A DNA stretch of 64,000 nucleotides from Thermovorax subterraneus (GTDB lineage: Bacteria; Bacillota; Thermosediminibacteria; Thermosediminibacterales; Thermosediminibacteraceae). How positions within the stretch are numbered: position 1 is the stretch's first letter; each line of letters starts with the position of its first letter. The notes below the pieces were generated by a model. The model saw only the letters and a program-made list of their open reading frames with translations, had not been told where the DNA came from and did not search any database. This document shows positions 1 through 64,000 of the stretch, piece by piece. The position numbers were made by a program, and so were the translations under genes. The stretch lies in the NCBI GenBank assembly GCA_021608145.1, contig JAKIHM010000010.1, positions 1 through 64,000 on the forward strand, given 5' to 3'.

Positions 1-141
1 AAAATATGGAAATAAAAAACATGCTGCTTTTTAGCTTCAAAAAATTCTTTTTGGTACTTCAATAGAGGGAAAATATTGCAATAAATAGGTGACCAAAATT
101 AAAAAAATGGCACAAAGCAAAAAGCTCTTTGCATGTTAATC

Positions 142-170
142 TTGACAAATTCCGCATTTTTATATAAAAT
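142..170 (+). promoter_or_regulatory. trpEp: sigma-A promoter of the trp operon
   Basis: A TTGACA -35 box (142-147) is followed after exactly 17 bases by a TAAAAT -10 box (165-170). It lies about 35 bases upstream of the start of the T-box leader, so the leader would begin close to the transcript 5' end. Recognised by eye from consensus and spacing. Confidence 0.8.
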
Positions 171-204
171 ATGCTAACAACAAGGCTAAATAAAATCAAA
201 TTCG

Positions 205-526
205 ATGAACGGGAAGGATGCGGTAAACCAGGTCGCAGAGAGCCGGGGTAGGTGGGAGCCTGGTACTCTGGTTGCCGCTCGATGGGCCCGGGAGGAGTCG
301 TGCGAAATGGAAGTAGTATTGACCGGGAGTCCGCCGTTAAAAGGACAGGGTATCGAAGGGAAACCTTCCGTACCCGAAACGAGATGGCTGCATTTAGGTG
401 GCTGAGAGAGGCATTTCGTCCTAAAGGATGAAATGCCTTTTTTGCTATAAAGGCTACTTGGGCGGCCGAAGTTGGGTGGCACCGCGAGGGCACCTCGTCC
501 CATGGGATGAGGTGCCTTCTTTTTTT
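205..526 (+). promoter_or_regulatory. T-box leader (tRNA-Trp) of the trp operon
   Basis: This transcribed leader should bind uncharged tRNA-Trp and allow read-through into trpE. Visible elements are the AGAGAGCCGGGG start of stem I, a GGTG apical element, a UGG (Trp) triplet at 283-285 in the specifier position before the 3' side of stem I, a stem-loop at 348-375, the T-box motif GGGTGGCACCGCG at 474-486, and a terminator (GGCACCTCGTCC paired with GGATGAGGTGCC, 489-516, then a T run to 526). The antiterminator and terminator share bases, as in all T-boxes. A second terminator-like hairpin inside the leader is listed separately. Confidence 0.9.
409..443 (+). terminator. extra terminator-like hairpin inside the trp T-box leader
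   Basis: AGGCATTTCGTCC pairs with GGATGAAATGCCT around a TAAA loop and is followed by six T residues, which is the form of an intrinsic terminator. It sits upstream of the real T-box motif. Just before it, TTAGGTGGCTGAG (394-406) resembles a decayed T-box motif. It could be stem III of the leader, or a remnant of a duplicated terminator/antiterminator module. Confidence 0.6.
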
Positions 527-574
527 AAGCGCACGGTTTTATTTCAAAGCAAGTAAGAAAGGAGTGGAATTACA

Positions 575-2011
575 ATGACATTTTTCCCCGAAGAAGATGA
601 ATTTAGAAAACTAAAGGGATCATGCGGCATTGTACCTGTAGTATTGAAACTCAAAGCCGATGAGCTCACCCCTATTGGGCTTTTCTACAATTTAGAGGGA
701 AAAAGGAAATTTTTGCTTGAGAGTGCGGAATGCGGAAGGAGTTGGGGAAGATATTCGTTTCTGGGCAGCAACCCCTACATGGCGATAAGCAGCTATAAGG
801 ATAAGGTGACTGTAGAAAAAGGAGGTCTTACCGAAACGTTTACTGGCAGAGTCCTCGACGAAGTGAAAAAATTTATAAAGCGACATGAGGTAGTTTATAA
901 AGCGGGACTCCCGCCCTTTGCAGGGGGCGCGGTGGGATATGTGGGTTACGATGTGATAAGGCAGTACGAAAAACTTCCAGATAAAAATCCGGATACTATT
1001 CAAGTGCCGGAAGCCTATCTTCTATTTTACAAAGAGGTCATTGTATACGACCATTTTTATCACACGATATCCATCATCCGTAACGTATTTCCCGAAGAAG
1101 AGGTAAGTTATGGCGATGTAATAGAGGCTTTGAACTTAAAAAAAGATGAAATATTAAGGCGCTCACCACTGCACCCGATAAAAGAAGAGGCGAGTTTAGA
1201 AAGTTTAGATTCAAATTTCGACGAAGAGAGTTTTTGCCAGATAGTGCGCAGGGCAAAGGAATATATAACTGCAGGCGATGCTTTCCAGATTGTCTTGTCC
1301 CAACAGCTGACCGCCATAACCCGCGCCAAGCCGTTTGACGCCTATAGGAAGCTCCGCCACCTCAATCCTTCTCCTTATATGTTCTATATAGATTTTGGGG
1401 ATTTTCTGATAGTAGGCTCCTCTCCCGAAAGCCTAGTAAGGGTAGAAGGAAAGAAGGTGATGACCAATCCAATAGCGGGGACGAGGCCGAGGGGAAGAAA
1501 CGAGCAAGAAGATGAAAGATTGAAATCAGAACTTTTGTCAGACGAGAAAGAAAGGGCAGAACACCTAATGCTGGTTGACCTTGCGAGAAACGACATAGGC
1601 AAGGTTAGCAAAATCGGCACGGTTGAGTTGGAAAGATTTATGGAAGTTGAGCTGTATTCGCACGTCATGCATATTGTCTCTACTGTATCGGGTCAGCTTA
1701 GCGATGATAAAGATTATTTCGATGCACTTGTGGCTTGCCTTCCTGCGGGTACAGTATCGGGGGCACCTAAGATAAGAGCTATGGAAATAATTGATGAGCT
1801 TGAAAATGTAAGACGCGGGATATATGCCGGTGCGGTCGGGTATTTTTCCTATACTGGAAATATGGATATGTGTATCGCGATAAGGACGATAATATTTAAA
1901 GGACGGAAAGCCTACATTCAGGCGGGGGCTGGTATCGTCTATGACTCCGTCCCCGAATTGGAATACCGGGAGACTTTGAATAAGGCTATGGCACTAAAGG
2001 AGGTGTTATAG
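575..2011 (+). CDS. trpE: Anthranilate synthase component I (TrpE)
   Basis: Converts chorismate plus ammonia (supplied by TrpG) to anthranilate, the first committed step of tryptophan synthesis. The 478-residue length is normal. The N-terminal region carries LLES followed ten residues later by S ([15 protein letters not shown]), the tryptophan-feedback element, so allosteric inhibition is probably kept. The C-terminal chorismate-binding domain shows [23 protein letters not shown] and [16 protein letters not shown]. The ATG is preceded by AAGAAAGGAGTGG. It is the first gene of a tightly packed operon and abuts trpG directly. Regulation is by the upstream tRNA-Trp T-box. Confidence 0.97.
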
Positions 2012-2599
2012 ATGGTACTTATCATAGATAATTATGACTCATTCACATACAATTTATACCAATACATCGGAGAAATTTATCCCCGTGTCGAAGTTGCGAG
2101 AAACGACGAGGTATCGCCAGAACAAATATTGAGCTCGGGGGCCAAGGGGATAGTGCTCTCGCCAGGACCGGGAAGGCCGGAGGAAGCCGGGATCTGCGTT
2201 GAACTGGTAAGAAAAGCTGCAGGAAAAATTCCGATTATTGGGATTTGCCTGGGCCATCAGGCTATAGGGTACTCCTTTGGGGCGAAAGTGGTTAAGGCGG
2301 ATAAGATACTGCACGGAAAAACATCTTTAGTTGTACACGAGGGAAAGGGGATATTGAAGGGGTTAAAAAGTCCAGTTAGGGTGGCCAGGTATCATTCTTT
2401 AGTGCTCGACGAAAACAGCATACCGCCAGAGTTAGAAGTTACGGCTAAAACTTTAGATGGTACTATCATGGCCATAATGCACAAACATTTTCCTATATTC
2501 GGTATACAGTTTCATCCAGAGTCAATAATGACCGAATGTGGAAAAGAAATATTGAGAAATTTTATAGGAGTGATGCTGGATGCTGAAGGAAGCCATTAA
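2012..2599 (+). CDS. trpG: Anthranilate synthase glutamine amidotransferase component (TrpG)
   Basis: Class I glutamine amidotransferase that hydrolyses glutamine and passes ammonia to TrpE. At 195 residues it is a stand-alone TrpG, not fused to TrpD. It begins with [17 protein letters not shown]; the nucleophile lies in [14 protein letters not shown] and the catalytic His/Glu in [13 protein letters not shown]. The start follows the trpE stop directly and the 3' end overlaps trpD by 20 bases, implying translational coupling. As in many Firmicutes, the same subunit could also serve folate synthesis as PabA, but no pab gene is seen nearby. Confidence 0.96.
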
Positions 2600-3596
2600 A
2601 AAAATAACTTTAGGTGAAAATTTGAGCCAAGAAGAGGCTGCGATGGCGATGGACGATATAATGGAAGGTCGTGCCACACCGTCGCAGATAGGGGGATTTT
2701 TGGTGGGCCTTCGCATCAAAGGTGAGACGATTGATGAAATAACGGGCTGTGCATTTACTATGAGAAATAAGGCCAAAAAAGTGATACTGGACGGATATGC
2801 AATAGATACATGTGGAACCGGAGGGGATGGCGGCAGGACGTTCAACGTATCGACAGCAGTTGCGATTGTAGCGGCATCTTGCGGTGTAAGGGTTGCAAAG
2901 CACGGCAACAGAGCAGTCTCCGGAAAAAGTGGGAGCGCGGATGTCCTAGAGGCTCTTGGGGTAAATATTGAGATGTCCCCCGAAGAGGTTGCCGAAACCA
3001 TCAGAAGGACGAATTTGGGCTTCATCTTTGCTCCACTTTATCATCTTTGCATGAAAAACGTTGCCGGGCCGCGAAGGGAATTGGGAATTAGGACAATCTT
3101 CAACATCCTTGGCCCGCTTACTAACCCGGCTGGAGTAAGAGGCCAGGTAATGGGAGTATACGACAGGGGCCTTGTGAAAAGCATGGCTCAGGTGCTCGAA
3201 AATCTTGGGGTTAAAAGGGCTATGGTAGTGCACGGCCTGGACGGCCTTGATGAGATTACCACTACTACGAAGACTCTTGTGAGCGAGGTCAGGGATGGGA
3301 GAATAGTCCATTATGAAATAGACCCTGCGGATTACGGAATCCCTTATGCAAGGCACCGTGACATCGCAGGCAATGATGCTTCTTACAACGCCCGACTTAT
3401 AGTGAAGATATTTAAAGGAGAAAAAGGCCCGGCGCGGGATATCGTCCTCTTAAATACAGCTGCTGCCTTATATATTGGAAATGAGGCAGAAAATATCAAA
3501 GAAGGGCTAGAAAAAGCTGCCTACGCCATTGACTCGGGAGCGGCTTATGAAAAACTGAGAGAATTCATAGAGGTAAGTAAGGGGGTTGCTCGATGA
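2580..3596 (+). CDS. trpD: Anthranilate phosphoribosyltransferase (TrpD)
   Basis: Joins anthranilate to PRPP to give N-phosphoribosyl-anthranilate. The 338-residue protein has the usual N-terminal helical part and the phosphate-binding [16 protein letters not shown] loop, followed by [21 protein letters not shown], which binds anthranilate and PRPP. It overlaps trpG by 20 bases and trpC by four (ATGA), fitting a coupled operon. Nothing is missing compared with the family. Confidence 0.97.
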
Positions 3597-4372
3597 TACT
3601 AGACGAGATAATATATCACAAGAAAAAAAGCTTGTGGGAAAAAAAACATCTGAAGCCCCTTAAAATCCTTGAGAAAGAGGCTTATGATATGCCGCTTCCG
3701 AGGGATTTCCTCGGAGCGCTTCGCACAGAAAAACCAAATGAGGTAAGGATTATAGCAGAAATAAAAAAGGCATCCCCATCGAAAGGCATAATAAGGGGGA
3801 ATGCGAGCCCTTCCGAAATTGCGTCGATGTACCAAAGAGGGGGAGCTGATGCTATATCAGTTTTAACCGAGGACAAATATTTTATGGGAAATGATGAGTT
3901 TTTAAGACAGGTTAAAAAGTCTGCTACATGTCCAGTGCTGAGGAAAGATTTTATAATAGACCCCTATCAAATATATGAGTCAAAAGTATTGGGTGCCGAT
4001 GCTGTGCTGCTAATAGCTGCAGTATTAGGAAGTAGGCTTAAAGAGTTCTACAATTTGGCGGAGTCGCTGGGATTGGGGTGCCTGGTGGAGGTCCACGACG
4101 AGTATGAACTCCAGATAGCTCTTGATATAGGTGCAAAGGTCATTGGTATTAACAACAGGGACCTCAGGACTTTCAAGGTCAATATCGAGACTACTGAAAG
4201 GCTCGTGCAGCTGATTCCCGGGGATAGGGTGAAAGTTTCGGAAAGTGGGATAAAGAGCGTAGAGGATATAAGGAGACTTAAATTACAGGGCGTCGATGCG
4301 TTTTTGATAGGCGAGGCGCTGATGGTTGCGGATGATGTCGAAGAGGCCGTAAGAAAGTTTAAGGCCGGATAG
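3593..4372 (+). CDS. trpC: Indole-3-glycerol phosphate synthase (TrpC)
   Basis: Closes the ring of carboxyphenylamino-deoxyribulose phosphate to indole-3-glycerol phosphate. It is a 259-residue TIM barrel with [13 protein letters not shown] holding the first catalytic Lys, [12 protein letters not shown] with the second, LLIAAVL, and VSESGIKS near the phosphate site. It overlaps trpD by four bases and is separate from trpF, unlike the fused enterobacterial enzyme. Confidence 0.97.
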
Positions 4373-4388
4373 TGAGGTGAATAAATGA

Positions 4389-5018
4389 ATGGTCAGGATA
4401 AAGATATGTGGCCTTCGGAGAAAGCAGGATATTGATTGGGTAAACTTTTTAAAAGTGGACTATGCGGGATTCGTATTTGCTGAAAGCCGAAGGAGGGTAG
4501 ATTTAAAAGAGGCTGAAAGGTTGTCTGCGCTTCTTGAAAAGGGAATAAAAAAAGTAGGGGTATTTTTAAACCAAAGTCCGGATTTTGTAAAAGGAGTTTG
4601 CAGTGCGTTAGGAATAGATGTTATCCAGCTTCACGGAGATGAAAGCCAAAAAGAAATAGAAAGCTATCTTGGTCTTGGCTTTGAAGTATGGAAAGCTATC
4701 AGGATAAAGGATAAAAGTGATTTAATATCTGCCTTTGAATACCGGGTGGATGGCGTATTGTTAGATGCCGCAGTGCGGGGGATGTATGGCGGGACTGGCA
4801 GGACATTCAACTGGGATATTTTAAAAGGGGTATATTTCAAAAACAAAATAATCCTGGCAGGAGGGCTTAACCCCCAAAATGTAGGCCTTGCCATTGCCAA
4901 GGTAAAACCGTTTGCAGTGGATGTGAGCAGTGGTGTTGAAACCGAAGGGTATAAGGATTTTTTTAAGATGAAAGAATTTGTAGAAAGGGTGAGAGGATTT
5001 GGAAAACACGACGGGTAG
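4389..5018 (+). CDS. trpF: Phosphoribosylanthranilate isomerase (TrpF)
   Basis: Amadori isomerase acting between TrpD and TrpC. It has 209 residues; the N-terminal KICGL carries the catalytic Cys, and the C-terminal [10 protein letters not shown] and [15 protein letters not shown] elements bind phosphate and carry the general acid. The chosen ATG gives the canonical start [10 protein letters not shown] second ATG four bases upstream is in another frame and is ignored. GTGAGGTGAA supplies the ribosome-binding site. The 3' end overlaps trpB by 20 bases. Confidence 0.95.
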
Positions 5019-6183
5019 GTTTGGAATTTTTGGAGGGCAGTACGTGCCGGAGACGGTCATGAATGCATTGACAGAACTTGAAAGGGAGTTTAATGCTGCA
5101 ATAAAGGATGAAAATTTCATAAAGGAGTACAGGTATTATTTGAAAGAGTATTCGGGACGGCCTACGCCGCTTTATTTTGCATCTAACCTTACGGAGAAAC
5201 TGGGCGGCGCAAAAGTATACCTTAAGAGGGAAGACTTAAACCACACAGGGGCGCATAAGATAAACAATGTTCTAGGGCAGGTCCTGCTCGCAAGACGGAT
5301 GGGGAAGAAAAGGGTGACGGCTGAGACAGGAGCAGGACAGCACGGTGTAGCTACTGCGACAGTGGCAGCCATGTTCGGCCTGGAATGCGAGATTTTTATG
5401 GGGAGGGAAGACATAAGAAGACAGGCCCTGAACGTTTTCAGGATGAGGCTTTTAGGGGCGAAGGTGCACAGTGTGGATTCGGGGACCGGGACTTTAAAAG
5501 ATGCAGTAAACGAGGCGATAAGGGATTGGGTGGCTAGAGTAGAGGATACTTTTTATGTCATAGGTTCAGCAGTAGGTCCGCACCCATACCCGACGATGGT
5601 AAGAGAGTTTCAAAAAGTAATAGGAGAAGAGGCGAAAGCGCAAATTCTTGAAAAGGAAGGCAGGCTACCTGATTATGTCATAGCCTGTGTAGGTGGAGGC
5701 AGCAATGCTATTGGGATATTCCACCCTTTTTATCATGACAAAGAAGTGAATTTGGTGGGTGTTGAGGCTGGGGGCTTTGGATTGGAAAGCACAAAGCACG
5801 CTGCTAAAATGGCAAGAGGCAGCATAGGTGTGCTACACGGCATGAAGACCCTGGTTTTGCAGGATGAGGAAGGTCATATTATGCCGGTACATTCTATCTC
5901 CGCAGGGCTCGATTATCCGGCTGTAGGGCCAGAGCATGCCTATTACAAAGAAATAGGAAGGGCCCAGTATGTAGCTGTGACCGACGACGAGGCAAAAGAT
6001 GCTTTCATTAAGCTTTCGAGAATGGAAGGGATAATCCCCGCATTGGAAAGCGCCCACGCCGTAGCCTATGCCATTAAATTGGCTCCTCAACTTTCCAAGG
6101 ATAAGGTCGTAATCGTGAACCTGTCGGGGCGAGGAGATAAGGATGTAGAGATAGTGACAAATCTACCGGAGGTGATGCTATGA
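4999..6183 (+). CDS. trpB: Tryptophan synthase beta chain (TrpB)
   Basis: PLP enzyme that condenses indole with serine. At 394 residues it matches the classical TrpB1 type. [10 protein letters not shown] places the PLP lysine at about residue 87, and [10 protein letters not shown] binds the PLP phosphate. The start is a TTG inside the trpF 3' end: it gives [19 protein letters not shown], the expected family N-terminus, and is preceded by GAAAGGGTGAGAGG. The first internal ATG would delete conserved sequence. It ends in an ATGA overlap with trpA. Confidence 0.97.
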
Positions 6184-6971
6184 ACAACAGGATTGACATG
6201 ACTTTTGAAAGATTAAAAAAAGAAGGGAAAAAGGCTCTAATCGCTTATATAACGGCTGGAGACCCGGATATTGAAACAACAGCTGAGTTAATATTTAAAA
6301 TGATTGAGGCAGGAGCTGATGCGGTCGAAATAGGAGTACCTTATTCTGACCCCTTAGCCGACGGACCGGTAATACAGAGGGCTTCGGCGAGAGCCCTGAG
6401 GAATGGTACAAAAATAAAGGATATAATGAAGATGGTTGAAATGATAAGGAAGAATTCCCAAATTCCAATCCTCTATCTTGTATATTATAATTCGGTATTC
6501 ATCTATGGAGTAGAAAGGTTTATGAAAGAGGCCTATAGCGCGGGGGTTGACGGAATTATAATCCCCGATTTGCCGTTGGAGGAGAGGGGGGAGGTCTTTG
6601 AGCTTACAAAAAAATACGGCTTGCATCTGATTCCCCTTGTTGCCCCAACTTCTCACGGGCGCATTAAAAAAATTGTGGAAAATGCAGGTGGATTTGTGTA
6701 TTGTGTTTCAAGCACAGGGGTTACCGGTGAAAGGGAGCGCATTGAGACCGACATAAAGTCCTATTTGGAAGAAGTTTCAAAATACACAGGACTTCCAAAA
6801 GCTGTGGGATTTGGCATATCCAGCCCCGAGATGGCAAGAAATATAAAAGATTACTGCGAGGGTATAATAATAGGCAGCGCTATAGTTTCCATAATCGAAA
6901 AAGCGTCGACAAAGGAGGAGATGTTTGAAAAAATAGATAATTTTATAAGAAGCATAAAAAAAGTTTTGTAG
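6180..6971 (+). CDS. trpA: Tryptophan synthase alpha chain (TrpA)
   Basis: Cleaves indole-3-glycerol phosphate and channels indole to TrpB. It has 263 residues with [18 protein letters not shown] holding the catalytic Glu and Asp, LPLEERGE, and [10 protein letters not shown] near the phosphate site. The ATG overlaps the trpB stop by four bases, so the two subunits should be made in step. It is the last biosynthetic gene of the operon. No terminator is obvious before the next gene, so read-through is possible. Confidence 0.97.
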
Positions 6972-7053
6972 TCCCGCTCTATAGCTGCTTTCTAGGCAAG
7001 TTTTTGATGTATAATATTTTTTGACATACATTGCGATAATGGGGGTAGTTGAA

Positions 7054-8172
7054 ATGGGTTCTAGGGTTTACTTTTACAACATGAGGGCGAAAAGGCGGTC
7101 GCAGAACCTTCCGTCAAAAGTTGCAAAGCTTTTTGACGCTGCCGGCTTTGATAATATTATTTCGCCGAGCGACCTTGTGGCAATAAAGATTCATTTCGGG
7201 GAAAGAGGCAATACCGCGTACATAAATCCCGTATTTGTTAGGCAGGTGGTGGATAAAATAAAGGGAAAGGGGGCCAAGCCCTTTCTCACCGACACCAATA
7301 CCCTATACAAAGGTTCCAGGAGCAATGGGGTGGACCACATTGTGAGCGCTATAGAAAACGGTTTTGCCTATGCGGTGGTTGGGGCGCCGGTAATAATAGC
7401 AGATGGAATTGTTAGCAAGGATTCGGTTGAAGTAGAAATAGGGAAGAAGCATTTTGAAAGGGTTAAGATTGCTTCGGGAATTTATTATGCCAATTCGATG
7501 ATAGTGATGACGCACTTTAAGGGCCATGAGATGGCGGGCTTTGGTGGGGCGATAAAAAACCTCGCTATGGGATGTGCTCCGGCTGCAGGGAAACAGCAGC
7601 AGCATTCCACATTAAAGCCGAAGGTAGGAGAAAAATGCAGGAGATGCCTTTCATGTGTAAATAATTGTCCCGAAAATGCAATTACTGTCATAGATAATGC
7701 AGCCTATATAGATCCCGAAAAATGCATCGGCTGCGGCGAATGCGTATCAATGTGCTATTTTGGGGTGATAAAACCTCAGTGGGAAACTGACAGCCGGGAG
7801 TTCATAGAAAGGATGACGGAGTATGCTTACGGGGCTTTCTTGGCGAAAAAAGGAAAGATAGCTTTTATGAATTTCGTTGTTGACGTTTCGCCTCTCTGTG
7901 ATTGTACGCCGTGGAACGATGCACCCATCGTGCCCGATATAGGAATACTTGCATCCCTAGACCCGGTGGCTATAGACCAAGCAAGCTATGACCTGGTGAC
8001 AAAGCAGCACGGAAATGCAAACAGCGTTCTAGGAGAAAAAGGGATGGGTTTAAAACCCGGGGAGGACAAATTTAGGGCCGCGCATCCGGAGACTGACGGT
8101 CTTGTGCAATTGGAGTATGCTGAAGAACTTGGGATGGGAACGAGGGAGTATGAGTTGGTAGAACTAAATTAA
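7054..8172 (+). CDS. DUF362 protein with two 4Fe-4S ferredoxin clusters
   Basis: A 372-residue protein: an N-terminal DUF362 region (about residues 1-190, with VAIKIHFGERGNTAY and MTHFKGHEMAGFGGAIKNLAMG), an 8-Fe ferredoxin insert with CRRCLSCVNNCP and CIGCGECVSMC, and a DUF362 C-terminal part. Members are cytoplasmic iron-sulphur proteins of unresolved function, probably electron carriers. The ATG at 7054 is chosen because GGGGG lies eight bases upstream; a TTG 33 bases earlier has no site. TATAAT at 7011-7016 hints at a separate promoter, but no good -35 is visible, so it may be read through from trpA. Confidence 0.85.
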   Translation: MGSRVYFYNMRAKRRSQNLPSKVAKLFDAAGFDNIISPSDLVAIKIHFGERGNTAYINPVFVRQVVDKIKGKGAKPFLTDTNTLYKGSRSNGVDHIVSAIENGFAYAVVGAPVIIADGIVSKDSVEVEIGKKHFERVKIASGIYYANSMIVMTHFKGHEMAGFGGAIKNLAMGCAPAAGKQQQHSTLKPKVGEKCRRCLSCVNNCPENAITVIDNAAYIDPEKCIGCGECVSMCYFGVIKPQWETDSREFIERMTEYAYGAFLAKKGKIAFMNFVVDVSPLCDCTPWNDAPIVPDIGILASLDPVAIDQASYDLVTKQHGNANSVLGEKGMGLKPGEDKFRAAHPETDGLVQLEYAEELGMGTREYELVELN

Positions 8173-8184
8173 AAAATTTCTAAA

Positions 8185-8223
8185 AAACCTCCTGCCCTTA
8201 GGAGTGGTGCGGGAGGTTTTTTG
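8185..8223 (+). terminator. intrinsic terminator after the DUF362 gene
   Basis: An ACCTCC-type arm pairs with GGGAGGT across a short loop and is followed by a T run. It closes the trp/DUF362 transcription block. Confidence 0.8.
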
Positions 8224-8281
8224 ATTTGTGTGACATTCCGACAATTACAAAAGTCAAATATTTTAAATAAATAGAACAATA

Positions 8282-8310
8282 TTGACAAACAAAAATTACT
8301 TGTATATACT
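8282..8310 (+). promoter_or_regulatory. sigma-A promoter of the URO-D family gene
   Basis: A TTGACA box (8282-8287), a 17-base spacer and TATACT (8305-8310) form a near-consensus promoter. The remaining 80-base untranslated leader is AT-rich and no riboswitch was recognised in it. Confidence 0.8.
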
Positions 8311-8390
8311 AGTAGTGAAAAATATATACAAAATTTAATAAATTATAAATTATGAAATCTAAAACAATAAAATAGAGGGGGGACTAAATT

Positions 8391-9752
8391 ATGAAAAATG
8401 CAGAAGAACTAAAAAAAGAAAGAACGGAGATTTTCCACGACCTATATGATGGCAAGATACCGAAAAGAGTTCCGGTTGGCGGCTTGATCGGGATAGAATT
8501 CTGCATCGAGTTTGCGGGACTTCCTCCTGCTAGGACCCAATGGACGTTAGAAGGAATAGAAGAAGCAATGGACAGGATATGTCAGATGACGGGACAGGAT
8601 ATATATCCTTTCGGCTTTGCGAGGTCGCCGGTTGCCCTGCAGATCCTCGAATCCAGGATTCTTAGGATGGGGTCCGGGGGATTCATCCAGTACACCGAGG
8701 TTCCGGTCATGGAAGCGGATGAATACGATGACCTCATTAAAAATCCTCATGAATTCATAATGGAAAAAGTTCTTCCCAGGAAATACAAGGCTTTGGATGC
8801 CGACCCGGTGACCCGCTCTATAGTCTACGCAAAGGCTGCCAAGGCGCTTTTTGACCATATGGATACCTTTGCAAAAATAGATGCAAAATTGATAGAAAAA
8901 TATGGGTATTATACTCCCCCGCCTGAGTCTACCGGCATAGCTCTTGCACCTTTGGATTTTATCGCCGATGAGCTAAGGGGAGTAAAGGGACTTTTAATGG
9001 ACGTTAGGAGATGTCCCGAAAAGGTGGCTGAGGCTTGTGAAGCTTTACTGCCGCTGACCCTGAAAAGGGCTCTCCCGCCGGTGCCGTCGAAATACGGCCA
9101 GACCTTCATGCCATTACATATGCCGGGGTTTTTGCGGACCAGCGATTTTGAAAAACTTTACTGGCCTACATTTTCCAGGGTTGTGCAGGCCCTGGCGGAT
9201 GCCGGTCAACCCGTATTCATGTTTTGCGACCATGACTGGATGAGGTTTTTGGATTACCTGTATGAACTTCCGGAGAATACAAGGATAGCCTTCGAATTCG
9301 GAGATCCGAAAGTAATAAAGGAAAAACTGGGGAAAAGGCATATACTTTCGGGTCTGTATCCGATGACCTATCTCAAGACGGCGACGAAAGAGCAATGCAT
9401 AGATAAGGTAAAGGAACTCCTTGACATAATGGCGCCCGGGGGAAGGTATTACTTCGACTTTGACAAGAGCCTCATCACATTAAACTCTGTCAATGTGGAG
9501 AATTACTTTGCCGTGGTCCGATACGTGGCTGAAAATGCGTATTACAGCAATGCCGGAGAAGAGGCGCCGAAGGATGAAAATTCAGGGAGGAGCTTTATAA
9601 AAGTAGGCGAAATACCCCCGTTTAAGTCGAAATATTATAAGACCTGGGAGGATTACAAAAAGGAGCACCCCGAAATTCCTGCAGAACTCGAACCGGTTGT
9701 TGCCCAAAAACTACAGATGTACGAAGAAATGTTTTTCATGTTGATCTCGTAG
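8391..9752 (+). CDS. Uroporphyrinogen decarboxylase (URO-D) family protein
   Basis: A 453-residue protein in the URO-D/cobamide-methyltransferase fold family of anaerobes. It is longer than true HemE (about 350), and no other haem genes are near, so haem synthesis is unlikely. RVPVGGLIGIEF at the N-terminus, MFCDHDWMRFLDYL and LSGLYPMTYLKTATKEQCIDKVKELLDIMAPGG-type segments fit a TIM barrel. Relatives often move methyl groups from corrinoids, but no corrinoid protein is encoded nearby, so the substrate is unknown. A GAGGGGGGA ribosome-binding site precedes the ATG. It is a single-gene unit between its own promoter and terminator. Confidence 0.75.
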   Translation: MKNAEELKKERTEIFHDLYDGKIPKRVPVGGLIGIEFCIEFAGLPPARTQWTLEGIEEAMDRICQMTGQDIYPFGFARSPVALQILESRILRMGSGGFIQYTEVPVMEADEYDDLIKNPHEFIMEKVLPRKYKALDADPVTRSIVYAKAAKALFDHMDTFAKIDAKLIEKYGYYTPPPESTGIALAPLDFIADELRGVKGLLMDVRRCPEKVAEACEALLPLTLKRALPPVPSKYGQTFMPLHMPGFLRTSDFEKLYWPTFSRVVQALADAGQPVFMFCDHDWMRFLDYLYELPENTRIAFEFGDPKVIKEKLGKRHILSGLYPMTYLKTATKEQCIDKVKELLDIMAPGGRYYFDFDKSLITLNSVNVENYFAVVRYVAENAYYSNAGEEAPKDENSGRSFIKVGEIPPFKSKYYKTWEDYKKEHPEIPAELEPVVAQKLQMYEEMFFMLIS

Positions 9753-9773
9753 ATAATATAAGGATAATATAAG

Positions 9774-9799
9774 GGCCGGGCTTTTACCCGGCCTTTTTT
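9774..9799 (+). terminator. intrinsic terminator after the URO-D family gene
   Basis: GGCCGGG pairs with CCCGGCC around a six-base loop, followed by six T residues. Confidence 0.9.
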
Positions 9800-9814
9800 A
9801 CTATACCCCCTTTG

Positions 9815-9907
9815 TTATAAACCTTTGCCCCTGTCTCCCAGCAGGAGGAGTATCAGAATCAAAAATACTATAAACGCTCTGCTGTCGTCAAAAAAGCCGC
9901 CGCCCAC
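9815..9907 (-). CDS. Tiny hydrophobic protein, YjcZ-like (30 aa)
   Basis: A 30-residue reading frame starting with GTG and reading MGGGFFDDSRAFIVF, then a stretch of Leu/Ile forming one membrane helix, then GDRGKGL. GGAGG lies seven bases before the GTG, a perfect ribosome-binding site. The composition (Gly-rich start, charged DDSR, single membrane segment) resembles the short YjcZ-type sporulation proteins of Firmicutes. Assignment to that family is from recall of its pattern. A sigma-K-like promoter can be drawn upstream. The gene is convergent with the URO-D gene and sits downstream of the large secreted protein. Confidence 0.65.
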   Translation of the reverse strand: MGGGFFDDSRAFIVFLILILLLLGDRGKGL

Positions 9908-9937
9908 TGCGGTACCTCCTTTCGAGTTTTCTAGTTA

Positions 9938-9966
9938 TAATATATGAAAGGAGGTTTTTTTGGGTT
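9938..9966 (-). promoter_or_regulatory. possible sigma-K-type promoter for the 30-aa protein
   Basis: On the minus strand AACC (9963-9966) is followed after 16 bases by CATATATTA (9938-9946), matching the mother-cell sigma-K pattern of an AC-type -35 and CATAnnnTA. The inferred transcript would start about 25 bases before the GTG. The consensus is weak enough that chance is a real possibility. Confidence 0.35.
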
Positions 9967-9980
9967 ACTTTATAGTCTAA

Positions 9981-12926
9981 CTAATTTGCCGTTATTTCCA
10001 CCGTCCTTGACTTTTCATCCCATGTTATTTTTGCCCCCAGCACCTCGCTGATGAATCTTAAAGGCACCATTACCCTCGAATTTTTGAGTTCGGCTTTAGT
10101 ATCGAAATTCACTTTTTTCCCGTTGACGAGAGCCGACTTTTCTCCCACCTTAAGGGTTACAATATTTCCATCTTTTTGTATGATTACCTGTCTTGCCGTG
10201 CCGTCCCAATGTACCCTTGCCGATAGATGTTCTGAAACGAACCTTACCGGGACCATCGTGCGCTGTTCTTCGTTAATATAAGGCTGTTGGTCGGGGAAGG
10301 TTATTTCTTTTCCATTCACCTTTACTCCGACGTCAGAGATGTAAAGTTTCACTTTCCCGCTGAATACCCCGGTTTTAACAGTAATCTCGATTTCACCGGC
10401 TTTTTTCCCGTTAATTTCGAGGGTTTTCGAATCCAGGGTGCAAGCTCCGGCGGGAGTTATGTTATATTCTGCGGCGTAAGGGTATCCCAGCGGCACCTTA
10501 AAGCCTGTTGGCGAAATTCCAAAAAGCCCCAAGCGGCCGGGGATGCCTTTTCTGACTGCCGGAGTTTCCGCCACTATATTCTCGATTATGGGGATTACCC
10601 TGTAATATATTTTGCCTTCTTGGACGTTAAATATCAGCGCTGCAGGTTCTTCCGAGTTTACGCCGGGGACATTTATGTACCTTATTCCGTCTTCCATGGA
10701 CGAAGAAAATTTCTTCGCTCCCCCGGTTAATACCAAAATATTTTTGAAAGATGGTCTGTATTCGGAGAGGACCTTTTTCAGAAGCTCGGCTTCTTTCTGA
10801 TCCTGGAAGCTAGAAATTGCGCCGTCTAGCACTACAACTAGGTTGCCATACTTAGATATTGCGGATTTTGCATCTTCTTTAAATTTTATCCACTGGGTTG
10901 GGTCAGTCAGCCTTATACCGCCCTTCGAGGCATTCAAAAATACAAACAGTGTATCATTAGACTTGTGGGTTAGATAACCCGCACTGCTCGTCAGGAATTT
11001 GTCCAACGGAGGTAAGGACTTTGCATCATCAGGCAGGGAATTCGTTTTGTAGAGCCTTCCCGCGATGACGTTGAAGGATGTCTTTTGGCGGTCGAACACC
11101 GTTTTTGCCATATTGAAAGTCTTCAGGTAAGCGGGATTATAATTGGCTTCAAGCAAAAGGTCTCCGAATACGCCGAACGTCAATCCGCCCTTTTTAAACG
11201 GAACATTTGCTTGATCGGTGATAATCGGTTTTGAGGGAACAAGCGATTCGTCGAACCTTCCCGATTCTCCGACCTTCACCAAAGCTCCCGCAGTGATGTT
11301 TGAAAATTTCGCGATGACCGCAAAAGAGCCTTCAGCTTGCGGCGCGATGAAAAGGCCGTTTTCGATATAACCTCCGTCACCTGCTATTTCCCACCTTATG
11401 TCATTCGGCTCTATGGGTGCCTTATATCCTTCGGCATCAACCGCATAAGCCCTGAAGGTCTGTTTTTGTCCGGGTGAAAGCTCGACCCTGTCAGGCTCCA
11501 ATATAACCTCCACCGGATCCCCAAGAACCCTTACCTTGGTCGAAGCCTTGAGGTTGCCTATGGAAGCCGTTACGGTACCGATGCCGGTTTTTTTGGCATA
11601 AAATACATTGCCTTCAAATATCCCCAGATCTCCTGTGACCTCCCAACGGACGAGGCCCCGGTCCAAGTCTACGGGGTTGTAATTTTCATCGTAAGCTTTT
11701 ATTTCGAATACCCGGCTGCCGTTTTTGGGTATGTTGAAAGAACTGGCCGTGATTTTAAATCCGTAAACTTTACCTGAAGAAGGAAGCCTGGGGAAAATAC
11801 CTATTCCGTTTACTACTGGCCTTTCGGCCTTTTCGGATGGACTATTTACAACGCCTGGGGTTTTTTCACCGGGTTCCCTCACCACCATGGTGGAAGAACC
11901 TCCGCCATCCAGGTTAAGGGCGTTGTATGCTCCGAGGCTCAGCATAAAACGGGCTAATTCCTCCTGTGTCATGCCCCTGCTTTCCGCCTGCCTTCCATCT
12001 ACCACAACGAGTATCAATTTCTTGCCGTCTTTTGTGAAGCCCACTGCCGTCCTCGGGTGTTGCCCCGGGATATTGTGGGAAAAGCTTACCGGTATTTTGC
12101 CGTTGTCAACGAGGATTGCCCCGCCTCCCAAGGCCATTTTTAGGTTGGCAATGTCCGGTATAATGTTTAGCTCAATCCTTATCTCATCCCCCACGCTGAA
12201 ATTATTCTTTAAAAATGATGAGGCGCCGCCCCCTCCCGCCAGGACGATACTCCCTTCGGGGATTTCGGCGGATCTTCCGTCAAAAATACCTGCGATCCTG
12301 CTCTCCCTGACCACGGCGTAGGTAATTTCCGGGGATGTTGCCGGCACCTGCGGTGTTGATTTGCCAAATTCCGAAGTGTAAATCATAATTTTTCCATACC
12401 CGTCTCCGAGCTTGTTGACGCCGCACACATCAAAAGAAGCTCCGTTGGGCGCGATTATCTTTCCGTTAAATTCGAACCTTAGAATCTGCGGTATATTTTC
12501 TGCCGTGAGGGCGAATGATGCCATGTCGCTCCTGTTGGACGGGGTGGAGATTAGTTTGCCACCGTTTATTTGTATGCCTATTGGGGACGACGGGTTTGAC
12601 ATTATAAAAAAGTCGCCGTTCACAGCAGCTACGGCTCCGTTTTCCAAGGACATTTTGCTCAGTGCCTGCCGCTCGGAAAGGCCGCTTTTATTCATTAATG
12701 TATCTATGTTTACGTTTTCCGAGGACAGATCTACACGAAGGATGTGTACCTTCTGCCAGCCTGATGATGTAAATATAGTCCTGCCTTCGTAGGAAACCCC
12801 CCTTGTTACGGGGAAGTTCACCGCCTCTTCGTGCAGGACCATTTCCTGGGCGGGTGCGTAAAAAGCTTGAGATAGCACGATGCAGATGAGCAGAACCAGA
12901 AAAAGCTTGCGCAAAAGGTGCGACAT
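9981..12926 (-). CDS. Secreted phosphodiester glycosidase-like protein with copper-amine-oxidase-type stalk domain
   Basis: A 981-residue exported protein with a signal peptide at residues 1-27 (KLFLVLLICIVLSQAF, AQE cleavage). Residues about 40-385 match the NAGPA/phosphodiester glycosidase domain (VNGDFFIM, HPRTAVGFTKDGKKL, LNLDGGGSSTMVV). Next come Ig-like segments (about 390-560), a region resembling a decayed metallophosphatase domain (GVFGDLLLEANYN), another Ig-like stretch, and two copper-amine-oxidase-N-type repeats (MVPVRFVSEHL, MVPLRFISEVLGAKITWD) that end the protein. It probably acts on cell-wall or extracellular glycans; the substrate is not known. GGGAG precedes the ATG. Confidence 0.82.
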   Translation of the reverse strand: MSHLLRKLFLVLLICIVLSQAFYAPAQEMVLHEEAVNFPVTRGVSYEGRTIFTSSGWQKVHILRVDLSSENVNIDTLMNKSGLSERQALSKMSLENGAVAAVNGDFFIMSNPSSPIGIQINGGKLISTPSNRSDMASFALTAENIPQILRFEFNGKIIAPNGASFDVCGVNKLGDGYGKIMIYTSEFGKSTPQVPATSPEITYAVVRESRIAGIFDGRSAEIPEGSIVLAGGGGASSFLKNNFSVGDEIRIELNIIPDIANLKMALGGGAILVDNGKIPVSFSHNIPGQHPRTAVGFTKDGKKLILVVVDGRQAESRGMTQEELARFMLSLGAYNALNLDGGGSSTMVVREPGEKTPGVVNSPSEKAERPVVNGIGIFPRLPSSGKVYGFKITASSFNIPKNGSRVFEIKAYDENYNPVDLDRGLVRWEVTGDLGIFEGNVFYAKKTGIGTVTASIGNLKASTKVRVLGDPVEVILEPDRVELSPGQKQTFRAYAVDAEGYKAPIEPNDIRWEIAGDGGYIENGLFIAPQAEGSFAVIAKFSNITAGALVKVGESGRFDESLVPSKPIITDQANVPFKKGGLTFGVFGDLLLEANYNPAYLKTFNMAKTVFDRQKTSFNVIAGRLYKTNSLPDDAKSLPPLDKFLTSSAGYLTHKSNDTLFVFLNASKGGIRLTDPTQWIKFKEDAKSAISKYGNLVVVLDGAISSFQDQKEAELLKKVLSEYRPSFKNILVLTGGAKKFSSSMEDGIRYINVPGVNSEEPAALIFNVQEGKIYYRVIPIIENIVAETPAVRKGIPGRLGLFGISPTGFKVPLGYPYAAEYNITPAGACTLDSKTLEINGKKAGEIEITVKTGVFSGKVKLYISDVGVKVNGKEITFPDQQPYINEEQRTMVPVRFVSEHLSARVHWDGTARQVIIQKDGNIVTLKVGEKSALVNGKKVNFDTKAELKNSRVMVPLRFISEVLGAKITWDEKSRTVEITAN

Positions 12927-13028
12927 TTTTATTCAACTCCCTTTGAAATATTTATATTGTGTCTTATTACCTATTACCTAATTCTACCTCCGAGTATATT
13001 TTTCCTTTTTTGTAACAGACTTGTAATA

Positions 13029-13712
13029 TTAGAGGATTCCCGCTTTTCGAGCGACATTAAAGAAAAGCAAAAGTACCGGCTGGTGGGTCAGATAAATGAT
13101 AAGCGAATACCTGCCCAAGAGCGACAGGAAATTTTCTCTAATTCCCCCAAAAATTCTGTTGCCTTGTGCGTAAAAATTTCTTCCTATGTATACTCCCATA
13201 AGGAATACGCCGAAATACGGGATGAGCGGGTAATAGTCAAGGGACGAAAAGTAAGGTGTGGTAATTCCCAAAGGGAAGAGGAATGGATTTTGGGTTGTAA
13301 GGGAACTGAAGTAAGTTCCGGTAAAAATTATAGCCGAAGCCAAAAGGATTAAAGAAATGGAATCAACCCTTTTAAAATGAGGCGAAAGAAAGTATGACGT
13401 TCCCAGAAAATGAAGGATGCCAAATTTTATGTAATTTGTACTGTCTAAAAGATAAGTCGCTGCTGTTATTGCCATACCCAACAATAAAAGTTTTACCCCT
13501 CTTTGCCTGGGATTGCGGCTGAAATAAGAGGATATGCCGGCTATACAAATAAAAGTAAGAGCGGAAAGTTTTCCTTCGTAATACCAAAAACCCCTGGAAT
13601 AATCTATATTTAATCCGAAATAATACGAAAGGTCAAATATGCCGTGAAAAATTACCATGAGAAATACGGCTATTCCTCGAAAAAAGTCTAGTTCCACGAT
13701 TCTATTTTTCAT
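13029..13712 (-). CDS. DUF1624 (HGSNAT-like) membrane protein
   Basis: A 227-residue polytopic membrane protein starting MKNRIVELDFFRGIAVFLMVIFHG-like, the RxxxxDxxRG signature of the DUF1624/heparan-alpha-glucosaminide acetyltransferase-like family. About six to seven membrane segments are visible. Relatives are proposed acyltransferases acting on glycans; this copy keeps only the core. GAAAGGTTGGG precedes the ATG. It is co-oriented with the secreted protein downstream, which may link both to the cell surface. Confidence 0.7.
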   Translation of the reverse strand: MKNRIVELDFFRGIAVFLMVIFHGIFDLSYYFGLNIDYSRGFWYYEGKLSALTFICIAGISSYFSRNPRQRGVKLLLLGMAITAATYLLDSTNYIKFGILHFLGTSYFLSPHFKRVDSISLILLASAIIFTGTYFSSLTTQNPFLFPLGITTPYFSSLDYYPLIPYFGVFLMGVYIGRNFYAQGNRIFGGIRENFLSLLGRYSLIIYLTHQPVLLLFFNVARKAGIL

Positions 13713-13764
13713 TTTATCCCAACCTTTCGCGGTAATTAACTATAAGTATATCGAATTTTTTGAG

Positions 13765-13793
13765 TTGACAAAAGGGAAAGCTACTATTAAAAT
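13765..13793 (+). promoter_or_regulatory. sigma-A promoter of the first paaK T-box
   Basis: TTGACA (13765-13770), a 17-base spacer and TAAAAT (13788-13793). It would start transcription just before the T-box leader. Confidence 0.8.
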
Positions 13794-13810
13794 AGACTTT
13801 AAAAAGTTAA

Positions 13811-14052
13811 AACGATAAAGGTGATGAGGGAAAGAGTAGCCATGGATGGGCTTAGAGAGAGCCGGTGGAGGGTGCGAACCGGTAAGCTCGCTATGGCGAA
13901 GTACATTCCCAAACCGCAGGCTGAATTAAGTAGGCCGGGCCGCATCGGTGCGTTATGCTGCGGAGGGGATTTGCATGGAAGATTTCTTCCGGCAAATCAA
14001 TTAGGGTGGTACCGCGAGAAAAGCTCGTCCCTGCGGGGACGGGCTTTTATTT
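13811..14052 (+). promoter_or_regulatory. T-box leader of paaK copy 1 (specifier read as UAC, Tyr)
   Basis: Visible elements are AGAGAGAGCC at the start of stem I, GAAG-UAC-A in the specifier loop (UAC at 13902-13904), the T-box motif GGGTGGTACCGCG at 14004-14016, and a terminator (AGCTCGTCCC paired with GGGGACGGGCT, then T-rich). The UAC reading depends on taking GAAG as the loop 5' side, as in the second leader of this pair. A one- or two-base shift would read other codons. It should raise expression when tRNA-Tyr is uncharged. Confidence 0.8.
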
Positions 14053-14081
14053 TACATAAAATTTAGGGGGTCCGACGAAAA

Positions 14082-15374
14082 ATGTTTTTCAGTGAAATCG
14101 AGGCATTAGAGAGAGAAAAGTTGAAAGAGCTGCAACTGGAGAGGCTAAAGAAAATAGTGAAATATGCGTACAATAATGTTCCGTTTTACAGAAAATTGTT
14201 TGACGAGAAGGGATTAAAGCCAGAGGATATCAAGACGTTGAAAGATATAAGGGAAATCCCTTTTACGACGAAAGACGACCTGAGAGAGGCTTACCCTTAT
14301 GGAATGTTTGCAGTGCCGTTAAAAAAAGTTGTAAGGATTCACGCATCTTCAGGCACCACGGGGAAGCCTACGGTCGTGGGTTATACTAAAAAAGATATAG
14401 AAACCTGGGCGGAATTGGTGGCCAGGATTGCTTTTATGGCAGGAGTTAGGGAAGAAGACGTAGCCCAAATTGCATTCAGCTACGGCCTTTTTACCGGTGC
14501 TTTTGGACTTCATTACGGCCTTGAAAAAATCGGTGCGACCGTAGTCCCGATTTCCAGCGGAAATACGGAGCGTCAAATAATGATAATGAAGGATTTCGGC
14601 TCGACTGTGCTTGTGAGCACGCCTTCGTACGCCCTTTATATGGCTGAAGTTGCCGAAGAAATTGGAGTAAAAAAAGGCGACTTAAGACTTCGGCTAGGTT
14701 TGTTCGGAGCGGAAGGAGCAACTCTGGAGATGAAAAAGGAAATAGAGCGAAGGTTCGGTATTATGGCTACCGAAAATTATGGCCTGAGCGAAATAATAGG
14801 CCCTGGAGTATCGGGCGAATGCCACGTTAGGGATGGACTTCACATAGCCGAGGACCATTTTTTGGTGGAAATCATTAACCCGGATACCGGCGAGACTTTG
14901 GACTTCGGGGAAAAAGGGGAACTAGTTATAACCACCTTGACTAAAGAAGCAATGCCGCTTTTGAGGTACAGGACGAGAGACATAACCAGTTTAAATCCGG
15001 AGCCGTGCAGATGCGGAAGGACGTTAATACGGATGAGTCCGGTGCAGGGAAGAACTGATGACATGCTGATAATCAGGGGAGTCAATGTCTATCCTTCTCA
15101 GATAGAAAGCGTTCTCATGGGAATTAAGGGAATTGGCCCTCACTACGAAATTGTGGTTACAAAGAAGGGGTATCTCGATGAATTAACGGTAAACGTAGAA
15201 CTTGCCGATACGGATATGCTGGAAAAACATCAGCTGCTGGAGAAATTAAAGGAGGAGGTGCGCTTGAAATTAAAATCCGTTCTGCAAATAGATGTAAATG
15301 TGCGGCTTGTTGAGCCGAAAAGCCTTGCGAGATTTGAAGGTAAGGCGAAAAGGGTGAAGGATTTGAGGAAGTAG
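14082..15374 (+). CDS. paaK: Phenylacetate-CoA ligase family protein, copy 1
   Basis: AMP-forming aryl-CoA ligase: aryl acid + ATP + CoA to aryl-CoA + AMP + PPi. The 430 residues match PaaK. The phosphate loop [14 protein letters not shown], the adenine motif [11 protein letters not shown], the YRTRD hinge region and the C-terminal [13 protein letters not shown] lid are all present. An AGGGGG site precedes the ATG. It lies behind its own T-box, read as Tyr-specific, which suggests 4-hydroxyphenylacetate as a likely substrate (inference). A second copy, about equally complete, follows behind a different T-box. Confidence 0.92.
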
Positions 15375-15403
15375 TTGACGAAGAATGCATGTCGTGGTAT
15401 AAT
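15375..15403 (+). promoter_or_regulatory. sigma-A promoter of the second paaK T-box
   Basis: TTGACG (15375-15380) begins at the base after the paaK copy 1 stop codon, followed by a 17-base spacer and TATAAT (15398-15403). The second ligase therefore has its own transcript start, independent of the first. Confidence 0.85.
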
Positions 15404-15429
15404 TCCTAAAAATAAAAATACAAAGAGAA

Positions 15430-15699
15430 AAAAGCGATGACGGAAGAGAGTAGGCTACGGCTGCACCTTACAGGGAGGAAGCGCCAGGGACTGAGAGCGT
15501 TTCCAGGTGCGAGTAGTTGAAGTTCGCTTCCTAGCTTTCGGGCTGAAGCTGAATGAAAGTAGGTCCGAACGGATTTGACCGTTAAAGCAATAGGGCATCG
15601 ACTGAAATGTCCGTGCCCGAAAAAGAGTGGGCTTTATGCCAATTTGGGTGGTACCGCGGAAATCAGCCTTTCGTCCCATTGCGGATGAAAGGCTTTTTT
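15430..15699 (+). promoter_or_regulatory. T-box leader of paaK copy 2 (specifier read as UUC, Phe)
   Basis: GGAAGC pairs with GCTTCC to form stem I, leaving GAAG-UUC-G in the specifier loop (UUC at 15523-15525), the same context as GAAG-UAC-A in the first leader. The T-box motif GGGTGGTACCGCG is at 15646-15658. The terminator pairs AGCCTTTCGTCC with GGATGAAAGGCT, then T residues to 15699. It should respond to uncharged tRNA-Phe. Confidence 0.85.
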
Positions 15700-15732
15700 G
15701 TTTACCGAAAATTGAATTAGGAGGGTTGGATT

Positions 15733-17031
15733 ATGTATTGGAATCCAAAATACGAATGTATGCCGAGGGAGGAAATAAAAGAGCTTCAATTAGAAAGGCT
15801 TCGGAATACTCTGGAAAGGGCGTATTACAATGTGCCTCACTACAGGAAGGTCATGCAGGAAGTCGGATTCGAGCCCGAGGATTTGAAATCCCTGGATGAC
15901 CTAAGAAGATTGCCGTTCACCTCAAAGAAGGACTTGAGGGATAATTACCCTTACGGCATGTTCGCCGTCCCTTTGAGCGAAGTAGTGAGGATCCATTCTT
16001 CTTCCGGGACCACGGGAAAACCGACGGTTGTCGGCTATACGAGGAATGATATCAATGTTTGGGCGGAAATCATGGCGAGGACCCTTACCACGGCTGGAGT
16101 AAAGAAAAGCGATGTTATTCAGAATGCTTACGGTTACGGGCTTTTTACTGGAGGACTCGGGGTCCATTACGGGGCGGAAAGGATAGGTGCCACGATAATT
16201 CCTGTCTCGGGAGGAAATACGAAAAGACAGGTCATGATTATGAAGGACTACGGAACGACGGTCCTTACTTGCACTCCTTCATATTCGCTCCACATAGCCG
16301 AGACCATAGAAGAGATGGGGATTTCCAAAGAAGAACTTAAATTGCGGATTGGAATATTCGGCGCGGAACCTTGGTCGGAAAATATGAGGAGGGAGATAGA
16401 AGATAGGTTGAAGTTGACTGCACTGGATATATACGGATTGAGCGAAATAATAGGGCCGGGCGTGGCAATAGAATGCCCGCATAAAAATGGATTGCATGTT
16501 CAGGAGGATCACTTCATTGTAGAAGTAATAGACCCGAAGACCGGTGAGGTACTGCCTCCCGGAGAAAGGGGAGAGCTGGTTTTTACGTCCCTTACTAAAG
16601 AGGCTCTTCCGATGATACGCTACAGGACCGGAGACATCTCCAGGCTCATAGAAGAACCGTGTCCGTGCGGCAGGACCAGCGTAAGGATAGGAAGGATTGA
16701 AGGAAGGACCGACGACATGATAATAATCAGAGGAGTGAACGTCTTCCCTTCGCAGATAGAACACGTTTTGCTTGAAATAGGTCAGATCGAGCCTCACTAT
16801 CAATTGGTTATCGACAGGGTAGGGTACCTTGACGTTCTGGAAGTCCATGTAGAGGTATCGGAAAAAATGTTTTCGGATGATGTAAAATCCCTTGAAATAT
16901 TGAGTAAAAAGATTCAAAATGAAATAGAAAGCACCCTTGGGATTTCGGTCAAAGTAAAATTGGTAGAACCGAAGACTATCGAAAGAAGCGAAGGAAAGGC
17001 AAAGAGGATTATAGACAAAAGGAAAATTTAG
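15733..17031 (+). CDS. paaK: Phenylacetate-CoA ligase, copy 2
   Basis: A second 432-residue PaaK-type adenylating ligase with [31 protein letters not shown] and [13 protein letters not shown], so all catalytic motifs are intact. It is clearly paralogous to copy 1. GGAGGG lies upstream of the ATG. It shares a transcript with the ACT-domain gene 12 bases downstream. Behind a Phe-type T-box, phenylacetate is the natural guess for substrate. The usual partner, an indolepyruvate/arylpyruvate:ferredoxin oxidoreductase, is not in this window. Confidence 0.93.
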
Positions 17032-17043
17032 GAGGGATTTGAA

Positions 17044-17442
17044 ATGTTGGTTAAACAGTTGTCCGTCTTTTTAGAAAACACCCCCGGTAGACTTTATTCC
17101 GTGACCTCAATTCTGGCGGAAAACAATGTGCAAATTAAAGCTTTGATGCTTGCCGATACTGCGGATTTTGGCGTTTTAAGGCTGATAGTGAATGAACCCG
17201 AAAAAACTTTGAAAATTCTCCAGGAAAATGGTTACGCGGCCAAAATAACCAATGCTATCGCAGTTGAGGTATGCGATTCCCCGTTTAAAAAGATGCAGGA
17301 AGTCCTCAAGGTATTGAGCGAAAAAAATATTAACGTGGAATATATGTACGCCTTTTCCGGCGATGTCCCCGGTAAGGCACTGGTAGTTTTCAGAGTGGAT
17401 GACATAGAATCCGCAATTGCACATTTGAAGGAATTAGTATGA
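17044..17442 (+). CDS. Tandem ACT-domain protein
   Basis: A 132-residue protein made of two ACT modules (QLSVFLENTPGRLYSVTSILAENNV at 5-29 and the second from about residue 70), with no catalytic domain. ACT domains bind amino acids, and stand-alone versions are common next to phenylacetate-CoA ligase and arylpyruvate oxidoreductase genes, where an aromatic amino acid is the probable ligand. GGAGGG precedes the ATG, 12 bases after paaK copy 2, so the two are co-transcribed under the Phe-type T-box. A terminator follows. Confidence 0.88.
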   Translation: MLVKQLSVFLENTPGRLYSVTSILAENNVQIKALMLADTADFGVLRLIVNEPEKTLKILQENGYAAKITNAIAVEVCDSPFKKMQEVLKVLSEKNINVEYMYAFSGDVPGKALVVFRVDDIESAIAHLKELV

Positions 17443-17463
17443 TTATGATTAGGAAGGAGTATA

Positions 17464-17504
17464 AGCCTCGGCGTCGTTTTTAATAGGCGCTGGGGCATTT
17501 TTTT
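17464..17504 (+). terminator. intrinsic terminator after the ACT gene
   Basis: GCCTCGGCG pairs with CGCTGGGGC (two G-T pairs) around an AT-rich loop, followed by a run of T. Confidence 0.75.
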
Positions 17505-17507
17505 ATA

Positions 17508-17540
17508 TTGACAATTCAATAAGTGATATGCTAGTATATT
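17508..17540 (+). promoter_or_regulatory. promoter and possible GntR operator of the hexonate operon
   Basis: TTGACA (17508-17513) and TAGTAT (17532-17537) are spaced 18 bases apart, with TG one base before the -10. The -10 lies in ATATGCTAGTATAT (17526-17539), a 14-base palindrome with one mismatched pair. FadR-type GntR repressors bind short AT-rich palindromes, so the GntR gene at the operon's end could act here. The operator assignment is inference. Confidence 0.6.
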
Positions 17541-17592
17541 AGAGTAAATATTTTAACAGAATTAATTTTTATAGTAAGGGTGAAATTTTAAA

Positions 17593-19203
17593 ATGAGGCT
17601 ATCACTCGAAGAATTGCAAAAAAACTCACGTTTTTGGGAAGAAAGGGGCTACATACTTCCAAAATTCGATATAGCAAAAGTGCGGGAGAAAACCTTACGC
17701 CAACCGGTGTGGATTCACTTTGGGGCGGGCAATATCTTCAGGGCCTTTTTGGCGTCGCTTCAACAAGCGCTGCTTGATAAAGGGTACCACGACACCGGCA
17801 TAATAGCGTGCGCGCCTTTTGACGACGAGGTTATAAAGAAAGTCTATACCCCTTATGAAAATTTAACCCTATTGGTAAATCTCAACAGTGATGGAACGCT
17901 CGAAAAAAGGGTGATAGCAAGCATCGTTCATGCATTATGTGCGAGGGAAAACTTCGAAGAAGTCGAGCGGTTCTTTCAAAATCCATCACTTCAGCTTGTT
18001 TCTTTCACCATCACGGAAAAGGGCTATGCATTAAAAAATGCTAAAGGCGAATACCTTCCCGAGGTCCTGCACGATGCAGAAAACTTCGATTCGACTCCCA
18101 GGAGCACGATGGGGATGGTTGCGAAACTATGCTACAACAGGTTCATTGCGGGGCGTTACCCTATAGCACTTGTTTCGATGGATAATTTTGCCCATAATGG
18201 GACGAAGCTTTACGAAGCAGTTAGGTTTTTCGCCGAAAAATGGGTGGAAAAAGGCTCGGTAAATTCCGACTTTCTAGGTTATCTGGACGATAAAGATTTT
18301 GTATCCTTCCCATGGACGATGATAGACAAGATAACTCCGCGCCCATCGGAAAAAATAAAAAAATTGCTTCAGGAAGACGGAATAGAGGGGGTGGAGATTT
18401 TCCGCACCGCTAAAGGCTCTTACGTTGCTCCTTTTGTCAATGCCGAATCTACGGGTTACCTGGTAATTGAAGACACATTTCCCAATGGCAGACCGCCTCT
18501 TGAAAAAGCAGGTGTAATTTTTACAGATAAAGAGACGGTAGACAAGGTGGAAAAGATGAAAGTTTGCACGTGTTTAAACCCGCTGCACACGGTATTGGCC
18601 GTTTTTGGATGCCTTTTGGGCTATGAATCGATTGCCGAAGAGATGAAGGATGATTTGCTAAAGGCATTTCTAGAAAAACTGGCGTACGAAGAAGCACTGC
18701 CGGTGGTTGTCAACCCGGGAATAATAAACCCCGAAGAATTTTTGAAGGAGGTTTTGGAAAGGAGATTCCTCAACCCCAACATACCGGACACCCCGCAGCG
18801 CATCGCGACAGATACATCCCAGAAAATACCAATCCGCTTCGGCGAGACCTTAAAGTCATACCTGAACGCAGGAAGGGATATTAAAGAGCTCAAATATATA
18901 CCTTTGTTTTTTGCCGGATGGCTGCGCTATTTGATGGGAGTGGACGATTTTGGCCGAACGTTTGAACCGAGTCCTGACCCGATGCTGGAAGAGCTCCAGA
19001 GCCGGTTAAAAACAGTAAAAATTGGCGATAGAGGCCCATTTACGGATGTTTTAAGGCCTATACTTTCCGACAGCAGGATATTCGGAATTGACTTATTTGA
19101 ATATGGCCTTGCACAAAAAGTAGAAAATTATTTTAAAAAGATGACTGCCGAAGAGAATGCCGTGCGGAAAACATTGGAAGAAGTCATTAGGGGGTTGGTT
19201 TAA
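17593..19203 (+). CDS. uxuB: Fructuronate reductase / D-mannonate oxidoreductase (UxuB, mannitol dehydrogenase family)
   Basis: NAD-dependent interconversion of D-fructuronate and D-mannonate. The 536 residues fit the long UxuB form known from Thermotoga. WIHFGAGNIFRAFLA is the nucleotide-binding start. VSMDNFAHNG and CTCLNPLHTVLAVFGCLLG belong to the mannitol-dehydrogenase-family active site, the latter holding the conserved Asn/His. It is the first gene of a ten-gene operon that also holds uxuA. The stop overlaps the dctQ start (TAATG). The ATG has a weak GGGTG site. Confidence 0.88.
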   Translation: MRLSLEELQKNSRFWEERGYILPKFDIAKVREKTLRQPVWIHFGAGNIFRAFLASLQQALLDKGYHDTGIIACAPFDDEVIKKVYTPYENLTLLVNLNSDGTLEKRVIASIVHALCARENFEEVERFFQNPSLQLVSFTITEKGYALKNAKGEYLPEVLHDAENFDSTPRSTMGMVAKLCYNRFIAGRYPIALVSMDNFAHNGTKLYEAVRFFAEKWVEKGSVNSDFLGYLDDKDFVSFPWTMIDKITPRPSEKIKKLLQEDGIEGVEIFRTAKGSYVAPFVNAESTGYLVIEDTFPNGRPPLEKAGVIFTDKETVDKVEKMKVCTCLNPLHTVLAVFGCLLGYESIAEEMKDDLLKAFLEKLAYEEALPVVVNPGIINPEEFLKEVLERRFLNPNIPDTPQRIATDTSQKIPIRFGETLKSYLNAGRDIKELKYIPLFFAGWLRYLMGVDDFGRTFEPSPDPMLEELQSRLKTVKIGDRGPFTDVLRPILSDSRIFGIDLFEYGLAQKVENYFKKMTAEENAVRKTLEEVIRGLV

Positions 19204-19673
19204 TGAAAAAAATTGATTATATTGAAAAATTGCTGGAATTAGGGGTGTTTTTGTCATTCGGGTCATTAGTCCTTGTGGTATGCTTGCAGATTTTTACAAG
19301 AATATTCATACCTCAAGCGAGCTTTGTATGGACAGAAGAAGCGAGCAGATTTTTATTCATCTTTGCTATGTCTTTCGGTGCGCCTTTAGCTGTTAAGACT
19401 AAGGAATATGCGAGTTTGGACGTTTTAACTGGCAAGTTAAATGGAAAATCGAAGAAGGTTTTGGAAATTTTTATCCAGGTGCTGACGGTATTGCTTTTTG
19501 TAATAGTTTTATTTCAGGCAGTCAAATTTACAAAGCTAGGTATAGGACAGACCTCGCCTACAATGAGAATACCGATGTATATAAGTTTTAGCAGCATGGT
19601 AGTGATGATGCTTTTTTCGAGCCTATATTCTATATTGAATCTAATAAATTCAATAGCTGAATTTAAAAAATGA
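19203..19673 (+). CDS. dctQ: TRAP transporter small permease (DctQ)
   Basis: A 156-residue protein with four membrane helices and the family signature WTEEASRFLFIFAMSFGAPLAVK. It pairs with DctM in a sodium-driven TRAP uptake system; the solute-binding subunit is encoded further down the same operon. Its ATG overlaps the uxuB stop. Confidence 0.93.
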   Translation: MKKIDYIEKLLELGVFLSFGSLVLVVCLQIFTRIFIPQASFVWTEEASRFLFIFAMSFGAPLAVKTKEYASLDVLTGKLNGKSKKVLEIFIQVLTVLLFVIVLFQAVKFTKLGIGQTSPTMRIPMYISFSSMVVMMLFSSLYSILNLINSIAEFKK

Positions 19674-19684
19674 GGTGGATATTA

Positions 19685-20965
19685 ATGTCTGCATTAATGT
19701 TATTTTTATCCTTCGTAGTATTGATATTTTTAGGCGTTCCCATAGCCTTCGCCCTTGGGATTTCTTCTCTGGTTTATATTTTCATTAACGACATTTCTTT
19801 GACGGTCTTAGCGCAGAAGATGTACGCCGGACTTAATTCTTTTGTGTTGGTTGCCATACCTGGATTTGTCTTGGCCGGAAACCTTATGAACAGTGGAGGG
19901 ATTTCGAAGAGAATAGTAGAATTTGCCGATGCTATAGTGGGGTTTATAAGGGGGGGACTTGCTCTTGCAAATGTGGTTGCATCGATGATTTTTGCGGGAA
20001 TTTCGGGAACGGCTTTAGCTGATACGGCAAGCGAGGGTCCGATTATTATTCCGGCAATGATAAGACAAGGCTATGATCCGGATTTTTCTGCGGCCATAAC
20101 TGCAGCGTCGTCAACAATTGGCCCTATCATTCCCCCAAGTGTTCCGATGATTATTGCAGGCACGCTCGTGGGAACTTCTATAACAAAAATGTTTGTGGCT
20201 GGTATAATTCCGGGAATATTAATGGGTCTTTTGCAGATGGCTCTATGCTATTACTTTGCGGTCAAAAGAAATTATCCCAGAAGCGAACTTAATTCGCTAA
20301 AGCAAATATGGGAGAAGTTTAAAGGGGCTATTTGGGCAATTATAATGCCCGCAATAATGATTTTCGGAATCTTGGGTGGCTTTTTTACGCCAACGGAAGC
20401 TTCTATAGTTACGGTGATCTACGGCTTAATAGTAGGCCTCTTTGTCTACAAGGAATTGCAGTTGAAGGATATTCCAAGGATCGTAGTGGAGTCCATAAGG
20501 AGCACGGCAGCCATTATGGTCTTAGTGGGATTTGCTAATACCTTTGCGTGGATTTTAGCAAGCGAACAAATTCCACAGCTTATTGCGGATTCGATACTGT
20601 CAATAAGCAATAACCCAATCGTCGTCATCTTATTGGTCAACCTCTTTCTTCTGTTCGTCGGCATGTTTATGGAAACAATCGCGGCCTTAATTATTCTATT
20701 TCCAGTCTTGCTCCCTGTGCTTACATCTGTCGGTATGGACCCAATTCAGGCGGGAGTTATGGTAGTTTTAAATCTGGTAATAGGGCTCAATACTCCGCCT
20801 GTGGGAGTGTGCCTGTATGTGGCAGCAAATATTGCGAAAATTTCCCTATCCAGGCTCACAGCAGCTATTTTACCTTTTATCATAGCGAATATTGCTGTGT
20901 TGATGCTGGTGAGCTATATTCCCCATATTACGCTATTCCTTCCGAGATTGCTATTTGGCATGTAA
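19685..20965 (+). CDS. dctM: TRAP transporter large permease (DctM)
   Basis: A 426-residue integral membrane protein with about 12 helices. FAGISGTALADTASEG, STIGPIIPPSVPMIIAGT and MNLVIGLNTPPVGV-type segments are the DctM hallmarks. The ATG at 19685 is preferred because GAGGTGG lies seven bases before it. A start 15 bases earlier overlaps the dctQ stop and has no site. It is the ion-coupled channel of the operon's TRAP system, with a sugar acid as probable cargo. Confidence 0.93.
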   Translation: MSALMLFLSFVVLIFLGVPIAFALGISSLVYIFINDISLTVLAQKMYAGLNSFVLVAIPGFVLAGNLMNSGGISKRIVEFADAIVGFIRGGLALANVVASMIFAGISGTALADTASEGPIIIPAMIRQGYDPDFSAAITAASSTIGPIIPPSVPMIIAGTLVGTSITKMFVAGIIPGILMGLLQMALCYYFAVKRNYPRSELNSLKQIWEKFKGAIWAIIMPAIMIFGILGGFFTPTEASIVTVIYGLIVGLFVYKELQLKDIPRIVVESIRSTAAIMVLVGFANTFAWILASEQIPQLIADSILSISNNPIVVILLVNLFLLFVGMFMETIAALIILFPVLLPVLTSVGMDPIQAGVMVVLNLVIGLNTPPVGVCLYVAANIAKISLSRLTAAILPFIIANIAVLMLVSYIPHITLFLPRLLFGM

Positions 20966-20979
20966 AAGGAGGACTTAAG

Positions 20980-21993
20980 GTGAAAGCAGTTCTCGTTTCA
21001 CACCCGGGGAACATAGAATTGGTCGAAAGGGATATTCCCAAAATAGCAAGCGAAGACGAGGTTTTGCTCAAAGTGAGATTGGCCGGAATATGCGGCTCTG
21101 ATATGCACATTTATCACGGAACGTCTCCGGTTGCTACATATCCCAGAGTTATTGGACATGAATTTGTCGGCGAGGTTCTTGAAAAAGGAAAGGAAGTTAA
21201 GAACCTGAAAATCGGGGATAAAGTAGTCGTAGAGCCTATAATTTATTGCGGAAAATGCTACCCGTGCAGAAAAGGTAGGCCAAACGTCTGTGAAAACTTA
21301 AAGGTGATGGGAGTCCACGTTGATGGGGGTTTTCAGGAATATGTAGTTGTAAAGGAAACAAATGTTCATAAATTTGCGGACTATTTGAGTTGGGAAGAAG
21401 CCGTAATGATGGAGCCTTTCACTATTGCAGCTCAAGCAACGTGGAGGGGAGGCGTCGAAAAGGATGATTTTGTTTTAATAATTGGTGCTGGACCTATAGG
21501 GCTTACTATCTTGCAATATGCAAAGTATAAAGGGGCAATTTGCATAGTGTCCGATATAGTTGATTTTAGATTGGAGAAAGCCCTGGAGTTAGGCGCGGAT
21601 TACGTAGTAAAAGGTAGCGAAAACATCGAAAAAGAAATAAGAAAAATTACCGGCGGAATGGGTGCAAATATTGCAATAGATGCGGCGTGCACGCCAAAGA
21701 CTTTCGAAATGGCAGTTAATGTGGTTTCTCAAGCGGGAAGGGTTGTGGTATTAGGATTCGATACTTCCCCCTCTAGCATACCGCAGTTTAACATAACAAA
21801 AGGGGAACTTACAATATGCGGTTCCAGGCTGCAGACAAATAAATTCAAAGAAGTGATAGATGTGTTTAATAAAAGAAAGCTGAATCCTACTGCTTTGATA
21901 TCTCATAAATTCCATTTTACCGAGATAAAAGAGGCGATTAACTTGTTGGAAGAAGGAAATCAGAATGTTTTCAAGGTTATCCTTGAGTTTTAA
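20980..21993 (+). CDS. Zinc-dependent alcohol dehydrogenase, hexonate 5-dehydrogenase type (RspB/YjjN-like)
   Basis: A 337-residue medium-chain dehydrogenase with catalytic-zinc ligands in AGICGSDMH and GHEF, structural-zinc cysteines in CGKCYPCRKGRPNVC, and the Rossmann loop IGAGPIGLT. A GTG start at 20980 with AAAGGAGG nine bases upstream is chosen. Relatives near uxuA/uxuB oxidise L-gulonate or L-galactonate at C5 to fructuronate or tagaturonate, which would feed UxuB here. The exact substrate is inferred from context. Confidence 0.82.
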   Translation: MKAVLVSHPGNIELVERDIPKIASEDEVLLKVRLAGICGSDMHIYHGTSPVATYPRVIGHEFVGEVLEKGKEVKNLKIGDKVVVEPIIYCGKCYPCRKGRPNVCENLKVMGVHVDGGFQEYVVVKETNVHKFADYLSWEEAVMMEPFTIAAQATWRGGVEKDDFVLIIGAGPIGLTILQYAKYKGAICIVSDIVDFRLEKALELGADYVVKGSENIEKEIRKITGGMGANIAIDAACTPKTFEMAVNVVSQAGRVVVLGFDTSPSSIPQFNITKGELTICGSRLQTNKFKEVIDVFNKRKLNPTALISHKFHFTEIKEAINLLEEGNQNVFKVILEF

Positions 21994-22020
21994 AACAGAT
22001 TTTAATTTTTGGAGGCAGCT

Positions 22021-22959
22021 ATGAGAGCGAAGGTTTTGATTACTCCGAGGTCATTTTTAAAGGTAAAAGAACAAGCTCAGAACTTACTTAAAAGGTATGA
22101 TTTGGATTTAATTTACAACGATACTGGGAAAACACTTACGGAGGAACAGATGCTAAAGATGTGTGAAGATGTGGATGGGCTAATAGTAGGAATAGACCCG
22201 GTCACGGAAAAAGTTTTGAAAAATGCCAGGAAGCTAAAAGCTATTTCAAAATACGGGGCTGGACTTGACAATATCGACTTAAAAACAGCTAGAGAGCTCG
22301 GCATTAAAGTGGCCAGCGCAGCGGGCACAAATGCTACGTCTGTGGCAGAGTTGGCGATAGGTATGTTTTTTGCCCTTGCGAGGAACTTGGCAAAGCACGT
22401 TTTTCTTGTAAAAAATGGAGGATGGGATCGCATTCAAGGGGTAGAACTTACCGGAAAAACAGCTGGAATAATAGGCCTTGGCAATATAGGAAAAGAAGTA
22501 GCAAGATTGGCAAATGGAATAGGGATGAGGGTTATAGCTTATGACCCGTACTTTGAAGATAGAGAGTTTCTCAAAAAATACGATATAAAAATGATGAGTT
22601 TGGAGTTCGTTTTTAAAGAAGCAGATTTTGTGACCCTCCATGTCCCCCTTACTGAAGCTACGGCCAAAATTGTGAATGAAAATACATTAAAATTGATGAA
22701 AAAGACAGCGTATATCGTGAATACATCAAGAGGGGGATTAATCGACGAAGATGCGCTTTATGAAGCCCTGAAAAATGGCAAAATCGCTGGGGCAGCTTCA
22801 GATGTATTTTCGAAAGAACCTCCAGGCTTTCATAAATTGCTGACATTGGATAATTTCCTGCTCACACCGCACATAGGTGCTTATACGGCTGAAGCAGTGG
22901 AAAAAATGGCTATAAAGTCTATTGAGAATTTGGTTAGGATGCTGTTCGAAGAAAAATGA
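22021..22959 (+). CDS. D-isomer-specific 2-hydroxyacid dehydrogenase
   Basis: A 312-residue NAD-dependent enzyme of the SerA/2-ketogluconate-reductase superfamily. It has SKYGAGLDNIDL, the GLGNIGKEVARLA Rossmann loop, and the catalytic triad Arg (NTSRGGLIDE), Glu (FSKEPPG) and His (TPHIGAYT). It lacks the C-terminal ACT domain of many SerA proteins. The ATG at 22021 follows GGAGG. In this operon a 2-keto-sugar-acid reductase (for example 2-ketogluconate to gluconate) is more likely than serine synthesis. Confidence 0.82.
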   Translation: MRAKVLITPRSFLKVKEQAQNLLKRYDLDLIYNDTGKTLTEEQMLKMCEDVDGLIVGIDPVTEKVLKNARKLKAISKYGAGLDNIDLKTARELGIKVASAAGTNATSVAELAIGMFFALARNLAKHVFLVKNGGWDRIQGVELTGKTAGIIGLGNIGKEVARLANGIGMRVIAYDPYFEDREFLKKYDIKMMSLEFVFKEADFVTLHVPLTEATAKIVNENTLKLMKKTAYIVNTSRGGLIDEDALYEALKNGKIAGAASDVFSKEPPGFHKLLTLDNFLLTPHIGAYTAEAVEKMAIKSIENLVRMLFEEK

Positions 22960-22990
22960 TATCACAGGCCTAAAATTGGAAGGTGGTATT

Positions 22991-24541
22991 TTGAGCAAAG
23001 AGCTTTTCATGGGCATCGATATCGGCACTACAGGAGTAAGGGCAGTTTTATTCAACGAAAAAGGATATGAAGTTAGTTTAAGCTATAAGGAATACCCCAT
23101 GAGGAGTTCGCCCGATGGTAAAGCTGAAATAGAGCCTGAAGTTGTTTTTAAATCGATGTTAGACGTCGTAAAAAATTGTATTGAACAAGTGGAAAATGCC
23201 AGGAACAAGATAAGTGCAATAGGTTTAAGCACCCAACTTTTCAGTCTTGTAGCTGTTGATAGGCATGGAAACTGTTTAACAAATGTCATTACGTGGGCGG
23301 ATACCAGGTCTATCAAAGAAGGGGGTTTTATTGAAAAAAATTTTGACTGCATGGCTTTATACAGAAAGACGGGTTGCAGGGTCCAACATCCAATGTATCC
23401 ATTGAGCAAAATTTTGTGGATTAAGAACAATCACAAAGATATTTACGAAAAAACTTATAAATTTATCAGCATCAAGGAATATATCATTTTCAAACTTTAC
23501 GGCGTATTTGTCCTCGATTTGACCGATGCTTCGGCGACAGCTTGCTTCAATATACATAAATTTGTCTGGGATGAAGATGTTTTAGAAGAAGTACTAGGCG
23601 TTGATAAAGAAAAATTTGGTACGCCGGTAGAATGCATACATGTACTTAAAGGCATGAAAGAGGAATATGCGAAAATTATGGGAATACCTAAAGATACCCC
23701 CCTTGTCATAGGGTCGGGCGACGGGATTTTGGCAAATCTGGGATGCGGGGTTTTCGATAATACCGAGCTTTCAAGCACGATCGGGACAAGTGGAGCTATC
23801 AGGACGGCTGTGGACTTTCCATTGTTAGATAAAGAAGCGAGGACTTGGTGTTACTGCTTCACAAAAGACAAATGGGTTGCCGGTGGGGCGATAAACAATG
23901 GAGGCATAGTGTTAAGATGGTTGAGGGATATGCATGTCGGAGAATATTCGAAAGAGGCGAGGGAAAAAGGCTTTAATAATGTCTATGAACTTTTTGACAG
24001 CTATGCAAAAGAAATAAGACCGGGAAGTGATGGACTTTTATTCTTTCCTTATTTGACGGGACAAAGGTCTCCTCACTGGAGGGCCGATGCGAGAGGGGTG
24101 ATGTACGGCTTAAATCTCAGCCACAACAAAAAGCATCTTGTTAGGGCTGCAATGGAAGGTATTATCTTCAATATGTTTATGATTTACAATGCTCTGATGG
24201 AGCAATTGAGGAATCCCGTAAGAAAAATAACTGCCAACGGAGGATATGCGAAGTCAGGAGTGTGGCTACAAATACAAGCCGATGTGTTTGATAAGGAGAT
24301 TCTTGTAGCTGGAGTCGAAGAAGCAGCTGCACTAGGAGCGGCGTTTCTTTCAATGGTAGGAATCGGGGCTAAGCGACTGATAAAAGAAGATGCTTTGCCT
24401 GCGATGAGAGCGAAAAGGCCTATTGAGCCCATAAAGGAAAATGTGGAGATTTACAAGAATGTATACAGGAATTTCATTGAACTTTATAACCTTATTTTCA
24501 AAAATTCTGGGGAGGTAAAGAATGAACGAGATAATAATTGA
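22991..24541 (+). CDS. gntK: Gluconokinase (FGGY family)
   Basis: A 516-residue FGGY sugar kinase. The N-terminal MGIDIGTTGVRAVLFN binds phosphate. SSTIGTSGAIRT and AINNGGIVLRWLRD are typical of the gluconokinase branch, while TANGGYAKSGVW and AALGAAFLSMVG close the ATP site. The TTG at 22991 follows GGAAGGTGG; an ATG 18 bases downstream is possible. It makes 6-phosphogluconate. Its 3' end overlaps the LarA-like gene by 20 bases, so the two products are translationally linked. Confidence 0.85.
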   Translation: MSKELFMGIDIGTTGVRAVLFNEKGYEVSLSYKEYPMRSSPDGKAEIEPEVVFKSMLDVVKNCIEQVENARNKISAIGLSTQLFSLVAVDRHGNCLTNVITWADTRSIKEGGFIEKNFDCMALYRKTGCRVQHPMYPLSKILWIKNNHKDIYEKTYKFISIKEYIIFKLYGVFVLDLTDASATACFNIHKFVWDEDVLEEVLGVDKEKFGTPVECIHVLKGMKEEYAKIMGIPKDTPLVIGSGDGILANLGCGVFDNTELSSTIGTSGAIRTAVDFPLLDKEARTWCYCFTKDKWVAGGAINNGGIVLRWLRDMHVGEYSKEAREKGFNNVYELFDSYAKEIRPGSDGLLFFPYLTGQRSPHWRADARGVMYGLNLSHNKKHLVRAAMEGIIFNMFMIYNALMEQLRNPVRKITANGGYAKSGVWLQIQADVFDKEILVAGVEEAAALGAAFLSMVGIGAKRLIKEDALPAMRAKRPIEPIKENVEIYKNVYRNFIELYNLIFKNSGEVKNERDNN

Positions 24542-25826
24542 TAATCCAGGAAACGGCTCTGTTTCAGAAGATGAAGTAAGGTCTGCTTTATATAGGGCTC
24601 TTGAAGGGAGAAAATTAAATAAAGTTCTCATTATACCACCAGATTTTACAAGAATAAACTCTCAGGCGGGTATGATAACGAGAATTTTATATGAACTATT
24701 AAGTCCAAGCTCCGAAGTAGATATACTGCCTGCTACGGGTACTCATAGGCCGCTCAGCGACTTAGAACGAAAAAAGATGTTTGGAGATGAAATTCCTAAA
24801 GAAAGGTTCTTGGTCCATGATTGGGAGAAGGGTACAAAAAAGATTGGTGAGGTTTCTGCTGAATTTATCGAGCAAGTAACACAAGGTGCCTTGAGTTTCC
24901 CCATAAATGTTGAAATAAGCAAGCATATTGCAAATAAAGCCTATGACCTTATCATCTCCATAGGACAGGTAGTACCCCATGAAATTGTGGGTATGGCCAG
25001 TTACACGAAAAATATTCTTGTGGGATGCGGTGGAAAGGATGTTATCGACAAGTCCCATTTTATAGGGGCAGTTCACGGGATGGAGCGGATAATGGGAATC
25101 GACAGGACACCTGTGAGGCAAGTATTTGACTTCGTTGAAGAAAAATTTTTAAAAGAATACCCCATAATGTATGTGATGACAGTGACTACTACTAAAGGGG
25201 GTGCTGTCAATTTAGATGGGCTCTTCATCGGCCGAAGCAGGAAGATTTTTGAAAAAGCTGTAGCTTTAAGTCAAAAAAAGAACATCGAATTTCTCGAAAG
25301 GCCGGTAAAGAAAGTGGTAGTTTATCTGGACGACAAAAAATACAGGAGCACCTGGATAGGCAATAAAGCTATCTATAGGACCAGGATGGCGATTCAGGAT
25401 GGAGGAGAATTAATAATTCTGGCCCCGGGGATTGAGAGATTTGGGGAAAATGATATAGGGGAAGAATTGATAAGAAAGTACGGATATGCAGGAATGCAAA
25501 AAATACTAAAACTTATACATCAAGATGTGAAGTTAAAAGAAAATTTGGCTATAGCGGCCCATCTGATACACGGCTCGAGCGAAGGAAGATTTACCATAAC
25601 TTATGCTGTTGAAAAGCTCAAAGAAGAAGAAATAAGAAAAGTAAATTACAATTATCTGCCTTTTAAAAAAGCTTATAAAATCTATAATCCAGATATTTTA
25701 AATCCTGGATTTAATACTCTGCCAAATGGAGAGGAGGTGTTTTTCGTCAGCGATCCAGCATTAGGCCTTTGGGCCTGGAAGGAAAAATTCAATAAAAATT
25801 TTACAATAACAGAGGGGGTCAATTGA
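24522..25826 (+). CDS. LarA-family nickel-pincer enzyme, probable hexonate 2-epimerase
   Basis: A 434-residue member of the LarA (DUF2088) family, whose lactate racemase founder carries the nickel-pincer nucleotide. Counterparts of its key residues are present: His75 in GTHRP, His153 and Lys163 in VPHEIVGMASYTKN (spacing of ten, as in LarA), and His179 sixteen residues on. LarA homologues acting on larger hydroxyacids include, to my knowledge, a D-gluconate 2-epimerase. Between gluconokinase and uxuA, gluconate/mannonate epimerisation is the best guess. No larB, larC or larE cofactor genes are here. GGGGAGG precedes the ATG. Confidence 0.78.
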   Translation: MNEIIIDNPGNGSVSEDEVRSALYRALEGRKLNKVLIIPPDFTRINSQAGMITRILYELLSPSSEVDILPATGTHRPLSDLERKKMFGDEIPKERFLVHDWEKGTKKIGEVSAEFIEQVTQGALSFPINVEISKHIANKAYDLIISIGQVVPHEIVGMASYTKNILVGCGGKDVIDKSHFIGAVHGMERIMGIDRTPVRQVFDFVEEKFLKEYPIMYVMTVTTTKGGAVNLDGLFIGRSRKIFEKAVALSQKKNIEFLERPVKKVVVYLDDKKYRSTWIGNKAIYRTRMAIQDGGELIILAPGIERFGENDIGEELIRKYGYAGMQKILKLIHQDVKLKENLAIAAHLIHGSSEGRFTITYAVEKLKEEEIRKVNYNYLPFKKAYKIYNPDILNPGFNTLPNGEEVFFVSDPALGLWAWKEKFNKNFTITEGVN

Positions 25827-25827
25827 A

Positions 25828-26850
25828 ATGAAAGGAAAAGCAAAATTAATTTCGCTAATTTTAGTATTGGCTCTTGCCTTGATTTCTATTACAGCGTGCA
25901 GTGGCGACAAGAAGGGCCAGGAAAATAATGCCGGACAAAAACAAGAGACGATTGAGTGGAAATTCGGTTACCTCGCAAATGAAGAACACATATGGCATAA
26001 GACTGCCCAAGAGTTTGCAAGATTAGTCAACGAAAAGACAAATGGCCGCCTTGTGATTAAATTGTATCCCAACGAGCAACTTGGCAGCGAAATGGATGTG
26101 CTCAACATGATAAGGGATGGGTCCGCAGATTTGACCATATCCGGTGAATCCATGCAGAACTGGGCTCCTAAAGCTGCACTGATGGCAGTACCTTATGCAT
26201 TCAGGGACATAGATCACATGAAGAAAGTGATTGAGGGTGAAATAGGCAAGGAAATAAGCCAGGAAATTATGGACAAAGTAGGGGTAACACCGCTTTATTA
26301 TCACTTGAGGGCACCTAGAAACCTGACTTCAAACAAGCCAATTAGAAATCTAAGCGATCTTAAAGGATTAAAGTTGCGTGTTCCTAACGTTCCTGTTTTT
26401 GTGGAAGCGTGGAAGGCCGCAGGAGCAAGCCCGCAGGTAATGGCCTTCAGCGAGGTGTTTACAGCATTGCAACAAAATGTAATCGAAGCTCAAGAAAACC
26501 CGTATGACCTGATATTGAGTGGAGGACTTTATGAAGTGCAAAAGTATGTGAACGAGACGGAGCACGTAATAGGATGGGTTTACGTTGTAGTTGGGAATAA
26601 ACAGCTCAATTCCCTCCCTGAGGATATGAGAAAAGCAGTATTGGAAGCTGCAAAAGAGGTACAAGTTTACGCCAATCAGCTGTTTGAAAAGGATACGGAA
26701 GCGTGCAAGCAAAAGCTTATCGAAAAAGGTATGACGATAATTTCCGACGTTAACAAGGAAGAATTCAAAAACGCTATGGTGCCGGCTGTGCTCAAGATGT
26801 TAAACGATGAGCAAAAAGCTCTATATCAAAAGATACTGGAGGTTCAGTAA
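25828..26850 (+). CDS. dctP: TRAP transporter solute-binding lipoprotein (DctP)
   Basis: A 340-residue extracytoplasmic binding protein with a lipoprotein signal ending LISITAC (Cys24 as lipid anchor). WKFGYLANEEHIWHKTA and the conserved RVPNVPVFVEAWKAAGASPQVMAFSEVF segment carry the carboxylate-binding Arg typical of DctP. It delivers the sugar acid to the DctQ/DctM permease encoded earlier in the operon. An AGAGGGGG site precedes the ATG, two bases after the LarA-like stop. Confidence 0.93.
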   Translation: MKGKAKLISLILVLALALISITACSGDKKGQENNAGQKQETIEWKFGYLANEEHIWHKTAQEFARLVNEKTNGRLVIKLYPNEQLGSEMDVLNMIRDGSADLTISGESMQNWAPKAALMAVPYAFRDIDHMKKVIEGEIGKEISQEIMDKVGVTPLYYHLRAPRNLTSNKPIRNLSDLKGLKLRVPNVPVFVEAWKAAGASPQVMAFSEVFTALQQNVIEAQENPYDLILSGGLYEVQKYVNETEHVIGWVYVVVGNKQLNSLPEDMRKAVLEAAKEVQVYANQLFEKDTEACKQKLIEKGMTIISDVNKEEFKNAMVPAVLKMLNDEQKALYQKILEVQ

Positions 26851-26908
26851 AATAAATTGCTGCAAAGGTTTTTCAGCTGTCGCCAAAATACTGGAGGTAG
26901 ATATAGCT

Positions 26909-27985
26909 ATGAAACTGGTCTTTAGATGGTTCGGGAAAGAGTACGACAAAATTCCACTAGAATATATCCGGCAAATTCCGGGCATCACAGGGGTTGTTAC
27001 GAGCTTGATGGACATTCCAGTGGGAGAAGTATGGCCGCTGGAAAGGCTTAAAGCTTTGAAAGAAGAGGTTGAAAGACATGGACTTAAAGTCGAGGTTATT
27101 GAAAGCGTAAATGTCCACGAGGATATAAAGTTAGGAGAGCCTTCTAGAGATATTTATATTGAAAACTACATTGAAACGATGAAAAATTTAGCCCAAATAG
27201 GTGTAAAAGTGATTTGCTATAACTTCATGCCCGTATTCGACTGGTTGAGGACGGAGCTGGAAAGGCAGTTAGAGGACGGTTCTCGAACTATGGCTTATAG
27301 GCATGAAGTTGTAATGAAGATTGACCCGAAGAATTTTGCCGACGAATTTATGGATCGGTCCGGTGATGTCGAACTACCCGGCTGGGAACCGGAAAGGCTG
27401 AAAGAAATCTCCGAAACACTGGAAAAATACAGTGATATGACCGAAGAAAAATATTGGCGGAACATAAAATATTTTTTAGACAGCATAATTCCGTATGCAG
27501 AAAAATACGACATAAAAATGGCCATACATCCGGATGATCCACCATGGCCTATCTTTGGTTTGCCAAGGGTTATAACGAGCAGGGAAAATATCCGCAAATT
27601 CCTCGATTTAAACAAGAGTCCGTACAACGGAATTACTCTCTGCACTGGTTCGCTGGGTGCTGACCGGAGAAACGACCTACCGGCAATAATCAGAGAGTTT
27701 GCCAAAGAAGGGAGGATACATTTCGCCCATATAAGAAATCTAAAATTCGAAGCTGAAAAGGACTTTTACGAAAGTGCTCACCTGTCAAAGTGCGGCTCGT
27801 TCGATATGTTTGAGATAGTTAAGGCTTTTTACGATAGCGGATTCGATGGATATGTGCGTCCTGACCATGGCAGAATGATATGGGGTGAAGCGGGACGCCC
27901 GGGATACGGACTCTACGATAGGGCATTGGGAGCAATGTATATCATGGGATTATGGGAAGCTATTGACAAGATGAGCGGAAATTGA
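26909..27985 (+). CDS. uxuA: Mannonate dehydratase (UxuA)
   Basis: Dehydrates D-mannonate to 2-keto-3-deoxygluconate. The 358 residues match the family. FRWFGKEYDKIPLEYIRQIPG, VKVICYNFMPVFDW, MAIHPDDPPWPIFGLPR and DGYVRPDHGRMIWGE are diagnostic UxuA segments with metal-binding His and Cys. The ATG at 26909 follows CTGGAGGTAG; longer upstream starts lie inside dctP. It acts after UxuB in this operon. The KDG kinase and aldolase that finish the route are not in the window. Confidence 0.95.
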   Translation: MKLVFRWFGKEYDKIPLEYIRQIPGITGVVTSLMDIPVGEVWPLERLKALKEEVERHGLKVEVIESVNVHEDIKLGEPSRDIYIENYIETMKNLAQIGVKVICYNFMPVFDWLRTELERQLEDGSRTMAYRHEVVMKIDPKNFADEFMDRSGDVELPGWEPERLKEISETLEKYSDMTEEKYWRNIKYFLDSIIPYAEKYDIKMAIHPDDPPWPIFGLPRVITSRENIRKFLDLNKSPYNGITLCTGSLGADRRNDLPAIIREFAKEGRIHFAHIRNLKFEAEKDFYESAHLSKCGSFDMFEIVKAFYDSGFDGYVRPDHGRMIWGEAGRPGYGLYDRALGAMYIMGLWEAIDKMSGN

Positions 27986-28028
27986 TAAAAATTATTAAGA
28001 ATGCTCGAGAAAGCAGGTGTGTCATAAC

Positions 28029-28706
28029 ATGCTGGAAGTCCTGGAAAGAAACATTAGAGAAAATGCGAGAGAGTATGCCATAAGAGTTCTGTATCATAAT
28101 ATCATAAACATGAACCTAGAGCCGGGGCAGCAAATAAGCGAGAGCGAAATTTCTAAGGTTTTGGGAATCAGCCGCACGCCGGTCAGGGAAGCGCTGATAG
28201 AACTTTCAAAGTTGTCTCTGGTAGAAATATACCCCCAGAGAGGCACGTACATTTCCAAAATAGATATGGACAGGGTGGAAGAGTCTCGTTTCGCAAGGTG
28301 CGTTCTGGAAAAGGCGGTTGTCAAGCTTGCATGTAAGATGATTGATGAAAAATACGAAGCCGAAATCGAAGAAAATCTGAAATTGCAGGAAATAAGCGCA
28401 AAGAAGAAGGATTTCAAGCACCTGCTTTTTCTCGATAATAAATTTCACGAGTTGATTTTTAAGGCTTGTAACAAAGAAGCGACTTTTAATCTCATTAGAA
28501 GCATGATGTCGCACTTTGACAGGGTTCGAATACTCAACTTCGTAAAAATGGACATGAATAGGACTGTGAACGACCATAAGAAAATATACTATGCAATTAA
28601 GGAAAGGGACGAAAAAAAGGCGGAAGAATTAATGGAGGAACATCTTACAAGAGTAGTCTTTGACCAGGAGTACCTCAAAAAGCTGCATCCGGAATATTTT
28701 AAGTGA
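28029..28706 (+). CDS. GntR family transcriptional regulator (FadR/FCD type)
   Basis: A 225-residue regulator with an N-terminal winged helix (ISESEISKVLGISRTPVREALIELSK) and a C-terminal FCD ligand domain (residues about 85-220; DNKFHELIFKAC and NDHKKIYYAI carry the metal-site Asp/His). It closes the hexonate operon and probably controls it from the palindrome overlapping the -10 at 17526-17539. The ATG at 28029 with AGGTG ten bases upstream is preferred over a GTG at 28017. Confidence 0.88.
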   Translation: MLEVLERNIRENAREYAIRVLYHNIINMNLEPGQQISESEISKVLGISRTPVREALIELSKLSLVEIYPQRGTYISKIDMDRVEESRFARCVLEKAVVKLACKMIDEKYEAEIEENLKLQEISAKKKDFKHLLFLDNKFHELIFKACNKEATFNLIRSMMSHFDRVRILNFVKMDMNRTVNDHKKIYYAIKERDEKKAEELMEEHLTRVVFDQEYLKKLHPEYFK

Positions 28707-28722
28707 ATTCGAATGAATTTTT

Positions 28723-28755
28723 AAAAGGGAGCGCTTTGGCGCTCCCTTTTAAATC
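28723..28755 (+). terminator. terminator of the hexonate operon
   Basis: AAAAGGGAGCGC pairs perfectly with GCGCTCCCTTTT around a TTTG loop. Confidence 0.9.
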
Positions 28756-28790
28756 TCCAGTTTTGTGGGCTTTAAGCGGATTTTCCTGGT

Positions 28791-28834
28791 TGTCTAAACT
28801 GTACAAAACTATACAAAATCATACAGTTTAGACA
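28791..28834. repeat. 13-bp perfect inverted repeat beside the decayed IS607 element
   Basis: TGTCTAAACTGTA (28791-28803) is repeated inverted at 28822-28834 with an 18-base loop that itself holds CAAAACTATACAAAATCATAC, a short direct repeat of TACAAAA-type units. It lies immediately past the predicted 3' end of the omega-RNA candidate, where a guide would be read. It could be an operator, a terminator-like hairpin, or the old target site. No T run follows. Confidence 0.6.
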
Positions 28835-28837
28835 GCT

Positions 28838-28945
28838 GGGCTATTTATACTCCGCCCTTTCAGAGAGTGCTCATTCCCAGCAGGCGGTATTTAAGCACTC
28901 CCATAGCCCCTGCCCCAAGAAGCAGGAACTCACGCACTTATCCGG
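28838..28945 (-). ncRNA. candidate TnpB omega-RNA scaffold with pseudoknot
   Basis: Read on the minus strand, GAGTGCT (28894-28900) pairs with AGCACTC (28865-28871). CCGCC in its loop (28883-28887) pairs with GGCGG outside it (28852-28856), an H-type pseudoknot. A CCTGC/GCAGG hairpin lies just 5' of this (about 28909-28925). The block follows and overlaps the 3' end of the tnpB remnant, where omega-RNAs of TnpB elements lie. The pairing is seen directly; calling it an omega-RNA is inference. Confidence 0.5.
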
Positions 28946-29830
28946 GTCTCCCCACTTGCCCTGAATGTAATACTCCCTTCAGGACAGAGACGTCCCTTAA
29001 AACTTTCCCAGGGGAGAGTGGCGTCACCACCGCTACCTTGAGAACTCGCCAGAGTTTATAGCCTTCGCTACAGGCACTAATACTTGTTCCATCCAGAGGT
29101 ATTAGTGCCTTCTCTAGCTCACTCCCAAGGCTTTGTAATAGTCTTATCGCCCTTTCTATCTCCTTTAGTTGTCTTTTCTTTAGTTGTTTGTTTCTAACCG
29201 TCCTCTTTACGTGCTCTTTTAATTCCCCCAATTCGTAAGCATCTAAATCTTTTAGAATTGCCATATATCCTTCGGGAATTTGCTCTTTTAACCCAAGTCC
29301 TCTTCTTGCTATGACATACGCTGCTGCAACGTCCTTGCTTATCATATACTGCGGTGCATATTTCAGCATCCCTATCAGTGATGTGTAGGCAGGATTGACC
29401 TCTATGATTTGTATGCCCTTTCTCTTTGCTAAAACCTTGATTTTTTCTATGAGCGACCTGTAGCTAAAGCTGTGCCTTATCCTCCTCGATTTCCTCCCTG
29501 AAAAATCTCCTTTTTTCCCTTTGTCTCTTATGTCCAATCTTTCGATTGCTATCGCCTTTTTCTTTTCTTCTGCTAGCCTTATTACTTCGTGGGCATACTG
29601 TCATCTGTAATATTCCCTCTTATCCGTATTGCCGCTTATAAGTTCGGGCATCGGAATTTTGCCGTGTCCTGCTAATTGCCCGTTCTCATCTGTTTCCGCC
29701 CATGCTATATGGTCCCTAAAAGCCTGTTATATGCAAATCTCATGCAGGATGACCATCTTCTCATTAAATCCGCTACTGTTTGCTTATCTTCCTTGCTTTT
29801 GAAAATGAGTTTAGTCTGTATTGTTATCAT
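28938..29830 (-). pseudogene. tnpB: decayed TnpB RNA-guided nuclease gene (IS607 type)
   Basis: The start reads MITIQTKLIFKSKEDKQ and RWSSCMRFAYNRLL, a TnpB N-terminus. A frameshift and a large deletion then join it to DHIAWAETDENGQLAGHG, an in-frame TGA (29601-29603) follows KREYYR, and the frame resumes QYAHEVIRLAEEKK, IAIERLDIRDKG (RuvC-II Glu), VEVNPAYTS-like IIEVNPAYTSLIG and SKDVAAAYVIARRGLG (RuvC-III Asp). About 200 C-terminal residues remain open. With at least three lesions and a short length (intact proteins are about 400-500 residues), it cannot make an active nuclease. Confidence 0.85.
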
Positions 29831-30063
29831 GTCTTTTGCCACCTCTTTGTCCTAAATCCTGGCTGCAAATGATGTGACTATTGCTATTAAATCCTCTGCT
29901 AACTCTTTGTTTATATCTTGTTCTCCATAACTTCATAATGCCATCCTTGGGAATTGGCGTATTCTTCAAGCCTTCTAATTTGATTCTTGAGATATTCTTC
30001 TTGTTTTTTTGTGGACACTCTTGCATACAAAACTACTTTAGGTCTTGGTTTTTCTTCCTGCAT
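29811..30063 (-). pseudogene. tnpA: decayed IS607 serine recombinase TnpA
   Basis: From an ATG at 30063 the frame reads MQEEKPRPKVVLYARVST, then KKQEEYLKNQIRRLEEYANS and QGWHYEVMENKI followed by TAA; YARVSTKKQ is the serine-recombinase active-site start. Downstream, NKELAEDLIAIVTSFAARI is the expected C-terminal part, again broken by a stop and a frameshift, with much of the centre deleted. The N-terminal MerR-like helix-turn-helix of IS607 TnpA is missing. It lies directly before tnpB in the same direction, the usual IS607 order. Confidence 0.8.
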
Positions 30064-30317
30064 ACCTAATAACTTTACTTATAAGGACAAGATGAAATAA
30101 CAAAAAATTTAACTATTTTGCAATTGTTTCTACGGTATTATTCTAACAAAATTCATTGTAAAATGAAATATGATTCCTTTTTTATCTTCTGAAGTTTTTT
30201 ATTTCATGCCTGTCTATAGCAAAAAGGTGGAAGGAAAAATGAAGCTTATTTCCTTCGATAAGCTTGAAAGTAATATACGATATTTCCCCGGAAATACCTT
30301 AAATTTTATGCAAACGC
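30064..30317. other. AT-rich gap with no supported gene
   Basis: Between the IS607 remnant and the His-rich gene the sequence is AT-rich. The only plus-strand reading frame entering it (with GGTGGAAGG before an ATG near 30241) runs antisense through the whole His-rich gene and has an implausible composition. No promoter or RNA was recognised. Confidence 0.5.
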
Positions 30318-30361
30318 AAGGGAGAGGGATGGTATCCATAATGGGATCTTCCCTCTCCCTT
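30318..30361 (-). terminator. hairpin after the His-rich gene
   Basis: AAGGGAGAGGGA pairs with TCCCTCTCCCTT, a perfect 12-bp stem with a 20-base loop, just past the stop of the minus-strand gene. The downstream minus-strand sequence has only a short T-rich stretch, so termination efficiency is uncertain. Confidence 0.5.
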
Positions 30362-30365
30362 CGCC

Positions 30366-30752
30366 TCATCTATATATTCTGCGCCTTCTGCGCAATAATT
30401 CGAATATTAATAGGGCAAGCACTAGTGAGCGCAGTGGTCTTCTTCCAAATTGCTGGGTCTCTGCATCAGCGGAGTACCACGAAGGAGACCACGAGCACAT
30501 TACTTCATCGCACCAGCGTTCAATCATTTCTCTGGTTGGGCATGGGCATCTCCACGGATCGTCATACCTGTCGCAAACCATTCGGACGTGCTGCGTTATT
30601 TCTTGGCATAGCGAGTCATACATGGACATCATTTCAGCTTCAATCATATCGTAGTTGCAGTGATCGTAATGATGATCGTGATGGTCGTGACCGTGATGGT
30701 CATGATAATCGGGGCAACCGTTGTAGTCAGGATAGTTCGGATACTCGCCCAT
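30366..30752 (-). CDS. His/Cys/Asp-rich small protein, possibly spore-coat related
   Basis: A 128-residue protein with a His/Asp-rich N-terminus (HDHHGHDHHDHHYDH), a helical middle (MYDSLCQEITQHVRMVCDRYDDPW, CPCPTREMIERWCDEV) and a C-terminal hydrophobic helix ending LLRRRRRIYR. The His cluster should bind metal. The architecture recalls small coat-associated proteins of spore-forming clostridia, but no named family is claimed. AAGGAGG precedes the ATG by ten bases; a TTG one codon earlier is equally placed. Confidence 0.65.
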   Translation of the reverse strand: MGEYPNYPDYNGCPDYHDHHGHDHHDHHYDHCNYDMIEAEMMSMYDSLCQEITQHVRMVCDRYDDPWRCPCPTREMIERWCDEVMCSWSPSWYSADAETQQFGRRPLRSLVLALLIFELLRRRRRIYR

Positions 30753-30827
30753 CAATATTAAACCTCCTTCCGTCGAATCTACTATAAATATATTGACTTT
30801 AATCCAAGTAAGTTCCGATTAAAAAGA

Positions 30828-30850
30828 AAAACTCCCCGATTGTCGGAGAG
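30828..30850 (-). terminator. intrinsic terminator of the 78-aa gene
   Basis: On the minus strand CTCTCCGA pairs with TCGGGGAG around CAA and is followed by TTTTTCTTTTT. Confidence 0.8.
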
Positions 30851-30855
30851 CAATA

Positions 30856-31092
30856 CTATTTCAGTCTTTTTTTTGCCATCAAGAAATATTCTCCTGAATG
30901 GCCTCCGTGAGGTTGGTAATCGAAGCCCTGATTCTTCAACTCGTTTACTATAAGGTCGGCTTGATGTGCATCTGCCGCTTCCATGCGGATGATGATTTCT
31001 TCTCCAGGCTTTATCGACCGGAGCCTCCTTTTAAGAGAATTGATGTCGTAATAGTTGATTTCCTGCCCCATGTGTAAGTAAATTTCCGTCAT
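30856..31092 (-). CDS. Conserved-looking 78-aa protein of unknown function
   Basis: Not recognised. The 78 residues predict a mixed alpha/beta fold (EEIIIRMEAADAHQADLIVNELKNQGFDYQPHGGHSG), with His/Gly-rich turns and a basic C-terminus; the size and pattern suggest a small SirA-like or ferredoxin-like fold, without real evidence. AAGGAGG lies seven bases before the ATG and a good terminator follows, so the gene is likely real and monocistronic. Confidence 0.7.
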   Translation of the reverse strand: MTEIYLHMGQEINYYDINSLKRRLRSIKPGEEIIIRMEAADAHQADLIVNELKNQGFDYQPHGGHSGEYFLMAKKRLK

Positions 31093-31195
31093 TTAGATCC
31101 TCCTTAGATTTGTGATATAGTTATGTCTTCATATAGTATGTCCTCAGTTTTAAATGAAAATCCATTTCGGTGAATGTAAAAAAATGAAAAAGTAA

Positions 31196-31226
31196 AGCCC
31201 CCGGGTAGAAGGATTGCCCAGGGGCC
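31196..31226 (-). terminator. intrinsic terminator of the superoxide reductase gene
   Basis: On the minus strand GGCCCCTGGG pairs with CCCGGGGGC, followed by TTTACTTTTT. Confidence 0.8.
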
Positions 31227-31231
31227 TTATA

Positions 31232-31630
31232 TTAATTTTCGAAGTCAACTCTCAGCGAATTCTCCCATAGGCCGTGGATGTTGCAGTAGCTTAAGGCAGT
31301 CAACGTGCCCGGTTTTTCCAAAATCACGCGGGTATACACGCAAGGTTCGCATTTTGCCGAACCCTTGTTGGGTCCTTCTGTTGATTCAGCATGAGCTTCA
31401 AACGTGTAGGTTCCCAGGTGAATGGTGAATTTTTCGCCATCGGGCTGAAAGAATAGTTTTATCCACCTGATGTGATGTTCGGTGGTATTCGGGTGCGGGA
31501 TTTCTTTCCCGACGCAAAGATATACGTCGATTGGCTCGCCTTTTTTAGTTGGTCCTTTTGTCTCTATGACTGGGACGTGCTTTTCTTTTTTCCAGTCATC
31601 CTTTTGAATGATAAGCTTTAAGGAATCCAT
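31232..31630 (-). CDS. Superoxide reductase (class II, neelaredoxin type)
   Basis: Reduces superoxide to hydrogen peroxide at a non-haem iron in the cytoplasm of anaerobes. The 132-residue protein lacks the N-terminal desulforedoxin iron site, as in neelaredoxin. Iron ligands are visible: His in KEKHVPVIE (with the Glu-Lys pair), His in IPHPNTTEHHIRWI, and the Cys/His pair in CNIHGLWEN. AAAGGAG precedes the ATG; a GTG one codon earlier is possible. It stands alone with its own terminator. Confidence 0.93.
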   Translation of the reverse strand: MDSLKLIIQKDDWKKEKHVPVIETKGPTKKGEPIDVYLCVGKEIPHPNTTEHHIRWIKLFFQPDGEKFTIHLGTYTFEAHAESTEGPNKGSAKCEPCVYTRVILEKPGTLTALSYCNIHGLWENSLRVDFEN

Positions 31631-31792
31631 CACTACCCTCTCCTTTAATAAAAATGATATTTATTACTAATAAAATACTACAAAAAATGGCCGATTCCTT
31701 CATGCATAATAAATATTTTTGTTCACAAGCAGGGATAATTTTAACGCCGTAGAAATTAATATATAGCTATGTATGAAAATGAAAGGCGGGGT

Positions 31793-32371
31793 TTAGAGAA
31801 TTAGGCGGAGCTTTGGTTGAATTTTTTTAGAGGGTTTTAAAGCTTTCTTTTCCTTAGATTTGTTGGTTACACAAATTTTACCGCTGACGGCTTCAACTTC
31901 CCTTACAACCATGGTGGCTTCCTCATAACCATATCTTTTCAGAAGTTCTTTTAATAGAGGTAGCTCTTTTCTTATAATTGTAATATTTATTGAAAATCGT
32001 TCGGCTCCGCCATAGCCATAACCTTTATGGGTTGTTACCGAATATCCCATATCTCTTAAAGAATCTGCGATTTTTTTGGCTTTTTCTTTTTTAGCAAAAA
32101 CAGAGACTTCTACTACACCTATTCCCATGATGTCTTCAATAAAGTGGCCAAGCCATACGCCAGCCACCCTTCCAAAAGAAAAGGCAAGTAGTAGAAGAAT
32201 TTGTCTGTTTTGTGAAATTAGTTGGAAGCCTAAAGCGGTTATTATAGCTTCAAGAAATACTATTAGATAAGCGGGTTTTAGTATCTTTCGGCTTATCATT
32301 ATGGTTTTTAAAGTATGAAGGGAAGTGTACATTGCATTTAACAAAAAAGCCAGAAAGCAATCCCTAATCAT
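31793..32371 (-). CDS. UPF0316 / DUF5698-DUF2179 membrane protein
   Basis: A 192-residue protein with three N-terminal membrane helices (residues about 5-85, with NAMYTSLHTLKTIMISRK and FGRVAGVWLGHFIED) and a soluble C-terminal DUF2179 domain (EVSVFAKKEKAKKIADSLRDMGYSVTTHKG), matching the UPF0316 (YebE) family. The function is unknown; the DUF2179 part resembles small ligand-binding ferredoxin-like domains. It ends in a basic tail. GGAGGGGG precedes the ATG. Confidence 0.85.
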   Translation of the reverse strand: MIRDCFLAFLLNAMYTSLHTLKTIMISRKILKPAYLIVFLEAIITALGFQLISQNRQILLLLAFSFGRVAGVWLGHFIEDIMGIGVVEVSVFAKKEKAKKIADSLRDMGYSVTTHKGYGYGGAERFSINITIIRKELPLLKELLKRYGYEEATMVVREVEAVSGKICVTNKSKEKKALKPSKKIQPKLRLIL

Positions 32372-32432
32372 CGTTCATCCCCCTCCCCATACTGGAACTT
32401 GCGAGCGGCAATTTATTCATGAGGAATTTTGG

Positions 32433-32690
32433 TTGTCAACGCTTTGGGGCAAAAGCTATATCTTGTAGCGATGGCGGTGGTGCTAACGCCGCTCTCCCCC
32501 GAGAGGGTATTATTTATAGGGACATAAGGGGAGCCCCGGTTAAAGGCGCGAGTTCCTTAGTGTTGGGGTAGGGACTACGGAAGTGATGAAACATCGCCTC
32601 GGGAAATGAGTACTCGCTCGGAGGGCAGAATGCGAATAATTCTCGATGTCTGATGACAGGTTGACGGCACATTATTTTATTCAAAATTCA
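32433..32690 (+). ncRNA. candidate structured RNA of unknown class
   Basis: This gene-free stretch is clearly GC-richer than its AT-rich flanks. A possible promoter (TTGTCA 32433-32438, 18 bases, TATATC 32457-32462) precedes several pairings: GCGATG (32468) with CATCGC (32592), GCGGT with ACGCCGC, CTCCCC with GGGGAG (about 32493-32533), GTTCC with GGGAC, GATG-AAA-CATC, and GCCTC with GAGGGC. No motif of a T-box, SAM, TPP, lysine, cobalamin, ydaO, tmRNA, RNase P or SRP RNA was found. It lies upstream of deoC but ends over 100 bases before it. The strand is uncertain. Confidence 0.45.
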
Positions 32691-32806
32691 TGATAAGTTC
32701 AATGTTTGATAAAATAAAATATGGAAACTTATTAAAAAGTATTGCCGAATATTTAAAACTAACTCTGGATTCCTTTGGGAAATTATCTTTTAAAGGGGGT
32801 TTTTTA

Positions 32807-33478
32807 ATGATAACGAAAGAACAACTGGCAAAGTTAATAGACCACACTCTGCTAAAACCCACAGCTACATTTGATGATATAGACAAGCTCTGCGAAGAGG
32901 CAAAAAAATACGGATTTTATTTAGTGTGCGTAAGCCCATGTTATGTGAGCTATGCCGTCCAAAAACTTTCGGGGAGCGATGTGAAAGTTGGAACAACAGT
33001 AGGATTTCCCCTCGGGGCAAGTTCCCCCGAAGTTAAGGTTTTTGAGACCAGAAAAGCTGTAGAGGCAGGAGCTTTTGAAGTGGACATGGTTATAAATCTT
33101 GGATATCTGAAAAGCGGCGATTATTATGCTGTAAAAGAGGACATAGAAGGAGTTGTGCGTGCGGCAAAGGAGGCAAACCCTGGAACTATAGTTAAAGTTA
33201 TCATCGAAACGTGTTATCTTACGGAAAATGAAAAGGTTACTGCTGTAAAACTTTGCATGGATGCAAAAGCGGATTTTGTGAAGACCTCTACTGGTTTTGG
33301 CCCTGGGGGGGCTACTGTAGAGGACGTGCGGCTGATATCCAAGTTAGTTGAGGGCAAAATGGGGATAAAGGCTTCCGGCGGAATAAGGGACCTAAGAACC
33401 GCATTGCAGATGCTCGATGCAGGAGCGACCAGAATAGGTACGAGCTCGGGAGTTGCGATAATGGAAGAATTTAAATAA
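32807..33478 (+). CDS. deoC: Deoxyribose-phosphate aldolase (DeoC)
   Basis: Cleaves 2-deoxyribose-5-phosphate to acetaldehyde and glyceraldehyde-3-phosphate in nucleoside salvage. The ATG at 32807, ten bases after AAAGGGGG, gives 223 residues, the normal length; upstream in-frame ATGs are rejected for lack of a site. IDHTLLKPTAT, EVDMVINLGYLKSGD, the Schiff-base Lys159 in FVKTSTGFG, and KASGGIRD are all present. It stands alone, with no deoA or pupG neighbours, and is convergent with the next gene. Confidence 0.96.
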   Translation: MITKEQLAKLIDHTLLKPTATFDDIDKLCEEAKKYGFYLVCVSPCYVSYAVQKLSGSDVKVGTTVGFPLGASSPEVKVFETRKAVEAGAFEVDMVINLGYLKSGDYYAVKEDIEGVVRAAKEANPGTIVKVIIETCYLTENEKVTAVKLCMDAKADFVKTSTGFGPGGATVEDVRLISKLVEGKMGIKASGGIRDLRTALQMLDAGATRIGTSSGVAIMEEFK

Positions 33479-33943
33479 TTATTGGGTAATTGAAGTGGAA
33501 GCTTTTTCAATTTGCGAAAGGGCATCATCGCACTTTGTTATGGTCTCGAATACTTTATCTATCGCCTGACTTTGTAAAAGAGCATTTTGAGCCCTTGCCA
33601 GAGCCGATATGGCCTGCTGCATCGCCTGAATTACCTGCATGTCCATGGCCACCTGCTGCTCGTGGCACTGCTTTTCCATGCTTTCCAATATATTTTTGAA
33701 CTGTGGGGCATTGGCCTGCATATTGGAAAACCCCATTTTTGCCAGTTGTTCCAGCTGCTTTGCGCTATTTAGTATGTTTTCTAAGCGTCTGGAATCCATC
33801 ATGTTGCAAGATGCCTGAGAAAGAGAACTTTTAATCTGCTGTTCCGTTGATATATGCTGATCTCTGACGACGTCAGCTATGTTTTGAATGTCCTGAAAGA
33901 ATTGGTTATGGACAACTTCGGATATGGTTTTATCTTCCAACAT
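33479..33943 (-). CDS. Gln/Ala-rich helical protein of unknown function
   Basis: Not recognised. The 154 residues are almost entirely helical with heptad-like spacing (DIQNIADVVRDQHISTEQQI, NILNSAKQLEQLAKMG, VIQAMQQAISALARAQNALL), suggesting a coiled-coil or bundle. It is rich in Gln, Ala and Met and has no signal peptide. AGGAGGAGG lies before the ATG. It converges tail-to-tail with deoC with no gap, so the two transcripts may overlap. Confidence 0.7.
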   Translation of the reverse strand: MLEDKTISEVVHNQFFQDIQNIADVVRDQHISTEQQIKSSLSQASCNMMDSRRLENILNSAKQLEQLAKMGFSNMQANAPQFKNILESMEKQCHEQQVAMDMQVIQAMQQAISALARAQNALLQSQAIDKVFETITKCDDALSQIEKASTSITQ

Positions 33944-34068
33944 TATGTCCTCCTCCTAGAACTTATATTTTAATTTTATTTTTTCCTTTTTGCCTAAAAA
34001 AATGTGTGTATTAGCGGTGAAAAATGAGGAGACAATAAAACTGTGAAAAGCTAGGAGGAGGTATAAAA

Positions 34069-34545
34069 ATGGCTAAGACTGTTATAGGAGTTTTTGAAAA
34101 CCGTGAGCAGGCCGAGAAAGCCGTAAATGAGATGAGAAATTCCGGTTTTGATACCAACGAGATCTCGGTGGTTGCGAAAGGCACGAAGAGGGGAAACGGC
34201 AATGATGAAACGATGAACATGGATACGATAGCGGATGGTACTACTACTGGAGGAATTCTAGGGGGCTTAGCAGGACTTGCGGTTGGAGCCGGAGCTTTGG
34301 CAATACCAGGACTTGGGCCCATAGTTGCGGCAGGACCTATAGCGGGAATGCTATCGGGTGCTGCAACGGGTGGAATTGCCGGGGGGCTTTTAGACTGGGG
34401 CATTCCGGAGGAGAGAGGCCGTTATTATGAAGAAGAAGTTAAAAGAGGTAAGATTTTGGCAGCAGTCCGCACCCACGATCAAAAAGTACAAAAGGCGGCA
34501 GACATAATGAGGCAAAACGGTGCGAGGGACGTAGAAACCCACTAA
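34069..34545 (+). CDS. General stress protein 17M-like (YflT domain)
   Basis: A 158-residue protein with an N-terminal YflT/GS17M domain (MAKTVIGVFENREQAEKAVNEM, then FDTNEISVVAKG) and a central Gly/Ala-rich hydrophobic segment (GGILGGLAGLAVGAGALAIPG, LSGAATGGIAGGLLDWG) that could insert into membrane, followed by a short alpha/beta tail (GKILAAVRTHDQKVQKA). Such proteins are stress-induced in Bacillus; the mechanism is unknown. GGAGGAGG precedes the ATG and a strong terminator follows. Confidence 0.85.
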   Translation: MAKTVIGVFENREQAEKAVNEMRNSGFDTNEISVVAKGTKRGNGNDETMNMDTIADGTTTGGILGGLAGLAVGAGALAIPGLGPIVAAGPIAGMLSGAATGGIAGGLLDWGIPEERGRYYEEEVKRGKILAAVRTHDQKVQKAADIMRQNGARDVETH

Positions 34546-34551
34546 AAGACG

Positions 34552-34592
34552 GAGGGGGAAGGATTAATGTTGGGTCCTCCCCCTCTTTTTTA
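34552..34592 (+). terminator. intrinsic terminator after the YflT-domain gene
   Basis: GAGGGGGAAGGA pairs with TCCTCCCCCTC around a short loop and is followed by six T residues. Confidence 0.88.
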
Positions 34593-34760
34593 TTTTATGG
34601 TATAATAAAATTAAAAGTGTGTTATATAATATTTCGCTGTAATTTCAAAAAAATGTTCAATAAATGTATATTTGCAAAAGAGGTAAGATTGATATTCTTG
34701 TCGAATATAATAAATAATAATCTGTTTTTTTGGATTTTATGGGCTTAGGGGGCTCAAATT

Positions 34761-36161
34761 ATGCAAATGAATTATAGTCTTACTCTTTCTCAGACCCAAA
34801 AACTTTTGATGACTCCGGAATTGAGACAAGCGATAACGATACTTCAGCTATCAAGTCTTGAGCTTTGCGACTATATAGAGCAGGAGCTATTGAATAATCC
34901 TCTTTTAGACAAAGAAGAGGATGAATATACGGCCTTTTCGGAAGACGGAATGAGGGTTGATGAAGGTAAGACGAACGAGGACACTATAGAGTGGGAAGAA
35001 TACTTGCAGGATTATTTCGATTGGGATTTTCTAAGATTTCCCAAAGAGAGGAAAGAAGAGGAGACGAGTTTTGAAAATTTCGTCTCTGCTAACCAGACAC
35101 TGCAAGAATATCTTTTGATGCAGCTTCGCTTAGCAGCTGCCGATAAAAAAATTTTCAAAATAGGAGAATTCCTGATAGGAAATCTGGATAAAAATGGATA
35201 TCTTACGGTGAGCGTGCAGGAGGCCGCCAGGATTTTAAGAGTTCGTGAAGAAGAGGTGGAAGAAGCTTTAAAAGTAGTCCAAACCCTTGACCCTCCCGGT
35301 GTTGGTGCAAGGAACTTACAGGAATGTCTCTTGATTCAGGTGGAACAGAAAGGAATTAAAGACCCCAACTTATATGAATTAATTAAACATCATTTGAAAG
35401 ACCTGGCAGAAGCGAGATACACCAGGATTGCGGAAAAGCTAAATGTGCCGCTTTCTAAAGTTCAGGAACTAAAAGATATAGTCCTGAGCTTAGACCCCAA
35501 ACCGGCAAGGAACTTTTCGTCGGCTAACGAAATCCAGTATGTAATACCAGATGCGGTTATAGAAAAAGTCGGCAATGAGTATGTGGTAATAATGAACGAT
35601 TCGGTAACTCCGAGGCTCTCAATTAACCCGTATTACAGGTCCTTGCTAATGTCAGAAGATAAGGAGTCTTTGACTTCTAAGTTTCTGACGAGAAAACTGG
35701 AAGCAGCCCTCTGGCTCATAAAAAGCCTAGAACAGCGGCGGATGACTCTTTATAAAGTTATAAAGGCCATCGTGGAAGTGCAGCGCGAATTTTTAGACAA
35801 AGGCATATCGGGTTTAAAACCCCTCACTTTAAAACAGATAGCAGATGTTGTGGGGGTGCATGAATCTACCGTCAGCAGAGCGATAAGCGGCAAATATGTC
35901 CAAACACCTAGAGGGGTTTTTGAACTAAAATTTTTCTTCCAAAACGGCTTGGAAAATGAAAACGGGTCTTCGACGTGCGCTGAGACTATAAAGAAAATGC
36001 TAAAAGAGATGATTTCTAATGAAGACCCTTATAACCCCTTGAGCGATCAGATGATAGCCGATGACCTGAAAAAGAAAGGTATAAGGATATCAAGGCGCAC
36101 CGTGGCAAAATACAGGGAACAGCTTGGAATACCTTCTTCGGCAAAAAGGAAAAGATATTAA
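34761..36161 (+). CDS. rpoN: RNA polymerase sigma-54 factor (RpoN)
   Basis: Directs RNA polymerase to -24/-12 promoters and needs an AAA+ activator. The 466 residues have region I (QTQKLLMTPELRQAITILQLSSLELCDYIEQEL), an acidic region II, the core-binding region (DPPGVGARNLQECLLIQ), a helix-turn-helix (LKQIADVVGVHESTVSRAISGKY) and the C-terminal RpoN box (RRTVAKYRE). The ATG follows GGGGG. Two matching promoters and one activator lie in the same window at 53.7-58.7 kb. It sits immediately upstream of the glycolytic operon, as in several Firmicutes. Confidence 0.97.
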   Translation: MQMNYSLTLSQTQKLLMTPELRQAITILQLSSLELCDYIEQELLNNPLLDKEEDEYTAFSEDGMRVDEGKTNEDTIEWEEYLQDYFDWDFLRFPKERKEEETSFENFVSANQTLQEYLLMQLRLAAADKKIFKIGEFLIGNLDKNGYLTVSVQEAARILRVREEEVEEALKVVQTLDPPGVGARNLQECLLIQVEQKGIKDPNLYELIKHHLKDLAEARYTRIAEKLNVPLSKVQELKDIVLSLDPKPARNFSSANEIQYVIPDAVIEKVGNEYVVIMNDSVTPRLSINPYYRSLLMSEDKESLTSKFLTRKLEAALWLIKSLEQRRMTLYKVIKAIVEVQREFLDKGISGLKPLTLKQIADVVGVHESTVSRAISGKYVQTPRGVFELKFFFQNGLENENGSSTCAETIKKMLKEMISNEDPYNPLSDQMIADDLKKKGIRISRRTVAKYREQLGIPSSAKRKRY

Positions 36162-36176
36162 TTTTAAAAGAAGGTA

Positions 36177-36206
36177 TTGAATGGTATGCGTGGAATTATG
36201 TATAAT
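36177..36206 (+). promoter_or_regulatory. promoter of the glycolytic operon
   Basis: TTGAAT (36177-36182), an 18-base spacer and TATAAT (36201-36206), placed 42 bases before the CggR operator. Confidence 0.65.
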
Positions 36207-36247
36207 ATATTATGCTAGAACCTTTTTGTTAATTTTTTTAAAATACG

Positions 36248-36283
36248 CGGGACGTAAAATGTAACATAGGGACAAAAAATATC
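36248..36283 (+). promoter_or_regulatory. CggR operator
   Basis: CGGGAC-N6-TGTA-N4-AGGGAC-N6-TATC matches the Bacillus CggR operator (two direct repeats of CGGGAC-N6-TGTC, four bases apart) with three changes. It lies between the promoter and gapA, so bound CggR would block transcription as a roadblock. Fructose-1,6-bisphosphate releases CggR in Bacillus. Confidence 0.8.
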
Positions 36284-36322
36284 CCGGGAGGTGATAGTTG
36301 GAAATAAATTAAATTAAATTAA

Positions 36323-37383
<1,061 letters not shown>

Positions 37384-37384
<1 letters not shown>

Positions 37385-37415
37385 AGCAAAATAGCCCTTT
37401 TGGGCTATTTTGCTT
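37384..37415 (+). terminator. intercistronic hairpin between gapA and cggR
   Basis: AAGCAAAATAGCCC pairs perfectly with GGGCTATTTTGCTT around a TTTT loop. There is no T tract beyond the stem, so it may be a partial attenuator, an mRNA stabiliser or a processing site that lets gapA exceed the downstream genes. Confidence 0.65.
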
Positions 37416-37433
37416 AAAAGGAGACCGCGTTGA

Positions 37434-38474
37434 ATGGAAGAAATTGCAAACCTCCTTAAAAAGATTGCTCCAGAGATGGCGCATGTAGTTGAGCAAAGAT
37501 TTGAGATTCTAAAAAATATTTATTACAACCAACCGATAGGCCGAAGAGCTCTTTCAGCTATAATGTCCCTTTCGGAAAGGTCCCTGAGGACGGAGGTTAA
37601 GCGATTAGAAGAATTGGGCTTGCTAGAAATTGAACCGAAAGGGATGAGGGTTTCAAGAGAAGGAGAGGCAGTTATAAATTGTCTTGAGAATTTCGTCTAC
37701 TTTATGAAAGGATTAAACTTTATTGCCGATAGGATTAAAGAAAGATTTGGATGCGAAGAGGTGATAATTGCACCGGGCGATTCGGATGTAGATGAGACTG
37801 TCAAAAATCTTATGGGAAAAGAGGCCGCCTCTTATCTGAGGTCTTTTTTGAAAAACGGGGATATCGTGGCTGTAACAGGTGGAACCACTATGGCTCAAGT
37901 GCCCAAAGGCATGCCCAAACTTGAGGGATTTGAGGATGTGGTGGTAGTTGCGGCAAGAGGTGGTCTTGGTGAAAAAGTAGAAATTCAGGCCAATACCATA
38001 GCAGCGGAATTGGCAGAGCGGCTGGGGGCTCGGTACAGGTTGCTTTATGTCCCGGATAACCTGGGACCTGAAGCGATGGAGTCCATAACCAGCGAACCGC
38101 GCATAAGAGAAGTGTTATCTCTAATCAAAAATGCCGACGTTGTGATTCACGGCATCGGAAGGGCTGAAGAAATGGCTCGAAGGCGAGGTCTTGATGAAAG
38201 TATCATAGAGGAAATTTTAAAAAAAGGAGCTGTAGCAGAAGCTTTCGGATATTACTTTGACAGTGAAGGAAGGGTAGTATTTACTACAACTAGCGCAGGG
38301 CTCAGCATTGCGGATTTAAAAAATGTACGAAAAGTAATATCGGTGGCGGGAGGTGCTAAAAAAGCACCTGCCATAAGGGCCTTTTTAAAATATCACTGTC
38401 CGACAGCTCTCATAACGGACGAGGGAGCGGCGAGAAAACTTATAGAATTGGAAGGGGGAAATCCGGATGAATAA
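37434..38474 (+). CDS. cggR: Central glycolytic gene regulator CggR (SorC/DeoR family)
   Basis: A 346-residue repressor with an N-terminal winged helix ([31 protein letters not shown]) and a C-terminal sugar-phosphate domain ([37 protein letters not shown]), which in Bacillus binds fructose-1,6-bisphosphate. The matching operator lies upstream of gapA, so the operon is probably self-regulated. AAAGGAGACC precedes the ATG. It overlaps pgk by eight bases. Confidence 0.95.
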
Positions 38475-39651
38475 AAAGACGGTTGAAGATTTTGACGTAA
38501 ACGTCAAAAGGGTTTTGGTGAGGGTGGACTTTAACGTTCCAATGGACGAAGAAGGAAATATCACAGACGATACCCGAATAAGAGCAACGCTGCCAACCAT
38601 CCAATATCTTATTAAAAATGGTGCGAAAGTCATCCTTGCATCCCATTTAGGAAGGCCTAAGGGAAAGAAAAATCCCAAATACAGCCTGGCGCCCGTGGCG
38701 GGTAGACTCTCGGAGATTTTAGGAAAAGATGTATTGATGGCCGGGGATTGCATAGGTGAAGAGGTGGAAAAAGCCGTAGCTTCTATGAAACCCGGTGATG
38801 TTATGCTTCTTGAGAACGTTCGCTTTTATGCGGAAGAAGAGGCCAACGACAGGGGATTTGCCGAAAAACTTGCAAGGCTTGCCGATATATATATAAACGA
38901 TGCTTTCGGCACAGCCCACAGGGCTCATGCCTCTACGGCAGGGGTAGCTGAATTTTTGCCTGCGGGTGCAGGGTTTTTGATGAAAAAGGAAATAGAAATT
39001 ATGGGTAAGGCCCTTGAAGCGCCAGAGAGGCCGTTTGTTGCAATTTTGGGCGGAGCAAAGGTAAGCGATAAGATAGGCGTCATAAGGAATCTTTTAAACA
39101 AAGTGGATTATCTACTAATAGGCGGAGGGATGGCTTTTACCTTCCTGAAAGGATTGGGATATAACATCGGCAGGTCCCTCCTTGAAGAGGACAAAATAGA
39201 ACTTGCGAAGGACCTTTTGAAAGAAGCTGAGGAAAAAGGAGTAAAAGTTCTGCTGCCGGATGATGTGGTAATAGCGCCTGAAGTAAAGGAAGGGGTGGAA
39301 TACAAAACGGTTCCAGTAAGCCAAATACCCGATGACATGATAGGCGTCGATATTGGTGAAGTAACCAGGGACAAGTTTGCAAAGGTGATAAAAGAGGCCA
39401 AAACTGTGGTGTGGAACGGACCGATGGGCGTTTTTGAAATAAAGGATTTTGCCGAAGGGACCCTTGCGGTGGCAAAAGCTATGGCGGAATCCGGCGCTGT
39501 AACTATCGTCGGCGGCGGAGATTCGGCGGCTGCGGTAGAGCAGCTGGGCTTTGCCGATGCTATGACTCACATATCGACAGGCGGCGGAGCTTCGCTGGAG
39601 TTTTTGGAAGGAAAGGAATTGCCGGGAGTTGCAGTTTTAAATGACAAATGA
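38467..39651 (+). CDS. pgk: Phosphoglycerate kinase
   Basis: Makes ATP from 1,3-bisphosphoglycerate. The 394-residue two-domain protein has [52 protein letters not shown] and the C-terminal [14 protein letters not shown] / [14 protein letters not shown] nucleotide site. It is a stand-alone kinase, not a Pgk-Tpi fusion as in Thermotoga. It is coupled to cggR by an eight-base overlap. Confidence 0.97.
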
Positions 39652-39665
39652 TAGGAGTGAAGGGC

Positions 39666-40427
39666 ATGTCGAGGACTCCGCTTTTTGCAGGCAACTGGAA
39701 AATGCATAAGAACGTAAAGGAAACGTTGGAGTTTCTTGAAGACTTTCTCCCCCTTGCAAAAGATATTCCCTCAGAAATAGAAATAGCTATATTCCCTCCT
39801 TTTACCAGCCTTTATGCAGCTTTTGAAAAACTCAAAGGAAGCGGTATAAAGTTGGGGGCGCAAAACATGCACTGGGAGGACAAGGGTGCTTTTACAGGCG
39901 AAATTTCTCCTCCCATGCTGAAAGAAATCCCTTGCGATTACGTGATAATAGGCCACTCTGAGCGCCGCCAGTATTTTGCAGAGACCGACGATACTGTAAA
40001 CAAGAAGGTAAAATCGGCGGTAAAGTATGGGATAGTCCCTATTATATGCGTGGGGGAGAGCTTGGAACAAAGGGAAAAAGGCGAGACCCTTTCTGTTGTT
40101 TTAAGTCAGGTAGAAAAAGCGATTTGGGAAGTCCAAATTGAAGATGGAGGCAAGTTGATTTTTGCTTATGAGCCTATCTGGGCCATAGGGACGGGAAAGG
40201 TGGCCCTCCCTTCAGATGCTCAGGAAGTTATAGGGGCTATAAGAGGGAAACTTTCCCAAATTTATGGCAGTATCTCCCAGGATGTTCGCATACTTTACGG
40301 CGGAAGTGTAAAACCGGATAACATAAAGGATTTAATGGCTCAGCCGGATATAGATGGAGCTCTAGTGGGCGGTGCAAGCCTTGAGGCAAAGGCTTTTTAC
40401 CAAATAGCTACATACAATCGAGGTTAG
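39666..40427 (+). CDS. tpiA: Triosephosphate isomerase
   Basis: The 253-residue TIM barrel shows the N-terminal FAGNWKMHK (Lys12), IIGHSERRQYF (electrophilic His), AYEPIWAIGTGKVA (catalytic Glu and loop 6) and YGGSVKPDN. The ATG at 39666 is chosen because AGGAG stands eight bases before it and the length becomes typical. An ATG at 39648 overlapping the pgk stop has no site. Confidence 0.96.
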   Translation: MSRTPLFAGNWKMHKNVKETLEFLEDFLPLAKDIPSEIEIAIFPPFTSLYAAFEKLKGSGIKLGAQNMHWEDKGAFTGEISPPMLKEIPCDYVIIGHSERRQYFAETDDTVNKKVKSAVKYGIVPIICVGESLEQREKGETLSVVLSQVEKAIWEVQIEDGGKLIFAYEPIWAIGTGKVALPSDAQEVIGAIRGKLSQIYGSISQDVRILYGGSVKPDNIKDLMAQPDIDGALVGGASLEAKAFYQIATYNRG

Positions 40428-40439
40428 GAGTTGAACAAA

Positions 40440-43291
<2,852 letters not shown>

Positions 43292-43295
43292 TTTT

Positions 43296-43324
43296 AAGCT
43301 CCCCTGAAAAACGGGGAGCTTTTA
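43296..43324 (+). terminator. terminator of the glycolytic operon
   Basis: AAGCTCCCC pairs with GGGGAGCTT around a seven-base loop, followed by TTTA. Confidence 0.85.
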
Positions 43325-43389
43325 TCCTCTCCCTCGTTGCATAAATGGTGTTTTGTGAGGTAGAATATATGTGAAGGAGGTCGAAAAAA

Positions 43390-43818
43390 ATGGAAATAAA
43401 TCTAGAAAAAATTGACTTATTGAGGGAAAGGACGGGCTGCAGTTACCGCAAAGCTAAGGAGGTTTTGGAAGCTGCTGGTGGCGATGTGGTTAAAGCATTG
43501 ATAATTTTAGAGGAAGAAGGGGAAAAGGACTTTTTAAAGTTTGGCAACCTTAGCGCTAAGGGGAATAAACTTTTGGAAAAAATTAAGGAACTGATACGAA
43601 AGGGAAATGTGACCCGTTTGAGAATAAAACACGGCGACATGGTACTGCTTGAGATTCCAGTAACCGTTGGTGCTATTGGCGCTATATTAGCTCCTTATCT
43701 TGCCGCCATAGGAGTGATAGCGGCATTGGTTACTCGCTGTACCATTCAGATTGAAAAAGAAAACGGGGAAAAAGAGGAAATCGTTTTCGAAAACAAATCT
43801 ACTACGGACAAAGAATAG
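43390..43818 (+). CDS. DUF4342 protein with UBA-like N-terminus
   Basis: A 142-residue protein. Residues 1-42 form a UBA/EF-Ts-like helical motif (LLRERTGCSYRKAKEVLEAAGGDVVKALIIL). Residues about 60-125 match DUF4342, with the hydrophobic hairpin IPVTVGAIGAILAPYLAAIGVIAALV, which may sit on or in the membrane. The tail is charged. The function is unknown. AAGGAGG precedes the ATG. It stands alone between the glycolytic operon and secG. Confidence 0.83.
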   Translation: MEINLEKIDLLRERTGCSYRKAKEVLEAAGGDVVKALIILEEEGEKDFLKFGNLSAKGNKLLEKIKELIRKGNVTRLRIKHGDMVLLEIPVTVGAIGAILAPYLAAIGVIAALVTRCTIQIEKENGEKEEIVFENKSTTDKE

Positions 43819-43891
43819 TGATTAATATTTTTCCGGGCCCTTTTTATAAATGAAGGGTTTTCTTTATTTGCCCTTAAAACCGCCTGTAATA

Positions 43892-43920
43892 TTGAGTTTT
43901 TAGGTATATTGTGATAAAAT
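43892..43920 (+). promoter_or_regulatory. promoter of secG
   Basis: TTGAGT (43892-43897), 17 bases, TAAAAT (43915-43920), 35 bases before the chosen secG start. Confidence 0.7.
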
Positions 43921-43954
43921 TACATTCGTTAATTGAATAAAGGGGGTGCAGCAG

Positions 43955-44188
43955 GTGCAGGCTTTTCGCATAGTTTTTTCAATAATATACGTTCTTGTTT
44001 GCATAGGACTCATAGCTACGGTCCTTTTGCAATCAGGGAAGAGCGTCGGCCTCGGAGCTATTTCGGGAGGAGCGGAGGTTTTTTTCGGAAAGAAAAAGGG
44101 TATTGATGATAAATTGGCAAAGTTTACGGAAATTTTAGCAGTGGCTTTCCTTGGACTATCCATCTTAATGATGGTAGTTTTAAAATAA
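43955..44188 (+). CDS. secG: Preprotein translocase subunit SecG
   Basis: A 77-residue protein with two membrane helices ([21 protein letters not shown] and [16 protein letters not shown]) around the conserved [16 protein letters not shown] loop; it assists SecYE. Of two in-frame GTGs the one at 43955 is chosen, since AAGGGGG lies eight bases before it and overlaps the earlier GTG. hppA follows 22 bases later and may share its transcript. Confidence 0.93.
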
Positions 44189-44210
44189 CAGACTTTCTGG
44201 AGGGAGACTG

Positions 44211-46217
44211 ATGGAAAATTTAATAGTACTTGCGCCACTTGCGGGAATGCTTGCGCTGTTATTCGCCTACTTGCTTGCTATGAGAATCATCAAAAGTCCA
44301 GCAGGTACCGAAAGAATGAGGGAAATATCTGATGCAATTCATGAAGGCGCTATGGCTTTCCTATTCAGGGAATACCGGACTTTAGTGATATTTGTAGTCG
44401 TCATGTTCCTCATAATTGGCTTTTTTATAAACTGGCAGACTGCCGTAAGCTACATAACCGGTTCAGTGGCATCGGTTCTTGCGGGGTTTATAGGGATGAA
44501 TGTAGCTACCAGAGCTAACGTGAGGACGGCAAATGCCGCGCGGGAGGGAATGAATAAGGCCCTTTCCATAGCCTTTTCGGGCGGCGCAGTCATGGGAATG
44601 TCGGTCGTTGGATTGGGAATATTGGGACTTGGGATACTATACTTTGTTTTCGGAGACCCGTCGAATGTAAAGAGCTTCGACGTGATAAATGGTTTTGCCT
44701 TAGGAGCAAGTTCGATAGCACTATTTGCGAGGGTGGGCGGAGGAATTTACACCAAAGCTGCAGATGTCGGGGCAGACCTGGTAGGAAAGGTTGAGGCAGG
44801 CATTCCTGAAGATGACCCGAGAAATCCCGCGGTAATAGCGGACAACGTCGGCGACAATGTGGGTGACGTAGCAGGTATGGGAGCAGACCTATTTGAGTCG
44901 TACGTGGGCTCGATAGTATCCGGTATGGCAATCGGCGCTGTGGCCGTTAGCACCGTCACGGGACAGCCGTACGGCATAAAGGGCATAATTTTCCCAATGC
45001 TGGTGGCGGCTGCGGGTATAATAAGCTCCATAATCGGCACATTGTTCGTAAGGACCGGGGAGGGAGCCGATCCGCAAAAGGCTTTAAGGAACGGTACCTT
45101 TGCGAGCGGCATACTTGTGATTGTGGCAACTTTATTGCTGAGCATTTATTTCTTGAACGAAATTAATGCCTTTTATGCTGTGGCTTCTGGTATCATAGTT
45201 GGCATTATCATCGGAATGCTCACCGAGTACTATACTTCTTCGAGTTATAACCCGGTTAAAGAGATAGCTAAAGCTTCCCAGACTGGCCCTGCTACCAACA
45301 TAATAACTGGATTGGCAGTAGGAATGAAAAGCACCGGCCTTCCTGTGTTATTTATTGCGCTGGCGGTTATAATATCTTATAAATTTGCCGGGCTTTACGG
45401 CATAGCCCTGGCGGCCATAGGTATGCTGTCTACCACGGGCATGACTGTAGCTGTTGATGCTTACGGTCCCATAGCTGATAACGCTGGCGGTATTGCGGAA
45501 ATGGCTGAGCTCGACCCATCGGTCAGGAAGATAACCGACAAATTGGATGCAGTCGGTAACACGACGGCGGCTATGGGGAAAGGGTTTGCCATCGGTTCGG
45601 CGGCGCTGACGGCACTGGCTCTATTTTCAGCGTACACCACGGCAGCAGGATTAACTGAGGGGATAAACCTCCTTCGGGCAGATGTCATAGTTGGGCTTTT
45701 CATCGGAGGCATGTTGCCGTATCTGTTTTCTGCCATGACCATGGAGGCGGTAGGTAAGGCTGCCTATCAGATGATAGAAGAGGTACGCCGGCAGTTCAGG
45801 GAAATCCCGGGTATAATGGAAGAAAAGGCCAAGCCTGAATACGCAAGGTGTGTGGACATAAGCACTAAGGCAGCTTTAAGGGAAATGATAATCCCGGGAC
45901 TTATGGCTGTTGCTGCACCTTTAGCGGTAGGTTTCATCTTCGGCAAAGAGGCGTTAGGAGGACTCCTTGCGGGTGCCCTGGTTACCGGCGTTATGATTGC
46001 GATTCAGATGGCCAACTCCGGCGGTGCCTGGGACAACGCTAAAAAGTATATAGAAGAAGGCAATTACGGCGGAAAGGGCACGCCGACTCATGCAGCTGCC
46101 GTAGTAGGAGATACGGTGGGAGACCCGTTCAAAGATACCGCTGGACCTTCTCTGAATATATTGATAAAACTCATGACCATTGTAGCTCTGGTGTTCGCAC
46201 CGCTTTTCATGAAATAA
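44211..46217 (+). CDS. hppA: Membrane-bound K+-dependent ion-pumping pyrophosphatase
   Basis: Hydrolyses pyrophosphate and pumps H+ or Na+. The 668 residues give about 16 helices. The substrate site shows [21 protein letters not shown]-type [34 protein letters not shown] and, near the end, [15 protein letters not shown]. Alanine in [10 protein letters not shown] (where K+-independent pumps have Lys) marks the K+-dependent class. Whether it moves Na+ or H+ cannot be told by eye. GGAGGGAG precedes the ATG. Confidence 0.96.
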
Positions 46218-46222
46218 TACTG

Positions 46223-46264
46223 AAAAGACTCCTGTGGGGGATTTTGCTCCACAGGAGTCTTTGT
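46223..46264 (+). terminator. terminator after hppA
   Basis: AAAGACTCCTGTGG pairs with CCACAGGAGTCTTT across a short loop. Confidence 0.9.
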
Positions 46265-46314
46265 GATATCGGCAAAAAAAAGACGAAGTAGAAGCTGGAA
46301 AGGAGTCGACTTAA

Positions 46315-47062
<748 letters not shown>

Positions 47063-47076
47063 GGATTGCGATATTG

Positions 47077-47105
47077 TTGCCACGAATCGGAAAAAGATAT
47101 ATAAT
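47077..47105 (+). promoter_or_regulatory. promoter of the fluoride-riboswitch operon
   Basis: TTGCCA (47077-47082), 17 bases, TATAAT (47100-47105). The predicted start is about ten bases before the aptamer, so the downstream operon is a separate transcript from crcB. Confidence 0.8.
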
Positions 47106-47118
47106 ATAATAGCAAGTT

Positions 47119-47197
47119 AATAGGTGATGGAGCTCACCATAACTGCCTTCTGGCTAATAGCTCCTACAATATCATGAGATATTGTAGGAGCTTTTTA
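47119..47197 (+). promoter_or_regulatory. Fluoride (crcB-motif) riboswitch with overlapping terminator
   Basis: The aptamer reads GGTGATGGAGCTCACC, ATAACTGCC, TTCT, GGCTAATAGCTCCTAC, matching the crcB-motif: GGTGA/TCACC stem, TGCC/GGC(T) stem, and a pseudoknot in which GGAGC of the first loop pairs with GCTCC near the 3' end. CTCCTACAATATC (47161-47173) alternatively forms a perfect 13-bp terminator stem with GATATTGTAGGAG (47178-47190), followed by five T. The two states exclude each other, so fluoride should switch the downstream genes on. Confidence 0.93.
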
Positions 47198-47221
47198 CGT
47201 TTCCAAAGAGGTGAGAAAGAA

Positions 47222-48991
47222 GTGCTCGATTTCGAAAAAGCAAAAGAACAGTTGATCCAGTGCATAAAAGAGGTAAAAAAGATAGCCGATGATAAAAAAG
47301 ACGAAACGATAACCGAAGATATAGATTATGAATTGGATAAACTATCGAAAAATAGGTTTAACTTGGCAGTTGTAGGTCAATTTAAACGAGGGAAATCCAC
47401 ATTTATTAATGCCATGCTGGGAGAAAAAATAGTACCAACTGCAGTTGTGCCGCTTACTTCTGTAGTTACTGTAATAAAATACGGCCCCACGCTGAAAGTG
47501 ACGGTTAATTTTTTGGACGGTTCTGAGGAAGTAATACCTGTTAAAGAATTGGACAAGTACGCAACCGAAAAGGGTAACCCGGGCAATGAAAAAAAAGTAA
47601 AGGAGATAGTGGTAGAATATCCATCGGAGTTTCTCAAAAAAGGCGTAAATTTGATAGATACACCGGGTGTCGGCTCTGTGTACCAGCACAATACCGACGC
47701 AACGTACCATTTTCTACCAAAACTCGATGCAGCCATATTCCTTTTTACCATTGATTCTCCTGTCTCCCAAAATGAATATGAATTTCTAAAAGACGTGAAG
47801 GAGCATGCCGTTAGGATATTTTTTGTGCTGAACAAGATAGATTACACTGAAGAAAATGATGTGAAAGAGGCCCTTGATTTTGCTACTGGTATTTTAAAAG
47901 AGAAGTTGGGATACGAGGAAATCAAAATTTTTCCCCTTTCCGCCAAAATGGCGCTGGAAGCAAAGGAGACGCACGATGAGGAAAAATTAAGGCTCAGCGG
48001 ATTGCCTGAGTTTTTATCAAAACTGGATGAATTTATAACCAGGGACAAAGGCAAGGCCCTCTTGCTTTCCAGCTGTAACAGTGCTCTGAGGTTCATATCA
48101 AGGTTGAGGTTTGATATTGAACTGGAGACCAGTGCAATTAGGACGCCGGTGGAAGAACTAGAAAAAAATATCGATGTCCTTAAAAAGAAAATAGAAGAGA
48201 TCGAAGTAGAGAAAAAAGATGTAGTGCTTATTTTTGAAGGGGAAAGCAAGGAGCTTCTTGCCCAACTCAACTCTGAGTATGAAAAATTCAAGAATTCCGA
48301 ATACAGAAAGCTGGAAGCTGCCCTGGAGGAGTATTTCAGAAGCAACGCCGCTTTACCGTTAAAAGAGTTAATAGAAAAGACAAGAGAATATATAACCGGG
48401 AAGACCCTCGAGGCCATAGATTCATGGAAGGAAGGGGAACTCAAACGCCTGGCCGAGGCGTCGGCAAGAATAACGGGAAGGCTCGGAGAAAAGGTGGAAA
48501 AGATTATTACGGGACTCCAGCAATTGACGGCTAACATGTTTCATATAAAGTACGAGAGTTTTATACGAATAGAAAATTTTAAAGAAGCGGGATATTTTTA
48601 CTACAATATGGAACCGGAAAAAAACTATCTTTTGCCTACGCCTTTGGCCATCGCTCCGTTTCTCCCCAGGTTTATTGCGGGTAAAATGGCATTTAACAAC
48701 TTGAAAAATTGGCTTCAGCAGCAATTTGATAGGCAGTGCGGCAGGGTGAGGTACGATATTGCCCAAAGAATGGAGAAAACCTTCAAGGAGTATTATAATT
48801 ACCTTGATAACAAGATTACGGAAACTGCTGCTACTATAATGGGATTGTTAAAAGAGGCTATTTGCCTTAAAAAATCGGGAGAAGACAGGGTAAAGGCCAA
48901 GTTGGAAGAACTAGAAGGATTTTTAGAAAGATTGAATGAAGTCGAATCTAATGTAATAAGAGTGAAAGACCACGTTGAAAGGACTGCGTAA
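47222..48991 (+). CDS. Dynamin-family GTPase
   Basis: A 589-residue protein with an N-terminal helix, a dynamin-type GTPase domain (P-loop GQFKRGKS at 52-59, switch Thr in VVPLTSVV, DTPG at 136-139, NKID at 194-197), a long charged coiled-coil (about 310-430) and a hydrophobic tip (YLLPTPLAIAPFLPRFIAGKM) that may insert in membrane. Bacterial dynamins remodel or protect membranes. The start is GTG at 47222 with GAGGTG eight bases upstream. It is the first gene after the fluoride riboswitch and two bases before the MoxR gene. Confidence 0.88.
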   Translation: MLDFEKAKEQLIQCIKEVKKIADDKKDETITEDIDYELDKLSKNRFNLAVVGQFKRGKSTFINAMLGEKIVPTAVVPLTSVVTVIKYGPTLKVTVNFLDGSEEVIPVKELDKYATEKGNPGNEKKVKEIVVEYPSEFLKKGVNLIDTPGVGSVYQHNTDATYHFLPKLDAAIFLFTIDSPVSQNEYEFLKDVKEHAVRIFFVLNKIDYTEENDVKEALDFATGILKEKLGYEEIKIFPLSAKMALEAKETHDEEKLRLSGLPEFLSKLDEFITRDKGKALLLSSCNSALRFISRLRFDIELETSAIRTPVEELEKNIDVLKKKIEEIEVEKKDVVLIFEGESKELLAQLNSEYEKFKNSEYRKLEAALEEYFRSNAALPLKELIEKTREYITGKTLEAIDSWKEGELKRLAEASARITGRLGEKVEKIITGLQQLTANMFHIKYESFIRIENFKEAGYFYYNMEPEKNYLLPTPLAIAPFLPRFIAGKMAFNNLKNWLQQQFDRQCGRVRYDIAQRMEKTFKEYYNYLDNKITETAATIMGLLKEAICLKKSGEDRVKAKLEELEGFLERLNEVESNVIRVKDHVERTA

Positions 48992-48992
48992 A

Positions 48993-49937
48993 ATGGACAG
49001 GGTTGATTTTTCTAGTAAGATACAATCTGTAATAGAAAACATAGGAAAAGTGTTTGTAGGCAAAAGCCAGGTTATAGAATTGGTCCTTACCAACCTAATA
49101 GCTGGCGGTCATTTACTCCTAGAGGATGTGCCGGGAGTTGGCAAAACCCTTATGGCCAAAGCACTGGCCAAGTCATTAAACCTGGAATTTAGAAGGATTC
49201 AGTTTACCCCCGACCTTTTGCCGGCGGATGTGCTGGGTGTAAATATCTACAGTCAGAAGACCGGAGAGTTTGTGTTCAACCCCGGGCCAATAATGACCAA
49301 TATTCTCCTCGCCGACGAAATAAACAGGGCCACCCCCAGGACCCAGTCCAGCCTTCTCGAAGCTATGGAGGAAAGGCAGTTTACCGTAGACGGGGTTACC
49401 AGGCGGCTGAAAGAGCCTTTTCTGGTGCTTGCGACTCAAAATCCCGTGGAAATGGAAGGCACCTTTCCCCTGCCCGAAGCCCAGCTGGACAGGTTTTTGA
49501 TGAGGTTAAGACTGGGTTATCCAGAGTTGGAGGAAGAAAGGTCTATACTTCATCGTTTTGGAGCGGGAAATCCTTTAGAAGAAATAAAACCCGTTTTAAA
49601 TGCCGAAGATATACTCGCGATGCGGGAGCAGGCAAAAGGCGTCAACGTAGATGAAAGCGTAGAGTACTATATGCTAACCGTTATTAGGGAGACGAGAAAC
49701 CATCCTGCGGTAAAACTGGGAGCCAGCCCCAGGGCTTCACTGCTACTTTATAAATGCGCTAAGGCCTTTGCGGCCATAAAAGGCAGAGATTACGTGATAC
49801 CCGATGATATTAAACATCTGGCCGTGCCGGTGCTGAGCCACAGGTTGCTCCTCAGCTATGGGAGCCTGCTTAGAGATTACAAGCCCGAAGAAGTAATAAC
49901 CGACATTCTCGAGAAAACGGCGGTTCCTGTTGAATGA
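48993..49937 (+). CDS. MoxR family AAA+ ATPase
   Basis: A 314-residue MoxR ATPase, a proposed chaperone for metal insertion or complex assembly. Walker A is LLEDVPGVGKT (about 42-52), Walker B ILLADEINRATPRTQSSLLEAMEE, and sensor 1 LATQNPVEMEGTFPLPEAQLDRF. The ATG at 48993 starts one base after the preceding stop; the TTG at 48975 lies inside the dynamin gene. It pairs with the DUF58 gene downstream, the standard MoxR-DUF58 module. Confidence 0.92.
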   Translation: MDRVDFSSKIQSVIENIGKVFVGKSQVIELVLTNLIAGGHLLLEDVPGVGKTLMAKALAKSLNLEFRRIQFTPDLLPADVLGVNIYSQKTGEFVFNPGPIMTNILLADEINRATPRTQSSLLEAMEERQFTVDGVTRRLKEPFLVLATQNPVEMEGTFPLPEAQLDRFLMRLRLGYPELEEERSILHRFGAGNPLEEIKPVLNAEDILAMREQAKGVNVDESVEYYMLTVIRETRNHPAVKLGASPRASLLLYKCAKAFAAIKGRDYVIPDDIKHLAVPVLSHRLLLSYGSLLRDYKPEEVITDILEKTAVPVE

Positions 49938-49957
49938 ATACCGGGGATTAAAAAACT

Positions 49958-51127
49958 ATGCAGGTATTGGTGCTTGTTACAGCGGTGGCCGCGGTTCTTG
50001 GGATATCGTATTTGTGGAGCGTATTGAGTGTTAAAGGGCTTAAATTCAGTCACCGGTTTGAAAAAGATCAGGTGTTTTTCGGCGATACTGTAAATTATAT
50101 ACAGGAGATAACAAATGCTAAAATCCTTCCGCTTCCCTGGATAAGAGTAGATACCGAGGTGCCGGCGGCTGTTGAATTTTTAAAGGGGAATCTCGTCACT
50201 CACCACAGGTCTGATAAGAAAATCTTGAGCGGTTTGTATTCACTATTATGGTACCAGAAAATAAGAAGAAAATACCCAGTTTATTGTAAAAGCCGCGGGA
50301 TTTTCGCCTTTGGACCTGGGATTTTGAGTACAGGAGACGTATTCGGCTTCTTTGAAAAAGAAAAGCCCATGGGTTCCACTGCCAGTCTGATAGTGTATCC
50401 TCGGATAGTGGATATTATTGTAGCAGAAGGCAAACTGGACATAACCCTTTCGGGTGTCATCGGCCGCAAAACGCTTTTAACGGATCCTTTTTGTTTTACC
50501 GGCACAAGAGACTATGTTCCGGGAGATTTGCTAAAATGTGTGGACTGGAAATCCACAGCCAAACTTGACAGGCTCAGGGTAAAGGTTTACGACTCCAGTT
50601 TCACAAAACGGATTTCCATCCTGCTCGATGTAAACACTTTCGAAATTGCATGGGAAGGAATCGATCCTGAGCTGTCAGAATTCCTTGTAATACTGGCGGC
50701 GTCGATTGCAAAGAGAGCGTTGGATCAGGGATTTGAAGTGATGCTTGCCAGCAACGGAAGGATGGTTTCCCCCGATAAGGATACCGATTTAATAACATTG
50801 ATACCTTACGGTTCGGGTTCGATGCACCTGAGGAATATCCTGGAATGCCTTGCCCGCCTTTCGAATTACAGCATATTTAAAATTGAAGAAATATTGCCAA
50901 GAACACTGGGAATGTTAAAAAAAGACAGCAAAGTTATATACATAACCGGCATCTGGGGTAAAAACACCGAAAAGGTCGTTAAATTGCTGCAGAAAATGGG
51001 GATGAGTGTGGTTTTAATTCTTGCGGGAAAAAAGAATGCTAAACTAAAAGGGCCCGAAGGTGTCCTCACGTATCACGCTCTCGGGGAGGAAGCATGGCGT
51101 GAAATTTCCTTCATTCGATTGGTATAG
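49958..51127 (+). CDS. DUF58 protein
   Basis: A 389-residue protein with two N-terminal membrane segments or a signal-like helix (VLVLVTAVAAVLGISYLWSVL), a beta-rich middle and a C-terminal DUF58 domain marked by TRDYVPGDLLKCVDWKSTAKLDRL, followed by a von Willebrand-like fold (ISILLDVNT). It is the usual MoxR partner. Its 3' end overlaps the next gene by 29 bases. Confidence 0.88.
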   Translation: MQVLVLVTAVAAVLGISYLWSVLSVKGLKFSHRFEKDQVFFGDTVNYIQEITNAKILPLPWIRVDTEVPAAVEFLKGNLVTHHRSDKKILSGLYSLLWYQKIRRKYPVYCKSRGIFAFGPGILSTGDVFGFFEKEKPMGSTASLIVYPRIVDIIVAEGKLDITLSGVIGRKTLLTDPFCFTGTRDYVPGDLLKCVDWKSTAKLDRLRVKVYDSSFTKRISILLDVNTFEIAWEGIDPELSEFLVILAASIAKRALDQGFEVMLASNGRMVSPDKDTDLITLIPYGSGSMHLRNILECLARLSNYSIFKIEEILPRTLGMLKKDSKVIYITGIWGKNTEKVVKLLQKMGMSVVLILAGKKNAKLKGPEGVLTYHALGEEAWREISFIRLV

Positions 51128-51398
51128 ATTGTTGAAAATAATACTTTTTTACGTCATAAACAGTATATTCGCTCTCATTATACTTTCGGTATTCGAACGG
51201 TACGCGCCCGGCATGATTTTTCCGGTCTTTGAAGTCTTATCGTGGCTTTTTGCCGGAATTATTTTTAATGCGGCTTACAACAGGTTTGAAAGATTTAGAA
51301 AACCGCTTTTTATTGCAGTTTTGGTCTTCATAACGGTCTTGAAAATCGGCTCCGGCTATTACAAATTGGCTGTCGCTTTTTTTTTTGCTTTATCCTAG
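51099..51398 (+). CDS. N-terminal fragment of a DUF4129-type membrane protein (split by a T10 frameshift)
   Basis: From a GTG at 51099 (GGAGG nine bases upstream) 99 residues are read with three to four hydrophobic helices (KIILFYVINSIFALIILSVF, VLSWLFAGIIFNAAYN, FIAVLVFITVL). It ends LAVAFFFALS at TAG right after a run of ten T (51377-51386). One extra T joins it in frame to the next entry, reading through FFCFILGVWQGSW without break, so the two are most likely one gene. It may be an assembly error, mutation or slippage site. Confidence 0.65.
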   Translation: MKFPSFDWYRLLKIILFYVINSIFALIILSVFERYAPGMIFPVFEVLSWLFAGIIFNAAYNRFERFRKPLFIAVLVFITVLKIGSGYYKLAVAFFFALS

Positions 51399-51400
51399 GA

Positions 51401-52393
51401 GTGTGGCAGGGCAGTTGGGTACTGAGCCATTACGAGCTGATGGTGAGGCTCAAACAGTATACATTTTTAATCCTTTTGGGGCTCTTTTTTTATAAAGGCA
51501 GGGGGAAAACCGGTGAACTGCTCTTGCTGCTTATGAGCTATATTTTAATTTCACTTTTAACGCTCTCCATCTATAACTTAGAGACCGTTTCTTTCCGCGT
51601 GCCACAAAAAAGGTGGGTCTTTGTAACTATTGCTGTTTCTTTATTGGCGATAGTTATCGTACTGTTTACTGTTCTGTTCGTCGATCCAGCTTATGTTTCA
51701 TCTTTCTTCTGTCTTTTAAAGCGTATTTATTTCGCTCTTGTAGATATTGTAATGAAGGTACTAACTCCTCTTTTTGCTCCGATTGTTAACGCGCTGAGCT
51801 TTATTCTATCTGCCATCATAAGATACTCGCGGATCAGGCGGATTCAGGTTGGATCGGGAGAAACGGGTGATCAAAGTGCTTCGTATGAATATGAAGAATA
51901 CATAATGCCGGAAGGTCTAGAAATTATTTTAAAAATAGCTAGTTTTATATTCGTTATATTGGTTTTTGCAACACTTATCCTGATGGTGCTTAAAAAGTAC
52001 ACCTATTCTGAAAAAAAGGACTTTGTGGAAGATGAGAAAGAACCGGTAATAAAACCCGGAGTCATTAAAAAAAGTCTTTTTCATCTGATATCGAAAGCAG
52101 GCAGGGTATTAAATTCTTTTGCAAAAATTATTTATGGAGATTCACCTTCCGAGAAAATAAGGAAAATTTATGCTAAAATTTTAAAAGAAGCAGCAAAAAG
52201 GGGATATTCTAAAAATCCCTCCGAAACGCCCCTGGAATTCATGCCGCAGCTTAGAAAGGCTTTTGAAGATGCCGGAGAACTGGTAGAAAAAATTACCTAT
52301 ATTTACCAGAGGGCAAGGTATTTTCCCGGTTCGGTTTCTATTCATGATGTGGAAGAGATGAAGAAGTCAGTAAAGTTCTTGCTTTCTAAATAA
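51401..52393 (+). CDS. C-terminal part of the DUF4129 membrane protein
   Basis: 330 residues: several membrane helices (YTFLILLGLFFYKG, TGELLLLLMSYILISLLTL, FVTIAVSLLAIVIVLFTVLF, FIFVILVFATLILMVL), then a soluble DUF4129 domain (SPSEKIRKIYAKILKEAAKRGY, ETPLEFMPQL, ITYIYQRARYFPGSVS). DUF4129 normally ends TgpA-like transglutaminases in MoxR/DUF58 clusters, but no transglutaminase domain is here. The GTG at 51401 has no proper ribosome-binding site, supporting the view that it continues the preceding fragment. Confidence 0.72.
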   Translation: MWQGSWVLSHYELMVRLKQYTFLILLGLFFYKGRGKTGELLLLLMSYILISLLTLSIYNLETVSFRVPQKRWVFVTIAVSLLAIVIVLFTVLFVDPAYVSSFFCLLKRIYFALVDIVMKVLTPLFAPIVNALSFILSAIIRYSRIRRIQVGSGETGDQSASYEYEEYIMPEGLEIILKIASFIFVILVFATLILMVLKKYTYSEKKDFVEDEKEPVIKPGVIKKSLFHLISKAGRVLNSFAKIIYGDSPSEKIRKIYAKILKEAAKRGYSKNPSETPLEFMPQLRKAFEDAGELVEKITYIYQRARYFPGSVSIHDVEEMKKSVKFLLSK

Positions 52394-52427
52394 ATTCATC
52401 AAAAAGTATATTCAGGAGGTTTTCAAA

Positions 52428-53546
52428 ATGAAAATTTACGACCTTGCTACGCCTGCATTTATGGTGGACCTGGATATCCTGGAGAAAAACATAAAAGAAG
52501 CGGCAGAGCTTGTGCGCGGTAATGGCAAACGCCTCTGGCCCATGGTAAAGACCCACAAGAGCACTGAAATTGCTGCGATGCAGAAGGCGGCCGGTGCCGA
52601 AGGTTTCCTAGTAGGGACCCTCTTGGAGGCGGAAAAACTGGTTGAGAAAGGGTTTACAAACATCATGGTGGCATATCCGGTGGCGGGAAAAGAAAATATA
52701 AAAAGAGTTGTAAGCCTGGCGAAAAAAGCTCGCATAATACTCAGCTTAGACTGCATAAAAGCGGCGGAACAAATCCACGCTGTACTTGAGGAAAATGGGA
52801 TCACCCTTGAATACTTGCTAATCGTGGATAGCGGCCTGAAGCGGTTTGGAGTTATGCCAGAGGATTCGGCAAAACTTGCTAAAAAGCTTTTGGCTTTCAA
52901 AAGTTTGAAGCTTATAGGTATAGCCACCCACCCGGGGCACGTGTACGGAGTAAGCAGGCCGGAAGAGGTAAAGAGGATAGCGTCAGAAGAAGTAAATGCC
53001 TTAAAAACTGCTGCAGAGCTTCTTGAAAAAGAAGGATTCGACTTGGAGATCATTGCCACCGGAAGTACCCCCACATTTCGTTACGTCCTGGAAGACGAAA
53101 AAATAAACGTCTTAAGGCCTGGGAATTACGTGTTTTATGATTCTATTCAGGTGGCGCTTGGAGTAGTGCCTTTTGAAAGATGCGCCTTTTCCGTAATGGG
53201 CACCGTAATTTCAAATCCAAGGCCCGGTAACCTGATTATGGATGTGGGGAGCAAATGCCTTGGCTTAGATCGGGGAGCCCATGGGATATCTCTTTTAAAG
53301 GGGTACGGTACCGTTGTCGGCCATCCGGAGCTTACTTTGGTGAGCCTTTCGGAAGAAGTGGGAAAGCTGGAAGTGGAAGGAGAAACTGCCGTCAAAGTCG
53401 GTGAAAAGTTAATGATAATTCCCAACCATGTGTGCTCTGCGTGCAACATGACGACCTATCTTGTAGGCTTTCGGGGTGAAGAATTGGAGAGAATAATAGA
53501 AGTGGATATGAGGAACGGCATGTACAGGCCGGAAAGTAACCTGTAA
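52428..53546 (+). CDS. D-threonine aldolase / D-serine dehydratase-like PLP protein
   Basis: A 372-residue fold-type III PLP enzyme of the alanine-racemase-like DSD1 group. The N-terminal TPAFMVDLDILEKNI and PMVKTHKS (PLP Lys) lead a TIM barrel with YLLIVDSGLKRFG and IATHPGHVYG; the C-terminal beta-domain carries the His/Cys metal pair in IPNHVCSACNM. Relatives cleave D-threonine or dehydrate D-serine with a divalent metal. AGGAGG precedes the ATG. It stands after the MoxR operon and before a strong terminator. Confidence 0.85.
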   Translation: MKIYDLATPAFMVDLDILEKNIKEAAELVRGNGKRLWPMVKTHKSTEIAAMQKAAGAEGFLVGTLLEAEKLVEKGFTNIMVAYPVAGKENIKRVVSLAKKARIILSLDCIKAAEQIHAVLEENGITLEYLLIVDSGLKRFGVMPEDSAKLAKKLLAFKSLKLIGIATHPGHVYGVSRPEEVKRIASEEVNALKTAAELLEKEGFDLEIIATGSTPTFRYVLEDEKINVLRPGNYVFYDSIQVALGVVPFERCAFSVMGTVISNPRPGNLIMDVGSKCLGLDRGAHGISLLKGYGTVVGHPELTLVSLSEEVGKLEVEGETAVKVGEKLMIIPNHVCSACNMTTYLVGFRGEELERIIEVDMRNGMYRPESNL

Positions 53547-53559
53547 AAATGAACTAAAG

Positions 53560-53612
53560 AAGGTACATAAAATCCGCAAATTTTGCGGTATTGCGGGTTT
53601 TATGTACCTTTT
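53560..53612 (+). terminator. long terminator before the sigma-54 cluster
   Basis: AAGGTACATAAAA, then CCGCAA, pairs with TTGCGG and TTTTATGTACCTT, followed by a T run; the outer stem is symmetric and could act in both directions. Confidence 0.88.
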
Positions 53613-53672
53613 TTTATACAGTAATTATCGTAATATCTACGGTATACTAAGGATTTTAAAATATTCTAAAAT

Positions 53673-53688
53673 TGGCATGAGAATTGCT
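53673..53688 (+). promoter_or_regulatory. sigma-54 promoter of the acyl-CoA genes
   Basis: TGGCATGAGAATTGCT matches the -24/-12 consensus TGGCAY-N5-TTGCW, with GG and GC exactly 12 bases apart. It lies about 55 bases upstream of the HAD/crotonase gene. Confidence 0.88.
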
Positions 53689-53742
53689 AAATTATATTTT
53701 CAAAAATAAAAAACTTAACGAATGCTGAAAGGAGGAGTTATA

Positions 53743-55782
53743 GTGCCAAAAACATATAAGATAGGCATAATAGGTGCTGGAACGATGGGCAGCGGCATAG
53801 CCCAGAAGATGGCTCAAGAAGGATTAATGGTTACGATGGTTGATGTAAAAGATGAATTTGTCGAGAGAGGCTTTAGCAGAATAAGAGAATTGTTGCAGGA
53901 AGCTATAGAACGCGGGATATTCAATGAAGCTCAGGTCAAGGAGATAATGTCGAGGATTCGGGGAACTACAGATATTAACGAAGTGGCGGATGCCGACTTG
54001 GTCATAGAAGCGGTATTTGAAGATGAAAAATTAAAGTGCGAGGTTTTCAAAAAGCTGGACGAAATATGTAAGCCCGAAACAATACTTGCGACGAATACTT
54101 CGAGCTTTTACGTCAAGAACCTTGCAAAATGCACTAACCGTCCAGACAGAGTCCTGGGTATGCATTACTTCTATCATCCGGCCAAAAACCGCCTCCTTGA
54201 AATAGTGCCTCACGAAGGGACTAGCAAGGAAACGGTAGAAAAAGCTCTGTTTATTGCTAAGATTCACGGTAAGACGACAATTGTAGTAAAAGACTCGCCA
54301 GGGTTCTGCGTAAATAGATTTTTTATTCCATGGTACGTGGAAGCCATCCGGATGCTGGAAGAAGGGGTGGCCAACATACCGACCATAGATGCGGCTTCGA
54401 AGAAGGCTTTTGGGATAACCCTGGGCGTATTCGAGCTAATGAACGTTAGCGGAGTTCCCATCGGCTTGCATGCCGCAAGGACGCTCAGCAGGGAAAAAGG
54501 CCCATTTTATGCTCCACCCGAGACATTGCGCAGGCAGGTAGAAGACTTGAAGCAGGACTGGGACCTCAGCGGTGAAGTGGATGAGTCAAAGTTTGATATA
54601 ATCACCGAGCGCCTATACGGGACGGTAATGGGAGTCGCCGCACAGCTTGTAGAAGAAGGAGTGGCAAGCATAGAAGATACGGACAGGGGTGCAAAGGTCG
54701 GCCTCAGGTGGAGGTATGGGCCCTTTGAACTCATGAATCGCGTGGGAATAGATAAAGCTTACGAAATGGTCAAAAAGGTGAAGGAGCGCCATCCTTATTT
54801 TGAAATTCCGGAACTATTAAAGAAACAGTATGAAAAGGGCGTGCCCTTTGAATTCAAGTTCGTGGAGCTTGAAGTAAAGGATGGTATCGCATGGATAACG
54901 ATTAACCGCCCTGAGGCAATGAATGCACTCAATCCCACCGTTATGGATCAGTTGGAAAAGAAATTCGATGAAGCGGAGCGGGACGAAAATGTAAAGGCCA
55001 TTGTATTTCGTGGCAGCGGAAAGGCATTCATTGCAGGTGCCGATATTAAATTTTTCGTTGACAACATAAAGAACAATAGGCTCGACAAGACTTATGAATT
55101 CACGAAAAAAGGCCATGAACTTCTGCTCAGGTTCGAGAATTCGCCCAAAATGACGATTGCATTGCTGGACGGGCTCTCGTTGGGAGGCGGGAGCGAGGTA
55201 GCTTTGGCATGCCAGGCAATCATTGCGACGCCGCAGGGTTCTTTTGGATTCCCCGAGACGGGTATAGGTATTTTCCCGGGACTTGGTGGGTTGATAAGGC
55301 TCGAAAGGCATCTTGGGCCAGAACTGGCGAAGTATTTTATCTTTACCGGCAAAACGATAAGCGCCAAAGAAGCCTTGGAACTCGGAATAGTTACGAAGTT
55401 GGTGGAGCCCGATGAAATAGAAAAAGCCGTAAAGGAAGTTGTAGAAGCAGGTAAGTTTGACAAATACCGCCCGAGGTCCATACCCGAAAAATATAACGAG
55501 ATTAAGATTGCCTTCAACAAAGAAAATGTCGAAAGAATGCTCAAAGGAGAGCCGATAGAAGGGGTATCGCCAGAACTCGCCAGGGAGATCGCCGATATAG
55601 TTTCCAAGAAAGCACCGATAGCTTTGAGGATGACCCACGAATTGATAGAGGCCCAATCGAAGGTTTCGATAAAAGAGGCTATCGAGATAGAACTTTCGAA
55701 GTTGTACGATATCTTCTCCACGCAGGATGCCCTAGCAGGTTTACAGTCACCTGGACGCCCGCCGAAGTTTATAGGCGCTTGA
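53743..55782 (+). CDS. 3-Hydroxyacyl-CoA dehydrogenase / enoyl-CoA hydratase fusion
   Basis: A 679-residue bifunctional enzyme. Residues about 1-300 form the NAD-binding dehydrogenase (IGIIGAGTMGSGIAQKMA; MHYFYHPAKNRLLEIV with the catalytic His; DSPGFCVNRF), then the dehydrogenase C-terminal dimer part (to about 370), then a crotonase domain (about 390-660; ITINRPEAMNALN, FIAGADIKFF, GGGSEVALACQ, FGFPETGIGIFPG with the second Glu). The dehydrogenase-first order is that of archaeal fusions, the reverse of FadB. A GTG start follows AAAGGAGG. Confidence 0.92.
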   Translation: MPKTYKIGIIGAGTMGSGIAQKMAQEGLMVTMVDVKDEFVERGFSRIRELLQEAIERGIFNEAQVKEIMSRIRGTTDINEVADADLVIEAVFEDEKLKCEVFKKLDEICKPETILATNTSSFYVKNLAKCTNRPDRVLGMHYFYHPAKNRLLEIVPHEGTSKETVEKALFIAKIHGKTTIVVKDSPGFCVNRFFIPWYVEAIRMLEEGVANIPTIDAASKKAFGITLGVFELMNVSGVPIGLHAARTLSREKGPFYAPPETLRRQVEDLKQDWDLSGEVDESKFDIITERLYGTVMGVAAQLVEEGVASIEDTDRGAKVGLRWRYGPFELMNRVGIDKAYEMVKKVKERHPYFEIPELLKKQYEKGVPFEFKFVELEVKDGIAWITINRPEAMNALNPTVMDQLEKKFDEAERDENVKAIVFRGSGKAFIAGADIKFFVDNIKNNRLDKTYEFTKKGHELLLRFENSPKMTIALLDGLSLGGGSEVALACQAIIATPQGSFGFPETGIGIFPGLGGLIRLERHLGPELAKYFIFTGKTISAKEALELGIVTKLVEPDEIEKAVKEVVEAGKFDKYRPRSIPEKYNEIKIAFNKENVERMLKGEPIEGVSPELAREIADIVSKKAPIALRMTHELIEAQSKVSIKEAIEIELSKLYDIFSTQDALAGLQSPGRPPKFIGA

Positions 55783-55797
55783 TAGGGGGGGATAAAG

Positions 55798-56997
55798 GTG
55801 CAATTTACCAAAGCTTTTATCCCTTACAAGGGATACTATAGTTCGCCTTTCTGCAAATGGCAGGGAAGTATGCAGCACGACAACGCGATAGAATTGGGAG
55901 GCAAGACCAGCAAGAGATGGTTTGAAAGTAAAGGGATTAATCCAAATGAGGTAATCGACTACGTTTATTTAGGAATTACGGTGGGGCAGCACAGGGTATT
56001 TCATGGCGCTCAGTGGGCGGCCGTATTGATGGGAGCGCCCGATATTCCAGGAATGACTATAATGCAGGCATGTTCTACCGCCACTACTTCCGTATTTACT
56101 GCTAGCATGGCGGTTGAGGTTGGAAATGTAGAAACCGCATATTGCCTCATGGTTGATAGGACATCAAACGGCCCCCACACTATCTGGCCCAATCCTCTTG
56201 GGCCGGGAGGAGAGGTTATCTCCGAGAACTGGAATATGGACAACATGAAAGCCGATCCCGCAACGGGCTTGGGCATGATAATGACCGCAGAAAACGTAGC
56301 AAGGGAGCACGGCTTTACCCGAGAACAGGCAGATGAACTGGTAGTAGTTCGGTACAACCAGTATAAGGAAGCTCTTGCCAATGACCGAGAGTTTCAAAAA
56401 AGGTATATGTTTCCCGTAGAGGTTACTGTATCGCGAAAAGAGACTAAAATTGTGGAGGAAGACGAGGGAGTTTTTCTCGATACGACGTTAGAAGGATTGA
56501 AACGGTTAAAACCGCAGATTGAAGGAGGCATACACACTTTTGGTTCCCAGACCCACCCGGCAGATGGGAATGCCGGTATAATCGTTACAACCAAGGAAAA
56601 GGCTAAAGAGTTGAGTGAAGACCCGAATATCCCGATCCAGATAATTTCTTACGGTTTTGCCAGGGCAAGAAAAGCTTTCATGCCGGAAGCTCCGGTTTAT
56701 GCATCAAGGATGGCCTTAGAAAGAGTAGGATTAAAGGCAAAGAATATGGTAGCCATAAAATGCCACAATCCCTTTATAGCGAATGATTTGGTACTGGCAA
56801 AAGGTCTCGAGATTCCTCCTGAATCCTTTAACAATTATGGCAGTTCTCTAGTTTACGGCCATCCTCAAGCTCCTACCGTTGCACGCCTATTGATTGAAGC
56901 GATAGAAGAAGCGGTCATAAAAGGCGGGGGTTACGTATTAGTTACTGGTTGTGCTGCAGGAGATACCGGTGCTACCCTGATATTAAAAGTTGGATAA
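55798..56997 (+). CDS. Thiolase family acetyl-CoA C-acyltransferase
   Basis: A 399-residue thiolase. The nucleophilic Cys lies in MQACSTATTS, the His in YGHPQAPT and the second Cys in VTGCAAGDTGAT. The usual NEAF motif is replaced by CHNPF, and HPADGNAG stands for HPADGAA, so this is a divergent subgroup. It would split a 3-ketoacyl-CoA made by the fusion enzyme 15 bases upstream. The start is GTG after AGGGGGG. Confidence 0.88.
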   Translation: MQFTKAFIPYKGYYSSPFCKWQGSMQHDNAIELGGKTSKRWFESKGINPNEVIDYVYLGITVGQHRVFHGAQWAAVLMGAPDIPGMTIMQACSTATTSVFTASMAVEVGNVETAYCLMVDRTSNGPHTIWPNPLGPGGEVISENWNMDNMKADPATGLGMIMTAENVAREHGFTREQADELVVVRYNQYKEALANDREFQKRYMFPVEVTVSRKETKIVEEDEGVFLDTTLEGLKRLKPQIEGGIHTFGSQTHPADGNAGIIVTTKEKAKELSEDPNIPIQIISYGFARARKAFMPEAPVYASRMALERVGLKAKNMVAIKCHNPFIANDLVLAKGLEIPPESFNNYGSSLVYGHPQAPTVARLLIEAIEEAVIKGGGYVLVTGCAAGDTGATLILKVG

Positions 56998-57017
56998 AAG
57001 TTAATAAAAGATTTATA

Positions 57018-57056
57018 GGGGCTGTTTAAAAAAAGGAAAAAAACAGCCCCTTTTAA
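57018..57056. terminator. bidirectional terminator
   Basis: GGGGCTGTTT pairs with AAACAGCCCC, with T runs on both strands, between the thiolase and the convergent activator gene. Confidence 0.88.
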
Positions 57057-57059
57057 TTT

Positions 57060-58472
57060 TTAACCCTTAAATTCTTTTTTCTCTATTCCGTATTCCTTCA
57101 ACTTCCGGTAAAGTACAGTCCTGAATATGCCTAGCTTCTTTGCGGTTACTCCTATTTTACCGCCGCTTTCGCTCAAGACATGCCTGATATACATTTTTTC
57201 CACTTTTTTCAGCACATCTTTTAATGTACCGCTTAGACCCAATAGCTTTACGTAATCATATTGAAGTAAGTCCTTACCAGGAGTGTCTGGAATATTTGGG
57301 ATGTCTTCTTCGTTATATTTGTTCATATTAATAATTACGCTTCTTTCTATAACATTTCTAAGTTCTCTAACATTTCCGGGCCACTCGTACTCAAGATAGG
57401 ATTTTATCGTATCTGGGTCTAATTTGAAATCAGTTCCATATTTTTTATTAAAATGTTCAACAAACATCTTAGATAAGGCCACTATGTCTTCCGGTCTTTC
57501 TCGTAATGGAGGAATTGTAATGGTAACTACGTTAATCCTGTAAAAAAGGTCTCTCCTAAATGTGCCCTCCTCAACCATTTTTTCGAGGTTTTTATTAGTA
57601 GCGCAAATAAGTCTGAAATCGACGGTGCGCTCGAGGCTGCTACCTATGCGCCTTATGGTCTTTGTCTCCAGCACTCTGAGTAGCTTTGCCTGTTGAGCCA
57701 GCGGTAGTTCCGAGATTTCATCAAGGAACAAAGTACCGCCGTTTGCCGCTTCGAACAATCCTATCTTTCCCTTTTCGGAAGAACCCGTAAATGCTCCTTT
57801 TTCATATCCGAAAAGCTCCGATTCGACGAGTGTCTCTGGCAATGCCGCACAGTTTACCGCTATAAACGGTCCTTCTGCTCTTTTACTGTGCTTATGGATG
57901 TACTTGGCAAGGACTTCCTTGCCGGTTCCCGTCTCACCGCAGAGTAACACCACGCTGTCCGTTTGAGCCGCGGTATGAGCAGTGAGTAGTATCTTTTTCA
58001 TTGTTTTACTTTCTGCTACGATGGTTTCCTCGTTAAATACATAGCTTCGCAAGTAATCAATCTCCCTCTTTTGTCTTTCATCCAAGTCAGGATTTTTGCT
58101 AGGATTTTTCTTATCTCTCCGTGTGCCGCACGTTACGACTATTACGTTTCCCTTTCTGTCGAAGACGGGTGTGCTGATGGTATCGTAAGTGATACCCAGG
58201 CAGGTGGTTATCTCGCCTCTTACCACTTCTTTTTTCTCCGCTGCCTGTAGGGCGTAAGAAAAATTATAATAACCATTTTTTATGAGTTCTTTTAGATTGG
58301 ATTTTAAAAATTGGTCAAGGGATATACCCATCGAATAGGCCGTTGCCGAATTTGAAAGAAGGACGTTTCCTTCGGAATCTGTCAAAAAAATCGGGTCAGG
58401 GAGGTTTTCGAGGATTTTTTCGAAGTATGAAGTTGGCTCAGCGGGCCTATCCCGGCTTTTTTTGGCGGTCAA
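57060..58472 (-). CDS. Sigma-54-dependent activator (PAS - AAA+ - Fis HTH)
   Basis: A 470-residue enhancer-binding protein: a PAS sensor (about 15-120; LPDPIFLTDSEGNVLLSN), an AAA+ domain (Walker A GETGTGKE at 179-186; GAFTGS at 226-231, needed to contact sigma-54; GTLFLDEISELP; WPGNVRELRNVIERS) and a C-terminal Fis-type helix-turn-helix. No receiver domain is present, so the signal is sensed through PAS. TTG is the start, with GGAGGTGG seven bases before. It lies between two sigma-54 promoters and is the likely activator of both. Confidence 0.95.
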   Translation of the reverse strand: MTAKKSRDRPAEPTSYFEKILENLPDPIFLTDSEGNVLLSNSATAYSMGISLDQFLKSNLKELIKNGYYNFSYALQAAEKKEVVRGEITTCLGITYDTISTPVFDRKGNVIVVTCGTRRDKKNPSKNPDLDERQKREIDYLRSYVFNEETIVAESKTMKKILLTAHTAAQTDSVVLLCGETGTGKEVLAKYIHKHSKRAEGPFIAVNCAALPETLVESELFGYEKGAFTGSSEKGKIGLFEAANGGTLFLDEISELPLAQQAKLLRVLETKTIRRIGSSLERTVDFRLICATNKNLEKMVEEGTFRRDLFYRINVVTITIPPLRERPEDIVALSKMFVEHFNKKYGTDFKLDPDTIKSYLEYEWPGNVRELRNVIERSVIINMNKYNEEDIPNIPDTPGKDLLQYDYVKLLGLSGTLKDVLKKVEKMYIRHVLSESGGKIGVTAKKLGIFRTVLYRKLKEYGIEKKEFKG

Positions 58473-58486
58473 AGTACCACCTCCGG
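58469..58486. repeat. repeat unit 1 of a candidate activator site
   Basis: TCAAAGTACCACCTCCGG, overlapping the start codon of the activator gene, matches 58607-58624 at 16 of 18 positions. Confidence 0.5.
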
Positions 58487-58606
58487 ATGAAAGATAATTT
58501 TCTGTTATATATAAGATTCCAATATATCTATTCTATAAAAAATCATTGATTCCTCCCAAAATTACAATGTTCTCAAAAAAGTACAAATAAAAAATTAATT
58601 CTTTAC

Positions 58607-58624
58607 TCAAAGTACCACTGCCGG
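58607..58624. repeat. repeat unit 2, candidate upstream activating site
   Basis: TCAAAGTACCACTGCCGG lies about 75 bases upstream of the -24 element at 58681, a usual distance for an enhancer-binding-protein site. It repeats the sequence at the activator's own start. Confidence 0.5.
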
Positions 58625-58680
58625 TTCATTGTCTTTTAGTGCAAAATGATAAAATAAGGACTTCGGAAGAGCATCAATTA

Positions 58681-58696
58681 TGGCATATAATTTGCA
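58681..58696 (+). promoter_or_regulatory. sigma-54 promoter of the CoA-transferase operon
   Basis: TGGCATATAATTTGCA fits TGGCAY-N5-TTGCW, with GG at 58682-58683 and GC at 58694-58695 (12-base spacing). Confidence 0.92.
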
Positions 58697-58765
58697 ATAT
58701 TTTATATAACAGAAATATACAAGTAATTATAACGAAGGATAAAATAATGCAGCGAGGTGATGATA

Positions 58766-59806
58766 ATGTCAAAAGTTATAACCGCCGAACAGGCTGCCGA
58801 ATTGATTAAAGATGGAGACATTGTCGGTGCTAGCGTTATGGGACTTGCCGGTTGGCCGGAGGAGGTTGCCATCGCAGTCGAAGAAAGATTTCTAAAAACG
58901 GGACATCCGAGAGATTTGACTTTCGTGCACAGCTGTACGTGCGGTGACCACAAAAGTAAGGGTGCTACTCATTTTGCTCACGAAGGGATGGTAAAAAGGC
59001 TGATATGCGGCCATACCGGGGCTTCCAACGAAATGGCAAGCCTCGTTGAGCAAAATAAGATAGAATGTTATCTACTTCCGCAAGGAGTAATCTGCCAGCT
59101 TTGGAGGGCAATTGCTTCGAGAAAGCCGGGAGTGATAACAAAGGTAGGGCTCGGGACTTATGTGGACCCCAGACTGCAGGGAGGCAAAATAAGCCCGAGA
59201 ACAAAAGAAGATATAGTGCATTTGATTGAGTTGGATGGGGAGGAATGGCTTTTTTATAAGAAATTTCCTATAAACGTAGCTTTAATCCGCGGAACTTATG
59301 CCGATGAGCACGGCAATCTGACGATGGAAAAGGAAATGGGGATACTGGAAGCGCTATACCTGGCAATGGCGGCCAAAAACAGCGGGGGAATAGTAATCGC
59401 TCAGGTACTTGGGGTGGCGAAAGCACATACGTTCAATCCAAAAAATGTCAGGGTCCCCGGGGTACTTGTTGACTACATCGTGATTGCAAAACCCGAAAAT
59501 CACATGCAGACGGAAGTAACGTTATACAATCCAGCGCTGTCGGGGGAAATAAAAGCTCCTTTAGAGCAAATTCCGTCACTTCCCCTTGATGCGAGAAAAA
59601 TTATAGCCCGCCGTGCGGCTATGGAATTGGCTCCAAATACGGTCATAAACTTGGGAATCGGAATTCCTGCGGGAGTGGCAAGCGTTGCGGCGGAAGAGGG
59701 AGTTATAGACCAGGTGACCATGACCACGGAGCTCGGGAATTTCGGCGGGGTTCCAGCTTACGGGGGGGGATTTCGGAGGCTCGTACAACAGCGAGGCGAC
59801 TATTGA
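58766..59806 (+). CDS. Acyl-CoA:acetate CoA-transferase, N-terminal part (frameshifted)
   Basis: The first 346 residues of a propionate/acyl-CoA transferase of about 520 residues. It has the alpha domain (LIKDGDIVGASVMGLAGWPEEVA, RGTYADEHGNLTMEKE) and the start of the beta domain (NTVINLGIGIPAGVAS) with the catalytic Glu in TTELGN. After GGVPAYG the frame is lost in a run of eight G (59762-59769). Removing one G restores GDFGGSYNSEATIDHASMFDFYDGGG in the next entry. The ATG at 58766 follows GAGGTG. Confidence 0.85.
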   Translation: MSKVITAEQAAELIKDGDIVGASVMGLAGWPEEVAIAVEERFLKTGHPRDLTFVHSCTCGDHKSKGATHFAHEGMVKRLICGHTGASNEMASLVEQNKIECYLLPQGVICQLWRAIASRKPGVITKVGLGTYVDPRLQGGKISPRTKEDIVHLIELDGEEWLFYKKFPINVALIRGTYADEHGNLTMEKEMGILEALYLAMAAKNSGGIVIAQVLGVAKAHTFNPKNVRVPGVLVDYIVIAKPENHMQTEVTLYNPALSGEIKAPLEQIPSLPLDARKIIARRAAMELAPNTVINLGIGIPAGVASVAAEEGVIDQVTMTTELGNFGGVPAYGGGFRRLVQQRGDY

Positions 59807-59816
59807 CCACGCTTCA

Positions 59817-60332
59817 ATGTTCGACTTTTACGATGGTGGAGGACTGGATGCAACGTTCCTGGGCCTTGCCCAGGTAGACAGGTTCGGAAACGTCAATGTT
59901 AGCAAGTTCGGCAAAAGGGTGATTGGCCCGGGAGGTTTTATCAACATAAGTCAAAATGCCAAAAAAATTGTATTTTGCGGAACCTTTGTGAATGGTGCTG
60001 AGATCGCCGTAGAAAATGGCAGGCTTAAAATTCTAAAAGAAGGGGAGCATAAGAAATTTGTGAATGAAGTCGAGCAGGTGACCTTCAGCGGCAATTACGC
60101 AAGGTCAACCAAGGTGCCGGTTCTCTATGTTACCGAAAGATGCGTATTTTCTCTGGAGCCGGAGGGTCTAACATTGATCGAAATTGCTCCGGGGATTGAT
60201 TTAGAAAAAGATATACTCGCTATGATGGAATTTACTCCAAGAATATCGCCAAACCTTAAGACGATGGATGAGGCGATATTTAGAGAAAAATGGGGAATGC
60301 TCAAAAAGATAATGGAGGATAAGGTGAGATAA
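59817..60332 (+). CDS. Acyl-CoA:acetate CoA-transferase, C-terminal part
   Basis: 171 residues beginning MFDFYDGGGLDATFLGLAQVDRFGNVNVS, the typical C-terminal segment of class I CoA-transferases, through VTERCVFSLEPEGLTLIEIAPG. The true frame begins before the ATG, at about 59768, continuous with the preceding entry apart from one extra G. On its own it has no ribosome-binding site and could not be active. It is followed by the C_GCAxxG gene. Confidence 0.8.
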   Translation: MFDFYDGGGLDATFLGLAQVDRFGNVNVSKFGKRVIGPGGFINISQNAKKIVFCGTFVNGAEIAVENGRLKILKEGEHKKFVNEVEQVTFSGNYARSTKVPVLYVTERCVFSLEPEGLTLIEIAPGIDLEKDILAMMEFTPRISPNLKTMDEAIFREKWGMLKKIMEDKVR

Positions 60333-60368
60333 CTTAAAATATAAATTTAAAAAAGGAGGGTTTAATTA

Positions 60369-60908
60369 ATGGTTACTGGCAATGGAAATAATATAAGCTG
60401 GCCTTACAATTACAAGAAGCTCGACCCGGATGTGGCGGCAAAAAGGGCTTATGAAAATTGTAAGGCGAAAAAATCGTGTAGCTACGGTACTGCAGCAGGC
60501 CTTATCGGTTACTTAGCAGAGGAGGTAGGTTATCCTTTCAATCTTATACCGCCAGAAGTTATTCAAGGATTTAAAGGAGGTGTTCCGGGCCACTCATCCA
60601 TCTGCGGTGCCATAGTAGGCGCTGCCCTGGCTATAGGACTTGTTACGGATGTAAAGACACAGGATAAACTGCTGAATGAATTGATGGTGTGGTATAAAAA
60701 CTTCGAATTTCCCAAATTCGTTCCAGAAGGACAAAATGAGATGGTGACGAGTATCAGCAATTCGGAGCTGTGCCTTCATTCCGTAGGCAATTGGTGTAAG
60801 GCTTCAGGTTTCGAGCCCTTATCCCCTGAGATGCATGAAAGATGCGCTAGGCTTTGTGCAGATGTAGCTAGGTATGTGGTTGAAAGACTAAATGAAACGC
60901 TTACTTAA
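60369..60908 (+). CDS. C_GCAxxG_C_C family redox protein
   Basis: A 179-residue protein with the Cys/Gly pattern of the C_GCAxxG_C_C family (SCSYGTAAGLIG, GVPGHSSICGAIVGAALAIG, then later Cys in SELCLHSVGNWCKASG and ERCARLCADVA). These proteins probably bind a metal cluster and carry electrons; the exact role is unknown. AAGGAGGG precedes the ATG. It sits inside the sigma-54 operon between the CoA-transferase and the alcohol dehydrogenase. Confidence 0.82.
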   Translation: MVTGNGNNISWPYNYKKLDPDVAAKRAYENCKAKKSCSYGTAAGLIGYLAEEVGYPFNLIPPEVIQGFKGGVPGHSSICGAIVGAALAIGLVTDVKTQDKLLNELMVWYKNFEFPKFVPEGQNEMVTSISNSELCLHSVGNWCKASGFEPLSPEMHERCARLCADVARYVVERLNETLT

Positions 60909-60935
60909 AATTTGATGGACAAAAGGAGGTGTTAA

Positions 60936-60977
60936 TGTCAGTAATTTATGATTTAGTTGAACATCAGGAAAATTAAA
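60936..60977 (+). CDS. 13-residue micro-ORF with strong ribosome-binding site
   Basis: AAAAGGAGGTGTTA places a near-perfect site seven bases before ATG TCA GTA, reading MSVIYDLVEHQEN and stopping at TAA, 21 bases before the alcohol dehydrogenase start. It may be a translated leader, or the remnant of a deleted gene. No known peptide family was recognised. Confidence 0.45.
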
Positions 60978-60998
60978 ATAAGCGGGAGGTCATCTGTT

Positions 60999-62180
60999 AT
61001 GTCAATAATGAGCGTGGGTTTTGGCCTGTGGCCGAATAAAGTCGTCAAGGGAGTCGGTGCCGTAAAGACAGTTGGCAACGAGCTCAAAGAATTGGGAGTG
61101 AAAGAGAGGGTAATTGTTTTTACCGATGAGACTTTGAAAACTTTACCGATGGTTACTGAACTAGTAGAACTTCTTAAAAAGGATGGATTTTCGGTTTCCA
61201 TATTTTCCGGGATCAGCCCCAATCCGACGGAAGAACAGGTGATGAATGCGGTTGAAATGATGAAAGACGGAAAACCCGAAGCGGTTGTCGCTATAGGAGG
61301 AGGAAGTTCCATTGACGCAGCGAAAGCTGCAAATGTTACATACACCCACGGTGGATATGTAGGAGACTACAGCATCGAAATTGGAGGTATAACGAAGATA
61401 GGACCAAAAGTGCTTCCGCTCGTTGCCATTCCAACTACTGCAGGCACCGGTACTGAAGTTACAATGGTTAGCGTTATAACCGATACAAAAAGACACGTGA
61501 AATACGGCGTTTTAAGTCCCTTTATAGTGCCCAATGTTTCCATACTAGACCCTGAATTAACAGTATCATTGCCACCTGCTGCCACAGCTTATACCGGGAT
61601 AGATGCCCTCACTCACGCCATCGAATCTTACGTTTCAGTGGTGGATTTTGAAGCTGCAAATGGTGCGGCACTTCAGGCAATAAGGATGATTTCTAAAAAT
61701 CTCAGGAAAGCTGTAAAGGATGGCAAGGATATAAATGCCAGGGCTGCTATGTTAGAAGCATCGATGATGGCAGGGTTTGCCTTTAACGTAAATGGACTTG
61801 GTTTGTGTCACCAGACGGCCCATCAGCTGAGTGCCCAATTCGGCATACCTCATGGCCTGGCGAATGCCATAATGCTGCCCCATACGATGAGATTTAACAT
61901 GGATGCCTGCTATCAAAAATATGCGGACATAGCGATGTTTATGGGGGCGGATATTCGCGACCTTTCTGTAGAAAAAGCTGCAGAAAAGTCAGTAGAGCTT
62001 GTGGAGCAGCTGATTTCAGACCTAGGAATTCCCAAATATCTGGATGATGTAAATGTGACAAAGGATAAAGTACCTGCCATGGTAAAAGAAGCCGTTCGCG
62101 ACAATTCAGGGATGAATAATCCCAAAAAGACCACCGAAGAAGAATGTGAAAAAGTTTACCTTAATGCATTCAGGAATTAA
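60999..62180 (+). CDS. Iron-containing alcohol dehydrogenase
   Basis: A 393-residue group III dehydrogenase with NAD loop AIGGGSSIDAAKA, PTTAGTGTEVTMVSVITD, and metal ligands Asp/His in the run GIDALTHAIESYVS, CHQTAHQLSAQFGIPHGLANAIMLPH-type CHQTAHQLSAQFGIPHG. The ATG at 60999 (GGGAGG upstream) gives the usual N-terminus. In the operon it would oxidise an alcohol or hydroxyacid, or reduce an aldehyde, alongside the aldehyde:ferredoxin oxidoreductase. Confidence 0.92.
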   Translation: MSIMSVGFGLWPNKVVKGVGAVKTVGNELKELGVKERVIVFTDETLKTLPMVTELVELLKKDGFSVSIFSGISPNPTEEQVMNAVEMMKDGKPEAVVAIGGGSSIDAAKAANVTYTHGGYVGDYSIEIGGITKIGPKVLPLVAIPTTAGTGTEVTMVSVITDTKRHVKYGVLSPFIVPNVSILDPELTVSLPPAATAYTGIDALTHAIESYVSVVDFEAANGAALQAIRMISKNLRKAVKDGKDINARAAMLEASMMAGFAFNVNGLGLCHQTAHQLSAQFGIPHGLANAIMLPHTMRFNMDACYQKYADIAMFMGADIRDLSVEKAAEKSVELVEQLISDLGIPKYLDDVNVTKDKVPAMVKEAVRDNSGMNNPKKTTEEECEKVYLNAFRN

Positions 62181-62182
62181 TA

Positions 62183-62209
62183 TTAGGAGGCTTTTTGCCT
62201 CCTAATAAA
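62183..62209 (+). terminator. hairpin between the dehydrogenase and MFS genes
   Basis: TATTAGGAGGC pairs with GCCTCCTAATA around TTTTT; A residues, not T, follow, so it is a weak terminator or an mRNA spacer. Confidence 0.5.
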
Positions 62210-62250
62210 ACCTCGTAAGCCTTTTAAAAATTTAATGGGGGGTATCGTTT

Positions 62251-63441
62251 ATGGAACAATCTAAAGGCATGGTAAAGCTTGCTATTTTCAGCGTGGGTAT
62301 TTTGATGATGGGGGCAATGGCCATAGCAAGCGGGCTTGCCGTAATAGGACAGCACTTCAGCAATGTACCCCAGACTTCAATACAGCTTTTAATCACAATA
62401 CCTTGTATGGTAATAATTGTAGCCACACCAATAATAGGTAAACTCCAGGAGTATGTGCCAATTAAAACTTTAGTTCTATTGGGAGTGCTCTGTTTCCTAG
62501 TGGGAGGAATAGTTCCTGCATTTATGAACTCTTTCTCAGCGATATTGGTGATGAGAGCAATTTTCGGTTTTGGAGTAGCAGCAGCACAGGCTTTGTCACC
62601 TGCAATGGTTGCTGCCAATTTCGAAGGTGACGAAAGGGCAAATGTCATGGGGCAGCTCACTTCGGCCCAGATGTTAGGATGCGCTGCGATGGTCTTAATA
62701 AGTGGGTACCTTGCCATGATGGGCTGGAATATGACATTTTTCGTGCACTTAATAGCATTGATTTCGCTTATCTGTGTTGCAGCCTGGCTACCAAATGTTA
62801 AACCGATGAGGGCTGCAGGCGGGCAGGAAGGAAAAGCGCCAGAAAAAGTTAACGTATCAGGAGCTTATGGTTGGATATTCACGATGTTCGCTTACTTCAT
62901 TTCGGGAATGATTTTAGCTACTTACCTGGCATTTTTAATAAGTGAAAAGAACGTCGGCACTGCAGCAGATGCGGGTCAAGCTACCATGATATTTGCTATC
63001 GGAGGATTCCTAATGGGATTAGTATTCGGAAAACTGATGCAGGCAGTAAAAAATGTTAGCCTTGCTGTGGGATTTTTCATGGGTGTTTTGTCGTATCTCA
63101 TTATAGCTTATGCAAACACCATCCTCTTGGTCCATATTGGGAGTCTGCTTTATGGTTTTGCGGTAACTACTATATTTTCCAGCATAATGGTGGGGACTAG
63201 TTCATCTGTAAGCCCAGCTTCAGTTCCGATGGCTATATCTCTGGTTACCGCCGGGCAGAACCTAGGCTCTTTCCTGTGTCCCTATATAATAACCCCATTG
63301 GCTGCCATGTTGGGAAGCAACATTAATACTAACGCATTTATAGTTGGGGCCATACATTTTGCAATAATGGGAATAATAGCTTTCTTCTGGGGAGTTTCAA
63401 AGAATGCAAAGATGAAGGCATCTTTGAAAGTTGATGCTTAA
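62251..63441 (+). CDS. MFS transporter
   Basis: A 396-residue major-facilitator protein with 12 predicted helices. The loop 2-3 motif is present in altered form (GKLQEYVPIKTLVLLGVLCF), and VMRAIFGFGVAAAQAL forms helix 4. A charged central loop holds GQEGKAPEKVN. The cargo is unknown; by context an organic acid or alcohol substrate of the cluster, or an efflux product. GGGGGG precedes the ATG. Confidence 0.88.
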   Translation: MEQSKGMVKLAIFSVGILMMGAMAIASGLAVIGQHFSNVPQTSIQLLITIPCMVIIVATPIIGKLQEYVPIKTLVLLGVLCFLVGGIVPAFMNSFSAILVMRAIFGFGVAAAQALSPAMVAANFEGDERANVMGQLTSAQMLGCAAMVLISGYLAMMGWNMTFFVHLIALISLICVAAWLPNVKPMRAAGGQEGKAPEKVNVSGAYGWIFTMFAYFISGMILATYLAFLISEKNVGTAADAGQATMIFAIGGFLMGLVFGKLMQAVKNVSLAVGFFMGVLSYLIIAYANTILLVHIGSLLYGFAVTTIFSSIMVGTSSSVSPASVPMAISLVTAGQNLGSFLCPYIITPLAAMLGSNINTNAFIVGAIHFAIMGIIAFFWGVSKNAKMKASLKVDA

Positions 63442-63476
63442 AGTTAAAAATATAAGAATATGGAGGTAGATAAAAA

Positions 63477-64000
63477 ATGTATGGCGGATACTGGGGCAAG
63501 GTTCTCAGGGTAAATTTGACGAACAAAACTTACAAAGTTGAACCGTTGTCCGAAAAAGTGGCAAAGGATTTTATAGGCGGTGCAGGCGTTGGAATCAAAT
63601 ATCTTTACGATGAAGTACCTGCGGGAACAGATCCTTTGAGTCCGGAAAACAAGCTTATTTTTGCTACCGGGCCTCTTACCGGAACTAGGACACCTTCTAC
63701 AAGCAGGCTAGCTTTGGCGACCAAGTCTCCTTTGACGGGGATAGTGTGTTTGTCACTCTCTGGCGGGCATTTTCCGGTGGAATTCAAAAATACCGGACAT
63801 GATGTGCTGATAATCGAAGGGAAATCAGAAGAGCCGGTGTACCTATATATAAAAGATGACCAGGTGGAATTCAGGCCGGCGGACAAACTCTGGGGCACTA
63901 CCACCCATGATTGCGAACATCTCATAAAGACCTGGCTGAATGACCACAACATAAGGGTTGCATCAATAGGGCCGGCTGCGGAAAATATGTCCAAGATTGC
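63477..64000 (+). CDS. Aldehyde:ferredoxin oxidoreductase, N-terminal part (cut by window edge)
   Basis: The first 174 residues of a tungsten-pterin enzyme of about 600. MYGGYWGKVLRVNLTNKTYKVE, FIGGAGVGIKYLYDEVPAG, FATGPLTGTRTPSTSRLALATKSPLTG and IIEGKSEEPVYLYIKDD are the characteristic AOR N-terminal domain. It oxidises aldehydes to acids with ferredoxin, or the reverse. TGGAGG precedes the ATG. The cluster-binding half lies beyond the window. Confidence 0.93.
   Translation, partial: MYGGYWGKVLRVNLTNKTYKVEPLSEKVAKDFIGGAGVGIKYLYDEVPAGTDPLSPENKLIFATGPLTGTRTPSTSRLALATKSPLTGIVCLSLSGGHFPVEFKNTGHDVLIIEGKSEEPVYLYIKDDQVEFRPADKLWGTTTHDCEHLIKTWLNDHNIRVASIGPAAENMSKI

Follow-up and report, generated by a model that had tools for sequence, protein, structure and literature searches.

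A GC-rich intergenic block of Thermovorax subterraneus is very probably a decayed relict of the right end of a TnpB transposon whose scaffold RNA recurs before start codons

The GC-rich block between the divergent DUF5698-like and deoC genes of the window, the 64,000-nucleotide stretch of Thermovorax subterraneus DNA analysed here, is very probably what decay has left of the right end of an IS607-type TnpB transposon, located at about 32395-32660 (Table 1), and the relict itself is an ordinary remnant. The GC block is genuine, yet there is no folded RNA gene at this locus. One candidate RNA gene is removed, and a GC island can be the corpse of a transposon. The family of the relict joins a scaffold RNA unrecognised by Rfam with elements landing in Shine-Dalgarno sites, and within it a selfish guide-RNA scaffold apparently became a conserved 5'-UTR structure without the protein; if true, the RNA half of a TnpB system would have been domesticated.

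The GC-rich block in the window

The ORF calls of the window confirm a gap of 435 bases between divergent ORFs, and the GC content is 0.50-0.54 over about 32400-32650 against 0.27-0.39 in the adjoining sequence (100-base bins), both in agreement with the original prediction of a structured RNA of unknown class with several long pairings and a possible promoter. Pairings and promoter do not rise above chance, as folding is at chance level on the plus strand (z -0.45, 61 of 200 shuffles fold as well or better) and on the minus strand (z -0.93, 37 of 200 shuffles), and two promoter-like sites, against a shuffle mean of 1.0, are the chance level. The gap has no Rfam match at the gathering threshold and up to E 10 only one to a snoRNA model, at E 10.

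The block matches decayed TnpB transposon DNA, that is, the kind of decayed mobile sequence which the prediction itself had named as speaking against an RNA, and the proposed limits of 32433-32690 are replaced by those of the element remnant. As regards origin the prediction holds, the block being derived from a strongly structured RNA, the omegaRNA scaffold of a TnpB element. A live structured RNA at the locus is unsupported, with folding at chance, pairs broken or deleted and no match to the core model R2. A novel riboswitch or independent RNA gene without any link to transposons would equally present itself as a GC island between divergent genes, but is exceedingly improbable as the block aligns with tnpB and the element right end, folds at chance level and is unmatched by Rfam.

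Table 1. Features of the window referred to in the text (positions in the window)
Feature	Position	Strand	Basis or remark
T-box leader	13815-14035	+	Rfam
T-box leader	15428-15681	+	Rfam
Sibling omegaRNA scaffold and right end, well preserved	28785-29129	-	R1 165 bits, R2 80.4 bits
Sibling tnpB, degenerate (deletion, one in-frame TGA)	28941-29821	-	matches 28941-29726 and 29714-29821; TIGR01766
Sibling fragment of IS607 serine transposase TnpA	29914-30063	-	NF033518, E 4.7e-13, 49 bits
DUF5698-like ORF	start 32371	-	left border of the 435-base gap
Internal tnpB scrap left by large deletion	32395-32426	+	32 nt, 81% to intact tnpB L037
Decayed tnpB 3' end including stop TAA	32449-32543	+	pairwise alignment with intact L035, L057, L058
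Decayed omegaRNA (reRNA) 3' scaffold and element right end	32542-32660	+	model R1, 48.0 bits, E 3.3e-11
Terminus GATGACAGG, compare family terminus GATGACCAGG	32652-32660	+	comparison with 26 copies; element ends here
deoC	start 32807	+	right border of the 435-base gap
Fluoride riboswitch	47114-47173	+	Rfam

Composition and distribution of the relict

The longest match of the relict to intact copies (~73-77%) extends over the tnpB 3' end, the stop codon and the RNA downstream, whereby the relict tnpB 3' end carries deletions of 10 and 30 nt in the alignment with intact copies. A search of eight copies recovered the internal tnpB scrap at E 0.003, a match that is weak on its own. Homology to the tnpB 3' end and an element terminus place the block among the remnants of TnpB elements; without an intact tnpB ORF and with the left end deleted it is a remnant and no element.

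In a DNA search, matches to the relict were found in 6 of 61 genomes, with ten matches in the window's own genome (G000). While G004 carries the block at the same locus (99%), many matches of 72-78% in G000, G001, G003 and the distant G056 are often located at contig ends, as is typical of repeats. In 26 genomes of the class searched for a closer relative of the relict, the best long matches besides the G004 orthologue were 73-78% over 90-130 nt, and a plasmid search gave no match. The block is missing at the orthologous place in G001 and G003, which at this site read AGGAGG followed by ATCTGATGATGGG; this may be the scar of a deletion that spared part of the right end, or a chance resemblance. 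A mini-element without autonomy that a sibling's transposase still mobilises in trans would be expected to retain a family-like terminus, as the relict does; the probability of this alternative is minute, as the left end is absent, the terminal hairpin is gone and only one other genome has a copy, at the same locus.

The TnpB element family and its scaffold RNA

Full copies possess a long ORF directly upstream of a relict-like right end. The encoded TnpB-like protein of about 480 aa matches the NCBIfam models TIGR01765 (E 2.8e-24) and TIGR01766 (E 5.3e-18), both above cut-off, and reaches 64 bits with the general model NF040570 (cut-off 100). The IS607 serine transposase is absent from most copies of the family; in the G056 copy it is located upstream of tnpB (NF033518, 225.8 bits, E 2.9e-67) and contains Resolvase and MerR domains. 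The sibling TnpA in the window is a fragment of 50 aa and for this reason remains below the NF033518 cut-off (110). The sibling element as a whole (28785-30063, minus strand) is degenerate with the omegaRNA core intact, and is missing from G004 at the corresponding place.

Sixteen full 3' ends, that of the sibling among them, yielded a 348-column alignment and a fold with 101 pairs, 16 of which have both-sided changes, and in these copies the scaffold overlaps the tnpB 3' coding end. Single intact RNAs fold strongly (z -6.43 and -5.59). Model R1 was built from 23 intact copies, while model R2 represents the conserved RNA core. Rfam returned only a T-box for seven loci with intact copies and only unrelated weak matches for 15 loci, 14 of them with solos, i.e. 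RNA cores without tnpB, and in both cases no RAGATH-18 up to E 1; the scaffold family is unrecognised by Rfam 15 at the thresholds tried. The last 300-odd bases of an intact element encode the TnpB C-terminus and also form, as RNA, the omegaRNA/reRNA scaffold which, by analogy with studied elements, would supply TnpB with a guide derived from the flanking sequence.

IS607 TnpB elements with a RAGATH-18-derived reRNA and an experimental TAM of AGGAG or GAGGG have been described (PMC11061315). According to the accessible part of that report, they share with the present family the IS607-type transposase combined with TnpB and a 3'-end scaffold RNA with pseudoknots, and differ in that here RAGATH-18 is unmatched, TnpB has about 480 aa and falls below the general cut-off, and the scaffold overlaps the coding end. 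The terms 'start codon' and 'ribosome' are absent from the report (PMC11061315). For the TnpB/Fanzor reRNA of the IS607 element ISXfa1, a crossover at a GG dinucleotide, a conserved pseudoknot and a G-rich TAM (GGG) have been reported (PMC10711439), features with which the GG crossover, pseudoknotted reRNA and G-rich TAM of the present family agree; unlike here, solo scaffolds in 5' UTRs are not mentioned in the accessible part of the work on ISXfa1 (PMC10711439).

Decay or constraint at the relict

In comparison with the fold of the 16-copy alignment, the relict has nothing but gaps in five non-core helices and in the terminal hairpin. Of its 40 core pairs, 25 are unchanged, 9 are broken and 2 gapped, while 4 carry a change on one side and none on both sides. 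Random placement of the 62 substitutions breaks a mean of 11.7 pairs against the 9 of 38 scorable core pairs observed (P 0.18), and pair preservation is not significantly better than expected from such placement. With model R1 the relict scores 48 bits against 165 bits for the sibling, and core model R2 finds no match at E up to 10, with which a relaxed motif search agrees.

Over the block, G000 and G004 show 262 matches, 3 mismatches and 1 gap (98.9% identity). Other intergenic DNA of the window averages 92%, significantly below the block (p 1.5e-5), and third codon positions average 86%; the difference to the nearby third positions of the DUF5698-like ORF (148/157) is modest (p 0.02). Relict substitutions are also rarer in paired columns (14/78) than in unpaired columns (48/133). 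High identity and spared paired columns could reflect constraint, or else a recombination tract combined with descent from a diverged, once-functional copy. The low-divergence tract, at about 31962-32824, also covers part of the DUF5698-like gene and the deoC leader; because it extends beyond the block and stops abruptly at 32825, inside deoC, a recombination tract is an adequate cause of the identity between G000 and G004. Sharp shifts of this identity at 32825 and at other bins of the window suggest recombination breakpoints.

Identity above that of other intergenic DNA and weakly above third positions, together with the presence of true solos in the same genome, would also suit a domesticated solo scaffold that serves deoC or the DUF5698-like gene as a regulatory RNA or a 5' element. 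This is nevertheless quite unlikely, as the conserved core recognised by R2 is absent, the best P1 helix has only 5 bp with a score of 11, below the swapped-arm mean of 11.8, and the relict is not at a start codon, with deoC beginning 146 nt further on; moreover the block is missing in G001 and G003, and the low-divergence tract with its abrupt end spans parts of genes as well. As an ordinary remnant, the relict descends from a copy that was presumably active; tnpB is almost wholly deleted and the scaffold is deprived of helices, terminal hairpin and conserved core. What is left is GC-rich because its ancestor was, and is most likely functionless now.

Adjacent to the relict, an ORF that shares the deoC frame begins with an ATG at 32690; this stretch (32690-32806, plus strand) is identical in G004 over 117 bases, with only about 68% in G001 and G003, and may be a deoC leader or an N-terminal extension.

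Insertion at Shine-Dalgarno sites

An ORF of at least 60 codons begins 3-15 nt past the right end in 20 of 26 copies, a set in which two copies precede the same gene in two genomes, while the background rate of such ORF starts in the window is 1253/7574 after GG, 24/119 after CCAGG and 38/162 after GGAGG. On the left side, GGAGG was seen by eye in 7 of 9 legible flanks among the 11 full copies printed. Empty sites read AAGGAGGGAATTCAATG in G003, and similarly in G000, ahead of a gene that we take from its protein start to be metG, and AAAGGAGGTGAGAGATTG in G003, and similarly in G001, ahead of what is presumably rho, named likewise. Since copies end before start codons, left flanks carry GGAGG and empty sites are found, the family, as judged from sequence, inserts into Shine-Dalgarno sites. 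The TAM of AGGAG or GAGGG published for IS607 TnpB elements agrees with these left flanks and with Shine-Dalgarno insertion (PMC11061315). Elements are located at Shine-Dalgarno sites of core genes in G000-G008 and relatives, e.g. at L035, L036, L041, L044 and L058.

Solo scaffolds before start codons

Among 398 genomes of the phylum searched with model R1, 21 gave matches, and the matches listed from an exact-pattern scan of GTDB contigs derive from thermophiles of several phyla; among these listed matches, the RNA core without tnpB precedes the start codons of genes unrelated to one another, in Firmicutes, Aquificota and other thermophiles. Among 62 classified matches, 25 have tnpB homology within 2.2 kb upstream, all ending in ACCAGG, and 37, one of which is cut by a contig edge, have none. 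In 37 of 38 solos, a set that leaves out duplicates, the contig-edge case and L109, a start codon follows within 15 nt of the RNA end. The right end is often remodelled to a better Shine-Dalgarno sequence such as AAGGAGG, and a left end is found in one solo (L097), with two more fuzzy matches near the random rate (13 of 532 stretches). With model R2, 19 matches were found in G000 and 93 across nine genomes; of 20 examined outside known element copies (10 in G000, 7 in G003, 3 in G004), none has a family tnpB upstream, and in 18 the distance to a start codon is at most 15 nt.

The P1 stem around the core has a mean of 9.2 bp against 5.3 bp when arms are swapped between solos, and at least 6 bp in 37 of 38 solos; neither the observed P1 score nor the concerted variation of P3 was reached in any of 10000 permutations, whereby the permutation and shuffle tests on solos are affected by sequence kinship. 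P2 is almost invariant, with little covariation support. As P1, P2 and P3 cross one another, the modelled solo fold would be a pseudoknot. CCGCC, GGCGG and AAATA owe part of their conservation to ascertainment, because 14 of the 38 solos stem from the matches listed by the exact-pattern scan, which fixed core letters; P1 and P4 are outside the pattern.

Ten sets of solos that precede the same gene in two or more genomes provide 637 pair cells, of which 483 are unchanged, 43 changed on one side, 25 changed on both sides, 68 broken and 18 gapped, with 32 of the 68 broken cells in P4 of the AMMECR1/LigB set, where the alignment shifts. In the set before what we assume to be an amidase gene (three species of one genus; this and other gene names of the ten sets follow from protein starts), P4 has 4 both-sided and 0 broken cells. 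Solos can be lost, as some yjbQ orthologues, those of G003, G005 and G006, are without the RNA.

The host genes encode, for example, RNA polymerase alpha, arginine-tRNA ligase, lumazine synthase, alpha-ribazole phosphatase, YjbQ and an HflK-like protein. A riboswitch class of one pathway is rejected for the solos, as these genes are unrelated. Individual solo RNAs before start codons are L218-L224, L229, L250-L269 and L089-L106. In G004, an extra 2.3 kb at about 52.4 kb of the window ends in a solo scaffold (G004:C3:114316-114457; L031 10317-10458, minus strand).

The solo upstream of the AMMECR1/LigB gene

Directly before the start of the LigB + AMMECR1 gene, the solo RNA is present in all eight readable genomes of the family (G000, G001, G003-G008; the contig of G002 is too short), and it is missing in seven genomes outside the family (G009-G013, G015, G022). 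Between genomes the core shows 65-100% identity, or 80-100% if G005 is set aside, while the upstream flank is 46-71% identical. A TGGTATAAT box is located 43-104 nt upstream of the core in 6 of 8 loci; therefore the solo should belong to the 5' UTR. In this set 98.5% of 132 scorable cells are paired, and both-sided changes occur in six pairs, a result reached in 0 of 500 shuffles. All of these changes stem from G005, a single lineage in which an independent insertion could have occurred.

The general TnpB model has no match in G006 and G008, the same search matching in 8 of 14 named control genomes, and a single match with four stops in G005; the family's own TnpB as query has no match in G005, G006 and G008. 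A guide role in trans cannot explain the solos of G006 and G008, genomes without a TnpB match.

A proposed path from insertion to 5'-UTR element

The origin of solos can be pictured as a sequence of events, of which Shine-Dalgarno insertion, absence of tnpB and persistence of the core are observed. An element would have inserted at a Shine-Dalgarno sequence, the host gene then being translated from behind the right end; deletions would have removed tnpB and the left end, and the Shine-Dalgarno sequence would have been repaired. The scaffold core would stay because of a role acquired in shaping the 5' UTR, with a probable effect on translation or on mRNA decay. The reading that we favour, with somewhat more than even confidence, is that the solos represent a new 5'-UTR RNA class, in which the pseudoknotted scaffold core is kept by selection as a putative cis element of the host gene; this reading includes that selection acts across genera, genomes without TnpB among them, and that the effect is probably on translation or mRNA stability. 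The window relict would represent a failed case, serving no start codon, with its RNA rotted.

Stand-alone IscB omegaRNA loci and TldR guide RNAs are other cases in which a scaffold RNA has become separate from an active nuclease gene of its own, and act with a protein supplied in trans. The present solos share this separation; unlike those RNAs, they persist in two genomes without a TnpB match and directly before start codons. A search of an open-access library retrieved no TnpB scaffold retained alone at Shine-Dalgarno sites.

Two further matches were noted. In the window, R2 has a weak match at 36228-36309 (plus strand, 14.6 bits, E 0.05) upstream of the ORF starting at 36371, probably by chance, and on L095 a NiCo riboswitch match at 2774-2841 (minus strand) is just below the gathering score (36.1 versus 37 bits).
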